This document shows positions 1-41,834 of a stretch of DNA of 41,834 nucleotides, in pieces. The DNA is from Elusimicrobiota bacterium (GTDB taxonomy: Bacteria; Elusimicrobiota; Elusimicrobia; UBA1565; UBA9628): positions 1-41,834 of the forward strand of contig JACQPJ010000060.1 of the NCBI GenBank assembly GCA_016207605.1, given 5' to 3'. Position numbers and translations under genes: made by a program. The notes below the pieces were generated by a model. That model was not told where the DNA came from, made no database searches, and saw only the letters and a list, made by a program, of their open reading frames with translations. Every line of letters begins with the position of its first letter. Positions within the stretch are counted from its first letter, which is position 1.

Positions 1-2
1 CG

Positions 3-1025
3 CTTCATGTCGTCTCCGCCGGTTCGCTCCTCGAAGTGCGGATGAAGACCGAAGGCTGGTCGTTCCCGGTCGGCCGCGTGGAGTTCCTCTACCTCTACCC
101 GGCATCGTTCGACGAATTCATCCGCGCGCGGGGGGAGGGCGTCCTGCTGGAAGAGCTGCTGGAAATGCGGGTGGGGCGGGAAACTCCGCCGCCGCTCCAC
201 GACAGACTGACTGAGCTCCTTTTGGACTATATGATCGTCGGAGGGATGCCCGAGGCCGTGGCCCAATACATCGCCTCCGGCAGCCTTGCGGCCGCGAGGC
301 GCTGCCACGAAACCCTTTCCTCTTCCTTCAAAGAGGACTTCGGGAAGTACGCAAGAGGGGCCGAGGCCGCGCATCTGAAATCCGTCTGGGACCGGGTCCC
401 CTTCGAAGCGGGCAGCCGGATCAACTATGCGCGCCTAGCCGGAGAGCAGGGAGGCTCGCGCGAGGTTTCCAAGGCGTTTGACATCCTGCATGAGGCGATG
501 CTGGTCGAGAGGATATTTCCCACGACGCGGACCGCGCCGCCCTTGGTGAGGAAGCCAAAGAGCGCCCCGAAAACCCAATTTCTGGACATAGGCCTGTGCA
601 CCCATGCCCTGCGCTTGACGCGGGACCAGCTCCGCGACAGGTTCGTTTCATCAGGAATCAGCGGCGGGCTCGCCGAGGCGCTTGCCGGACAGGATCTGCT
701 CGCGGGCAGCTCGCGTCAAAGGGGGCCGCTCTTTTTCTGGGTCCGTGATGAGAATAACGCTCGCGCGGAACTGGATTTTCTCATTCAGGCCGGCGATCGC
801 ATCCTACCGGTCGAGGTGAAATCGGGCAGCCACGGATCGCTCAAGTCCCTCCACCAGTTCCTGCGCAGAAGCGGCACGGACGTCGGGACCCGGATTTACG
901 GCGGACCCTTGCTGCTCGAGCGCCGCTCCGTCATCCTGCCCGATGGCGCGAAGCTGAACTACAAGCTCCTGTCCGTGCCCTTTTATCTCGCGTTCAGACT
1001 GCTCGACCTCTGCGCGGTCCTTTGA
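3..1025 (+). CDS. DUF4143-type AAA ATPase, 5' end outside window
   Basis: This is the C-terminal part of a DUF4143 ATPase; the reading frame is open to the window edge, so the N-terminal Walker A region is missing. The first visible residues (SAGSLLEVR, then FPVGRVEFLYLYPASF) match the stretch that follows the ATPase core in this family. The C-terminal third holds a nuclease-like pattern, RAELDFLI followed by LPVEVKSGS, as in PD-(D/E)XK folds. Family members are usually stand-alone ATPases of unknown role, often compared with toxin-antitoxin or defence genes. A GTG at 36 is an internal codon, not the real start. The gene converges on lptD with only a dispersed repeat between them. A second, complete member lies at 22551-23696. 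Confidence 0.85.
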   Translation, partial: LHVVSAGSLLEVRMKTEGWSFPVGRVEFLYLYPASFDEFIRARGEGVLLEELLEMRVGRETPPPLHDRLTELLLDYMIVGGMPEAVAQYIASGSLAAARRCHETLSSSFKEDFGKYARGAEAAHLKSVWDRVPFEAGSRINYARLAGEQGGSREVSKAFDILHEAMLVERIFPTTRTAPPLVRKPKSAPKTQFLDIGLCTHALRLTRDQLRDRFVSSGISGGLAEALAGQDLLAGSSRQRGPLFFWVRDENNARAELDFLIQAGDRILPVEVKSGSHGSLKSLHQFLRRSGTDVGTRIYGGPLLLERRSVILPDGAKLNYKLLSVPFYLAFRLLDLCAVL

Positions 1026-1032
1026 GATGATC

Positions 1033-1090
1033 AGGCCGCGACCCTTCGGGCTCGGCACAGATGCGCTAAGGAAGAGCCTATAGCATCTAG
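1033..1090 (+). repeat. Dispersed ~56-bp repeat, copy A
   Basis: Copy A contains the shared core CGACCCTTCGGGCTCGG, then CACAGATGCG and the tail ATAGCATCTAG. It fills the gap between two convergent genes. Its terminal CTAG (1087-1090) supplies the TAG stop codon of the lptD-like gene on the minus strand. CCCTTCGGG can fold as a small UUCG-loop hairpin. Confidence 0.8.
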
Positions 1091-3177
1091 GGCCGCAAAT
1101 CGTCCTGCGCGGCGCGCTCCGGAAACCACTCCGCCTCCCAGTCGCGGCGCGGCGCCCGGCGCGGATCGGCCGTGCCGAACTTGAGTTCGGCGCGCAGGGA
1201 GACCTCCCCCACGCCCCCGGGACGCGCGCGGGCCGCGACCTTGGTGTAGAAGTCGTGCCAGCGGCGCGTCCAGGCGACCTCCTTCTCGAAGAGGCGCGCG
1301 CCGCGCAGGCGCGAGACGCCCCCCGCGGTGTCGGCGCTGACGCGCAGGGTCGCGGACACGCGCCAGGTCGGGCTCGATGGCGCGACGGCGAAGTCGGCGC
1401 TGGCCGCGTAGCGGCCGGGCTCGGCCCGGTTCCAGGCCAGGCCGCCGCCCAGCCCCGCGCCCTCCGCGGCCTCGCCCCAGCGCGCGTCGAGGACGAGGGC
1501 GCGGTGGCCGTCCTGGAGGCCGTAGTCGTCGCGCACGTTCAGGCTGAAGTCCCCGGCCGTCCGCCAATCGGCCTGGAACACGAAGGGCTGGACGCGGCCG
1601 CGGAAGCCGACCGCGCGGTCGCGGAAGGTGCGAAAGTCGTAGCCGGAGGAGACCCGCGCCCAGACGTCGGGGAGGGGAAGGTACGCGTCCGAGACTGAGA
1701 GAAGGTTGCGCTCCACGCCCTTGTCGAGCCCCCCGGCGTCGTCCGTGAACGCGTCGGGCTTGAGGCGGCGGGCGTAGGCGTGGGTCACGTCCACGTTGCC
1801 CAGCCGGGTCTGGACGCGCAGCGTGTTGGAGGCGGCCCAGCGCCCGACGAAGGCGTCCGCGGCCGTCCCCGTGCTCCCGGCGACCGTGAAGGAATCCACG
1901 CGATTGTAGTAGGTCTCGGAGTAGGAGACCTTGGGCGCCCAACTGACGCCGCGCCTGAGCGGGATGGTGCGCGCCGCCTCCCAGCTTGCGCCCGCCGAGG
2001 TCTCCACGCGGGGATCCGGGAACGCGTAGGCGCGGTCGGCGAAGCCGCTGAGGGTGTTGATCCAGGGCAGGCCCCACAGGCCCAAGGGCGCGCTCTGCAC
2101 GTCCAGGCGCGGCGAACTCTCCTGGGTCCGCACGAACCGGGTCCCGGAGGCGTCGGCCGCGTCGGTGCGGGAGTAGGACAGACGCGCCGTCGCCCGCGCG
2201 AAGCGGCGCACGAGCGCCCCGGAGTTGAGAAGCTCGGGCGTCAGCCGAAACGTGCTGCTGCGCGCGTAGTCGTTGTTGAAGGTCGGGTCGGAGAGGATCT
2301 GCAGCCGGCCCTGGAACGCCAGGGACGAGACCAGCGTCTGGTAGCCGTCCCCCACCGCGGCCCAGCGCTCCCGGCCCGTGGAGCTCTCGCGGATGCGGTA
2401 GCCGAACGCGCCGCCGCGCGAGTCCAGGCCCGCGCGGCGAAAGGCCTCCCCCCCCAGCCCCGCGCCCTGCTTCTGGTAGTAGTCCGCGAAGAGCTTGCTG
2501 TAGACGGCCGGCGAGTGCTGGGTCGTGAGCGTGTTCTTGAGGAAAGCGCCGTTGCGGCGGTCGTAGCCGGGCTGGCTCCTGATCCCCAGCCAGCGCGTGG
2601 GCCCGAGGGGCTTGTAGAGGACCGGCAGGTAGAGCGCCGGCACGCCGCCGAGGTAGAGCCGGGCGTTGCGGGCCACGAGGCTCTTCTTGGGGATGACCAG
2701 GACGCGGGAGGCGCGGAAGCGGTAGTGCGGCGGGAACCGGCCGCAGCTGGTGAACTCCGCGCCGCGGTACTCGACGCTGCGGTCGGCGGCCAGCCGGGCC
2801 TCGCGCGCCCGAATGCTCCAGTCGCCCTGCCCGCCGCGGGAGCCGAGGAGCTTCCCCGTGTGGCGCGCGAAGTCGAACTCGCCCGACTCGCCGTACACCG
2901 CGGAGGCGCCGTCCTCGATGAGGAGAGGGCCGGCCGAGCGGCCGGTCCTGCGCTCCGTGTCGATCCATAGCTCCTGGGCCTTCACGGTCCAGGTGGACTC
3001 GCGCAAGACGACGCCGCTGGAGAGATGGATCTCGGCGGTCGCAGTGTCGAAGTCCACGCCCTGGGCGCTGTACTCCACGACGCGCGCGCCGGCGGGCGGC
3101 GCGGGCAAGGGATAGCCCTCGTCGGCGGCCGCGACGCCGGCCAGGCAGACGACCAGCGCTGCGCCCGCGGGCCTCAA
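1087..3177 (-). CDS. lptD: LPS-assembly outer-membrane protein LptD
   Basis: LptD inserts lipopolysaccharide into the outer leaflet of the outer membrane. The predicted protein is about 696 residues: a signal peptide (hydrophobic stretch ALVVCLAGVAAA), an OstA/LptA-like N-terminal domain (EIHLSSGVVLRES, then GESGEFDFARHTGKLLG), and a long aromatic-rich beta-barrel. Family-typical stretches are ALYLPVLYKPLGPTRWLG and PGYDRRNGAFLKN. I chose the TTG at 3177 because a GGAGG lies 10 nt upstream and the TTG overlaps the TGA stop of the ROK gene (TTGA). An ATG at 3225 is possible but has no ribosome site. The frame stays open upstream to 3819, but that part is a shadow of the kinase. Only one cysteine is evident in the N-terminal part, so the disulfide arrangement of E. 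coli LptD is not conserved. Confidence 0.85.
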   Translation of the reverse strand: MRPAGAALVVCLAGVAAADEGYPLPAPPAGARVVEYSAQGVDFDTATAEIHLSSGVVLRESTWTVKAQELWIDTERRTGRSAGPLLIEDGASAVYGESGEFDFARHTGKLLGSRGGQGDWSIRAREARLAADRSVEYRGAEFTSCGRFPPHYRFRASRVLVIPKKSLVARNARLYLGGVPALYLPVLYKPLGPTRWLGIRSQPGYDRRNGAFLKNTLTTQHSPAVYSKLFADYYQKQGAGLGGEAFRRAGLDSRGGAFGYRIRESSTGRERWAAVGDGYQTLVSSLAFQGRLQILSDPTFNNDYARSSTFRLTPELLNSGALVRRFARATARLSYSRTDAADASGTRFVRTQESSPRLDVQSAPLGLWGLPWINTLSGFADRAYAFPDPRVETSAGASWEAARTIPLRRGVSWAPKVSYSETYYNRVDSFTVAGSTGTAADAFVGRWAASNTLRVQTRLGNVDVTHAYARRLKPDAFTDDAGGLDKGVERNLLSVSDAYLPLPDVWARVSSGYDFRTFRDRAVGFRGRVQPFVFQADWRTAGDFSLNVRDDYGLQDGHRALVLDARWGEAAEGAGLGGGLAWNRAEPGRYAASADFAVAPSSPTWRVSATLRVSADTAGGVSRLRGARLFEKEVAWTRRWHDFYTKVAARARPGGVGEVSLRAELKFGTADPRRAPRRDWEAEWFPERAAQDDLRP

Positions 3178-4067
3178 TGCTTGCGCGCCTCCCGGGCCAG
3201 CAGGGCCGCGCCGACCAGCCCCCATTCGCGCTCGGCCGGGGCATGCAGGGCCAGGCGCGCGAAAGGAACCTGGAAGGGCTGCGCCCGCCAAGCGCGGCGC
3301 ACCGGGTCGAGGATGAGGCGCCCGGCCCGGGCCACGCCGCCCAGGATCAAGACGGCGTCGGGGTTGAGGGCGAGGACGAGGTGGGCCAAGCCGGCCCCGA
3401 GACGCTCCCCGGCTTCCCGCCAAACGCGGCCGGCCCCGGGGTCGCCGGCAACAGCGGCGGCGGCCAGCGCCTCGGGCGTCAAGGGCGACGGCGGCCGGCG
3501 CATCAAGCGCCGGGCCAGACGCGCCAAGCCGTAGGAGCCGGCATAAGCCTCCAGGCACCCGCGCTTGCCGCAGTGGCAGGGCGCGCCCCCGGGCTCCACC
3601 ACCTGATGCCCGATTTCCCCCGCGGTCCCGTCGCGCCCCCGGTGCAGGCGGCCGTCCACGATGAGCCCCCCGCCCACGCCCGTGCCCAGCGTCACCCCCA
3701 CCACCGTACGGGGCCGGCGCTTGAGCGCCGCCGCGTAGGCCCCCCAGACCGCGGCGTTGGCGTCGTTCTCGACGACCACGCGGCCGCGAAAAGCCCTCTT
3801 GAAGGAGAACCCGGCCCAACCGGGCAGATTAGGCGCGAACAACAGCGCGCCGGCCGCCGCGTCCACGCCGCCCGCCAAACCCAGCCCGATCGTGTCGAAA
3901 TCCCAGCCGCGCACCCGCGCCTGGACCCGGCGCGCGAAGTCGGCGGGCCCGCGGCGCGGCTCGGTGGGAATCCGCGTCGAGCGCAGAACTCTCCCGCGGA
4001 CGTCCACCAGGCCGAGCTTGGCGAACGTGCCGCCCACGTCCACGCCCACGGTGGGGCGGACGCTCAA
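3174..4067 (-). CDS. ROK-family sugar kinase (glucokinase-like)
   Basis: ROK proteins phosphorylate hexoses or act as sugar-responsive repressors. This 297-residue protein has no N-terminal helix-turn-helix, so a kinase is more likely. Visible motifs are the phosphate-binding GVDVGGTFAKLG at the N-terminus, ENDANAAVWG with the catalytic Asp, VTLGTGVGGGLIVDG, GEIGHQVV, and the ROK zinc site CHCGKRGCLEAYAG. Its ATG overlaps the folC stop (ATGA) and its own stop overlaps the lptD start (TTGA), so translation is probably coupled. The substrate (glucose, N-acetylglucosamine or N-acetylmannosamine) cannot be read from sequence. A link to cell-wall sugar recycling is suggested only by murA in the same operon. 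Confidence 0.88.
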   Translation of the reverse strand: MSVRPTVGVDVGGTFAKLGLVDVRGRVLRSTRIPTEPRRGPADFARRVQARVRGWDFDTIGLGLAGGVDAAAGALLFAPNLPGWAGFSFKRAFRGRVVVENDANAAVWGAYAAALKRRPRTVVGVTLGTGVGGGLIVDGRLHRGRDGTAGEIGHQVVEPGGAPCHCGKRGCLEAYAGSYGLARLARRLMRRPPSPLTPEALAAAAVAGDPGAGRVWREAGERLGAGLAHLVLALNPDAVLILGGVARAGRLILDPVRRAWRAQPFQVPFARLALHAPAEREWGLVGAALLAREARKH

Positions 4068-5323
4068 GGGCGCCTCCCCGCGGCGGCCAGGGCCGCCCCG
4101 GCCAGGTACAAGGAACCGGCGCAGACCGCGACGGCCGCAGCCCCCCGCTCGCGGCGCCAGGCGGCGACGGCGCAGGCGGCGTCGCGCTCCACCGTCACCC
4201 GCGCCCCCGGCGCGGCGCGGCGCACCGCCGCGGCCAGCTCCAGGGGGTCGAGCGCGCGCGGGCTGGGCGGCGCGACGGCGACGACCTCGCGCAGGTGCGC
4301 CGACAACGGCGCCAGGATCCCGGAGGCGTCCTTGTCGCGCAGGAGGCCAAGAATCCAGCGCGCGGGCCGGCGCGACCAGGGCGAGTCCGCCCAGGTCTCA
4401 GCCAGCGCCCGCGCCGCCTCGGGGTTGTGGCCCCCGTCCACGATGAGCGTCCGGGAGCCCAGGCGCAAGGGCTGGAAGCGGGCCGGCCAGCGCACCGAGG
4501 CCAGACCCCGCCGCCACGCGGCAACGGGGACGTCCAGGCCGGAGACCTTGACGGCCGCGGCCGCCAAGGCGACGTTGCGGCGCTGGCGCCGCCCCAGGAG
4601 GGACAGCCGGAAGGTCCGTCCCGAGGGCGCGCGCAGGAGCTGGACTCCGCGCCTCCAATCCGCGCCCGCGGCCGCCCAGGGACGGCGCACGACCCGGGGC
4701 GCGGGATGGGCGCGGCGCACCGCGGCCATGGCCGCGGGCGGCAGCGCGGCGACCACGGCGGGGCGGCCGGGCTTGAGGATGCCGGCCTTCTGGGCGGCGA
4801 TGGCTCCCAGGGAACGGCCCAGGAAGGCCTGGTGGTCGTGGTCCACGGAGGTGATGACGGCCGCCAGCGGCTCCTCGACCACGTTGGTGGCGTCCAGGCG
4901 GCCGCCCAGCCCGGTCTCCAGGACGGCGACGTCGCAGCGGCGCTCGGCGAAGTGCTGGAAGGCGACGGAGGTCAGCAGCTCGAAGTAGGTGAGGCGCCCC
5001 GTCGGGTCCGCGCCCAGAGCCCGCGTCATCAGGCGCGCGAAGTCCGGCCGCGGGATGGGACGCCCATCCACGCGGATGCGCTCGCGGACGTCGCGCAGGT
5101 GCGGGGAGGTGTAAAGCCCGACCCGCCGGCCCGAGGCGCGCAGGACCGCGTCGAGCACGGCGCAGGTCGAGCCCTTGCCGTTGGTCCCGGCGACGTGGAA
5201 GGCGGGCACCCGGCGGTCCGGGCGGCCGAGGCGCGCGAGGTGGCGGCGCACGCGCGCCAGGCCCAGCTCGATGCGCGTCTCCTGCCGGGCCTCCAGGGCC
5301 TCCAGGGCTTGCGCGAAGGTCAT
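4064..5323 (-). CDS. folC: Folylpolyglutamate / dihydrofolate synthase
   Basis: FolC adds glutamate to folates, and in many bacteria also makes dihydrofolate from dihydropteroate. The 419-residue protein shows the Mur-ligase-type P-loop FHVAGTNGKGSTCAVL, followed by GLYTSPHLRDVRERI, then AVLETGLGGRLDATNVV, ITSVDHDHQAFLG and IAAQKAGILKPG. The C-terminal domain has LIVDGGHNPEAAR. The ATG at 5323 overlaps the murA stop (ATGA); the longer open frame upstream is only a shadow of murA. The gene lies in the murA-folC-ROK-lptD operon. Confidence 0.93.
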   Translation of the reverse strand: MTFAQALEALEARQETRIELGLARVRRHLARLGRPDRRVPAFHVAGTNGKGSTCAVLDAVLRASGRRVGLYTSPHLRDVRERIRVDGRPIPRPDFARLMTRALGADPTGRLTYFELLTSVAFQHFAERRCDVAVLETGLGGRLDATNVVEEPLAAVITSVDHDHQAFLGRSLGAIAAQKAGILKPGRPAVVAALPPAAMAAVRRAHPAPRVVRRPWAAAGADWRRGVQLLRAPSGRTFRLSLLGRRQRRNVALAAAAVKVSGLDVPVAAWRRGLASVRWPARFQPLRLGSRTLIVDGGHNPEAARALAETWADSPWSRRPARWILGLLRDKDASGILAPLSAHLREVVAVAPPSPRALDPLELAAAVRRAAPGARVTVERDAACAVAAWRRERGAAAVAVCAGSLYLAGAALAAAGRRP

Positions 5324-6573
5324 TTGAGGCGCGCGACGCGGGCGCCGACCCGGGACAGCTTGCCCTCGACGTCCTCGTAGCCGCGGTCGACGTGGTAGAC
5401 GCGCTGGATCACGGTGCGCCCGCGCGCGGCCAGCGCCGCCACCAGCAGGGCCGCGCCCGCGCGGATGTCGGAAGCCATGACGGGCGCTCCGGAGAGCTGC
5501 TCCACGCCGGACACGGCCGCGGCCGCGCCCGAGACTGAAATCCGGGCCCCCAGGCGCGCCAGCTCGGCGGCGTGGAGGAAGCGGTTCTCGAAGACGTCCT
5601 CGCGGACCCGGGCGGCGCCCGACGACAGCGCCATGAGCGCCATCCACGGCGCCTGCAGGTCGGTCGGGAAACCGGGATAGGGCGCGGTGCGCATCGAGAC
5701 GGGCTGGGGGCGGCCGTCCATGGCGATCTCGATCCAGCCGCGCCCGAAGCGAATCCTTGCGCCCGCCCGGCGCAGGGCCGCGATCACCGCGGTCAAATGG
5801 CCCGCCTCGGCGTTCTTAAGGCGCAGGCGCCCGCGCGCGGCCGCGCAGGCGATGAGGTAGGTGCCGGCCTCGACGCGGTCCGGGATCACGCGGTGGCGCG
5901 CGCCCTTCAGGCGCAGGCGCCCCTCGATGGTCACGGCCGAGGTTCCCGCGCCCTCGACCCTCGCGCCAAGGCGGACGAGGAACGCGGCCAAATCTGCGAT
6001 CTCCGGCTCGCGCGCGGCGTTGCGGATCGTCGTGCGGCCCGGCGTCGCCGCGGCGGCCAGCATCAGGTTCTCGGTCGCGCCGACGCTGGGAAAGCGCAGG
6101 CGCAGCGCGCCCGGCGCCAGGCGCGGCGCGCTCAAGATGATGTCGCCCTCGTCGGCGATGCGCCGCGCGCCCATGGCCTCAAAGCCCTGGAGGTGGATGT
6201 CGATGGGGCGCAGGCCGATCGCGCAGCCTCCCGGAATCGGCACGCGCACCAGGCCGAAGCGCGCGAGCAAGGGCCCGGCCACCAGCACCGAGGCGCGCAT
6301 CTGCTGGACGATGTCGTAGGGCGCCTGCGTCTTGAGCGAACCCGCGGCCGTAACGCGCACGGATGCGCCGCCCACGCGCACGCGCTTGCCCAGGCTCTCG
6401 AGCAGGCGCACGGTGGTCTTGATGTCGCGCAGCCCCGCCGGGACGTTGTCGACGACGCAGGGCTCGTCGGTGAGCAAGGTCGCCACGAGGATGGGCAGAG
6501 CCGCGTTCTTGGAGCCGCTGACCGCGATGGTCCCCTCCAGAGGCCGCCCCCCCTCGATGGTCAATCGGTCCAT
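5320..6573 (-). CDS. murA: UDP-GlcNAc 1-carboxyvinyltransferase MurA
   Basis: MurA transfers enolpyruvate from PEP to UDP-N-acetylglucosamine, the first committed step of peptidoglycan synthesis in the cytoplasm. At 417 residues it has the standard family length. The N-terminus carries GSKNAALPILVATLL. The PEP-binding loop PGGCAIGLRPIDIHL contains the catalytic Cys at about residue 117, so fosfomycin sensitivity would be expected. YPGFPTDLQAPWMAL is another family signature. It heads the operon, with 120 bp between it and the upstream Mrr gene. I could not identify a convincing promoter there. Confidence 0.95.
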   Translation of the reverse strand: MDRLTIEGGRPLEGTIAVSGSKNAALPILVATLLTDEPCVVDNVPAGLRDIKTTVRLLESLGKRVRVGGASVRVTAAGSLKTQAPYDIVQQMRASVLVAGPLLARFGLVRVPIPGGCAIGLRPIDIHLQGFEAMGARRIADEGDIILSAPRLAPGALRLRFPSVGATENLMLAAAATPGRTTIRNAAREPEIADLAAFLVRLGARVEGAGTSAVTIEGRLRLKGARHRVIPDRVEAGTYLIACAAARGRLRLKNAEAGHLTAVIAALRRAGARIRFGRGWIEIAMDGRPQPVSMRTAPYPGFPTDLQAPWMALMALSSGAARVREDVFENRFLHAAELARLGARISVSGAAAAVSGVEQLSGAPVMASDIRAGAALLVAALAARGRTVIQRVYHVDRGYEDVEGKLSRVGARVARLK

Positions 6574-6693
6574 GTTTTAGCTGCTCGCCAATTCCCGACA
6601 CGCCATGCCGGATTTTCCACGCACCGCGCGGGGAATCGCCGGAAGCGACAATAAAACCTTTGCCCGAGATTCAGTCGGCATTGAGGATTCGGG

Positions 6694-7602
6694 CTACTCC
6701 TCGGCAAAATAATCGAGGTCCACCTTTTTTACGTCGAATGACGCCACCGAAATCACCCCGATGTTATTATCAATCATGAACCGCGCCAATTCTTCGCCGT
6801 CGATCAGCACAATTTTCATATTGATCTTGGCCGCATATTCACGCGCCGAGTCGTGAAACTCCGCAGTCGTAATGAAGATTCCTTTATTTGCGCGCTGGCC
6901 CTGGAGCGCCCCTGCAAACTTCTGAATCTCGACACGCCCCACGGGAGCCTTCCACCGCTTTGCCTGGATAAAAATGGTGTCGAGACCGAGGCGATCCTCC
7001 TTGATGATCCCATCAATGCCTTCATCTCCGCTCTTCCCTATGGCTTGGCCGGCGTCTTTTCTACTTCCGCCGTAGCCCATCTTGACCAAAAGTTCGACGA
7101 CGATCTTTTCGAAAAGGGCAGGCGGACTTGTCTTAAGTTGCTGGAGGAGATCGCTGGCCAAGCTCGCGCGCAGATTCTGGTGTGCGGCTTCGAGCGCTTC
7201 CTCAGGAGTCTGGACCTCCGAGTCAATGCCGGTTTCCAGCGGCTTAGTCTTGGCATGCTTGATTGCCCGCCAATCCCGATATTCGGGAAACTGATCAAGA
7301 AACTTCATGTCGATCCGTTTGGGATTTTCCTTGAGAACTTCTTGTCCGCGATCGGTTATCTTAAAATAACCGCGGCGAGTCGCTTCCACCAAAGCGGCTT
7401 TTTTTAGGAACGTCTTTGCCCAACCGACTCTGTTGTCAAAAATCTCATCAACATCGCTGGGGAGGCGCACCCTTCTTTCCTCGGCCGACAGGGCAAAGCC
7501 GTCGGCCAGCTTATCAATCGCTTCCAAGTAGCGATGTTCCTGCCCATCACCAGCAAGCTTCAGAAGCGGCAACATGATTGACTGGAAATCTGGGATTGCC
7601 AT
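6694..7602 (-). CDS. Mrr-type restriction endonuclease
   Basis: Mrr nucleases cut modified or foreign DNA. The 302-residue protein has an N-terminal winged-helix-like region (about 1-100, with GYFKITDRGQEVL) and a C-terminal Mrr catalytic domain. The PD-(D/E)XK-like residues are E165/E170 in FEKIVVELL, D197 in GDEGIDGII and Q213-A-K215 in IFIQAKRW. The ATG at 7602 starts MAIPDFQSIML, the usual Mrr N-terminus; the longer frame runs into the neighbouring gene. Only 7 nt separate it from the DUF4276 gene, so it is the last gene of a three-gene cassette. Its GC content is visibly lower than that of murA and prmC, suggesting transfer. Whether it needs methylated DNA is not visible. Confidence 0.88.
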   Translation of the reverse strand: MAIPDFQSIMLPLLKLAGDGQEHRYLEAIDKLADGFALSAEERRVRLPSDVDEIFDNRVGWAKTFLKKAALVEATRRGYFKITDRGQEVLKENPKRIDMKFLDQFPEYRDWRAIKHAKTKPLETGIDSEVQTPEEALEAAHQNLRASLASDLLQQLKTSPPALFEKIVVELLVKMGYGGSRKDAGQAIGKSGDEGIDGIIKEDRLGLDTIFIQAKRWKAPVGRVEIQKFAGALQGQRANKGIFITTAEFHDSAREYAAKINMKIVLIDGEELARFMIDNNIGVISVASFDVKKVDLDYFAEE

Positions 7603-7609
7603 TGATCCT

Positions 7610-8245
7610 CTACTGCGCCCCGGTACCCTGCCATTTTGACGGCGGCCAAGCTGGAAGCGTCTGCTGAAGCTGCGACAGAGATTCTCCGAGCGCCTTGACC
7701 AGTTTGCGAAAAGAGCGACTGCGGTGATGCGCCTGCCCCATGTCAAAAGCGGCGCTCATTGCGGGCTGGTCGAGCGTTTCCGAGTAGGCCCGGCGCTCCG
7801 GCATGAACTCTTCGAGTGCTCCCTTGGCGTCGCGCTTTGATTCGGGGTTGTCGGGAGAGGTTGCGACGTCGCTGATGCCGCATTTCCCCCGCAAGGATTC
7901 AACGGCGGATAGAAACCATGTCTCGTATTCACGATATGCGATTACGACATCGCAGGGAACCGTTCCCGCGGCCCCGCGCGCCCAGGCGCGTGCCTTTTCG
8001 GCGACCTCCTTGGGGCAATCGTCCTCGCCGTCGAAAAGAATTACCACGGCAGCGCAATCGGGCTGCAAAAGCGCAAGCTTCACCGCCGTCTCGACAGCTT
8101 CCTTGCTACGGAATTGCGCCTGAGTCCGGCGGATGGGCCTGCCCACTTCCACTCGATGGCACTGGGCTTCCGCCAACAACCGCCGCAGCAAAATGGGGAC
8201 AGCCTGCACCTCGCCGTGCCCCTCAACGATAGGATAAATCTTCAC
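7610..8245 (-). CDS. DUF4276 TOPRIM-like protein
   Basis: DUF4276 proteins are small TOPRIM-like proteins often encoded beside AAA ATPases in defence loci. This 211-residue protein begins MKIYPIVEGHGEVQAVPILL, with a TOPRIM-type Glu at residue 8. It continues with VVILFDGEDDCP (acidic residues about 72-76), the second metal-binding motif. AYREYETWFLSAVESLRG is typical of the family. Its ATG overlaps the stop of the ATPase gene (ATGA), so the two products are probably made in fixed ratio and may form one complex, as in OLD-type nucleases where ATPase and TOPRIM are fused. Nuclease activity is inferred from family comparison, not shown. Confidence 0.82.
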   Translation of the reverse strand: MKIYPIVEGHGEVQAVPILLRRLLAEAQCHRVEVGRPIRRTQAQFRSKEAVETAVKLALLQPDCAAVVILFDGEDDCPKEVAEKARAWARGAAGTVPCDVVIAYREYETWFLSAVESLRGKCGISDVATSPDNPESKRDAKGALEEFMPERRAYSETLDQPAMSAAFDMGQAHHRSRSFRKLVKALGESLSQLQQTLPAWPPSKWQGTGAQ

Positions 8246-9444
8246 GCCAAATTCTCGAACAAATTCCCTTGGCGTAAGTCTTCATCGTCGGAGAAGAGTT
8301 CCTCGGCATTCAGGGCATTGGAGCGTAGAAGTTCGCCCGCCCCCATTAAATGATCGCTCATCGCCTTCCGGGCGGCCCGCGACGGCATCAACGCATGGGA
8401 AGCTCCCTCCTGCCAGGTGACAACACGCAAGTTGCTGTCGCGAATCCATTTCGCGTCCAAAAGTTCCGGGCTGTGCGTGGTAACGATGACTTGCATGGAT
8501 TTGGATGCCTGGCGGATCAGATCAAGAATAGCGCCCAGGGCTCCTGGGTGAATGGTGGCCTCGGGCTCTTCGATGACTAATAGACTCGGACTTGGTTTTT
8601 GGAAAACGGCCAGAATAATTCCCAGGGATCGGAGCGTGCCGTCCGACATGTTGAACGCATCGAAGGTCAGATTTTTATTTTTATCGGAGCCCCACTCTTG
8701 AGAAAACTTCATGGATAGTTTATTCCCATGCTTTTCGGCAACGACCGATTTCGTGGCGGGAACGATGGTCTCAAGAATGTTGTTGATGGCTTTTTTCATC
8801 TCCGCCGATTCCTCCCCGCGAGACAACTCTTGTAGCACGCTCGCGGCGTTTCCTCCGTCGGTTCGTAGCGCCACGCCGCTGTCCGGATCCTGCATTCCGC
8901 GCAGTTTGGCCGGCTCGATCGAGTACACCCGCATCGAACCGAGAATGCGAACAATCGGCGCAAACCTTTCGTCGCCGCCAATCAGAGGCAGAGATAGCGC
9001 CGACGCTTCCAAAGCCGGCGTCAAGCCCTTCGCGTTGCTCTCCCAGGACGTTTCTTTTCGGTCAAACCACCAACGAGTTCCATCTGATTTGCGCACCAGA
9101 CATTGCTCCCGGGAGATCTGGTAGCCATAGTTTGCAAGGGCCCTGACCTCAAAAGCGAACCGCCCGCCGGCAACACCGTTGATTGGCCCGAACTCAAACG
9201 CCAGACCAAGATTGGGAGGATAACTTTTTCCCGAACTGCGGTTGCGCACTGCCGCGATGCCTCCCCGGCGGTCGAAGACCGCTTGAAGAGGAGATGCCAT
9301 TGCTTCGGAGACGAAGCTGAAAATATCGGCGAGATTGCTTTTTCCCGAGCCATTGCGTCCCACGACGAAAAGCGGATTATCGAATGTCAGTGTTGCCGAA
9401 GGAAAGCTACGGAAACGCTTGATGACCACTTTTATAATGGGCAT
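8242..9444 (-). CDS. AAA ATPase (AAA_21 / SMC-like) of a defence-like cassette
   Basis: This is an ABC/SMC-like ATPase of about 400 residues. The N-terminus MPIIKVVIKRFRSF leads into Walker A VVGRNGSGKSNLAD (about 27-40). The signature region is NMSDGTLRSLGIILAV, Walker B is SLLVIEEPEATIHPG, and VIVTTHSPELLD supplies the switch His. This is the layout of OLD/RecF-like ATPases in anti-phage systems. I chose the ATG at 9444 (MPIIK); an in-frame ATG at 9453 is the alternative. A TAAAAT box lies 7 nt before 9444, which would make the message leaderless. It is the first gene of the ATPase-DUF4276-Mrr cassette and follows a terminator at the end of prmC. Confidence 0.85.
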   Translation of the reverse strand: MPIIKVVIKRFRSFPSATLTFDNPLFVVGRNGSGKSNLADIFSFVSEAMASPLQAVFDRRGGIAAVRNRSSGKSYPPNLGLAFEFGPINGVAGGRFAFEVRALANYGYQISREQCLVRKSDGTRWWFDRKETSWESNAKGLTPALEASALSLPLIGGDERFAPIVRILGSMRVYSIEPAKLRGMQDPDSGVALRTDGGNAASVLQELSRGEESAEMKKAINNILETIVPATKSVVAEKHGNKLSMKFSQEWGSDKNKNLTFDAFNMSDGTLRSLGIILAVFQKPSPSLLVIEEPEATIHPGALGAILDLIRQASKSMQVIVTTHSPELLDAKWIRDSNLRVVTWQEGASHALMPSRAARKAMSDHLMGAGELLRSNALNAEELFSDDEDLRQGNLFENLA

Positions 9445-9475
9445 GTTCCTCATTTTACGCCCCCATCCCCAAGCT

Positions 9476-9519
9476 AAAAAAACAGAAGCCGCCAATTCAG
9501 TCTATCAAAAACCGGCGGC
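9476..9519 (-). terminator. Intrinsic terminator after prmC
   Basis: On the minus strand, arms at 9510-9519 and 9488-9497 pair over 10 bp (two G-T wobbles) around a 12-nt loop. TTCTG and then seven T (9482-9476) follow. The stem overlaps the prmC stop codon. It separates the rpmE-prfA-prmC unit from the defence-like cassette. Confidence 0.7.
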
Positions 9520-10371
9520 CGGCACTTTTGCGACGGCGATGCGCTCGAGGCCCTGGGCGTCCTTCCGGACTTGGACGGCCTCCAGGCCCGCGCGGCGCAG
9601 GAGTTCCGCGGCGGCCGACCCCTGGTCGGCGCCGATTTCCAGGGCGATCCAGCCGCCGGGCCTGAGCCGGCGCGGCGCTTGGGCGGCAAGGGCGCGGATC
9701 GCGTCCAGGCCGTCCCGGCCTCCGTCGAGAGCCAGGCGCGGCTCCTGGAGCACCTCCGCCTCCAGGCCGCCGATCGCGTCGGAGGGGACGTAGGGCGGGT
9801 TGGAGATCAGCAGGTCGGCCCACGGGCGCGGGTCCGACCGGACCGCGAACAAATCTTCGCGCACGAAGCGCACGCGCCCGACCACATGGTGGGCGACGGC
9901 GTTGCGCTCGGCCAGCGCCAGCGCCTTGACGCTGACGTCGGTGGCAAAGACGGCGGCCTGGGCAATCCGGCGGGCCAGCGCAATCGCGATGCAGCCGGAG
10001 CCCGTGCCGATCTCAAGAATCCTCGGCGGGGCGGCGCCGAGGGAGCGAACCAGCCGCTCTCCCTCCAGGACCAGCTCCTCGGTCTCCGGCCGCGGGATCA
10101 GGACATCCGGCGTCACCTCCAGGTTGAGGTCGAGAAAGGGCTGGCGGCCGAGGATGTAGGCGAGAGGACGGCGTCGGCCGCGCGCCTTGACCCAGTTCCA
10201 GAAGCAGCGGCCCTCCCGGACGCCAAGCTCCCGGGCCGGCTGGGCTAGAACGCCGCCGCGGCCCAGGTCCAGGGTCTCGGCCAGCAGGAACTCGGCGCTC
10301 GCCGACGCCTCCGGAACCTCGCGCTCCTCCAGGAAGGCCCGGGCCTTTTCGAGCCAGGCCGCGACGGTCAT
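9505..10371 (-). CDS. prmC: Release factor glutamine methyltransferase PrmC
   Basis: PrmC (HemK) methylates the Gln of the GGQ motif in release factors RF1 and RF2. The 288-residue protein has the N-terminal helical substrate-binding domain ([32 protein letters not shown]), then [11 protein letters not shown], the SAM-binding [16 protein letters not shown], and the catalytic [11 protein letters not shown]. Its ATG overlaps the stop of prfA, its substrate gene (ATGA), a widespread arrangement. Confidence 0.95.
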
Positions 10372-11414
10372 CCCTCGAGCCTTAGGCGCCGGCGCTCCTC
10401 GCGCAGAGCCTCGAGCACGGGTCCGACCGCCCCCTCCAGGATCTCGGCCAGGTTGTGCCAGGAGCGCTCCAGGCGGTGGTCGGTGAGGCGCGACTGGGGG
10501 AAGTTGTAGGTGCGGATCTTCTCCGAGCGGTCGCCGGTGCCGACCTGGGCTCGGCGCGCGGAGGCGTTCTGCGCCGCCGCCTTCTCACGCTCGGCGTCGG
10601 CCAGTTTGGCCAGCAGCCGCCGCATTGCCTTCTCGCGGTTGCGCCCCTGGGAGCGCTCCTCCTGGCACTCGACCACGAGCCCGGTGGGGAGATGCGTCAG
10701 GCGCACGGCGGTCTCCACCTTGTTGACGTTCTGGCCTCCCGCGCCGCCGGCGCGGTAGGTGTCGAGCTTGATCTCCTCGGGGCGGACCGAGACCGCGGTT
10801 TCCTCGACCTCGGGCATGACCGCGACGGTGACCGTGGAGGTGTGGACGCGGCCCGAGGACTCGGTCGCCGGCACGCGCTGGACGCGATGCACGCCTCCCT
10901 CATGGCGCAGCCAGGAGAAGACCTCCCGCCCGGAGACGAAGAGCACCGCCTGCTTGACCCCCTTGAGGCCGGTCCGGGAGAGCTCGTAGACTTCGGTCTT
11001 CCAGCCGCGCGCTTCGGCGAAACGAGAGTACATCCGCAGGAGTTCCGAGGCGAAGAGCGCTGCTTCCTCGCCGCCCGCTCCGGCTCGGATCTCCAGGAAG
11101 GCGTTCCGGGCGTCGTCCGGGTCCGCCGCGAGCAGGTCCATGAGAATTTCCTCTTCCAGCGCGGCGCGCCGGGCCTCCAGCCGAGGTCGCTCCTCCTCCG
11201 CCATGGCCCGCATCTCCGGGTCACAGGCGAGGACGCGCAGGCCCTCCAGTTCGCCCTCCACGCGCGCTAATTCCCGAGCCTTGGCCGCGGCCGGCCCCAT
11301 CTGTGCGTGCCGGACCAGCAGCTCCTTGAGAATGGCGGCGGGCAGACCTCCCCGCGCGAGACGGGACTCGATCTCGCGGTACTCGGCGGCCAGCTTGGCG
11401 ATTCTGGGGTTCAT
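10368..11414 (-). CDS. prfA: Peptide chain release factor 1
   Basis: RF1 recognises UAA and UAG stop codons and triggers peptide release. The 348-residue protein contains the RF1 tripeptide PAT in [17 protein letters not shown]2 would have SPF. It also has the catalytic GGQ in [18 protein letters not shown]. The C-terminal region [14 protein letters not shown] is typical. It starts at the ATG at 11414 just below the rpmE terminator, so it may have its own promoter or rely on read-through. It is translationally coupled to prmC. Confidence 0.96.
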
Positions 11415-11430
11415 CCGAAAGAACGGGGGT

Positions 11431-11471
11431 TAAAAAGAGCCGGGCCCCGGCCGGGGAAGGCCGGGGCCCGG
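11431..11471 (-). terminator. Strong intrinsic terminator after rpmE
   Basis: On the minus strand a perfect 13-bp GC-rich stem (arms 11459-11471 and 11440-11452, 6-nt loop) is followed by CTCTTTTTAA. It begins 16 nt after the rpmE stop codon. Confidence 0.88.
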
Positions 11472-11486
11472 ATCGGAGCTCGTCCG

Positions 11487-11900
11487 CTAGTCCTTCTTGG
11501 CGGGGGCCTTCTCCTTCTTCTCGGCCTTGGAGGCCTTCTTAACGCCCTTCTCTTCTTTTTTGGGCGCCGTGGTGAGCACGCGCTTGGCGGCATGGCCGAC
11601 GTGCGCGAGCTGCTTGGCGGTCGTCTTGGCCGCCTTGCGCTCCAGGGTCTTGCCGTCGGTCGCCTCGAAGCGCCTCTTGAAGCGGTCGATGCGCCCGGCG
11701 GTGTCGACGAGCTTCTGTTGGCCGGTGTAGAACGGGTGCGAGTAGGCCGAGATATCCAGCTTGACCAGGGGATACGTGGCGCCGTCCTCCCAGGTGATCG
11801 TGTCCTTGGCCGCGACCGCGGAGCGGGTGACGAAGCCCTTGCCGGCCGAGACGTCCTGGAACACGACCGGCCGATAGACGGGGTGGATGCCTTTCTTCAT
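11487..11900 (-). CDS. rpmE: Ribosomal protein bL31 (type B) with basic tail
   Basis: bL31 is a 50S subunit protein. Residues 1 to about 80 match the type B form: MKKGIHPVYRPVVFQDV at the start, TITWEDGATYPLVKLDIS, and SHPFYTGQQKLVDTAGR. No zinc CxxC pair is present. The protein continues for about 55 residues as a Lys/Ala/Glu-rich tail (KRVLTTAPKKEEKGVKKASK and onward), much longer than the usual 80-90 residues; such tails probably bind rRNA. It is separated from prfA by a terminator and has its own promoter. Confidence 0.93.
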   Translation of the reverse strand: MKKGIHPVYRPVVFQDVSAGKGFVTRSAVAAKDTITWEDGATYPLVKLDISAYSHPFYTGQQKLVDTAGRIDRFKRRFEATDGKTLERKAAKTTAKQLAHVGHAAKRVLTTAPKKEEKGVKKASKAEKKEKAPAKKD

Positions 11901-11910
11901 AGCGCCGCCG

Positions 11911-11940
11911 ATTATAGCAAATACTCCGACGGAAGCGGAA
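11911..11940 (-). promoter_or_regulatory. Promoter of rpmE
   Basis: On the minus strand an extended -10, TGCTATAAT (hexamer at 11911-11916), lies 10 nt before the rpmE ATG. A weak -35, TTCCGC (11935-11940), is 18 bp upstream. The predicted leader is only a few nucleotides long. Confidence 0.65.
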
Positions 11941-11969
11941 TTGCTGCAAGACCGGCCGCGCGCCGCCGA

Positions 11970-12626
11970 CTACTGCCGTCGGGACTCAATCCGCGCGATC
12001 CGGACTTCTTGGAAAGCCCAGGCGCGCTTATTATCCTCCACCGCCCCAACGATGCGATCCATCACGCGCAAAAGATGACTGGATTGAGATTTTATCGCCT
12101 GGAGAATCTCCGTCTTCATATCCGCCATATTGCCCGTCATGCGGGCAAAACCGACATTGAGGCGCTGGAGATTGTCGTCCATGCGATCGAACCGCTTGTC
12201 GTGCGCGTCCAAGCGAGCAGACAAACGATTTTCGACCTTGCACAAATCCTGCTTGATCGCATAGGCGTGATGCTTCAGCACGCCCACGTCCTGCTTAAGC
12301 ACCCCCACATCCTGCTTGAGCACCCCCACGTCCTGCTTAAGCACGCCCACATCCTGCTTGAGCACCCCCACGTCCTGCTTGAGCACGCCCATGTCCTGCT
12401 TGAGCACGCCCACATCCTGCTTGAGCACGCCCACGTCCTGCTTGAGCACCCCCACGTCCTGCTTGAGCACGCCCACGTCCTGCTTGAGCACCCCCACGTC
12501 CTGCTTGAGCACGCCCACGTCCTGCTTGAGGACAGATACGTCCTGCTTTACGACGGACAAGTCTTCCTTGACCGCTCCAACGTCACCCTTCGTGGCCGGC
12601 ATTCCCGCGTTCATCTTGGGGTCCAT
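11970..12626 (-). CDS. Heptad-repeat coiled-coil protein
   Basis: A 218-residue protein with no recognised enzymatic domain. After about 20 residues it enters a run of seven-residue repeats (LKQDVGV, 12 nearly identical copies plus degenerate flanks). This is an ideal heptad pattern for a parallel coiled coil. The C-terminal part (KVENRLSARLDAHDKRFDRM, then LNVGFARMTGNMADMKTEIL) continues as irregular coiled coil with a short basic end. There is no signal peptide or membrane segment. The ATG at 12626 has a very strong ribosome site, GGGAGGAGG, just upstream. It diverges from the secreted HExxH protein gene. It could be a scaffold or a length-determining rod; its function is unknown. Confidence 0.75.
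   Translation of the reverse strand: MDPKMNAGMPATKGDVGAVKEDLSVVKQDVSVLKQDVGVLKQDVGVLKQDVGVLKQDVGVLKQDVGVLKQDVGVLKQDMGVLKQDVGVLKQDVGVLKQDVGVLKQDVGVLKQDVGVLKHHAYAIKQDLCKVENRLSARLDAHDKRFDRMDDNLQRLNVGFARMTGNMADMKTEILQAIKSQSSHLLRVMDRIVGAVEDNKRAWAFQEVRIARIESRRQ
12279..12530 (-). repeat. Twelve 21-bp tandem repeats inside the coiled-coil gene
   Basis: Twelve head-to-tail 21-bp units encode LKQDVGV on the minus strand. Units differ almost only at third codon positions (GGC/GGG, GAC/GAT, CTC/CTT). The single replacement is one GTG-to-ATG (Val to Met). There are no spacers, so this is not a CRISPR array. Confidence 0.95.
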
Positions 12627-12716
12627 TATACCTCCTCCCGGCCGGCCGCAAACAAGAGGCCGGCCCTTATATACGCGAAGGGGGTGCATTTAGTTCCATG
12701 AAAATCGGCGATGATT

Positions 12717-12763
12717 GTCATGGGTCTTAGGTCCTACTCCGGAGTGCCCTAAAGGCCCATGAC
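12717..12763. promoter_or_regulatory. GGGTCC/GGGCCC hairpin element, copy H1
   Basis: The arms GTCATGGGTCTTAGG and CCTAAAGGCCCATGAC pair over about 15 bp. The loop itself contains the palindrome ACTCCGGAGT. The element lies 28 nt before the ATG of the secreted HExxH protein, between divergent genes. Related elements occur near 24400, 34710 and 36131. Confidence 0.6.
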
Positions 12764-12790
12764 GCGCCTTTGACAACGCGCTATCCTTTC

Positions 12791-15022
12791 ATGATGCCGT
12801 TGCGCAAAGCCCTGGCCGTCGCTTTAACGTTCAGCCTGGCCTGCGGGTCCAGCCCGCCGCGGGCTTATGCTGGTTTTACAGAAGGAGGCCGCGCGCCAGA
12901 GGCCGCCCTCAACGCGAATCCCGGCATCGTGGAGCTTTGGATGACGCATTTCGAAAGCGGGCCCCCCACGGAGATCGATTCCCTGGGCCAATCGCTGAAC
13001 CTGGACTTCCGCCGGCCGGACGTCCAGATCGCCTTCGGCCATGTCATGCGATCCCTGCGCATGCCTCCGACTCGACTGCAGGCGAATCGATCCGGTCTGG
13101 CCGGGAAAATCGCCGCCTACGCACGGCGCGCGCTCGGGAGAATCCCTCAGGTCCTACGCTCCCGAAGCCTGCCCGAACTGCGCGCGTCCGAGCGAAACCT
13201 GGAGGCCGCGCGCATATTGCTGCCGCGGCAGCGTGCCGCCCTGGACACGGCCCTCAAACAGGTTCGGGCTCGCGCGGCGGAACGATCCCGCGAGCGAATA
13301 GACGAAACCCTCGAGCCGGCAAACAGAGACTGGGCGGAGAGGCGGGGTCAAGCCGTTCCCGGCGTGGAGGACGCCCTCCTGCCCGCAGGGATGCCCAAAC
13401 CGGCGCCAAGCCCCATCATCCCCGACTCCAATCTGTCCGCGACGGCCCCCTCTCCCGTTCAACTGCCCGACATGGGACTGCCTCCCGATGAGGCTTGGAC
13501 CGATTGGCTCGATGAGTCGGACCGCTTAGCGGACCCCGCGCCATCGGGGCCCGAGCACGCGGCAACCTCCCTTATGGTCCGATCCAGATTTTATGAACGC
13601 GCCGCGAAAATCCAGGAGCGCGCATCCCTGATGGGCTGGCTTGCCGCGCAGCTCCTCCTTTTGCCTCGCGCGGCAACGCTCATGAAAAGAGCGGAGCAAA
13701 TCATGGCCCCCCCCGGCGGCTGGGCCGCTCTCGCCGCCCAAGAGGCTCCCGTCAAGTGGCGGCGGCCTCTGGAGAGCCTCAAGGCCTACGTCCCGGGGTT
13801 GGACCTGGATCACGTCGTATCGGGCCGAGACTTTTTCGCCGCGGCCCGCACGGATGGAAAGCTCCCCGGTGGCTACATGACGCCTCTTACGGACGGAACG
13901 CAGCTGGCGTGGGTTGACGAGGCGCATGGCCCCGCCGGCTTCATTTACTTGGCCGCTCATGAGGGATTCCACCAAGGCGACAAGGGCTACCTGGCGGGGG
14001 AACGCTCTCTGTCCATTCTGCTGGGGCCCGAGGAAGGCCCCCATTTATGGAGAGCCCTCATCGAGGGCTACACGGAATGGCGCGCGCGGGACGTCGTCCA
14101 ACGCCTCCAAGACGAAGCCGACGCGGGGGCGCAAGGCCTTCCGGCGGAGTTCGAAAGGGGCCTTAGACACAGGAAGCTATGGACGGCCAAGAGAGCCCGG
14201 CAAGAGTTCCATCGGGCCCTCGCCAAGCACCCATACAACTCTTACGTGCTCGCCGCTCAGGCCATCGGCGAACTTGAGGGAGGCCGCCGGGCCTTGGACG
14301 CCCTTGTGTCGCAAGGGGACGCCGCGCCGCTCTATTTTCTGCTCGGCCGGGATACGCTCAAGCGGATGGGACGCATCGCGCGCGGAGCGGCTCGTCTCGA
14401 CGAGGCGCAGGACGCGACGGGCCGCGTCATCTCCTTGGGCGCGGGCCTGCGCCGATGGCTCGAGCGCGCCCTGGCCGACGCGGTCAGCGGCCGTCTTTCC
14501 GATGACGCCGCCGTTGCGGCGCGCGAACGCGCGGCAACCCGGATACTGGCTCACGCCCGCGGCCGCGTCCGCTTGGCCCCGCCGCTCGCTCGCGAGAGAG
14601 CGCTTCGGGCGTTGGCCAAGCTTGACCTGGAGGAGCGCTTGCTGGAGGGGATGAGCCCCGAACAAGTGGAAGCCTTCATTGATCGCGCCGAGGCAAGACG
14701 CGTCCTGTGGCGCTACTGGCCCGACGCTCTCAGCGACTGGCGGCAGCTCTCATGGCTGCCGGGCCCGTCCCTTATTTTTGGCGGCCTGTGGGCGCAGTTC
14801 ACGCTCCACCCCACCTTTGAACCGGCGCTTCCCGCGGGCATCCTCCTTGCCGTCGCGCTCCTGGGCGGATTTCTTAGCTTGTTCCTTTGCGCCGAGCTCG
14901 CGGGGATCGCCATGTCGCTCTCGCGGCTCGGGCGGCATCTCGACGACTGGCTCCCTTATCTCCTGCGTAGTGCGGACCACGATTCTAAAGGCGCTTCAGA
15001 AAAAATCCGAGCCGCTCGTTGA
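12791..15022 (+). CDS. Secreted HExxH protein, putative metallopeptidase
   Basis: A 743-residue exported protein. The N-terminus MPLRKALAVALTFSLACG followed by PRAYA looks like a Sec signal peptide cut after AYA; the Cys lies in a poor lipobox context. Residues about 50-350 are Ala/Arg-rich with Pro-rich linkers and no recognised domain. The zinc motif HEGFH lies at about 390-394 in YLAAHEGFHQGDKG, and E425 in LIEGYTEWRARD is a candidate third ligand, as in gluzincins. One or two hydrophobic segments near the C-terminus (LPAGILLAVALLGGFLSLFL) suggest membrane anchoring. An upstream TTG at 12770 is a less likely start. The 3' end overlaps the convergent hydrolase gene by 38 bp. Activity is inferred from the motif only. 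Confidence 0.7.
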   Translation: MMPLRKALAVALTFSLACGSSPPRAYAGFTEGGRAPEAALNANPGIVELWMTHFESGPPTEIDSLGQSLNLDFRRPDVQIAFGHVMRSLRMPPTRLQANRSGLAGKIAAYARRALGRIPQVLRSRSLPELRASERNLEAARILLPRQRAALDTALKQVRARAAERSRERIDETLEPANRDWAERRGQAVPGVEDALLPAGMPKPAPSPIIPDSNLSATAPSPVQLPDMGLPPDEAWTDWLDESDRLADPAPSGPEHAATSLMVRSRFYERAAKIQERASLMGWLAAQLLLLPRAATLMKRAEQIMAPPGGWAALAAQEAPVKWRRPLESLKAYVPGLDLDHVVSGRDFFAAARTDGKLPGGYMTPLTDGTQLAWVDEAHGPAGFIYLAAHEGFHQGDKGYLAGERSLSILLGPEEGPHLWRALIEGYTEWRARDVVQRLQDEADAGAQGLPAEFERGLRHRKLWTAKRARQEFHRALAKHPYNSYVLAAQAIGELEGGRRALDALVSQGDAAPLYFLLGRDTLKRMGRIARGAARLDEAQDATGRVISLGAGLRRWLERALADAVSGRLSDDAAVAARERAATRILAHARGRVRLAPPLARERALRALAKLDLEERLLEGMSPEQVEAFIDRAEARRVLWRYWPDALSDWRQLSWLPGPSLIFGGLWAQFTLHPTFEPALPAGILLAVALLGGFLSLFLCAELAGIAMSLSRLGRHLDDWLPYLLRSADHDSKGASEKIRAAR

Positions 15023-15731
15023 AGGCGGCGGGATTCTCCGCGTTGGAGAAGTGGCCGGTGGCGGGGATCAGGTGGAGCTCGGCGCCGGGGATGCGGGAGC
15101 GCATGGCCTCAGAGAGAGACGGCGGCGTGATCTTATCCTGAGCGCCGACCAGGATCAAGGTCGGGACTTGGATTTTTGACAGGGATGCGGTCATGTCCGG
15201 CCGCGCGGCCAGCGCCGCCAGGGCGGCCAGAACGGCCTCCGGCGAGGAGCGCAGGGCGACGCCGCGCAGAAACTCGAGGACGTCCGGTCGACCCGGAGCC
15301 AGCGCGTCCTTCAGGAACGGCGCGACGAAGGTCGCGACGCCCTGGGCGCGCAGAAAGTCCACGGCCGCGGCGCGCTTGAGCTTGTGCTCGTTGGCGTCGG
15401 CCTCGGCGCGGGTGTCGCAGAGGACGAGCGCGCGCACGCGCTCGGGCGCCTTCTCGGCCAAGCGCAGGGCGACGTAGCCGCCCATGGACAGGCCGACGAA
15501 GACGGCCGGCGTCTCGGGAACCGTTTCCAAGACGTCGGCGACGGCGTGCTCGATGAACCACGGCGCGGCGAGCGGCGTGCCTCCGAAGCCGCGCAGGTCG
15601 GGCATCAGGACGCGCAAGCCCTGGAGCGCCTCGACCTGCGGCTCCCACATCGCGCTCGACAGCGGAAACGCATGGAGAAGCACGATAGGTGGGCCCTTCG
15701 GATCGCCGGCTTCGCGGAGATGGAGCCTCAT
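14985..15731 (-). CDS. Alpha/beta hydrolase
   Basis: A 248-residue cytoplasmic alpha/beta-hydrolase of the 3-oxoadipate enol-lactonase / esterase type. It shows the oxyanion strand IVLLHAFPLSSAMW, the nucleophile elbow FVGLSMGGYVALR (Ser), the acid in LILVGAQDKITPP (Asp), and the catalytic His in IPATGHFSNAENP. It starts 2 nt after the stop of the M23 peptidase gene and is the last gene of the trxA-polA-rho operon. The substrate is unknown. Confidence 0.88.
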   Translation of the reverse strand: MRLHLREAGDPKGPPIVLLHAFPLSSAMWEPQVEALQGLRVLMPDLRGFGGTPLAAPWFIEHAVADVLETVPETPAVFVGLSMGGYVALRLAEKAPERVRALVLCDTRAEADANEHKLKRAAAVDFLRAQGVATFVAPFLKDALAPGRPDVLEFLRGVALRSSPEAVLAALAALAARPDMTASLSKIQVPTLILVGAQDKITPPSLSEAMRSRIPGAELHLIPATGHFSNAENPAAFNERLGFFLKRL

Positions 15732-15733
15732 GG

Positions 15734-16660
15734 TCAGCGCCGGCCGATCTTGGCCGTGGGGTTGACGGGGCGGCCGCGGCGGTCGCGCACCTCGAAGTGG
15801 AGGTGCGGGCCGGTGGAGAGGCCGGTGGAGCCGACGCGACCGATCAAGGTCTTGCCGCGCGTGACGATGTCGCCGGCGCGGACGTAGGTCGCCGAGAGAT
15901 GGCCGTAGCGCGTGGTCTCGCCGTTGAAGTGCCGGATCTCGATGAGCTGACCGTAGCCCTCGTGCCAGCCGGCCTCCGCCACCCGCCCCGAGCGGGCGGG
16001 GTAGACCGGCGTCCCGTGGGGCTTAGGGATGTCCAGTCCCTCGTGGAAGCGGGCGCGACGCAGGACCGGGTGATAGCGGTAGCCGAAGCGCGAGGAGATG
16101 CGCGGCCAGGATTGGACCTGGAAGGGGAAGCGATAGGTGTCGAAGCGCATGCGCACGCCGGGGATGAGCAGGCGGGCGCCCCGGTCGAGCCGGTAGGGCG
16201 CCAGCAGGGCCACCCCGGGCAGGGCGTTGGCGCGCACCACGAGCTCCTTGAACTGCCGCCTCTCCTTGGCGCCCGAGCGGAACTGGGCGACGATCGCGTC
16301 GAGCGTCTCCGAGGAGCGGCGCACGGCGTAGAGCTGTCCGTCGCGGTTGAGGACCGTCAGGCGCTGCCCGGGCGAAAAAAGGACGAACTCGTTGCCGTTG
16401 GTGGACTGCAGGGCCGCCAACGTCGTGCCGTAGCGCTTGGCCAGCGCCGCGGCGCCGGGGTCCGCGCTCTGCACGCGGTGCTCGGCGTAGAGAAGGCGGC
16501 GGGACTTGGCGAGGAGCGCGGGCGGCGGCTCCGCCGGGCCCGGCGCGGTCAGCACGGAGAAGCGCTCGAACTCCTGCGCGGCGAGGAGCTCGACCCGGCC
16601 GCCCAGCGAGAAGGCCCGGGCGGCGGAGGCCAGGGCGGCGAGAAGGGCGAGGGCCCGCAT
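15734..16660 (-). CDS. M23 peptidase with LysM domain
   Basis: An exported peptidoglycan endopeptidase, or a LytM-type amidase activator, of 308 residues. It has a signal peptide ([18 protein letters not shown]), a LysM-like region (ALAKRYGTTLAALQSTNG and LFSPGQRLTVLN), and a C-terminal M23 domain. The zinc ligands are visible: RARFHEGLDIP (His and Asp) and GPHLHFEVRD (HxH), with RYGHLSATYVRAGD between them. All ligands are present, so it should be an active metallopeptidase. Its ATG overlaps the rho stop by one base (TGATG). Confidence 0.92.
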   Translation of the reverse strand: MRALALLAALASAARAFSLGGRVELLAAQEFERFSVLTAPGPAEPPPALLAKSRRLLYAEHRVQSADPGAAALAKRYGTTLAALQSTNGNEFVLFSPGQRLTVLNRDGQLYAVRRSSETLDAIVAQFRSGAKERRQFKELVVRANALPGVALLAPYRLDRGARLLIPGVRMRFDTYRFPFQVQSWPRISSRFGYRYHPVLRRARFHEGLDIPKPHGTPVYPARSGRVAEAGWHEGYGQLIEIRHFNGETTRYGHLSATYVRAGDIVTRGKTLIGRVGSTGLSTGPHLHFEVRDRRGRPVNPTAKIGRR

Positions 16661-18030
16661 CAGCCGGCCATGTTCGACAGCTCCAGCGCCTTGAGGAAGT
16701 CCTTGTTGGACTTGGTGGAAAGGATCTTGTCGCGCAGGAGATCCATCGCCTCCACCGAGCCCAGGGGGGCGAGCACCTTGCGCAGAATCCAGACCTTGTT
16801 GATCTCGTCCTCGGAGAGGAGCAGCTCCTCCTTGCGCGTGCCGGTGCGGTTGATCTCGATGGCCGGGAACATGCGGCGGTCGGCGAGCTTGCGGTCGAGG
16901 TACACCTCGGAGTTGCCGGTGCCCTTGAACTCCTCGAAGATGACCTCGTCCATGCGGCTGCCGGTCTCCACGAGGGATGTGGCGAGAATCGTGAGGCTGC
17001 CGCCTTCCTCTATATTGCGGGCCGCGCCGAGGAAGCGCTTGGGGCGCTGAAGCGACGTCGCCTCCAGGCCGCCCGAGAGCACGCGTCCCGAGGAGGGCGT
17101 GACCGTGTTGTAGGCGCGGGCCAGCCGGGTGATCGAGTCGAGCAGGATCACGACGTCCTTGCCCAGCTCGACCTGGCGCTTGGCCTTCTCCAGGACCATC
17201 TCGGAGACCTGCACGTGGCGCTCGGCGGGCTCGTCGAAGGTCGAGGCGATGACCTCGCCCTTGATCGTGCGCTGCATCTCGGTGACCTCCTCGGGGCGCT
17301 CGTCGATCAGGAGGACCAGGATCACGGTCTGGGGATGGTTCTTGGCGATCGCGTTGGCGAGCTTCTGCAGGATCACGGTCTTGCCGGTCTTGGGCGGGGC
17401 CACGATCAGGCCGCGCTGGCCCTTGCCGATGGGACAGATGAGGTCCATGAGGCGGGTGGTGACCTCGTCGCGGGTCGTCTCCAGCGTGTAGCGCGCATCG
17501 GGGTGCAGGGGCGTGAGGTTGTCGAAGAGAGGCCGGTCCTTGAGGGTCTCGGCCTCGATGCCGTTGATGCGCTTGACTTGGAGCAGGGCGAAGAAGCGCT
17601 CCCCGTCCTTGGGCGGGCGCACGAAGCCGGCGACCGTGTCGCAGCGGCGCAGGCCGAACTTCTTGATCTGCGAGGGCGACATGTAGATGTCGTCGGGTCC
17701 CGGCAGGTAGGAATAGTCCGGCGAGCGCAGGAAGCCGAAGCCGTCGGGCAGAATCTCCAGGACCCCCTCGTCGAAGATCATGCCGTTGGCCTTGAGCTGG
17801 CCCTCGACGATCTTGGCGATGAGCTCCTGCTTGCGCAGGCCGCTGAGGCCCTCGAGCTTGAGCTCCCGGGCGATGGCCGCGAGCTCCGCGATCGTCTTCT
17901 TGGCCAGCTCCGCCGTCTCCAGCGGCTTGAGCGGCGCCGCGCCGCCGGCCTCTCCCCCGGCCGCGGGCTGGGGCGGGTGCGCCGCGGACGCGGGGACGGC
18001 GGGGATTTCCGGCTTAGTCTGGGTTTCCAT
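16660..18030 (-). CDS. rho: Transcription termination factor Rho
   Basis: Rho is the hexameric RNA helicase that ends transcription. The 456-residue protein begins with an Ala/Pro-rich stretch of about 35 residues, longer than in E. coli. The SAP-like Rho N domain follows ([20 protein letters not shown]), then the RNA-binding cold-shock domain ([18 protein letters not shown]). The ATPase core has Walker [15 protein letters not shown], Walker [18 protein letters not shown], and the Q/R loops [16 protein letters not shown] and [17 protein letters not shown]. The ATG at 18030 lies inside the end of coaE (17-nt overlap) with GGAGG upstream. Bicyclomycin-site residues look normal. Confidence 0.97.
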
Positions 18031-18697
18031 GGGGCATTCCTCCGTGCAGGAGCTTGAGACCGGCGAGCCAAGCGCCGACTTGCGCGCGCAGACGGACGCG
18101 GGAGCCGCCGTTTTCGATCACGACGTCGGCCAGCCGCCGCTTGCGCGCCAGGGGCCACTGCGCGCGCAGGCGGCGGCGGATCTCCGCGGCGGGCAGGCGG
18201 TCGCGGCGCGCGACGCGGCGCGCCTGCTCGCCCGGCGGGCAGGCCACGAGCAAAGTCGCGTCGAAGCGGTCCTGGAGTCCCGCCTCGAAGAGGAGGGGGA
18301 CGTCCACGACCACGACGCCCGAGAGCCGCCGCAGGCGGCGCTCCAGCTCGCGGCGGATGAGGGGGTGCGTCGCCGCCTCCAGGCGCCGCCGCGCGGCCGC
18401 GTCGCCAAAGACGCGGCGGCCGAGCGCCGCGCGGTCCACGGCGCCGTCCGGGCCCAGGACGCCGCGGCCGAAGGCGCGCACGATGGCGCGGTGGGCGGGG
18501 CCGCCGGGACGGGCCTGGGCGCGGGCCACCGCGTCGAGATCAAGCGTCTTGGCGCCAAGGCGCGCGAACTCGGCCAGTGCGGAGGATTTTCCCGTGGCCA
18601 AGCCGCCGGTCAAACCAACCACAAAGCGTTTGGGTCGCCGCGACCCTTCGGGCTCGGCACAGGCGCGGCTAGGGAAAGCCTTGTAGCGCCTAGTCAT
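18014..18697 (-). CDS. coaE: Dephospho-CoA kinase with repeat-derived N-terminus
   Basis: CoaE performs the last step of coenzyme A synthesis. The P-loop [19 protein letters not shown], then [23 protein letters not shown] and [18 protein letters not shown], are characteristic. From the ATG at 18697, which overlaps the rhomboid stop (ATGA), the protein is 227 residues. Its first ~20 residues before the P-loop strand are encoded by a copy of the dispersed repeat (18636-18693). A GTG just before VGLTGG would give the usual short N-terminus but has no ribosome site. The C-terminus overlaps the start of rho. Confidence 0.92.
18636..18693 (+). repeat. Dispersed ~56-bp repeat, copy B (inside coaE)
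   Basis: This copy carries the core CGACCCTTCGGGCTCGG and the tail TAGCGCCTAG. It lies in the first codons of coaE and is read in antisense as an open frame, adding about 20 residues ahead of the kinase P-loop. It ends one base before the stop codon of the rhomboid gene. Confidence 0.8.
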
Positions 18698-19524
18698 GAG
18701 GGCTTGTTCTTCTCCGAGTAGCGCCGCATCAGCGCCCGCTCCGCGTCGGTCAGCGACTCCAGGCCCGAGGCCAGGATCTTGTCGAGGATGCGGTCCACCT
18801 CCGCCATCTCGTCGCGCGGCGCGGACCGCGGGGCGGCGGAACGCGCGGCGCGGCGGGACGCGGGCTTGGAGGCCGGGCCGCGGGACGCGGCCAGCCCCGA
18901 GACGGCGGACGTGAGCTTGAGCTTCCAGACCCACCACCAGCGGATATAAAGGTAGCCCGTGACCATGCCGCCCAGGTGGGCGAAGCGCGCGATCCCGGGC
19001 GTGGTCCCGGACGCGCCCGCGAAGAACTCCAGCAGGCCGAAGAGGATCGCCATGTGCGCGGCGCGAACGGGAATGAGGAAATATAGGTAGACGACCGCGT
19101 CGGGGTAGAGCATGGCGAAGGCCACGAGCAGGCCGTAAATGGCGCCGGAGGCGCCGATCACCGGGATTGGGGAATGCGGCGCGACCGCGATCGAGACCAG
19201 CGCCGCGCCCACGCCGCAGAGGAAATAGTATTTGAGGAACTCGCCTCCCCCCCACTGCGCCTGGACGGGCATGCCGAACATCCAGAGCGCGAACAGGTTG
19301 AAGAGCAGGTGCCAGACGCTCCCGTGCAGGAACAGGTAGGTGACCGGCTGCCAGACCCAGTGCTGGGAGACGACCTCCCGCGGCACCAGCCCGAAGATCA
19401 ACTCGATGGGCGGGCCGACCAGCCTGGCGACGAGGAAGGCCGCGACGTTGGCCAGCAGCAGGAACTTGAGCGCCGACGGCATGGAGCGGAAGTCGATGGG
19501 GTCGTGCCGGAAGACGCGCGTCAT
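18694..19524 (-). CDS. Rhomboid-family intramembrane serine protease
   Basis: Rhomboids cleave membrane proteins within the bilayer. The 276-residue protein has about six transmembrane segments. It shows YLFLHGSVWHLLFNLFALW (the loop and HxxxN), the nucleophile GASGAIYGLL (Ser), and the catalytic His in RFAHLGGMVTGYLY. The C-terminal ~70 residues are a soluble basic linker followed by EVDRILDKILASGLESLTD, a short helical domain often found in bacterial rhomboids. Both ends overlap neighbours at ATGA (polA before, coaE after). All catalytic residues are present. Confidence 0.93.
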   Translation of the reverse strand: MTRVFRHDPIDFRSMPSALKFLLLANVAAFLVARLVGPPIELIFGLVPREVVSQHWVWQPVTYLFLHGSVWHLLFNLFALWMFGMPVQAQWGGGEFLKYYFLCGVGAALVSIAVAPHSPIPVIGASGAIYGLLVAFAMLYPDAVVYLYFLIPVRAAHMAILFGLLEFFAGASGTTPGIARFAHLGGMVTGYLYIRWWWVWKLKLTSAVSGLAASRGPASKPASRRAARSAAPRSAPRDEMAEVDRILDKILASGLESLTDAERALMRRYSEKNKPS

Positions 19525-22121
19525 GCGAGAGGCTCCATGTCCTGCCAGTTGGGTCCGGCCTTGACGTCGACGACCAGGGGCACGCGCAGCGCCATGGCTC
19601 CCTCCATGACGCCCTTGACCCAGCGGCCAAAGGCCGCGGCCTCGCCCCGGTCGACCTCGAAGACGAGCTCGTCGTGGACCTGCAAAAGCATGGCCCCGCC
19701 CCGGCGCCCCGGCGGCATCTCCCGGGCGACGCGGAGCATCGCGAGCTTGATGATGTCGGCCGAGCCGCCCTGGATGGGCGTGTTGCGCGCGGCGCGCTCC
19801 GTGAACTGGCGCAGGGCCGTGTTCCTGGCGGCCAGCTCGGGCAGCCAGCGCACGCGCCCGAGCAGGGTCCGCACGCTCCCCTCCCGGCGCGCGCTCTCCA
19901 GGTTGCGCTCCGCCCAGGCCGCGACGCCGGCGTGGCGCTCGAAGTAGCGCTTGATGTAGGCGGCGGCCTCCCCCTGGGGGATGCCGAGCTGGGCGGCCAG
20001 GCCGAAGGCGGTCTGTCCGTAGACGAGGCCGAAATTGATGGTCTTGGCCGCGCGGCGCTGGTCGGCCGTGACCGCCTCGGGCGGGACGCGGAAGACCTCG
20101 CAGGCCGTGCGCCGGTGGACGTCCTCCCCCGCCTGGAAAGCCGCGGTCAGGGTCTCGTCGCCGGACTCGTGCGCGAGCACGCGCAGGTCGATCTGCGAGT
20201 AGTCGGCCGCGACCAGGACGCGGCCGGGCGGCGCGATGAAGGCGCGGCGAATGCGGCGGCCCGCCTCGGTGCGCACGGGGATGTTCTGCAGGTTGGGGTC
20301 CAGGCTGGACAGGCGCCCCGTGAGCGTGCCGGCCTGGTCGAAGGTGGTGTGGACGCGCCGAGTCCTAGGGTCCACGCGCTCCAGCAGGCCCCTCACGTAG
20401 GTGGACTCCAGCTTGGCGATCTCCCGGTACTCGATGATTTTGGCCGGCAGGGCGTGCTGGGCCGCCAGGACCTGGAGGGTCTCCTCGTCGGTCGAGCGGC
20501 CGCCCTTGGCGGTCTTGTGGACCAGCGGCAGGCCGAGCCGGTCGAAGAGGACCTCGGCGAGCTGCTTGGGGGACTGGGCGTTGAGGGGCGCGCCGGCCAG
20601 AGCGTCGATCTCCTTCTGGAGAGAGGCCAGAGAGGCCGCGAACTCGCGCGAGAGCCCGCGCAAGTAGTCCGCGTCGAGGAGCACCCCCGCGCGCTCCATG
20701 TCCCGCAGGACCGCGGAGATCGGCAGCTCCACCTCCGCGTAGAGCTCCCAGACCTTGGCCTCCCGCAGCCGCGCGGCCAGGGCCTCGCGCCCGGCGCAGA
20801 GGGCCGCGCGGGCCAGCAGGGCCTCCCCGGGGTCCTCCGCCTTGGGATCCTTAGCGCCGCCCGGATCCAGGCAATAGGCCGCGAGCTTGGCGTCGAAGTC
20901 GGGGCCCGCCAGCTCCAGCCCCGCCCGGTCCAGGGCCGCGCGCGCGGCCTTCAAGTCCCAGCCGACCTTGAGCGCGCGCCCGCCCAGCAGGGACCGGAGT
21001 TCCTTGCCCTTGGCCCCGGCCTCGTCGAGCACGGCGCAGCGCCCGTCCTCCAGCCCGGCCAGGACGCGCACCCGGGAGGCGGCCAGGAGCTCCCCGTCCC
21101 CGGCCGCGTCCGACACCGCGCCGACCAGCACGGCCCCGGCCTTCGAGAGCTCCTTGGCGATGGACTTGAGCGGCGCCTCGCGGATCGCGGCCCGGGCGGC
21201 GCCGGGCCCCTCCTCCGCCGGACGCCCGCCCTCCGCGGGCGGAACCGACGCGGCCGGGGCGGGCGCGCCGAACTCCTTGGCCAGCGCGCGGAACTCGAAG
21301 CGCTCCAGGCCCGCGGCCAGGACCTCCGGCTCGGGCGGGCGCACGCGGCAGTCCTCGGGCGAAGCCTCCAACGGGACCTGTTCGTCCAGAGCGATGAGTC
21401 CCCGCGCGAGCTCGGCGGTCTTTTCGCCCTCCTTGAGGGCTTGGGCGAGCTTGGGCGCCAGGGACGCGTCGTCCCGACGGGCCGCGGCGATGGCGCCCTG
21501 GAGCGACCCGTAGGACTTGAGCAGCCTCACCGCGCCGACGGGCCCCACGCCCTTGAGGCCGGGGACGTTGTCCGAGGCGTCGCCGACGATGGCCAGGTAG
21601 TCGCGCACCTGCCCGGGCGGCACGCCGAACTTCTTCTCCACGTCGGGAGCGTCGAGCCAGTCGCCCTTGGCGGCGTTGAAGACGCGCACGCCGGGCCCGA
21701 CGAGCTGGAGGGCGTCCTTGTCGCCCGTGACCAGCACCGCCTCCCAGCCCTCCCGGGCCGCCCGGCGCGCCATGGTCGCCATCACGTCGTCGGCCTCGTA
21801 GCCGGGCTTTTCGAGGCAGCGCAGGCCCAGCGCCTCGGCCAGGAGCCGCGCCCGGCCGAGCTGGACGAGCAGGTCCCCGTCGATCTCCTTGCGCGTGGCC
21901 TTGTAGCCCTCGAACGCCGCGTGACGGAAGGTCGGGCCGGGCGTGTCCAAGCACACGGCCAAGCCCTCGGGCTTGTCGCGCCGCAGGAGCTGGATCAGCG
22001 TGCGCGCAAAGCCGTACAGGGCCCCCACCGGCTCCCCCTTGGAGTCCTTCAGGGGAGGGAGCGCGTGATAAGCCCGGTGGAGATAGGCGTGGGCGTCGAC
22101 GAGGTAGAGGCGAGGCTTCAT
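19521..22121 (-). CDS. polA: DNA polymerase I, proofreading probably inactive
   Basis: PolA fills gaps and removes primers. The 866-residue protein has an N-terminal 5'-3' nuclease (LYLVDAHAYLHRAYHALP, GYEADDVMA, VTGDKDALQLV, VGDASDNVPGLKGVGPVGA), a middle domain, and a complete polymerase domain: motif A VAADYSQIDLRVLAHESG, motif B RRAAKTINFGLVYGQT, motif C LQVHDELVFEV. The middle domain lacks the DxE of 3'-5' exonucleases; around residue 340 the sequence reads GAVSDAAGDGELL, and later VGWDLKAARAAL. It therefore resembles Taq-type enzymes without proofreading. It starts at the ATG at 22121, 36 nt after trxA. Confidence 0.96.
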   Translation of the reverse strand: MKPRLYLVDAHAYLHRAYHALPPLKDSKGEPVGALYGFARTLIQLLRRDKPEGLAVCLDTPGPTFRHAAFEGYKATRKEIDGDLLVQLGRARLLAEALGLRCLEKPGYEADDVMATMARRAAREGWEAVLVTGDKDALQLVGPGVRVFNAAKGDWLDAPDVEKKFGVPPGQVRDYLAIVGDASDNVPGLKGVGPVGAVRLLKSYGSLQGAIAAARRDDASLAPKLAQALKEGEKTAELARGLIALDEQVPLEASPEDCRVRPPEPEVLAAGLERFEFRALAKEFGAPAPAASVPPAEGGRPAEEGPGAARAAIREAPLKSIAKELSKAGAVLVGAVSDAAGDGELLAASRVRVLAGLEDGRCAVLDEAGAKGKELRSLLGGRALKVGWDLKAARAALDRAGLELAGPDFDAKLAAYCLDPGGAKDPKAEDPGEALLARAALCAGREALAARLREAKVWELYAEVELPISAVLRDMERAGVLLDADYLRGLSREFAASLASLQKEIDALAGAPLNAQSPKQLAEVLFDRLGLPLVHKTAKGGRSTDEETLQVLAAQHALPAKIIEYREIAKLESTYVRGLLERVDPRTRRVHTTFDQAGTLTGRLSSLDPNLQNIPVRTEAGRRIRRAFIAPPGRVLVAADYSQIDLRVLAHESGDETLTAAFQAGEDVHRRTACEVFRVPPEAVTADQRRAAKTINFGLVYGQTAFGLAAQLGIPQGEAAAYIKRYFERHAGVAAWAERNLESARREGSVRTLLGRVRWLPELAARNTALRQFTERAARNTPIQGGSADIIKLAMLRVAREMPPGRRGGAMLLQVHDELVFEVDRGEAAAFGRWVKGVMEGAMALRVPLVVDVKAGPNWQDMEPLA

Positions 22122-22157
22122 CGACCGAAGGTCGGGGACGACGGGACGGACGGAACG

Positions 22158-22484
22158 CTACGGCTGCAGCAGACCGTCGAGGAGCTTCTTGAGATCGGCC
22201 TTGGACTGGACGCCGACGCGCTGCTCGACCAGCTTTCCGCCCTTGAAGAAGAGCAGGGTCGGGATGGCCGAGACGCGGAAGCGCCCCGGGGCGGCGGGAT
22301 GGTCGTCGGTGTTGAGCTTAGCGACCTTCACCTTGCCCGCGTACTCCTTGGCGAGCTCCTCGACCACCGGCGAGAGCATCCGGCACGGGCCGCACCAGGG
22401 AGCCCAGAAGTCCACCAGCACGGGCTGGGCGGACTGCAGGACCTCGGTCTCGAAGGTGTCGTCGGTGAGCTGGATCTCGGCCAT
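22158..22484 (-). CDS. trxA: Thioredoxin
   Basis: A 108-residue cytoplasmic thioredoxin with the redox motif W-C-G-P-C at 30-34 in VDFWAPWCGPCRMLSPVV. Also visible are KVAKLNTDDHPAAPGRFRV and the cis-proline region SAIPTLLFFKGGKLV. It is the first gene after a strong sigma-70 promoter and probably leads the operon polA-rhomboid-coaE-rho-M23-hydrolase. AGGAG lies 10 nt before the ATG. Confidence 0.97.
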   Translation of the reverse strand: MAEIQLTDDTFETEVLQSAQPVLVDFWAPWCGPCRMLSPVVEELAKEYAGKVKVAKLNTDDHPAAPGRFRVSAIPTLLFFKGGKLVEQRVGVQSKADLKKLLDGLLQP

Positions 22485-22525
22485 CGGGGAAGTTCTCCTG
22501 AGGAGGAACGTCGAACCGCCCCTGG

Positions 22526-22554
22526 ATGATAGCAGGCCCTTCGCGGCGTGTCAA
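22526..22554 (-). promoter_or_regulatory. Sigma-70 promoter of the trxA operon
   Basis: On the minus strand, TTGACA (22549-22554), a 17-bp spacer and the extended -10 TGCTATCAT (hexamer at 22526-22531) lie 41 nt before the trxA ATG. The -35 overlaps the stop codon of the upstream DUF4143 gene. Confidence 0.85.
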
Positions 22555-23696
22555 CCTTTCGCAACGTCAAGCTGAAGGGCTTGAGCCAGAGGAATCGCTT
22601 CGATGCGATTAGTCATCGCGAACCGATGTGTCCCCGGATACACCACCCACAGGCGCCGAAGCTTTAGATCCTCCAGGGCGATGTGCATGGATTTCGTGAC
22701 GCTTGGCGCCTCGCTCGCTTTGAATTCAAACCCCCAGCGCATGCCGTCACGCATGATCAATAAATCCAATTCGGCTCCGGCATGGGTCCCCCAAAAATAA
22801 ACATGCCGATCCGGGACCCGCCGGAGCGCCTGCTCCAGGGCAAATCCCTCCCAAGACGCGCCGAATTTGGGATGGGCGCAAAGACTTTCCTTGGTTTGGA
22901 GGCTCATGAGCGAATGGAAAAGCCCCGAATCCCGAATATAGACCTTGGGAGATTTGACCAGCCGCTTGCCCAGGTTTTCGTGCCAAGGCCGCAGCTGCCG
23001 AACCATAAAAGCGCCGGTCAGGATATCGAGGTAGTGCTGCGTGGTCGTATGCGCCGTCCCTAAGGAAGAGGCGATTTCGGACGCGTTCCAAGTCTGTCCA
23101 TGGTAGTGGGCAAGCATGCTCCAAAATCGCCTCAGCGTCGCCGCGGGCACGCGGATGCCCCATTGAGGGATATCGCGCTCCAAAAAAGTCTTCAGGAAAT
23201 CTTCCCGCCACTCGAAGCTCTTGGCGCCGCTGGCGGCCAGATAGGAGGATGGGAAGCCTCCGCGCAGCCAGAGCCGGTCGAGATGAGGCGCTTCGATCAG
23301 ATCGAATCCCCCCATGTCGATGAAGTGCACCCGCCCCGCCAGGGATTCCGAAGAATGCCGGAGAAGATCGGGCGAGGCGCTCCCAAGAATCAGGAAGGAC
23401 GCCCGCCGTGGCCGCCGGTCCGCCAAGACCCGCAAGGTTTCCAGCAGGCCGGGCTGCTTCTGGACTTCGTCCAAGATAATCAAGCCCCGAAGATCCCCGA
23501 GCGCGCGAACCGGATCCTGCAGGCGGGCAAGGTCCTGACGGTTCTCGAGGTCGAAGAACGACCCCTTGACCCGACGAAATAATTCCCGAGCCAGCGTGGT
23601 TTTGCCGCACTGCCGGGGCCCCAGAAGAGCCGTGACGGGATGATCCTTCACGCTGCGGCGAATCCTTTGAAGAAGCGCGGGTCGCCTGATGTGCAC
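22551..23696 (-). CDS. DUF4143-type AAA ATPase
   Basis: A complete 381-residue member of the AAA_14/DUF4143 ATPases. It shows Walker A VTALLGPRQCGKTTLAREL, Walker B LRGLIILDEVQKQPGLL, sensor FLILGSASPDLLRHSSES, and the DUF4143 part with LWLRGGFPSSYLA and ETLLERDIPQ-like FLERDIPQWGIR. The C-terminus has a nuclease-like pattern, AGAELDLLIMRDG followed by WGFEFKASEAP. I prefer the GTG at 23696, since upstream codons (TTG at 23750) run through promoter-like AT-rich DNA. It stands alone and is flanked by a repeat copy. Its function is unknown; it is a paralogue of the partial gene at the left edge. Confidence 0.87.
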   Translation of the reverse strand: MHIRRPALLQRIRRSVKDHPVTALLGPRQCGKTTLARELFRRVKGSFFDLENRQDLARLQDPVRALGDLRGLIILDEVQKQPGLLETLRVLADRRPRRASFLILGSASPDLLRHSSESLAGRVHFIDMGGFDLIEAPHLDRLWLRGGFPSSYLAASGAKSFEWREDFLKTFLERDIPQWGIRVPAATLRRFWSMLAHYHGQTWNASEIASSLGTAHTTTQHYLDILTGAFMVRQLRPWHENLGKRLVKSPKVYIRDSGLFHSLMSLQTKESLCAHPKFGASWEGFALEQALRRVPDRHVYFWGTHAGAELDLLIMRDGMRWGFEFKASEAPSVTKSMHIALEDLKLRRLWVVYPGTHRFAMTNRIEAIPLAQALQLDVAKG

Positions 23697-23746
23697 GACT
23701 GATTCTAGTATATTGAGCGATTGCCCATCAAATATCAAGGTGCAGC

Positions 23747-23863
23747 TCAATCGTAAGGAACCCCATTGGCCGCCCAGTAGTCATTAAACCACCTCGACGC
23801 GGCGCCCGCCACGTCGGCCCCAAAACGCCGCGCGAACAGAAGCGCCGACAGAGCGGCGCGCAC
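23747..23863 (-). pseudogene. Short ORF, possible gene remnant
   Basis: A 38-residue frame from the GTG at 23863, reading RAALSALLFARRFGAD and then SRWFNDYWAANGVPYD before TGA. The aromatic-rich end looks like real protein C-terminus rather than random high-GC translation. The frame emerges directly from repeat copy C, so it may be the tail of a gene lost by deletion. It could also be a small gene or chance. No family recognised. Confidence 0.3.
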
Positions 23864-23866
23864 GGG

Positions 23867-23927
23867 CCTAGATGCTATGAGCCCTTCCTCAACGCATCTG
23901 TGCCGAGCCCGCAGGGTCGAGGCCTAG
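23867..23927 (-). repeat. Dispersed ~56-bp repeat, copy C
   Basis: This copy lies on the minus strand, starting CTAGGCCTCGACCCTGCGGG and ending ATAGCATCTAGG. Its first CTAG (23924-23927) supplies the TAG stop codon of the response regulator gene. Confidence 0.8.
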
Positions 23928-24352
23928 CTCGGACGGCGGCCGGCGAGGACCCGGTCGATCTCCGAGCAGAGGCGCTCGACGGCGACGGGCTTGGAGAGGA
24001 ACTGCGAGGCGCCGGCCTGGAAGCCCTCGGCGCGTCCGGCGGCGTCCTCGTACTGCGCGCAGGCGGAGACGAAGATGACGGGCGTGTCCTGATAGCCGTC
24101 CAGGCTCTTGACGCGGCGGCAGAGCTCGAAGCCGTGCACGTCCGGGAGCTGGATGTCCATGATGATGAGCGCGGGCCGGCTGCGCTTGAGGGCGCGGATC
24201 GCCTCGTCGCCGCTGCGCGCGCCCGAGACCGAGACGCCCTTCAAGGCCATCACGTCGATGAAGGTCTCCCGGAAATGATCGTCGTCTTCGACGATGAACA
24301 TCGGGGGCGGCGGGAGGGGCTGCGCGATCATGGTCTTTTTTCCGGGCTCCAT
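23924..24352 (-). CDS. Single-domain response regulator
   Basis: A receiver domain of 142 residues with no output domain, so it probably signals through protein contact (CheY/Spo0F-like). After a Pro-rich start it shows FIVEDDDHFRETFIDVMAL (acidic pocket, about 22-25), IIMDIQLPDVHGFELC (phosphoacceptor Asp, about 66), PVIFVSACAQ (switch Ser) and FLSKPVAVERL (conserved Lys). I chose the ATG at 24352; an ATG at 24331 is possible. No histidine kinase lies nearby. The stop codon is formed by repeat copy C. Confidence 0.88.
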   Translation of the reverse strand: MEPGKKTMIAQPLPPPPMFIVEDDDHFRETFIDVMALKGVSVSGARSGDEAIRALKRSRPALIIMDIQLPDVHGFELCRRVKSLDGYQDTPVIFVSACAQYEDAAGRAEGFQAGASQFLSKPVAVERLCSEIDRVLAGRRPS

Positions 24353-24404
24353 TATACCGCCGCGCGAGCGCGCGTCCACGGGCCGTAAGGCCTAGACGGG
24401 GCGC

Positions 24405-24460
24405 GGCATTGGACCCATCCCATCCGGGACCTTTGGCCTGGGGCCGCGTAGGTCCTTTGG
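24405..24460. promoter_or_regulatory. GGGTCC/GGGCC-type element, copy H4
   Basis: The divergent gap between the response regulator and the next gene contains TTGGACCCATCC, GGGACCTTTGGCCTGGGGCC and TAGGTCCTTTGG. These words recur in the other elements at 12717, 34710 and 36131. The fold here is less clean than in H1 and H2. Confidence 0.4.
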
Positions 24461-24469
24461 AAGCCATGA

Positions 24470-24481
24470 TACAATGCCGGC
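24470..24481 (+). promoter_or_regulatory. Extended -10 promoter, leaderless start
   Basis: TGATACAAT (hexamer at 24470-24475) lies exactly 6 nt before the GTG at 24482. Transcription would begin at or next to the start codon. No Shine-Dalgarno sequence is visible. Confidence 0.6.
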
Positions 24482-25261
24482 GTGACCGCCCTGGCCCTGG
24501 CCCTCCTGCTCGCCCCCGGCGCCGGCGCGCTGGCGCGGCTCGACGGCGCGCAATCCCTGGCCATCGGCCGCAGGATCTGGCAGAACGAATGCGGCGGCAA
24601 GGTGGACGAGCTCACGCACTGGAACCAGGGCGAGGACTTCGCCTCGCTGGGCATCGGCCACTTCATCTGGTATCCCGCCGGCAGGCGCGGCCCCTTCACC
24701 GAGAGCTTCCCCGGCGCCCTGGACGCCGTCGCGGCCTCCGGCCGCCCCCTGCCCGCCTGGCTCAAAGGGCGTCCGCCCTGCCCCTGGAACAGCCGCGAGG
24801 AGTTCTTCGCCGATTTCCGCTCCCCGCGCATGAACGAACTGCGCGCCCTGCTCGCCGACACCGTCGCGGTCCAGGCCCGCTACGCCGCCGGCCGCCTGGA
24901 GGCGGCCCTGCCCCAGCTGCTGGCCGCCGCGCCCCGCCGGAAGCGCAAGGCCTTGCGCCGGCGCTTCGAGGCCGTGGCCGCCGCCCCCAACGGGGTCTAC
25001 GCGCTGATGGACTACGTGAACTTCAAGGGCGAGGGAATCTCCCCCACCGAGCGCTACGACGGCCTGGGTTGGGGCCTGCTCCAGGCCCTGGAGCTGATGG
25101 AGGACGCCCCGCCCGGCCAGCCCGCGGTGGAGGCCTTCGCCCGGGCCGCCGACGCCGCCCTCACCCGCCGGACGGAGCACGCCCCGCCCGAGCGGCGGGA
25201 GCGCGAGCGCGGCTGGCTGCCGGGCTGGCGCGCGCGGCTTAAGACCTACCTCGAGCCCTGA
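24482..25261 (+). CDS. Secreted lysozyme-like protein of unknown function
   Basis: A 259-residue protein with a signal peptide (MTALALALLLAPGAGALA). The segment RIWQNECGGKVDELTHWN, followed by FASLGIGHFIWYP, recalls the Glu ... T/S-x-G-x-GH pattern of T4-type lysozymes: E36 here, GIGH at 57-60. MDYVNFKGEGISPTERYDG is another conserved-looking block. It may be a periplasmic muramidase or a catalytically altered relative; this is inference from one motif. The GTG at 24482 is supported by the extended -10 6 nt upstream. It converges on the ClpP-like gene with 9 bp between stops. Confidence 0.7.
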   Translation: MTALALALLLAPGAGALARLDGAQSLAIGRRIWQNECGGKVDELTHWNQGEDFASLGIGHFIWYPAGRRGPFTESFPGALDAVAASGRPLPAWLKGRPPCPWNSREEFFADFRSPRMNELRALLADTVAVQARYAAGRLEAALPQLLAAAPRRKRKALRRRFEAVAAAPNGVYALMDYVNFKGEGISPTERYDGLGWGLLQALELMEDAPPGQPAVEAFARAADAALTRRTEHAPPERRERERGWLPGWRARLKTYLEP

Positions 25262-25270
25262 CGAACCGGC

Positions 25271-26632
25271 TCAGCGGTAGTAGTCGTCCCGGTTGTAGAT
25301 CCAGTAGGCGTCGAAAGGCTGCAGGCGCGGCAGGCGCATGAAGCGGCGGCCCTGGGCGTCCGTCGCCTCCGTCAGCCCGAAGGCGCCGCGGGGCGGCTCG
25401 GCCGACTTGTCCTCGGGCTCCTTGAGGATGCCGGTCTCGCGGACCTCGTGCACGACGCGGTCGACCCAGCGCCGCGAGACCGCCACGTCGGCGAACTCCT
25501 GCCAGTCGCCGTCGGAGTTGTGCTTGTACATCTGCGCCGTGAACTGGTCCAGCGTCAGCCCCATCTTGCGGGCCACGGGCTCGGCGAAGCGCTGGTACCA
25601 CTCCTTGACGATCTCCACCGTCTCCTTCATCTGGGTGAGGTTGCCCCAGGTCCCGCTCTGGACCTGGTGGTGCAGGATGATCGCGTTGGGGTAGGCGTAG
25701 GAACGGGGTGCCAGCGCGGTGATGACGGCGGCCATGCTCGCGGCGAAGGACTTGACCACCACGTGCACGGGCGCCTTGCTGGCGGCCATGGCCTTGAGGA
25801 TCCGGTAGGCCTCCATCACCGAGCCGCAGGGACACCAGTCGATGACGATGAAGATGGGCAGGCTCTCGTCCTTGTTGTTGAAATAGTGGATGCGCTCGGT
25901 CACGTGGTCGGCCGTGCCCGTCACGATCGGGCCGTTGAGCGCGATGCGGCGGTCGGAGATGGTGAGCACGCCGTCGCGGAAGGGCTCGCGCGGATACTCG
26001 GCGTCGCGGTTGGCCTCCTTCTTCCAGTCCTCCTTCTTGGAGCGCAGCTCCAAGTCGGCCGTGAGCGCGACCGTCTTGTGGCCGGCCAGCTCCGCGGTCA
26101 GGCGCAGCTTGCGGCTCTCGAGCTCCAGCGCGCGCATCGCCGCCTCCGTCCGGAACTTCTCGGCGTCGATCTTGATCTGCTCGGCGGCCAGCCTCTCGCG
26201 GGCGATCTCGTTCTCCAGCTTAAGCCGGTCGCGCTGGCGGCGCAGGTCCGCGGCCTCCTTGCGGAACGCCTCGTCCTGGACGCCGGTCTCCAGCTGGAAG
26301 CGCTTGAGCCGGCCGTCCAGCTCCGCCAGCTCGAGCCTCTGCTTCTCGAAGAGCAATGCGTAGCGCGCCGCCGCCTCCTCGCGCTCGTCGCTGACCGGGC
26401 GCAGACGCGAGACCATCTTCTGCTGCTCGATCGAGTTGAGCGCCATGATCCGGTCGAGCTCCTGGCGCTCCGGCGAACTGGACGCCGGGGCCGGCCCGGG
26501 CGCGGGCGCGGCCGAGGTCGAGGCGACGGGCGCTGGGTCGCCCAAAACGACGGCCTTCTTCAAGGGAGCGGGGGCCTGCGCGCAGGCCGGCCCGGCGATC
26601 AGCGCGGCTAAGGCCAGACTGAGACGGCTCAT
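25271..26632 (-). CDS. Exported ClpP-like serine protease with coiled coil
   Basis: A 453-residue protein with a signal peptide (MSRLSLALAALIAGPACAQA), an Ala/Pro linker, a long charged coiled coil (about 60-215, e.g. LKLENEIARERLAAEQIKID) and a C-terminal ClpP-like domain. Catalytic candidates are S299 in VKSFAASMAAVI and His 321/322 in NAIILHHQVQS, with an Asp in HNSDGDWQEF. IDWCPCGSVMEAYRIL matches the ClpP oxyanion strand but lacks the usual PGG. It is unlike the cytoplasmic ClpP barrel and closer to membrane or periplasmic S14/S49 relatives. The ATG at 26632 overlaps the stop of the membrane protein gene (ATGA). Confidence 0.8.
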   Translation of the reverse strand: MSRLSLALAALIAGPACAQAPAPLKKAVVLGDPAPVASTSAAPAPGPAPASSSPERQELDRIMALNSIEQQKMVSRLRPVSDEREEAAARYALLFEKQRLELAELDGRLKRFQLETGVQDEAFRKEAADLRRQRDRLKLENEIARERLAAEQIKIDAEKFRTEAAMRALELESRKLRLTAELAGHKTVALTADLELRSKKEDWKKEANRDAEYPREPFRDGVLTISDRRIALNGPIVTGTADHVTERIHYFNNKDESLPIFIVIDWCPCGSVMEAYRILKAMAASKAPVHVVVKSFAASMAAVITALAPRSYAYPNAIILHHQVQSGTWGNLTQMKETVEIVKEWYQRFAEPVARKMGLTLDQFTAQMYKHNSDGDWQEFADVAVSRRWVDRVVHEVRETGILKEPEDKSAEPPRGAFGLTEATDAQGRRFMRLPRLQPFDAYWIYNRDDYYR

Positions 26633-27966
26633 GCGGCGGGCGACCTGACGACAGGTCCCGCAGGCGCCGCAAGACCGGCGCCGCTCAAACCCGGCTCCGC
26701 GGCGCTTGGGCCGCGCCGGCCGCCATTGTCCCGCAGCGCATCGAAAAGCTTCCGGACGGCGTCGATTTCGCCCTTTTCCTTGAGGCAGTGGACCTCGGGT
26801 TTGCGATGGCAACGGTCGACGACCAAAAGCAGCAGCCAGAAGCCCACGGCCAGGGCCCCCTGCAGGGCGTTGAAGAGGGTCTGCATGCCGAAATCAGCCA
26901 GCCGGCCCAGCTCCATCTTGATCGTCTCCACGATGCCGAGGTACATCGAGGCTCGGTTTGATATGCTGCCGACGGCCCGCAGATGGGCGATGACCTGCGC
27001 ATAGGGCCCTCCCGCGAAGGAGCCGACGACGACGTTGCAGACGACCAGAAAGAAGCCGTAGAAAGTCAGCACCGACACCGTCTCGCCGACCGGCCCCAGG
27101 GCCAGCCTCGCGATGTAGGTGCAGATGATGCCGATCGACGGCCCCGCGATCAGCACGTCGCCGCGGGCGCTGACGAAGCTCAGCACGCCCAGGAAGGCCC
27201 TGGCGAGCCAATGGCCCCTGCCTCGCGACAGCACGCGGTCCAACGCTCGAATCCAAGGCTCGAACGCCTCGCGCGTGAACTCGCTGCAGAACGTGATGTA
27301 GTTGAGCACGGTCTGATTAAAGAGCGCGAACCCCACCGCGAAGCCGAAAGCCAAGCCGATGTAGACCGCGGACCGCTCCAGCGGGATATCGCCGCGCTTC
27401 AGGTAGGCGAGAAAAACGCTGAATCCGACCGGAATGGCGGTGCGTGGGATCGCGGCCAGAGCCGCGTCCTTGGTGATCGGCGCCGGCAGCGCCCGCAAAC
27501 GCCGCAGTTGCCGCCGCCAGAACGAGGCCGCGCGGAGCTTCTTGGCCTCGGCCTCGCTGAGCGCATGGGCCGAGACTTGGTGGTCCTCCGCGTGGCGGCC
27601 GGACTCGGGCACCATGACGACCCAGGGAACGCCAATTTTTTGGCGCCCAAGCCATTCAATATAGCGCACATCGTCGGGACTCAGGCTGCCGTTCTTCTCT
27701 TCGACCACGACTACGACGTCCGCGCGCTCCCCGCTCGCAGCCATCCTGCCGGACAGGCCGCGAAAAATCTTCGTCCAAATCGACTCCGGCGGGTAAGCGG
27801 TGTACTCCTTCGACTCCAGGACAGGATCCTTAACCAAAGAGGCATCCCCGGTCCCGGCGCCGATCGCGGTCAAGGAAGCGCGGCCGCTTTCGAGCAGATC
27901 GTTGCTGCGCAAGCGAAGATGAAGCTCCTTGCCGCGGATAAGATCGGACAGTCGCATGTCGGTCAT
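26629..27966 (-). CDS. Polytopic membrane protein, paralogue A
   Basis: A 445-residue protein of a family I do not recognise. The first ~190 residues are soluble (GKELHLRLRSNDLLESG, then ADVVVVVEEKNGSLSPDD, a strand-loop resembling a Rossmann-like fold). About five or six membrane segments follow (VGFSVFLAYLKR; AVYIGLAFGFAVGFALFNQT; VLIAGPSIGIICTYIARLAL; FFLVVCNVVVGSFAGG; GALAVGFWLLLLVVD). It is strikingly similar to the C-terminal 415 residues of the protein at 32489-34651, for example NRASMYLGIVETIKME in both. GGGAG lies 7 nt before the ATG at 27966. It starts 17 nt after the GH13 gene and overlaps the protease gene at ATGA. Confidence 0.75.
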   Translation of the reverse strand: MTDMRLSDLIRGKELHLRLRSNDLLESGRASLTAIGAGTGDASLVKDPVLESKEYTAYPPESIWTKIFRGLSGRMAASGERADVVVVVEEKNGSLSPDDVRYIEWLGRQKIGVPWVVMVPESGRHAEDHQVSAHALSEAEAKKLRAASFWRRQLRRLRALPAPITKDAALAAIPRTAIPVGFSVFLAYLKRGDIPLERSAVYIGLAFGFAVGFALFNQTVLNYITFCSEFTREAFEPWIRALDRVLSRGRGHWLARAFLGVLSFVSARGDVLIAGPSIGIICTYIARLALGPVGETVSVLTFYGFFLVVCNVVVGSFAGGPYAQVIAHLRAVGSISNRASMYLGIVETIKMELGRLADFGMQTLFNALQGALAVGFWLLLLVVDRCHRKPEVHCLKEKGEIDAVRKLFDALRDNGGRRGPSAAEPGLSGAGLAAPAGPVVRSPAA

Positions 27967-27983
27967 GGGTTTTCTCCCTTGGG

Positions 27984-29846
27984 CTAGCGCGCGGAGCAAG
28001 CGAAAAGTGCCGCACTTTTCGGCGGAATTGCGACATGTACGGCTCCGGCTTTCACGCGCGCCCGCGCAGCGCCAAGCCGATCGAGAATGACCGCACCCTC
28101 CGCGGGGAGCCGGAACGGCACCCCGGAAAAATCCATCTCCCGCGGTCGGTCGGAGTTGTTGAGCACGATAAGCGCCCAGGCGGCGCCGGCGCATCGGGCA
28201 TAGGCGTAAAAACTCTCGTCGGACGCGAGGTAGACCAGCCTTCCGCGGCGCAGGGGCTTGAGCTCGGCGCGCAAGGCCGCGAGCTTGCGCACGTGCGCGA
28301 AGACGTCCTGCTCCGCCGCCGTTCGCCCGGCGCGGCTGAACGCATCCCGCGGATCGCCGGGCCAGCCGCCGGGAAAGTCGCGGCGGTTGTCCGGATCGTC
28401 GCCGCCGGCCATCGCGATCTCATCGGCGGCATAGACCATCGGGATGCCGCGTGTCGTCATCAAGAACGCAAAGGCGAGCTTGAGCGCCTCGGGGGACGCC
28501 TTGGGATGCCCCATAAAGCGCGAATCGTCGTGAAGGCCCAAAAACGTGACCAGCATCGTCGGATCGGGGTAGAGCCGATCGCGGCTGAGCGCGGCGGGAA
28601 GCTCGGACATGGGCTTGCCTTCGAGAAACACGTTCCGAACCGCGCGGCGCAGGGGGAAATCGAAACAGGCGTCCATGCCGATGTCGATCCCGTCGCGGCC
28701 GACCTTCCCCCCTTGGAAAAAGGAAACCAGATAGGGATCGTCGCTGTTGACCTCGGCGATGTTGGGGAAGGTCGGAAACTCGCGCCGTAGCGCGGCCATG
28801 CATTTCTTCCAAAACGCGCGCGGAACGTAGTTGAGCGAGTCGTGGCGCCAGGCGTCGAAGCCGCAGACGCCCGCCCACCACAAAATATTCTGAATCAGGT
28901 AGCGCTCGACCTCGGGATCGTCCTGGTTGAGGTCGGGCAACAGGTTGCCGAGCCAGCCCTCCATGACCGGCCGCAGAGCCTGGGGCGCGGCGTAAGGGTC
29001 GGCCAGAAGCCAATAGTGGAAGGGGTTGTTGAGATGCTCCTCCGTGGTCCCATGGTACCACGTCGGCGTCGGAGGGTCCGCGACCCAGGGATGGTGGGGA
29101 CTGGTATGGTTGGCGACCTGGTCCAGGATGATCTTGATCCCGGCCTGGTGCGCCTTGTCCACGAGCTCGCGCAGCGTCTCCATATCCCCCAGGCGCTTGT
29201 CAACGGCATAAAAGTCCACCGGGCCGTAGCCGTGGTAGTCCGTGAACGGCACCTTGGAGTAATAGGTCGGGTCGAACAGCCGATCGGAATTCGCGTAGAG
29301 CGGCGTCAGCCAAAGAGCCGTCGCGCCGAGGTCCTTGAGATAGCCCAGCTTGTCGATGATCCCGCGCAGATTGCCGCCGTGATAGGAGCGGCCGAGCGAA
29401 CGGTCCAGGAGCCGAGGGCGACCGGGAATATCGACGTAAGCCGGCTGTCCCTGCGCGAAGCGGTCCGGCATGATGAGATAGACCACATCGTCGGGCGAGA
29501 GGCGCGGGAGTTCGCGCCGGCGCGGGACGGGCGCCAAAATCTCAAAATCGGCCCGCGCCCGCCCCGCTTCGGTGATGATCGTCAAAGCCTGCTTGCCGGC
29601 CGCCGCGCGAGGCGCGATCTTAAGATCCACGAACAGGCAGCGGCCGCCGGGACCCGCCTTCACGGCGCCGAGGCTCACCCCCGGAGCCTCGCACGTCACG
29701 CGCGCCCCGCCGAGGTTCCTTCCCGTGATCATGAGCCGCAGCGGATTCAGCGAAGAGCCGGCCCACCAACTCGGCGGATCGAGCTTCGTCACGGCCGGGA
29801 CGGCCCGGCGGCGCTGGGGCGTCAACGTCGGCGCGGCGGCCCTCAT
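27984..29846 (-). CDS. GH13 cyclomaltodextrinase-like glycosidase
   Basis: A 620-residue alpha-glucan hydrolase. The N-terminal domain (PPSWWAGSSLNPLRLMITG, about 20-120) matches the beta-sandwich of cyclomaltodextrinases and neopullulanases. The GH13 barrel has region I DQVANHTS, region II FDAWRHDSLN (nucleophile D336), region III PNIAEVNSDD (acid E365) and region IV FLGLHDDSRF (D440), so the enzyme should be active. No signal peptide follows the ATG at 29846, suggesting a cytoplasmic enzyme, unlike its partner. The ATG overlaps the stop of the upstream GH13 gene (ATGA). It probably degrades maltodextrins or cyclodextrins. Confidence 0.88.
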   Translation of the reverse strand: MRAAAPTLTPQRRRAVPAVTKLDPPSWWAGSSLNPLRLMITGRNLGGARVTCEAPGVSLGAVKAGPGGRCLFVDLKIAPRAAAGKQALTIITEAGRARADFEILAPVPRRRELPRLSPDDVVYLIMPDRFAQGQPAYVDIPGRPRLLDRSLGRSYHGGNLRGIIDKLGYLKDLGATALWLTPLYANSDRLFDPTYYSKVPFTDYHGYGPVDFYAVDKRLGDMETLRELVDKAHQAGIKIILDQVANHTSPHHPWVADPPTPTWYHGTTEEHLNNPFHYWLLADPYAAPQALRPVMEGWLGNLLPDLNQDDPEVERYLIQNILWWAGVCGFDAWRHDSLNYVPRAFWKKCMAALRREFPTFPNIAEVNSDDPYLVSFFQGGKVGRDGIDIGMDACFDFPLRRAVRNVFLEGKPMSELPAALSRDRLYPDPTMLVTFLGLHDDSRFMGHPKASPEALKLAFAFLMTTRGIPMVYAADEIAMAGGDDPDNRRDFPGGWPGDPRDAFSRAGRTAAEQDVFAHVRKLAALRAELKPLRRGRLVYLASDESFYAYARCAGAAWALIVLNNSDRPREMDFSGVPFRLPAEGAVILDRLGAARARVKAGAVHVAIPPKSAALFACSAR

Positions 29847-32179
29847 GGCCTCATCGGGCGCACGAAGACGCGCACGCCGTAGGGCGGCACCTCGACGCCG
29901 ACCTGCGAGCCGCCGTCCACGGGCCGGGCGGTGACCGCGGTGGCGCCGTCCATCGCGTCCACGAGCGTCGTGCCGGGCGGCGTGATGCCGGCGTCGACCC
30001 ACATCCGCGCGCCGCGGCGCTCGCTGGAGCTGTTCAGGACCACGAGGACTTCCTCCCCGCGGTGGATCCGACTGAACGCGAAGATACCCGGGCCATGGGG
30101 GTCGGACCAGCGCACGTACTGGTCCCCGCGGCGCAGCGGCGCGTACTCTTTGCGCAGGGCAGTGAGCTTGGCGACCAAGCGGTAGCCGGGCGACTGGGTG
30201 TCGAAGCTGTGCCGGGCGAACGCCGGGTTCGTGAACTTGCCTTCATAGAAACGATCCTCCCGCGCGGCCTCGATGTCAAGCCACTTACGTCCGGGAACGC
30301 GGCGCGGCGCCTGCTCCTCGCCGTAGAGATAAGGGATGCCGATGGACGTGAAAATGTAGGCCAGGGCGAAATGCAGCACGCCCTCGGGCTCGCCGGGCTC
30401 CAGCCAATGGAGGCGATCATGATTGCCCAGGAAGTTGACGAGGTGATGGGTGGCGCCGCCGAGGACGTCGTACAGACGCCGATGCGACTCCTCCAAGACG
30501 CGCGTCGGCGCCCGGCCATGCAAAGCGGCGGCGTTCCAGTAGTATGAAACGTAGTTGTAGGCCGCGCCGAGGCGCCCGGCGATGAGCTCCGGGATGTAGT
30601 GCATGGGATCGCCCTGGAAAAGCTCGCCTAGGAAGAGATAGTTTTTCTTGCCGAGCCGGGCGGCGAACGCGTGGCCCGCTTCGTAAAGACGATCCCAAAA
30701 ACCGCGCGCGACATGGGGATACGCATCAAGACGGACGCCATCCTCGTCGGTCTGCAGCATCCACCACATCTGCTCAAGAAGAAGAAGCTCCTGCGTGGCC
30801 GGATTTTCCGTGCGCAGGCGGTTGACGCCGCCGGGCAGGTCCCCGTTCTGCTTCTGCACGGTGCTGTCCCAGTTGCTGATGTCGCCGCGGCGGCTGAAAT
30901 GCTCCCTGATGGCGGCGATATCTCTGACGTAATCGACCGGCTCTAGGGGATAAACAACGCGTTGAATGTCTTTTGGCATCCCGAACTCGTGGCCGCCTAC
31001 GTACTCCAGGATGGGGCCCGTATGGTTGAAAACGCGGTCCACGATGAGCCGCATCCCCCGCTGACTCAACTCTCGGCGCAGGGCCTGCAAGTCCGCCATC
31101 GTGCCGAACGCGGGCTCGACGGCAAGCCGGTGGATGGACGAGTAGCCGTGGTAGGCGCCGGGTGGGTTCATCACGATCGGGCTGACCACGATCGTCGTCG
31201 CGATGCCCCGCAGATAATCGAGCTGGTCGATGAGGCCCTGCAGGTTGCCGCCGTGCCGGGTCCGGGCGTCGTAGGGATCGCCCCAGGTCGTCGGCAAAAC
31301 CCGGCCGGAAGCGTCCCGCAGGACGTGCCGGCCGAAACGGTCGATCATGACGTAGTAGAAGACCTCATCCAGCCACGAATCGGGCGAGAGCGTAAACGCC
31401 GCGCCCTTGGGGGTTTCGAGGGAAGCCTCCGCAAAAGACCGCGGCGCCCCCGCGGGCTTGGGCAACACGTCTTCCCAGCCGCTGGTGCGGCCGAACTCGT
31501 CCCGCATGGCGCCCGGCTTTTGATAGACCGGCGCCCCCTCCGCCAGAGGCGGCGTGCCGTCGAAGAGCGCGTCCAGATGCCGGCCCGCGATGTCGCGGGC
31601 GGCCTCCGGCGCCGCGTCGCCGAAGAAAGCCTCCCGAAGAGACGTCAGCTCATCGGAGAGCCTCTCGTTCGGGTCGGCGGCCTCAACGCGGGCCGCTAGC
31701 GCGGCCAGGCGTTTGGCGACCGCGACCTCCCGTTCGGGCCGGGCGCCGCCCCGGGCCGCGTAGCGCAGCGTGCCCGTCACGTCGGCGCGCAGACCGCGGC
31801 GGGACAGCGCCGCGAGCAGCACTTGGCGGGCTGCGTGCCGCGCCGGAGCCGCCCCCGGGGCCGAAAACTGGCCGCGCAGATACCAGGCCACCTGGGTCAG
31901 GTCGGTAAGCTGCTCGCCGGCGGGACTGAGGTAGGCGGGAGGCAGATGGAGCGGCGAAGATTCCAGGGCCCGCTCGATGCCGCCCAAGTGGCGGTCGAGC
32001 TCGCCGAAGAAATCGTCGCGCTGGGGACCGGGCTCGAAGGAAAGCGGCATCGCGACGGCCGCCTCCGGGATCGCCATCGGCGCGGCCTGGGCAACGTGGA
32101 GCTGGGCCACGACCGGCTGGGCTACGAGAGATGCCGTCAGCAGAGCTGAAAAAACCTTCCGCGTTCGGGTCGTCAACAT
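29843..32179 (-). CDS. Exported GH13 alpha-amylase-type enzyme
   Basis: A 778-residue protein with a signal peptide (RKVFSALLTASLVAQPVVA). About 230 residues of helical, Ala/Arg-rich sequence without a known domain come next, and then a GH13 barrel: region I LIVDRVFNHTG, region II DGVRLDAYPHV (nucleophile D485), region III FLGELFQGDP (acid E519) and region IV FLGNHDRLHW (D588). YHGYSSIHRLAVEPAFGTM is the typical approach to region I. I chose the ATG at 32179 with GGGAG just upstream; longer frames run through the leader terminator. It is likely periplasmic or cell-surface, feeding oligosaccharides to the cytoplasmic partner. Confidence 0.88.
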   Translation of the reverse strand: MLTTRTRKVFSALLTASLVAQPVVAQLHVAQAAPMAIPEAAVAMPLSFEPGPQRDDFFGELDRHLGGIERALESSPLHLPPAYLSPAGEQLTDLTQVAWYLRGQFSAPGAAPARHAARQVLLAALSRRGLRADVTGTLRYAARGGARPEREVAVAKRLAALAARVEAADPNERLSDELTSLREAFFGDAAPEAARDIAGRHLDALFDGTPPLAEGAPVYQKPGAMRDEFGRTSGWEDVLPKPAGAPRSFAEASLETPKGAAFTLSPDSWLDEVFYYVMIDRFGRHVLRDASGRVLPTTWGDPYDARTRHGGNLQGLIDQLDYLRGIATTIVVSPIVMNPPGAYHGYSSIHRLAVEPAFGTMADLQALRRELSQRGMRLIVDRVFNHTGPILEYVGGHEFGMPKDIQRVVYPLEPVDYVRDIAAIREHFSRRGDISNWDSTVQKQNGDLPGGVNRLRTENPATQELLLLEQMWWMLQTDEDGVRLDAYPHVARGFWDRLYEAGHAFAARLGKKNYLFLGELFQGDPMHYIPELIAGRLGAAYNYVSYYWNAAALHGRAPTRVLEESHRRLYDVLGGATHHLVNFLGNHDRLHWLEPGEPEGVLHFALAYIFTSIGIPYLYGEEQAPRRVPGRKWLDIEAAREDRFYEGKFTNPAFARHSFDTQSPGYRLVAKLTALRKEYAPLRRGDQYVRWSDPHGPGIFAFSRIHRGEEVLVVLNSSSERRGARMWVDAGITPPGTTLVDAMDGATAVTARPVDGGSQVGVEVPPYGVRVFVRPMRP

Positions 32180-32205
32180 GGCTCTCCCGTGAAGTCTCTC
32201 AACGC

Positions 32206-32240
32206 AAAAAAATCGCAGCCTGGAACCGGCGCAGGCTGCG
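32206..32240 (-). terminator. Leader terminator (possible attenuator) of the GH13 operon
   Basis: On the minus strand CGCAGCCTG and CAGGCTGCG pair over 9 bp around a 9-nt loop. One A and seven T (32212-32206) follow. The T-run ends 26 nt before the ATG at 32179. It lies downstream of the predicted promoter, so it would stop GH13 transcription unless overridden. Confidence 0.75.
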
Positions 32241-32347
32241 TATTGACGATCGGGCTGGGAAGAAAAAAGCGGGCCGCCCAGAGGAACGACACGCGCGGCG
32301 CGAGCTTGGCGGCAATCAAGCTGTTTGAGTGCTCTACTTCCGAGTGT

Positions 32348-32396
32348 AGTGTACAAAAAAACATAAACAATACAACCCCGTTACATGGCCGTTACA
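32348..32396 (-). promoter_or_regulatory. GH13 operon promoter with two direct repeats
   Basis: On the minus strand TTGTAT (32370-32375), a 16-bp spacer and TACACT (32348-32353) form a promoter. Directly upstream lie two copies of TGTAACGG (32378-32385 and 32389-32396), spaced 11 bp, the nearer one 2 bp from the -35. That is the usual position of an activator site. Confidence 0.6.
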
Positions 32397-32488
32397 CGAT
32401 TGCGCCCCCATGACAATGCATACGAGCCGCCGCCATCCCATCGCTACGTTCAGTTTGCGCAACGGTCCAGCCACTCATCTGCATGACA

Positions 32489-34651
32489 TCACCTTTGATC
32501 GGCCCGGCCCGCCTCGGCCCTTAAACCGTCGAAGCGCTTTTTGACGGCGGCAATCTCGTCGCGATCCTTTAAGCGGTGGACATCCGGTTTAGGATAAAAG
32601 AAGTCTACGACGAACAGCATCAGCCAAAAGCCAACGGCCAAGACCCCTTGAATGGCATTGAACAGGGTCTGCATGCCGAAATCAGCCAGCCGTCCAAACT
32701 CCATTTTGATCGTCTCGACGATGCCCAAGTACATCGACGCCCGATTCGATATTTTTCCAACGGCCCGCAGATGCGCGATGGTTTCGTTGTACGGCCCTCC
32801 CGCAAACGAGCCAACGACGACGTTGCAGACAACCTGGAAGAATCCGAGCAGCGTCAGCACCGACACCGTCTCGCCCACCGGCCCCAGAACCAGCCGCGTG
32901 AGATAAGTGCACAGAATCCCCAGCGATGGCCCCGCGATCAGCACGTCGCCGCGGGCGCCAATGAAACGCAACGCCCTCAGCAGCGCGTTGACCAGCGGAT
33001 GGGGCCCCGCTCGAGACGACAGAATGCGTCCCAACGCGCGAATTGGGCGGTCTAAGGCATCGCGCGTAAGCTCGCTGCAGAACGTAACGTAGTTGAGCAC
33101 GGTTTGATTGAAGAGCGCAAAGCTCACAGCAAAACTAAAGGCCAATCCGATGTAGCCCAAAGATCGCTCCAACGGAATCGCGTGACGATTCACGTAAGCG
33201 AGAATGAGGCTGAATCCGATCGGAATCACCGTGCGCGGGATGGCCGCGAGCGCCGCGTCTTTGGTGATCGGCGCGGGCAACGCTCTCAGCCGCCGCATCT
33301 GCCGCTTTAAAAAGGAAGTCGCCTCAAACATCCTGTCCTCTGCGCCGGGCGAATCCGCCGTCGAATGCACGCCGTCGCTCTGATGATCCAATTCGGGCGC
33401 CATGATCACCCATGGGGTTGTCCCTTTTTCGCGGGCGAGCCATTCGATGTAGCGCGCGTCGTCAGGACTTAGGCTGCCGTTCTTCTCCTCAACGATAACA
33501 GCGACGTCCGACCGCTCGCCGTTCGGGACCGACCGGCCGGTCAACCGGCGGGTGATCTTCGTCAAAATCGATTCCGAAGGATATGCGGTGTACACCCTGG
33601 ATTCAAAAACGGGATGTTCGACCAAAGTGAAATCACCGGTCCCTCGCGCGATTGCGGTCAATGAGGTCCGCCCGTTCTCCAAAAGATCGTTGGAGCGCAG
33701 GCGCAGATGGACCTCTTTACCTTGCAGGAAAGAAAGAAGTCCCGGCTTGTCCTCGGAAGAGAACGGCCGCGCGGGAGCGTCGCCCGCCGCTTCGGAATCC
33801 TGCGCGACAGCCCGCGCCCGCCGCAAAGCGGGTGAAACCATCCTCCAAAAAATCGACACGAGGAGGACAAGTCCTGCCGCAACCAGCATTCCCGTGGGCA
33901 TCGACAACGACAGCCCTGTCTTCCCGTCCTGGGCGACCGCGGCAACGGGCGAAGCCAACACGATCACCGCAGCAGCCAACGCGGAGTTCAGCCCGCGAGG
34001 TGAAAAAATGGATCGTGGCCGGTCCTGGGCTTTGTACCCTGCTTTGTTCCCAAGACGCAGGAATCCGAACGTCCCCGGCGGACGGCCAGGACGGGAAGGC
34101 TGCAGGCGGGCCGCAGGCATGCGGTCTGCGAAACCCAGATCGACTGCGGCAGCGCTGCGCCCGATTTGTGCCTCCAGCGTTTCACTCCGGCTCGAGGCCG
34201 CAGGTCCCTGATCGAAATCCCTTCGGCCGCGGAAAACTCCTTCCAACGCGGACCGCTCCCGCTTGGCGGGCGACAGCGGCTTGAAGAGGATATTCATGGA
34301 GCGACGGATTAAAGCTGCATATGGCACCGCCGCCAAGCCGGGCAACGACATCACCGCCGCCCGCTCAACCGCGGCATGGTAAACGGCCGCGCCGCCAAAG
34401 TTCCGCAGTGCGGGCGGCATGCCGCCCAACGCGAACGTCATATCGGGGAGACTGGAGTTTGGGATCTCCGGCATGGTCGCTTGGTTGGTCGGCAGGACCG
34501 GCTCCAAGGCGAGGAGCTCGGCCCCGCGCCCCGCCGTGTCCACCGGAGGGATGATCGCGTCATAGCGCGCGAAAGCAGGGAGGGCGCCGCCGTTGACGAG
34601 CGCCAGGGACAGCGCCAGGCTCACCATCTTCTTTATCGGGGCTCGGTTCAT
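32489..34651 (-). CDS. Polytopic membrane protein, paralogue B, with exported N-terminal extension
   Basis: A 720-residue protein of unrecognised family. It starts with a signal-peptide-like segment (KKMVSLALSLALVNGGALPAFA), followed by ~200 residues of low-complexity, Pro/Arg-rich sequence, one or two hydrophobic segments (LNSALAAAVIVLASPVAAVA; GMLVAAGLVLLVSIFW) and, from about residue 305, the same domain as paralogue A (GKEVHLRLRSNDLLENG; VAVIVEEKNGSLSPDDARY; VLIAGPSLGILCTYLTRLVL; NRASMYLGIVETIKME). The shared region is so similar that duplication was recent or is maintained by selection. The gene has visibly lower GC than paralogue A. A GTACACT box lies about 30 nt before the ATG. Confidence 0.75.
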   Translation of the reverse strand: MNRAPIKKMVSLALSLALVNGGALPAFARYDAIIPPVDTAGRGAELLALEPVLPTNQATMPEIPNSSLPDMTFALGGMPPALRNFGGAAVYHAAVERAAVMSLPGLAAVPYAALIRRSMNILFKPLSPAKRERSALEGVFRGRRDFDQGPAASSRSETLEAQIGRSAAAVDLGFADRMPAARLQPSRPGRPPGTFGFLRLGNKAGYKAQDRPRSIFSPRGLNSALAAAVIVLASPVAAVAQDGKTGLSLSMPTGMLVAAGLVLLVSIFWRMVSPALRRARAVAQDSEAAGDAPARPFSSEDKPGLLSFLQGKEVHLRLRSNDLLENGRTSLTAIARGTGDFTLVEHPVFESRVYTAYPSESILTKITRRLTGRSVPNGERSDVAVIVEEKNGSLSPDDARYIEWLAREKGTTPWVIMAPELDHQSDGVHSTADSPGAEDRMFEATSFLKRQMRRLRALPAPITKDAALAAIPRTVIPIGFSLILAYVNRHAIPLERSLGYIGLAFSFAVSFALFNQTVLNYVTFCSELTRDALDRPIRALGRILSSRAGPHPLVNALLRALRFIGARGDVLIAGPSLGILCTYLTRLVLGPVGETVSVLTLLGFFQVVCNVVVGSFAGGPYNETIAHLRAVGKISNRASMYLGIVETIKMEFGRLADFGMQTLFNAIQGVLAVGFWLMLFVVDFFYPKPDVHRLKDRDEIAAVKKRFDGLRAEAGRADQR

Positions 34652-34709
34652 GGGCTTGACTTGGCGCGCTCCTCCACTCTAAGTGTACATAAGGAAGAAA
34701 AAGGCTTGT

Positions 34710-34748
34710 TGGGTCCAAAGTCCTACCTCGGCAGGGTCTTTGGGCCCA
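34710..34748. promoter_or_regulatory. GGGTCC/GGGCCC hairpin element, copy H2
   Basis: TGGGTCCAAAG pairs with TCTTTGGGCCCA (G-T allowed). The inner loop CCTACCTCGGCAGG can pair CCT with AGG. The element lies between the outer-membrane protein gene and paralogue B. On the minus strand it is followed after a short gap by CCTTTTT, so it could also act as a weak terminator. Confidence 0.55.
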
Positions 34749-34781
34749 GAACCGTCTGGGTCCCCTCCGGCAGCCCGCCGT

Positions 34782-35936
34782 TTACTGGAGGAAGATCAGG
34801 CCGGAGGATGTCGCGTCAGCGGGCGGCGGGGCCGGCGCGTGGGGGTGGGCAGCGGAGCGCGGCGCCGCCGCGGGAGGGACGGAGGCGGACGGAGGGACGG
34901 CGGCGGGAGGAGCGGGCTTGGGCGCCGGGCGGGGCGAGTGGGGACGGGGGCGGCGGAGGTAGAAGATGGCGGGGCCGCGGCCGATCTCGAAGGGAAGGGC
35001 GAAGCCGACCTGGGCGATGAAGCTGCGGTACTGGATGGAGCCGAGGGCCTTGAGTTCGGCGTTGGCGAAGACGCTCCAGGTGGGGCGGGCGTACTCCGCG
35101 CCGAAGATCCAGCGGCCCTGGCTCTTCTCGGGGCGGTCGCTGGCCTGGCCGCTGACCGGCGTGACCAGGAAGGACGCGGGCGTGAGGTCGAGGCGGGAGC
35201 TGACCAAGCCCGTGGCGTAGTTGTAGCCCAGGCCGAGGAAGGGCGTCCAGGCGCCGAAGCTCTGCTGGGCCACGGCGGTCAGGCCGAAGCTGTTGACGCT
35301 CCAGCGGATGTCGCCGGAGAGGTCGCTGTCGGTGGTGAAGTTGTCGCCCACGTTGACGTTGAACTTCCCCTTGAGGGCGGTGCGGCCCCGGACGTGGTTG
35401 TAGTGGGCGCCGACCGTGAGCCGGGGCCGGCCGGACCCGCCGAAGAAGTGCTGGCGCAGGCCCGCGCCGTAGGAGTTGGTCTGGACCTGCGCGGTGAAGT
35501 TGGGCGAAATCTTGTAGCCAGCGGGGGTGGTGGCGTCGGCCAGGCGGAGGTAGGCGTCGCCGTCCCAGGGCAGGCCCATGCGCAGGTGCAGGGCCAAGTT
35601 GGGAAAGAGGACCGTGTTCGGGAAGAGGTCGGACCCCGCGCCGCCCTGGAGGGCGGGGGTCTGCAGGGCGGGAAAGCCGCGCTTGTCCAGCGGCATGCGG
35701 CCCACGCCGAAGGAGACGTCGGGCTGGAGGGCGTAGCCCTTGACGACGCTGGGCGGGTCGAAGTTGGAGCCCGCGTTGAAGGCCAGTCCCTGCGCCAGCT
35801 CGTGGCTGAGCCACTGCATCATGCTCTGGACGTCCTCGTCCAGGGAGGGGTTGGCGGCGGCCGCGGCGCGCGGCAGGGCGAGGGCCAGGACGGCGGCCGC
35901 GGCGGCGAGCGCCCGCCGGGCCCGCGCGCCGGTCAA
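34782..35936 (-). CDS. Outer-membrane beta-barrel protein
   Basis: A 384-residue protein with a signal peptide (hydrophobic AAAAVLALALPRAAAA). The body alternates hydrophobic and polar residues with many aromatics (LALHLRMGLPWDGDAYLRL, RLTVGAHYNHVRG, FLGLGYNYATGLVSSRLD), the pattern of a transmembrane barrel of about 12 strands. The barrel ends near PFEIGRGPAIFYLRR. A ~65-residue Pro/Ala/Ser tail follows, unusual because barrels normally end on an aromatic residue; the final residues GLIFLQ could be a last short strand. The TTG start at 35936 overlaps the TGA of the small upstream gene (TTGA). Substrate or role unknown. Confidence 0.78.
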   Translation of the reverse strand: MTGARARRALAAAAAVLALALPRAAAAANPSLDEDVQSMMQWLSHELAQGLAFNAGSNFDPPSVVKGYALQPDVSFGVGRMPLDKRGFPALQTPALQGGAGSDLFPNTVLFPNLALHLRMGLPWDGDAYLRLADATTPAGYKISPNFTAQVQTNSYGAGLRQHFFGGSGRPRLTVGAHYNHVRGRTALKGKFNVNVGDNFTTDSDLSGDIRWSVNSFGLTAVAQQSFGAWTPFLGLGYNYATGLVSSRLDLTPASFLVTPVSGQASDRPEKSQGRWIFGAEYARPTWSVFANAELKALGSIQYRSFIAQVGFALPFEIGRGPAIFYLRRPRPHSPRPAPKPAPPAAVPPSASVPPAAAPRSAAHPHAPAPPPADATSSGLIFLQ

Positions 35937-36100
35937 TGCTTGACGACGGGGCGGGAGCGGTCCGTCGTCCAGCGGTACGCCTGCGCGCCCTTCTCAAAGG
36001 CGAGCACCGTCTTGGCGTCCCTCCGGTCGAGCGCGAGCCGCGTGCGCGAACGGCGGCCGTCGTCTGGGCTGATCTTTTTCATCGTCGGCATCCTGACCAT
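35933..36100 (-). CDS. Small basic protein upstream of the barrel gene
   Basis: A 55-residue frame (MVRMPTMKKISPDDGRRSRT, later TVLAFEKGAQAYRWTTD) of no known family. Three facts support it as real: an extended -10 lies exactly 6 nt before its ATG, its stop overlaps the TTG start of the barrel gene, and the middle is non-repetitive and protein-like. ATGs at 36091 and 36082 are alternative starts. It may mainly serve to couple translation of the barrel protein. Confidence 0.55.
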   Translation of the reverse strand: MVRMPTMKKISPDDGRRSRTRLALDRRDAKTVLAFEKGAQAYRWTTDRSRPVVKH

Positions 36101-36115
36101 GCTCCGATCATAACA
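36101..36115 (-). promoter_or_regulatory. Extended -10 promoter of the small gene and barrel
   Basis: On the minus strand TGTTATGAT (hexamer at 36107-36112) is followed by 6 nt and then the ATG at 36100, so the message would be leaderless. Confidence 0.55.
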
Positions 36116-36130
36116 TCCGCTTCGCCCGGC

Positions 36131-36187
36131 GTCCTGGGCCCGAAGACCCAGACCGAGGGACCAAAGGACCTAGATGCTCCTGGGCCC
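36131..36187. promoter_or_regulatory. GGGTCC/GGGCCC element, copy H3
   Basis: On the minus strand this gap reads AGCATCTAGGTCCTTTGG, TCCCTCGG, then CTGGGTCTTCGGGCCCAG, which can fold on itself. The segment AGCATCTAGG also occurs at the end of the ~56-bp repeat family, suggesting the two families are related. It lies between the metallophosphoesterase stop and the small-gene promoter. Confidence 0.5.
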
Positions 36188-36942
36188 TATTGTCCATGCT
36201 GGAGGCGGACCGCCAGGCGCTCCGGCAGGCCTGCGGCGCGGATTTTGGCCTGGACGGCGGCGATGTCGTAGGGCACGCGCAGGACCTGGAACGTCCCGCG
36301 GTCCGAGTCGTAGACGCCGCAGGCGGCGCGGGGGTCCTGGTCGCGCGGCTGGCCGACCGAGCCGGGATTGAGGGCGACGGGCGCCGGCCCCCCGTCGGCG
36401 GCGCGGGGCAGGAGCTCCTCCCCCTCGTCCAGAACGCGCGCCTCGACTTTCTCCGGTGCGGCGGCGCGGAAGCGGAAGAGCAGAGGGATGTGGCTGTGGC
36501 CCACGATCAGGGGCCAGGCGCCCACGAGAGGCGCGTTCTCGCGGAACTGGGCCGGGCTGAGCAGGTACTCCTCCGGGGGGTTGCGGGGGGTGCCGTGGAC
36601 GAGCGTGAAGTCGGCGGCGTCCACGCGCCCGGGCAGGCCCTCCAGGAAGCTCCAGTCCTCGTCGGCGAGGCGCTCCCGCGTCCAGAGGACGGCCTCCCGG
36701 GCGTAGGGGTTGAACCACTCCAAGCCCATGCGCCCGATCGCGGCGAGGTCGTGGTTGCCGGCCACCGCGGACAGGTTGGGCAGGGCGCGCACGCGCGCCA
36801 GGCAGGCCCCGGGGTCGGGGCCGTAGCCCACGAGGTCGCCGCCGCAAATCCAGGCGCCGGCCCCGCGGGCCGTCAAGGCGTCGAGGACGGCCGAGAGGGC
36901 CTCGAGGTTGGAGTGGACGTCGGAGAAGACCCCGTAGATCAA
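36187..36942 (-). CDS. Metallophosphoesterase (YfcE/MJ0936-like)
   Basis: A 251-residue calcineurin-like phosphoesterase. The metal-binding motifs are all visible: YGVFSDVHSNLEAL (DxH), WICGGDLVGYGPDP (GD), SAVAGNHDLAAIG (GNHD), LVHGTPRNP and VGHSHIPLLFR (GHxH). ALNPGSVGQPRD is typical of this subgroup. The TTG at 36942 overlaps the smc stop (TTGA). The substrate is probably a small phosphodiester or phosphomonoester; it cannot be specified. Confidence 0.9.
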   Translation of the reverse strand: MIYGVFSDVHSNLEALSAVLDALTARGAGAWICGGDLVGYGPDPGACLARVRALPNLSAVAGNHDLAAIGRMGLEWFNPYAREAVLWTRERLADEDWSFLEGLPGRVDAADFTLVHGTPRNPPEEYLLSPAQFRENAPLVGAWPLIVGHSHIPLLFRFRAAAPEKVEARVLDEGEELLPRAADGGPAPVALNPGSVGQPRDQDPRAACGVYDSDRGTFQVLRVPYDIAAVQAKIRAAGLPERLAVRLQHGQ

Positions 36943-39900
36943 CCCGCGGGCTCGAAGGGACCCTGCTGGAGCGCGCCCGCCTTGGGCGCCTCCGCCGTGG
37001 ACGCGGGCTGGGCGCGGAAGTCCACGGAGACGAGCATGGACACTCCCTTCTCCTCCATGGTCACGCCGTAGATCACGTCGGCGGCCTCCATCGTGCGCTT
37101 GTTGTGGCTGACGATGAGGAACTGGGTCTTGTTCTGGAACTCGCGCAGGAGGGCGACGAAGCGCTCGATGTTGGCGTCGTCGAGGGCGGCGTCGGCCTCG
37201 TCGAGCATGCAGAAGGGAGCGGGGCGCACCATGAAGAAGGCGAAGAGAAGCGCGATGGCGGTCAGCGTCTTTTCGCCGCCGGAGAGCAGCGAGATGCTCT
37301 GCAGCTTCTTGCCCGGCGGCTGGGCCACGATCTCCACGCCGGTCTCGAGCATGTTCTCCGGGTCGGTCATGACCAGGTCCGCCTCGCCGCCCTCGAAGAG
37401 CACGGCGTAGAGGCGGCGGAAGTGCTCGCGCACCTCGGTGAAGGTCGAGCGGAAGTTCTCGCGCGTGGAGGCGTTGATCTTGGCGATGGCGGCCTTGAGG
37501 TCCTCCTTGGCCTGCTGAAGGTCCTGGATCTGGGCGTGGAGGGACTTCTGGCGCTCGGCCAGGGCCTCGTACTCCTCGGGCGCGGCCATGTTGACGTTGC
37601 CCATCGAGGCCAGGCGGCGCTTGAGCGTCTCGATCTTCTCGACGTCGGGAACCACGCCGGCGTATTTGGCGCGGGCCTCGTCGAAGCCCAGCCGCCACTC
37701 GTCCCAGAGGCGGTTCTTGAGCAGGTCCTGCCGGCTCTTGAGCGCGGTGGCGCGGACCTCGTGCTGGTGCAGGTCGGACTGGGCCTGATCGTGCTCGGCC
37801 TGCAGGCGCTTGAGGACCGCGCCGCGCTCGTCGAGGGCCTTCTGCAGGTCCTGCAGGCGCTCGGCGACGGCCTTGGCCTCGTTCTCGCGCTCGGCCAGGC
37901 GCCGCGCGCCGTCGGCGATCTCGGCGCGCATGCGCTGCTGGGCCTCCAGCGTCTCGGCCCTGCGGCGGGCCAACTCCCCCGCCTCGGCCTCCAGCCGCGC
38001 GGTCGCGGCGTCCAGGGCGGCCTTCTCGTCGTCGAGGCGCGCGCGGCTGGACTGGTAGGCCAGCCTCTGCTCCTCCACGCCGCGGCGGCGCTCGTCGAGC
38101 CCGGAGAAGGCGGCGCGGCGGCCGGCCAGCTCCTCGCGCGCGGCGGCGGCGGCCTCGGCCGCGCGGGCCTCCTGGGCGCGGGAGGCCTCGGCGCGCGCCT
38201 CGGCCTCGGCGCGCGCCGCGCGGCGCTCGCGGATGGCCTCCTTGGCGAGCGCGGCGTCGGCCGAGGCCCGCGCCGCCTCCTCGGCGGAGAGCTCCACGTT
38301 GCGCTCCTGGTTGCCCAGGGCCTGCTCGAGCTGGGCCGCGCGCGAGTCCAGGGCGTGGCGGCGCCCCGAGGCCAGCGCCAGGGCCTCGGCGGCGCGCCGG
38401 CCGGCCGCCGCGGCCTCGGCCAGGGCGGACTCCAGGCGCGCGCGCTCCGCGGCCAGCTCGGTCCCGCGCGACTCCAGCCGCGCCGCGCGCCCGCGCAGCT
38501 CGCCCAGGTCCGCGAGCGAGGGCGAGGGGCCGTCCTTGGGCGCGGCGCCGCCGGAGACCCAGTGGTCGCCGAAGATCGTCCCGCCCAGCTCGTAGGCCTC
38601 GGCCAGGAGGTGGCGCACGACCCGGTCGTGGCGCGTGTCCCAGCGCACGCGCGAGAGCACGGGCCGGGCCCCCGGCGGGTAGGGCCGCTCGGAGTTCTCG
38701 GGCAGGGAGGAGAGGACGAGGAAGCGGGCGCGGCCGGCGGCGGAGTCGCGCAGCAGCTCCACGCCCGCGCGGGCCGCGGTGGAGTCCTCCACGACCACGG
38801 CGTAGAGGCGCTCGCCGAGCAGGTCCTCGACGGCGGGCCTGGCCGCGGCGTCGACGCGCAGCAGCGAGCTCACCATGCCCAGCACGCCGGGGATGCCCGC
38901 GCCCAGCACGGCTTGGGCGCCGACCCAATAAGGGTTCTGGCCTCCCTGGGATTCCAGGGCCTCGGCGCGGGCCTTGTCCCGGGCGAGCTCCGCGTGCAGG
39001 CGCACGGCTTCCTCGCCCTGCGCGGCCTGGCGGCGGCGCAGGTCCTCGGTCGCCGACTCCGCGGACGCGGCGGAGGAGGAGGCCTCGGCGAGGACGGCGT
39101 CGGCCTGGTCCCTCTCCGCGGCGAGGGACCCGAGGCCGGCGCGGGCCTCCGCGCAAGCGGCCTGGTCGCGCTCCAGGCTCTTGAGCGCGGCGCGCGCGCG
39201 CACCTCGGCGCGGGCGAAGTCGGACTCGGCGGCGGAGGCGCGGCGGCCCTGCTCGTGGGCCTCCTGGACCTGGGCCTGCGCCTGGCGGGCGAGGGCGTCC
39301 TTGACGGCCTGCGCGTCCCGGGCGCGGGCCTCGACCTCGGCCAGCTCGGCGCGCGCGCCCTCGGCCGCCGCGGCGGCCTCGGCGAGCGCCGCCTCGGCCC
39401 GGGCGACGGACGCGGACACCGCCGCGATCTCGGGGGCGATCGCCGCGGCGCGTCCCGCCGCGGCGGCCGACTCGGCGCGGCAGGCCTCGGCGCGCGCGTC
39501 GATGGCGGCGACGGCCTCGGCCGCCCCGCGCAGGCGCTCCTCCAGGCGGCCGATCTCCGTGCGCGTCTCGGCGACCCGCTGGTTGGCCTCGATGAAGCGG
39601 TTCTGCTCGCCGGTCTTCTCCAGGTTCAAGGCGGCCAGGCCCGCCCCCTCGGCCGCGATCTGCGAGCGGCGCTCGCCCAGGACCTGCTCGACCGGGCCGA
39701 TGCTCTCCCGCATGCCGGCCAGCTCCTTTTCGGCCTCGGCCGCCTGCTGGAGGATGTGCGCGGCCTCCTGGAGGGCGAGCTCCTCCTTGTACTTGGCGTA
39801 GAGCTTGGCCTTGCGCGCGTCGCTGTCGAGCTTGCGGACCTGCTCCTCGATGAGCACGACCGAGTCCTGCAGCCGACCCAGGTCCGCGTCCACGCGGTCG

Positions 39901-40442
39901 AGCTTGCGCAGGGCCTCGTCGCGCTTGGCGTTGTACTTGGCCACGCCCGCGGCCTCCTCGAAGAAGGCGCGGCGCTCCTCGGGCTTGGCCCGGATCATCT
40001 GGTCCACGCCGCCCTGGTCGATGATGGCGTAGCCGTCCCCTCCCAACCCCGTGTCCAGGAACATCTCGCGGATGTCTCTCAGACGGCACTGCGTTTTGTT
40101 CAAAAAATACTGAGACTCCCCCGAACGGAATAAACGCCGCGAGATCACGACCTCCGAATATTGGACCGGCAAAAGACTCGCGGCGTTGTCGAAGGTGAGC
40201 GTGACCTCGGCCATCGACAGCGGCGGCCGCTTGGCCGTGCCCGCGAAGATGACGTCGGTCATCGCGTCGGCGCGCAGGGACTTCCAGGACATCTCCCCCA
40301 GGCACCAGCGCACCGCCTCCATGACATTGGACTTGCCGCAGCCGTTGGGGCCGATGACGCCGGTGATGCCCGGCTCCAGATCCACGCGCGTCTTGAGCGC
40401 GAAGGATTTGTAGCCGGAGAGGTCGATGGATTTTAGATGCAT
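36939..40442 (-). CDS. smc: Chromosome segregation ATPase SMC
   Basis: SMC organises and segregates the chromosome as a ring-shaped dimer. The 1167-residue protein has the N-terminal ATPase half with Walker A VIGPNGCGKSNVMEAVRW and the SMC-type LRADAMTDVIFAGT. A long Ala/Glu/Arg-rich coiled coil surrounds a hinge at about 500-630 (GIPGVLGMVSSLLRVDAAA; GERLYAVVVEDSTAA; GGTIFGDHWVSGG). The C-terminal half has signature ISLLSGGEKTLTAIALLFAF and Walker B FCMLDEADAALDDANI. The C-terminal ~35 residues are a nonconserved tail. No scpA or scpB is in the window. Confidence 0.96.
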   Translation of the reverse strand: MHLKSIDLSGYKSFALKTRVDLEPGITGVIGPNGCGKSNVMEAVRWCLGEMSWKSLRADAMTDVIFAGTAKRPPLSMAEVTLTFDNAASLLPVQYSEVVISRRLFRSGESQYFLNKTQCRLRDIREMFLDTGLGGDGYAIIDQGGVDQMIRAKPEERRAFFEEAAGVAKYNAKRDEALRKLDRVDADLGRLQDSVVLIEEQVRKLDSDARKAKLYAKYKEELALQEAAHILQQAAEAEKELAGMRESIGPVEQVLGERRSQIAAEGAGLAALNLEKTGEQNRFIEANQRVAETRTEIGRLEERLRGAAEAVAAIDARAEACRAESAAAAGRAAAIAPEIAAVSASVARAEAALAEAAAAAEGARAELAEVEARARDAQAVKDALARQAQAQVQEAHEQGRRASAAESDFARAEVRARAALKSLERDQAACAEARAGLGSLAAERDQADAVLAEASSSAASAESATEDLRRRQAAQGEEAVRLHAELARDKARAEALESQGGQNPYWVGAQAVLGAGIPGVLGMVSSLLRVDAAARPAVEDLLGERLYAVVVEDSTAARAGVELLRDSAAGRARFLVLSSLPENSERPYPPGARPVLSRVRWDTRHDRVVRHLLAEAYELGGTIFGDHWVSGGAAPKDGPSPSLADLGELRGRAARLESRGTELAAERARLESALAEAAAAGRRAAEALALASGRRHALDSRAAQLEQALGNQERNVELSAEEAARASADAALAKEAIRERRAARAEAEARAEASRAQEARAAEAAAAAREELAGRRAAFSGLDERRRGVEEQRLAYQSSRARLDDEKAALDAATARLEAEAGELARRRAETLEAQQRMRAEIADGARRLAERENEAKAVAERLQDLQKALDERGAVLKRLQAEHDQAQSDLHQHEVRATALKSRQDLLKNRLWDEWRLGFDEARAKYAGVVPDVEKIETLKRRLASMGNVNMAAPEEYEALAERQKSLHAQIQDLQQAKEDLKAAIAKINASTRENFRSTFTEVREHFRRLYAVLFEGGEADLVMTDPENMLETGVEIVAQPPGKKLQSISLLSGGEKTLTAIALLFAFFMVRPAPFCMLDEADAALDDANIERFVALLREFQNKTQFLIVSHNKRTMEAADVIYGVTMEEKGVSMLVSVDFRAQPASTAEAPKAGALQQGPFEPAG

Positions 40443-40590
40443 GTCCCCTCGGAGACGGCGTCCGCCGCGAGCCGGGAGCGGACCTTCATGCGCTGGATTC
40501 CATATTTTAGCGTCTTTTGCTCGCCCGGCCCCATTCCGTGCCGCGAAGTATAGCAGTCTCCGTCGTAAAACACAACCCGTTTCATCATGG

Positions 40591-40602
40591 TAGAATCCGC
40601 CG
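40591..40602 (+). promoter_or_regulatory. Extended -10 promoter, leaderless start
   Basis: TGGTAGAAT (hexamer at 40591-40596) is followed by 6 nt and the GTG at 40603. No ribosome site is visible. Confidence 0.6.
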
Positions 40603-40998
40603 GTGAACTCGCTGTCGCATTGGCTCGCCCGCGCTGACGAACTCGGCGCCCAGGGCCTCTATTTTGAAGCGCATGAGGAGTTGGAAACTCCGTGGCGGGC
40701 GGCCGTGGGGATGGAAAGACTCGCGCTGCAGGGATTGATCCAGGTCGCGGCCGGGCTGCACCGACTGCGCCTCAATCCAGACAAACCTGAAGGCGCTTTC
40801 TACCTGTTGGACCGCGGACGCGCCAAACTGAGAGCCTCGCGGGGCCTTTTCGATTCCGTCGCGCTGGCCGCGCTCGAGCGCCGGCTGAAGGCGATCCGCG
40901 CCGCCGGCAAGGCCCCGAAGGGCCTGCGCTTCGGGCTCATAGCATCCAGGCCGCGATCCTTCGGACGCGGCACAGATGCGCTGCGGAAAGGCTCATAG
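40603..40998 (+). CDS. DUF309 family protein
   Basis: A 131-residue member of DUF309, small helical proteins of unknown function. The family signature is clear: GLYFEAHEELETPWR (H24, E25, E28), then ALQGLIQVAAGLHRLR and GAFYLLDRGRAKL. The last ~18 residues after KGLRFGL and the TAG stop come from repeat copy D, so the original C-terminus was probably shorter. The GTG start is set by the extended -10 box 6 nt upstream. It diverges from smc. Confidence 0.88.
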   Translation: MNSLSHWLARADELGAQGLYFEAHEELETPWRAAVGMERLALQGLIQVAAGLHRLRLNPDKPEGAFYLLDRGRAKLRASRGLFDSVALAALERRLKAIRAAGKAPKGLRFGLIASRPRSFGRGTDALRKGS

Positions 40999-41061
40999 CA
41001 TCTAGGCCTCGACCCTTCGGGCTCGGCACAGATGCGTCGAGGCAGGGCTCATAGCATCTAG
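40937..41061 (+). repeat. Dispersed ~56-bp repeat, tandem copies D and E
   Basis: Two full units with a 56-bp period (from about 40949 and 41005) follow the tail of a third (ATAGCATCCAGG). Copy E has the ends GCCTCGAC and GTCGAGGC, which pair perfectly. Copy D supplies the end and stop codon of the DUF309 gene; the final CTAG of copy E supplies the lexA stop. Confidence 0.85.
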
Positions 41062-41657
41062 AGCTTCCGAATGAGGGACAGCACCTTGCCGGCGATGTGC
41101 CCCGCGCCGATGGGGAAGGGCTCGTAGCGGGGATTGTCCGGCACCAGGAGCATGCCCGCGGGCTTGACCCGCAGGCGCTTGACGGTCGCCTCGCCCTCGT
41201 CGAAGCGCACGACCACGACGTCGTTGTTGGACGCCGTCTCCTGCCAGCGCACGACCACGGTGTCACCCTCGCAGAGCGTGGACTCCATGGAGTCTCCCTT
41301 GACCCGAAGCGCGAAGAGTCCCGACGCGTCGCCGCGGTCCACGACCGCGGGCACGTGCCCCAGGGCCTCGGCGTAGGCGCCCTCGGAGGGGCCCGCGGGC
41401 ACCCGGCCCAGGATGGGCACCAGGGCGACACGCTCCTCGGCGACGAGCTGGGCGGCGCGGGAGCGGCCGCGGGCCTCTTCCAAAAGCCCCTTCTCGCGCA
41501 GCTTGTCCAAATGATACTGGACCGTGTCCGGCGAGCTCACCCCCGCCAAGCGCGCCAGCTCGCGCACCGTCGGCGGACACCCGTGGTCCGCCGTGAAATT
41601 GCACACCAGGTCCAAGATCTGCCTCTGTCTCGACGTCAGCTCCTCCGCGTTTGCCAT
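41058..41657 (-). CDS. lexA: SOS repressor LexA
   Basis: LexA represses DNA-damage genes and cleaves itself when RecA is activated. The 199-residue protein has the winged helix (LTSRQRQILDLVCNF, PPTVRELARLAGVSSPDTVQ) and the S24 peptidase domain. The cleavage site Ala88-Gly89 lies in GRVPAGPSEG, the catalytic Ser123 in VKGDSMEST and the Lys160 in EGEATVKRL. These have the same relative spacing as in E. coli LexA. An apparent LexA box in its promoter indicates autoregulation. Its stop codon lies in repeat copy E. Confidence 0.96.
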   Translation of the reverse strand: MANAEELTSRQRQILDLVCNFTADHGCPPTVRELARLAGVSSPDTVQYHLDKLREKGLLEEARGRSRAAQLVAEERVALVPILGRVPAGPSEGAYAEALGHVPAVVDRGDASGLFALRVKGDSMESTLCEGDTVVVRWQETASNNDVVVVRFDEGEATVKRLRVKPAGMLLVPDNPRYEPFPIGAGHIAGKVLSLIRKL

Positions 41658-41669
41658 GGATGCCCCTCC

Positions 41670-41689
41670 CTCGCCGGCCGGCCGGCGAG
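41670..41689. other. Perfect 20-bp palindrome in the lexA leader
   Basis: The sequence CTCGCCGGCC and its exact complement meet without a loop, 13 bp before the lexA start. In RNA it could form a hairpin next to the GGGAGGGG ribosome site; in DNA it could bind a dimeric protein. Confidence 0.6.
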
Positions 41690-41695
41690 GACCCC

Positions 41696-41724
41696 ATATT
41701 AATCGAACTATTGTCCGATGTCAA
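41696..41724 (-). promoter_or_regulatory. lexA promoter with LexA box
   Basis: On the minus strand TTGACA (41719-41724), a 17-bp spacer and TAATAT (41696-41701) form a near-consensus promoter. The spacer contains CGGACAATAGTTCG (41704-41717), one mismatch from the CGAAC-N4-GTTCG operator used by LexA in Gram-positive and several other phyla. Confidence 0.8.
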
Positions 41725-41834
41725 GCCCTTCGCCAGAGACCGAAGGGCCCAATTTGTAATAGATCAGCCGATTGAAGCGGCGGCGAGGTGAGCGGCCAGG
41801 GGCGGACGGCCTGAGGCGAGGTGATCTGCAAGGC

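What the first reader, a model, noticed from the sequence alone, without database searches (positions are those of the whole stretch)
6694..9444. Three-gene ATPase / DUF4276 / Mrr cassette inserted between prmC and murA
Seen: an OLD/RecF-like ATPase, a TOPRIM-like DUF4276 protein and an Mrr nuclease are packed head to tail (ATGA overlap, then 7 nt) with lower GC than both flanks, after an intrinsic terminator. Known: ATPase plus TOPRIM pairs (OLD, AbiL-like) and Mrr enzymes are separate anti-phage types. Inference: here the three act as one system, with Mrr as a second effector or sensor of modified DNA. murA, prfA and prmC commonly neighbour one another in bacteria, so the cassette looks like an insertion.
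Basis: partly seen in the sequence, partly recalled or inferred. Interest (0 to 1): 0.72.

Follow-up and report, generated by a model that had tools for sequence, protein, structure and literature searches.

The report
ATPase–DUF4276 defence pair beside Mrr
A small insertion between two housekeeping genes of an uncultured Elusimicrobia-type bacterium carries a known kind of two-gene candidate phage-defence module next to an ordinary, unrelated type IV restriction enzyme; in 66 other loci with the module the restriction enzyme is never beside it, so the three genes are probably not one system.

Summary
On the minus strand lie an OLD-type ABC ATPase (9444-8242), a DUF4276 protein (8245-7610) and an Mrr endonuclease (7602-6694). 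They are packed head to tail and have about 55% G+C between ~73% flanks. prmC and murA are 8-220 nt apart in 24 of 29 relatives, so the cassette is an insertion in this genome. Correction: the first overlap is GTGA, not ATGA.

The 'one three-gene system' reading is not supported. The first two genes are a known pair, PADLOC's HEC-01A/B. In 66 other HEC-01 loci from several phyla, no Mrr lies beside the pair (tblastn and a validated HMM). DNA homology to the nearest pair, in the same genus, runs from 12 nt before the ATPase start to the DUF4276 stop codon, leaving Mrr outside. Close relatives of this Mrr stand alone or next to type I restriction genes.

Most likely the cassette is two independent defence units sharing a transcript. 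One is a PARIS/OLD-like ATPase plus predicted Toprim nuclease; the other is a type IV restriction enzyme. The pair often sits inside type III R-M or DUF499 (Hma) loci, so it may be a backup module for restriction. That idea is open.

The parts
8242..9444 (-). HEC-01A: OLD-family ABC ATPase, 400 aa. Walker A GRNGSGKS, signature MSDGTLR, Walker B LLVIEEPE and H-loop TTHS are intact.
   Evidence: PDLC04178 E 4e-102; fold matches PtuA/Rad50/SMC; hhalign to P2 Old 97.9%
7610..8245 (-). HEC-01B: DUF4276 protein, 211 aa, GTG start overlapping the ATPase stop; predicted Toprim-like nuclease (E8 in VEGHGE, D72-x-E74, E106/E108)
   Evidence: PDLC04196 E 4e-62; pLDDT 93.5; best PDB matches are OLD Toprim domains, E 2e-3
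6694..7602 (-). Mrr-type (type IV) restriction endonuclease, 302 aa: winged-helix Mrr_N plus PD-(D/E)XK Mrr_cat; D197 and Q213-x-K215 invariant in 18 homologues
   Evidence: (PDLC03657 E 5e-85)
7611..9456 (-). extent of DNA homology (82%) to the nearest HEC-01 pair in the same genus (L049): the module boundary, excluding Mrr
9477..9517 (-). possible intrinsic terminator at the end of prmC (weak)
9505..10371 (-). prmC, upstream flank of the insertion
5320..6573 (-). murA, downstream flank of the insertion

Best explanation
The cassette is a small defence insertion made of two independent units that happen to share a transcript. Unit 1 is a HEC-01 pair: an OLD-type ABC ATPase plus a DUF4276 Toprim-like nuclease on a separate gene, the gene layout of PARIS (AriA/AriB). 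Inferred mechanism: the ATPase assembles as a dimer or oligomer and holds or gates the nuclease; a phage-made trigger changes the ATPase state, and the nuclease then cuts a nucleic acid and aborts infection. Unit 2 is a type IV Mrr enzyme: its winged-helix domain recognises modified or foreign DNA and its PD-(D/E)XK domain cuts it, without needing the pair. Shown: gene content, intact ATPase and Mrr motifs, conservation of the pair, absence of Mrr from other pair loci, and the insertion. Inferred: the defence role, the trigger, the nuclease substrate, and the independence of the two units in the cell.
For: The pair is conserved as a pair: DUF4276 follows the ATPase in 29 of 31 loci found with the ATPase; in the other two the contig ends inside the ATPase (L066) or no DUF4276 is detected (L070). 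Conversely, an ATPase hit lies beside DUF4276 in most loci found with the DUF4276 family. Mrr is absent from all 66 other pair loci, by tblastn and by an HMM that recovers even a divergent Mrr paralogue at 7e-25. DNA homology to the nearest pair ends at the DUF4276 stop codon. The same pair (88.5/84% identical) in the same genus is followed about 30 nt later by a DrmD-like SNF2 helicase instead. Mrr relatives in 12 other genomes of the phylum and on plasmids are solo or beside type I R-M genes. PADLOC already lists HEC-01A/B and mREase_IV as separate models. Literature: PARIS has ATPase and Toprim on separate genes (PMC10568477); OLD-ABC plus TOPRIM modules are recruited as backup effectors to BREX and DUF499 systems (PMC12839542); AriB Toprim cleaves tRNA after trigger sensing (PMC12409363).
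Against: No experiment shows that HEC-01 defends. The Toprim assignment of DUF4276 rests on motif placement and a weak fold match (E 2e-3, TM 0.36); profile comparison with the single P2 Old sequence found nothing. The 7-nt spacing means the three genes are probably co-expressed, which leaves room for a functional tie in this lineage. The genome is a 75%-complete draft assembly with no reads available for checking the junctions.
Confidence: 0.72

Rival explanations
1. One reading: the three genes form one defence system, with Mrr as a second effector or as the sensor of modified DNA for the ATPase/nuclease pair.
For: Tight head-to-tail packing with 4-nt overlap and 7-nt gap, shared low G+C, shared insertion. 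OLD-ABC ATPases paired with PD-(D/E)XK nucleases instead of Toprim are described (PMC12839542).
Against: 0 of 66 other pair loci have Mrr; the module boundary excludes Mrr; Mrr relatives live without the pair.
Confidence: 0.08
2. The pair is a restriction-guarding backup module (PARIS-like) that attaches to whatever restriction system is at hand; in this genome it has attached to a type IV Mrr. The tie is functional at the level of what is guarded, not a fixed three-gene system.
For: 8 of the 11 closest pair loci (73-89% identical ATPase) have a type III DNA methylase within 10 kb, often directly after DUF4276 inside the type III operon; others sit in DUF499/DUF1156 (Hma) loci or beside ZorD/DpdE-like helicases. 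PARIS senses the anti-restriction protein Ocr (PMC12839542).
Against: 19 of 31 loci show no such neighbour in the flanks held, so the pair often lives alone. No anti-restriction trigger is known for HEC-01, and Mrr is the partner only once.
Confidence: 0.17
3. The pair or Mrr is not defence but a housekeeping or mobile-element function, or the cassette is degenerate and silent.
For: No phage assay exists for HEC-01 in the literature searched, and no sigma-70-like promoter was found near it by a simple scan. An archaeal OLD-family ATPase has been reported to act in the cell cycle rather than in defence (PMC12796447).
Against: All reading frames and ATPase and Mrr motifs are intact. Patchy distribution (8 to 15 of 340-400 genomes per group) and repeated siting inside restriction loci are typical of defence genes. 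The promoter scan does not cover this phylum's promoters.
Confidence: 0.08

Closest known systems
HEC-01 (PADLOC-DB candidate system, HEC-01A + HEC-01B)
   Same: Both pair genes match best at high score and in the expected order (E 4e-102 and 4e-62).
   Different: No difference in the pair itself; here an Mrr gene follows, which belongs to a separate PADLOC model (mREase_IV) and is not found in 66 other loci.
PARIS (AriA ATPase + AriB Toprim, 'Class 4 OLD')
   Same: ABC ATPase and small Toprim-like nuclease on separate adjacent genes; ATPase of the same superfamily (AriA is among the profile hits).
   Different: AriB is DUF4435-type (recalled), HEC-01B is DUF4276; no detectable sequence relation to AriB (one search finds no Toprim chain); trigger and substrate unknown.
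OLD-family nucleases (P2 Old, GajA/Gabija)
   Same: ATPase core aligned to P2 Old with 97.9% probability; DUF4276 fold best matches OLD Toprim domains.
   Different: ATPase and nuclease are split over two genes; no GajB-type helicase in the cassette.
Septu (PtuA/PtuB)
   Same: PtuA is the best fold and profile match for the ATPase.
   Different: No HNH nuclease PtuB; DUF4276 takes the partner place.
Mrr-type type IV restriction endonucleases
   Same: Mrr_N winged helix + Mrr_cat, 302 aa, full-length matches 34-58% to plasmid-borne and E. coli copies.
   Different: Specificity for modified bases unknown.
OLD-ABC/TOPRIM backup modules of BREX and DUF499 (Hma) systems
   Same: HEC-01 pairs lie between DUF1156 methylase and DUF499 ATPase genes in L063 and L071.
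   Different: The window pair has no BREX or DUF499 gene next to it.

Membership tests
HEC-01 candidate defence pair (PADLOC) | HEC-01A ATPase and HEC-01B DUF4276 protein, adjacent, same strand | tested here: met
   linkage in 29 of 31 related loci
HEC-01 candidate defence pair (PADLOC) | protects against phage | not testable with these tools
   no assay found in the paper library
OLD-family ABC ATPase | Walker A, signature, Walker B, H-loop; OLD-type core | tested here: met
Toprim nuclease | acidic motif after strand 1 and DxD-like motif after the third strand | tested here: met
   E8 >90% and D72 >90% conserved, mostly D/E at 74, at strand ends in the model
Toprim nuclease | significant fold similarity to a solved Toprim domain | tested here: inconclusive
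   best PDB matches are OLD Toprim domains but E 2e-3, TM 0.36; no sequence match
PARIS | AriB-type nuclease partner (DUF4435, recalled) | tested here: not met
   partner is DUF4276
Septu | HNH nuclease PtuB partner | tested here: not met
   partner is DUF4276
Mrr type IV restriction endonuclease | Mrr_N + Mrr_cat with intact D...QxK site | tested here: met
Mrr type IV restriction endonuclease | cleaves modified DNA | not testable with these tools
   needs assay
proposed three-gene ATPase/DUF4276/Mrr system | recurrent linkage of all three genes | tested here: not met
   0 of 66 other pair loci have Mrr

The most novel reading that the evidence does not exclude
HEC-01 pairs are interchangeable guard modules of restriction: the ATPase senses loss or inhibition of a neighbouring restriction enzyme (type III, DUF499/Hma, or here type IV Mrr) and releases a DUF4276 nuclease. 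This cassette would then be the smallest known guard-plus-restriction unit.
Probability: 0.14. Interest if true: 0.55.

Novelty: new member of a known kind. Interest (0 to 1): 0.27.

Why it matters
It stops a tempting but wrong new 'three-gene system' from being named. It also shows where the real unit ends: a portable ATPase-DUF4276 pair that turns up alone, inside type III and DUF499 restriction loci, and here beside an Mrr. If the pair guards restriction enzymes, that would extend the PARIS idea to a different nuclease family.

Tried and rejected
Three-gene system: rejected on co-occurrence and module boundary. Hot spot at prmC-murA: not supported; the five relatives without adjacent prmC-murA differ in unrelated ways. 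Plasmid or phage carriage of the pair: no plasmid match at 1e-20, only two distant phage records, no relative in viral contigs. Sequence proof of Toprim by comparison with P2 Old: nothing. Paper search for DUF4276 or HEC-01 as a defence name: nothing relevant.

Full report
What is there. The minus strand of the window reads prfA, prmC, then an ATPase (9444-8242), a DUF4276 protein (8245-7610), an Mrr endonuclease (7602-6694), then murA and folC. G+C drops to 0.54-0.59 from flanks of 0.70-0.78. The terminator between prmC and the cassette is possible but weak.

Domains. Pfam gives AAA_21, DUF4276, and Mrr_N + Mrr_cat. PADLOC gives HEC-01A (4e-102), HEC-01B (4e-62) and mREase_IV (5e-85). The ATPase keeps all four nucleotide-binding motifs, aligns with P2 Old (97.9%), and folds like PtuA, Rad50 and SMC heads. 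The DUF4276 model is confident (pLDDT 93.5); its conserved acids sit at strand ends as in Toprim domains, and its best PDB matches are OLD Toprim domains, but below firm significance. Mrr keeps D197 and QxK in all 18 homologues aligned.

Insertion. prmC was found in 55 of 58 genomes searched, and loci of the best matches were fetched. In 24 of 29 of these relatives, murA follows prmC with a gap of 8-220 nt. In the other five no murA was found downstream in the sequence held (G010, G012, G017, G036), or a different ~1-kb ORF lies between (G025). No fetched relative has the cassette there, so it is an insertion in this lineage.

Is it one system? A scan of one genome per species for the ATPase gave 31 loci in Elusimicrobia, Verrucomicrobia, Planctomycetota, Acidobacteria, Betaproteobacteria, Latescibacterota and others. 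DUF4276 follows the ATPase in 29 of them; Mrr is in none, with flanks of up to 10 kb. HEC-01B searches of the own phylum, of the phyla of two other carriers (a Verrucomicrobia and a Planctomycetota genome) and of one order (that of a Rhodocyclales carrier) added 35 further loci, again without Mrr in 1.5-kb flanks. The count of 66 is my own tally after removing loci fetched twice. An 18-sequence Mrr HMM, which recovers a divergent paralogue at 7e-25 in the controls, finds nothing at E up to 10 in any pair locus. Mrr_cat does occur somewhere in 19 of the 31 carrier genomes, so its absence next to the pair is not for lack of the domain.

Module boundary. Against the nearest pair, in the same genus (L049, 82% DNA identity), homology runs from 9456, 12 nt before the ATPase start, to 7611, at the DUF4276 stop codon. 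In L049 the next gene is a DrmD-like SNF2 helicase, not Mrr. The relatives of this Mrr in 12 other genomes of the phylum and on the plasmids inspected lie alone or next to type I R-M genes, never next to the pair. In the phylum sample the pair and this Mrr share a genome only here.

What the pair keeps company with. Eight of the eleven closest pair loci hold a type III DNA methylase, in several of them directly after DUF4276 and inside an operon with a DrmD-like helicase and a type III res subunit. Others sit between DUF1156 methylase and DUF499 ATPase (Hma) genes or beside ZorD/DpdE-like helicases. Nineteen of 31 show none of these neighbours in the sequence held. A 2026 survey describes OLD-ABC + TOPRIM modules recruited as backup effectors in BREX and DUF499 systems (PMC12839542), and PARIS is the known case of ATPase and Toprim on separate genes (PMC10568477; PMC12409363).

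Mechanism. The best-supported account is two defence units on one transcript. The pair is a split OLD: an ATPase that gates a Toprim-like nuclease until a phage trigger appears (inferred from PARIS). Mrr cuts modified incoming DNA on its own (inferred from its family). Nothing here tests the trigger, the substrate or the defence phenotype.

Verdict. The cassette is real and well described, but it is a chance or loosely selected neighbourhood of two known kinds. The guard-of-restriction idea is the one open point of interest.

Noticed in passing
L052:6550-16998, L053:6971-17246, L058, L051, L056, L049, L057: A recurrent locus: DrmD-like SNF2 helicase, HEC-01A, HEC-01B, type III methylase, type III res subunit (with variations: the helicase is a remnant in L056 and absent from L057, which has a KAP-like NTPase), in Verrucomicrobia, Betaproteobacteria and Elusimicrobia; the pair sits inside the type III R-M operon.
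   Followed up: partly
L034:4889-6536: A DUF6088 protein and an AbiEii-type nucleotidyltransferase side by side about 3 kb downstream of prmC in another genome of the order (G036), where murA is not next to prmC.
   Followed up: partly
window 11970-12689 (-): A 239-aa protein with about 13 near-perfect seven-residue repeats (VLKQDVG; 21-bp DNA repeat at 12271-12548), probably a coiled coil.
   Followed up: partly
window 36-1025 (+) and 22551-23750 (-): Two DUF4143 proteins (the second with an AAA_14 domain) in the same window.
   Followed up: no
window 40933-41061: A 56-bp tandem repeat (2.3 copies) at or beyond the 3' end of the lexA-like gene (41058-41657, -).
   Followed up: no
L084:493-2418: Two Mrr-type genes in tandem (a divergent Mrr_cat protein 12 nt before a full Mrr) in another genome of the family.
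   Followed up: no
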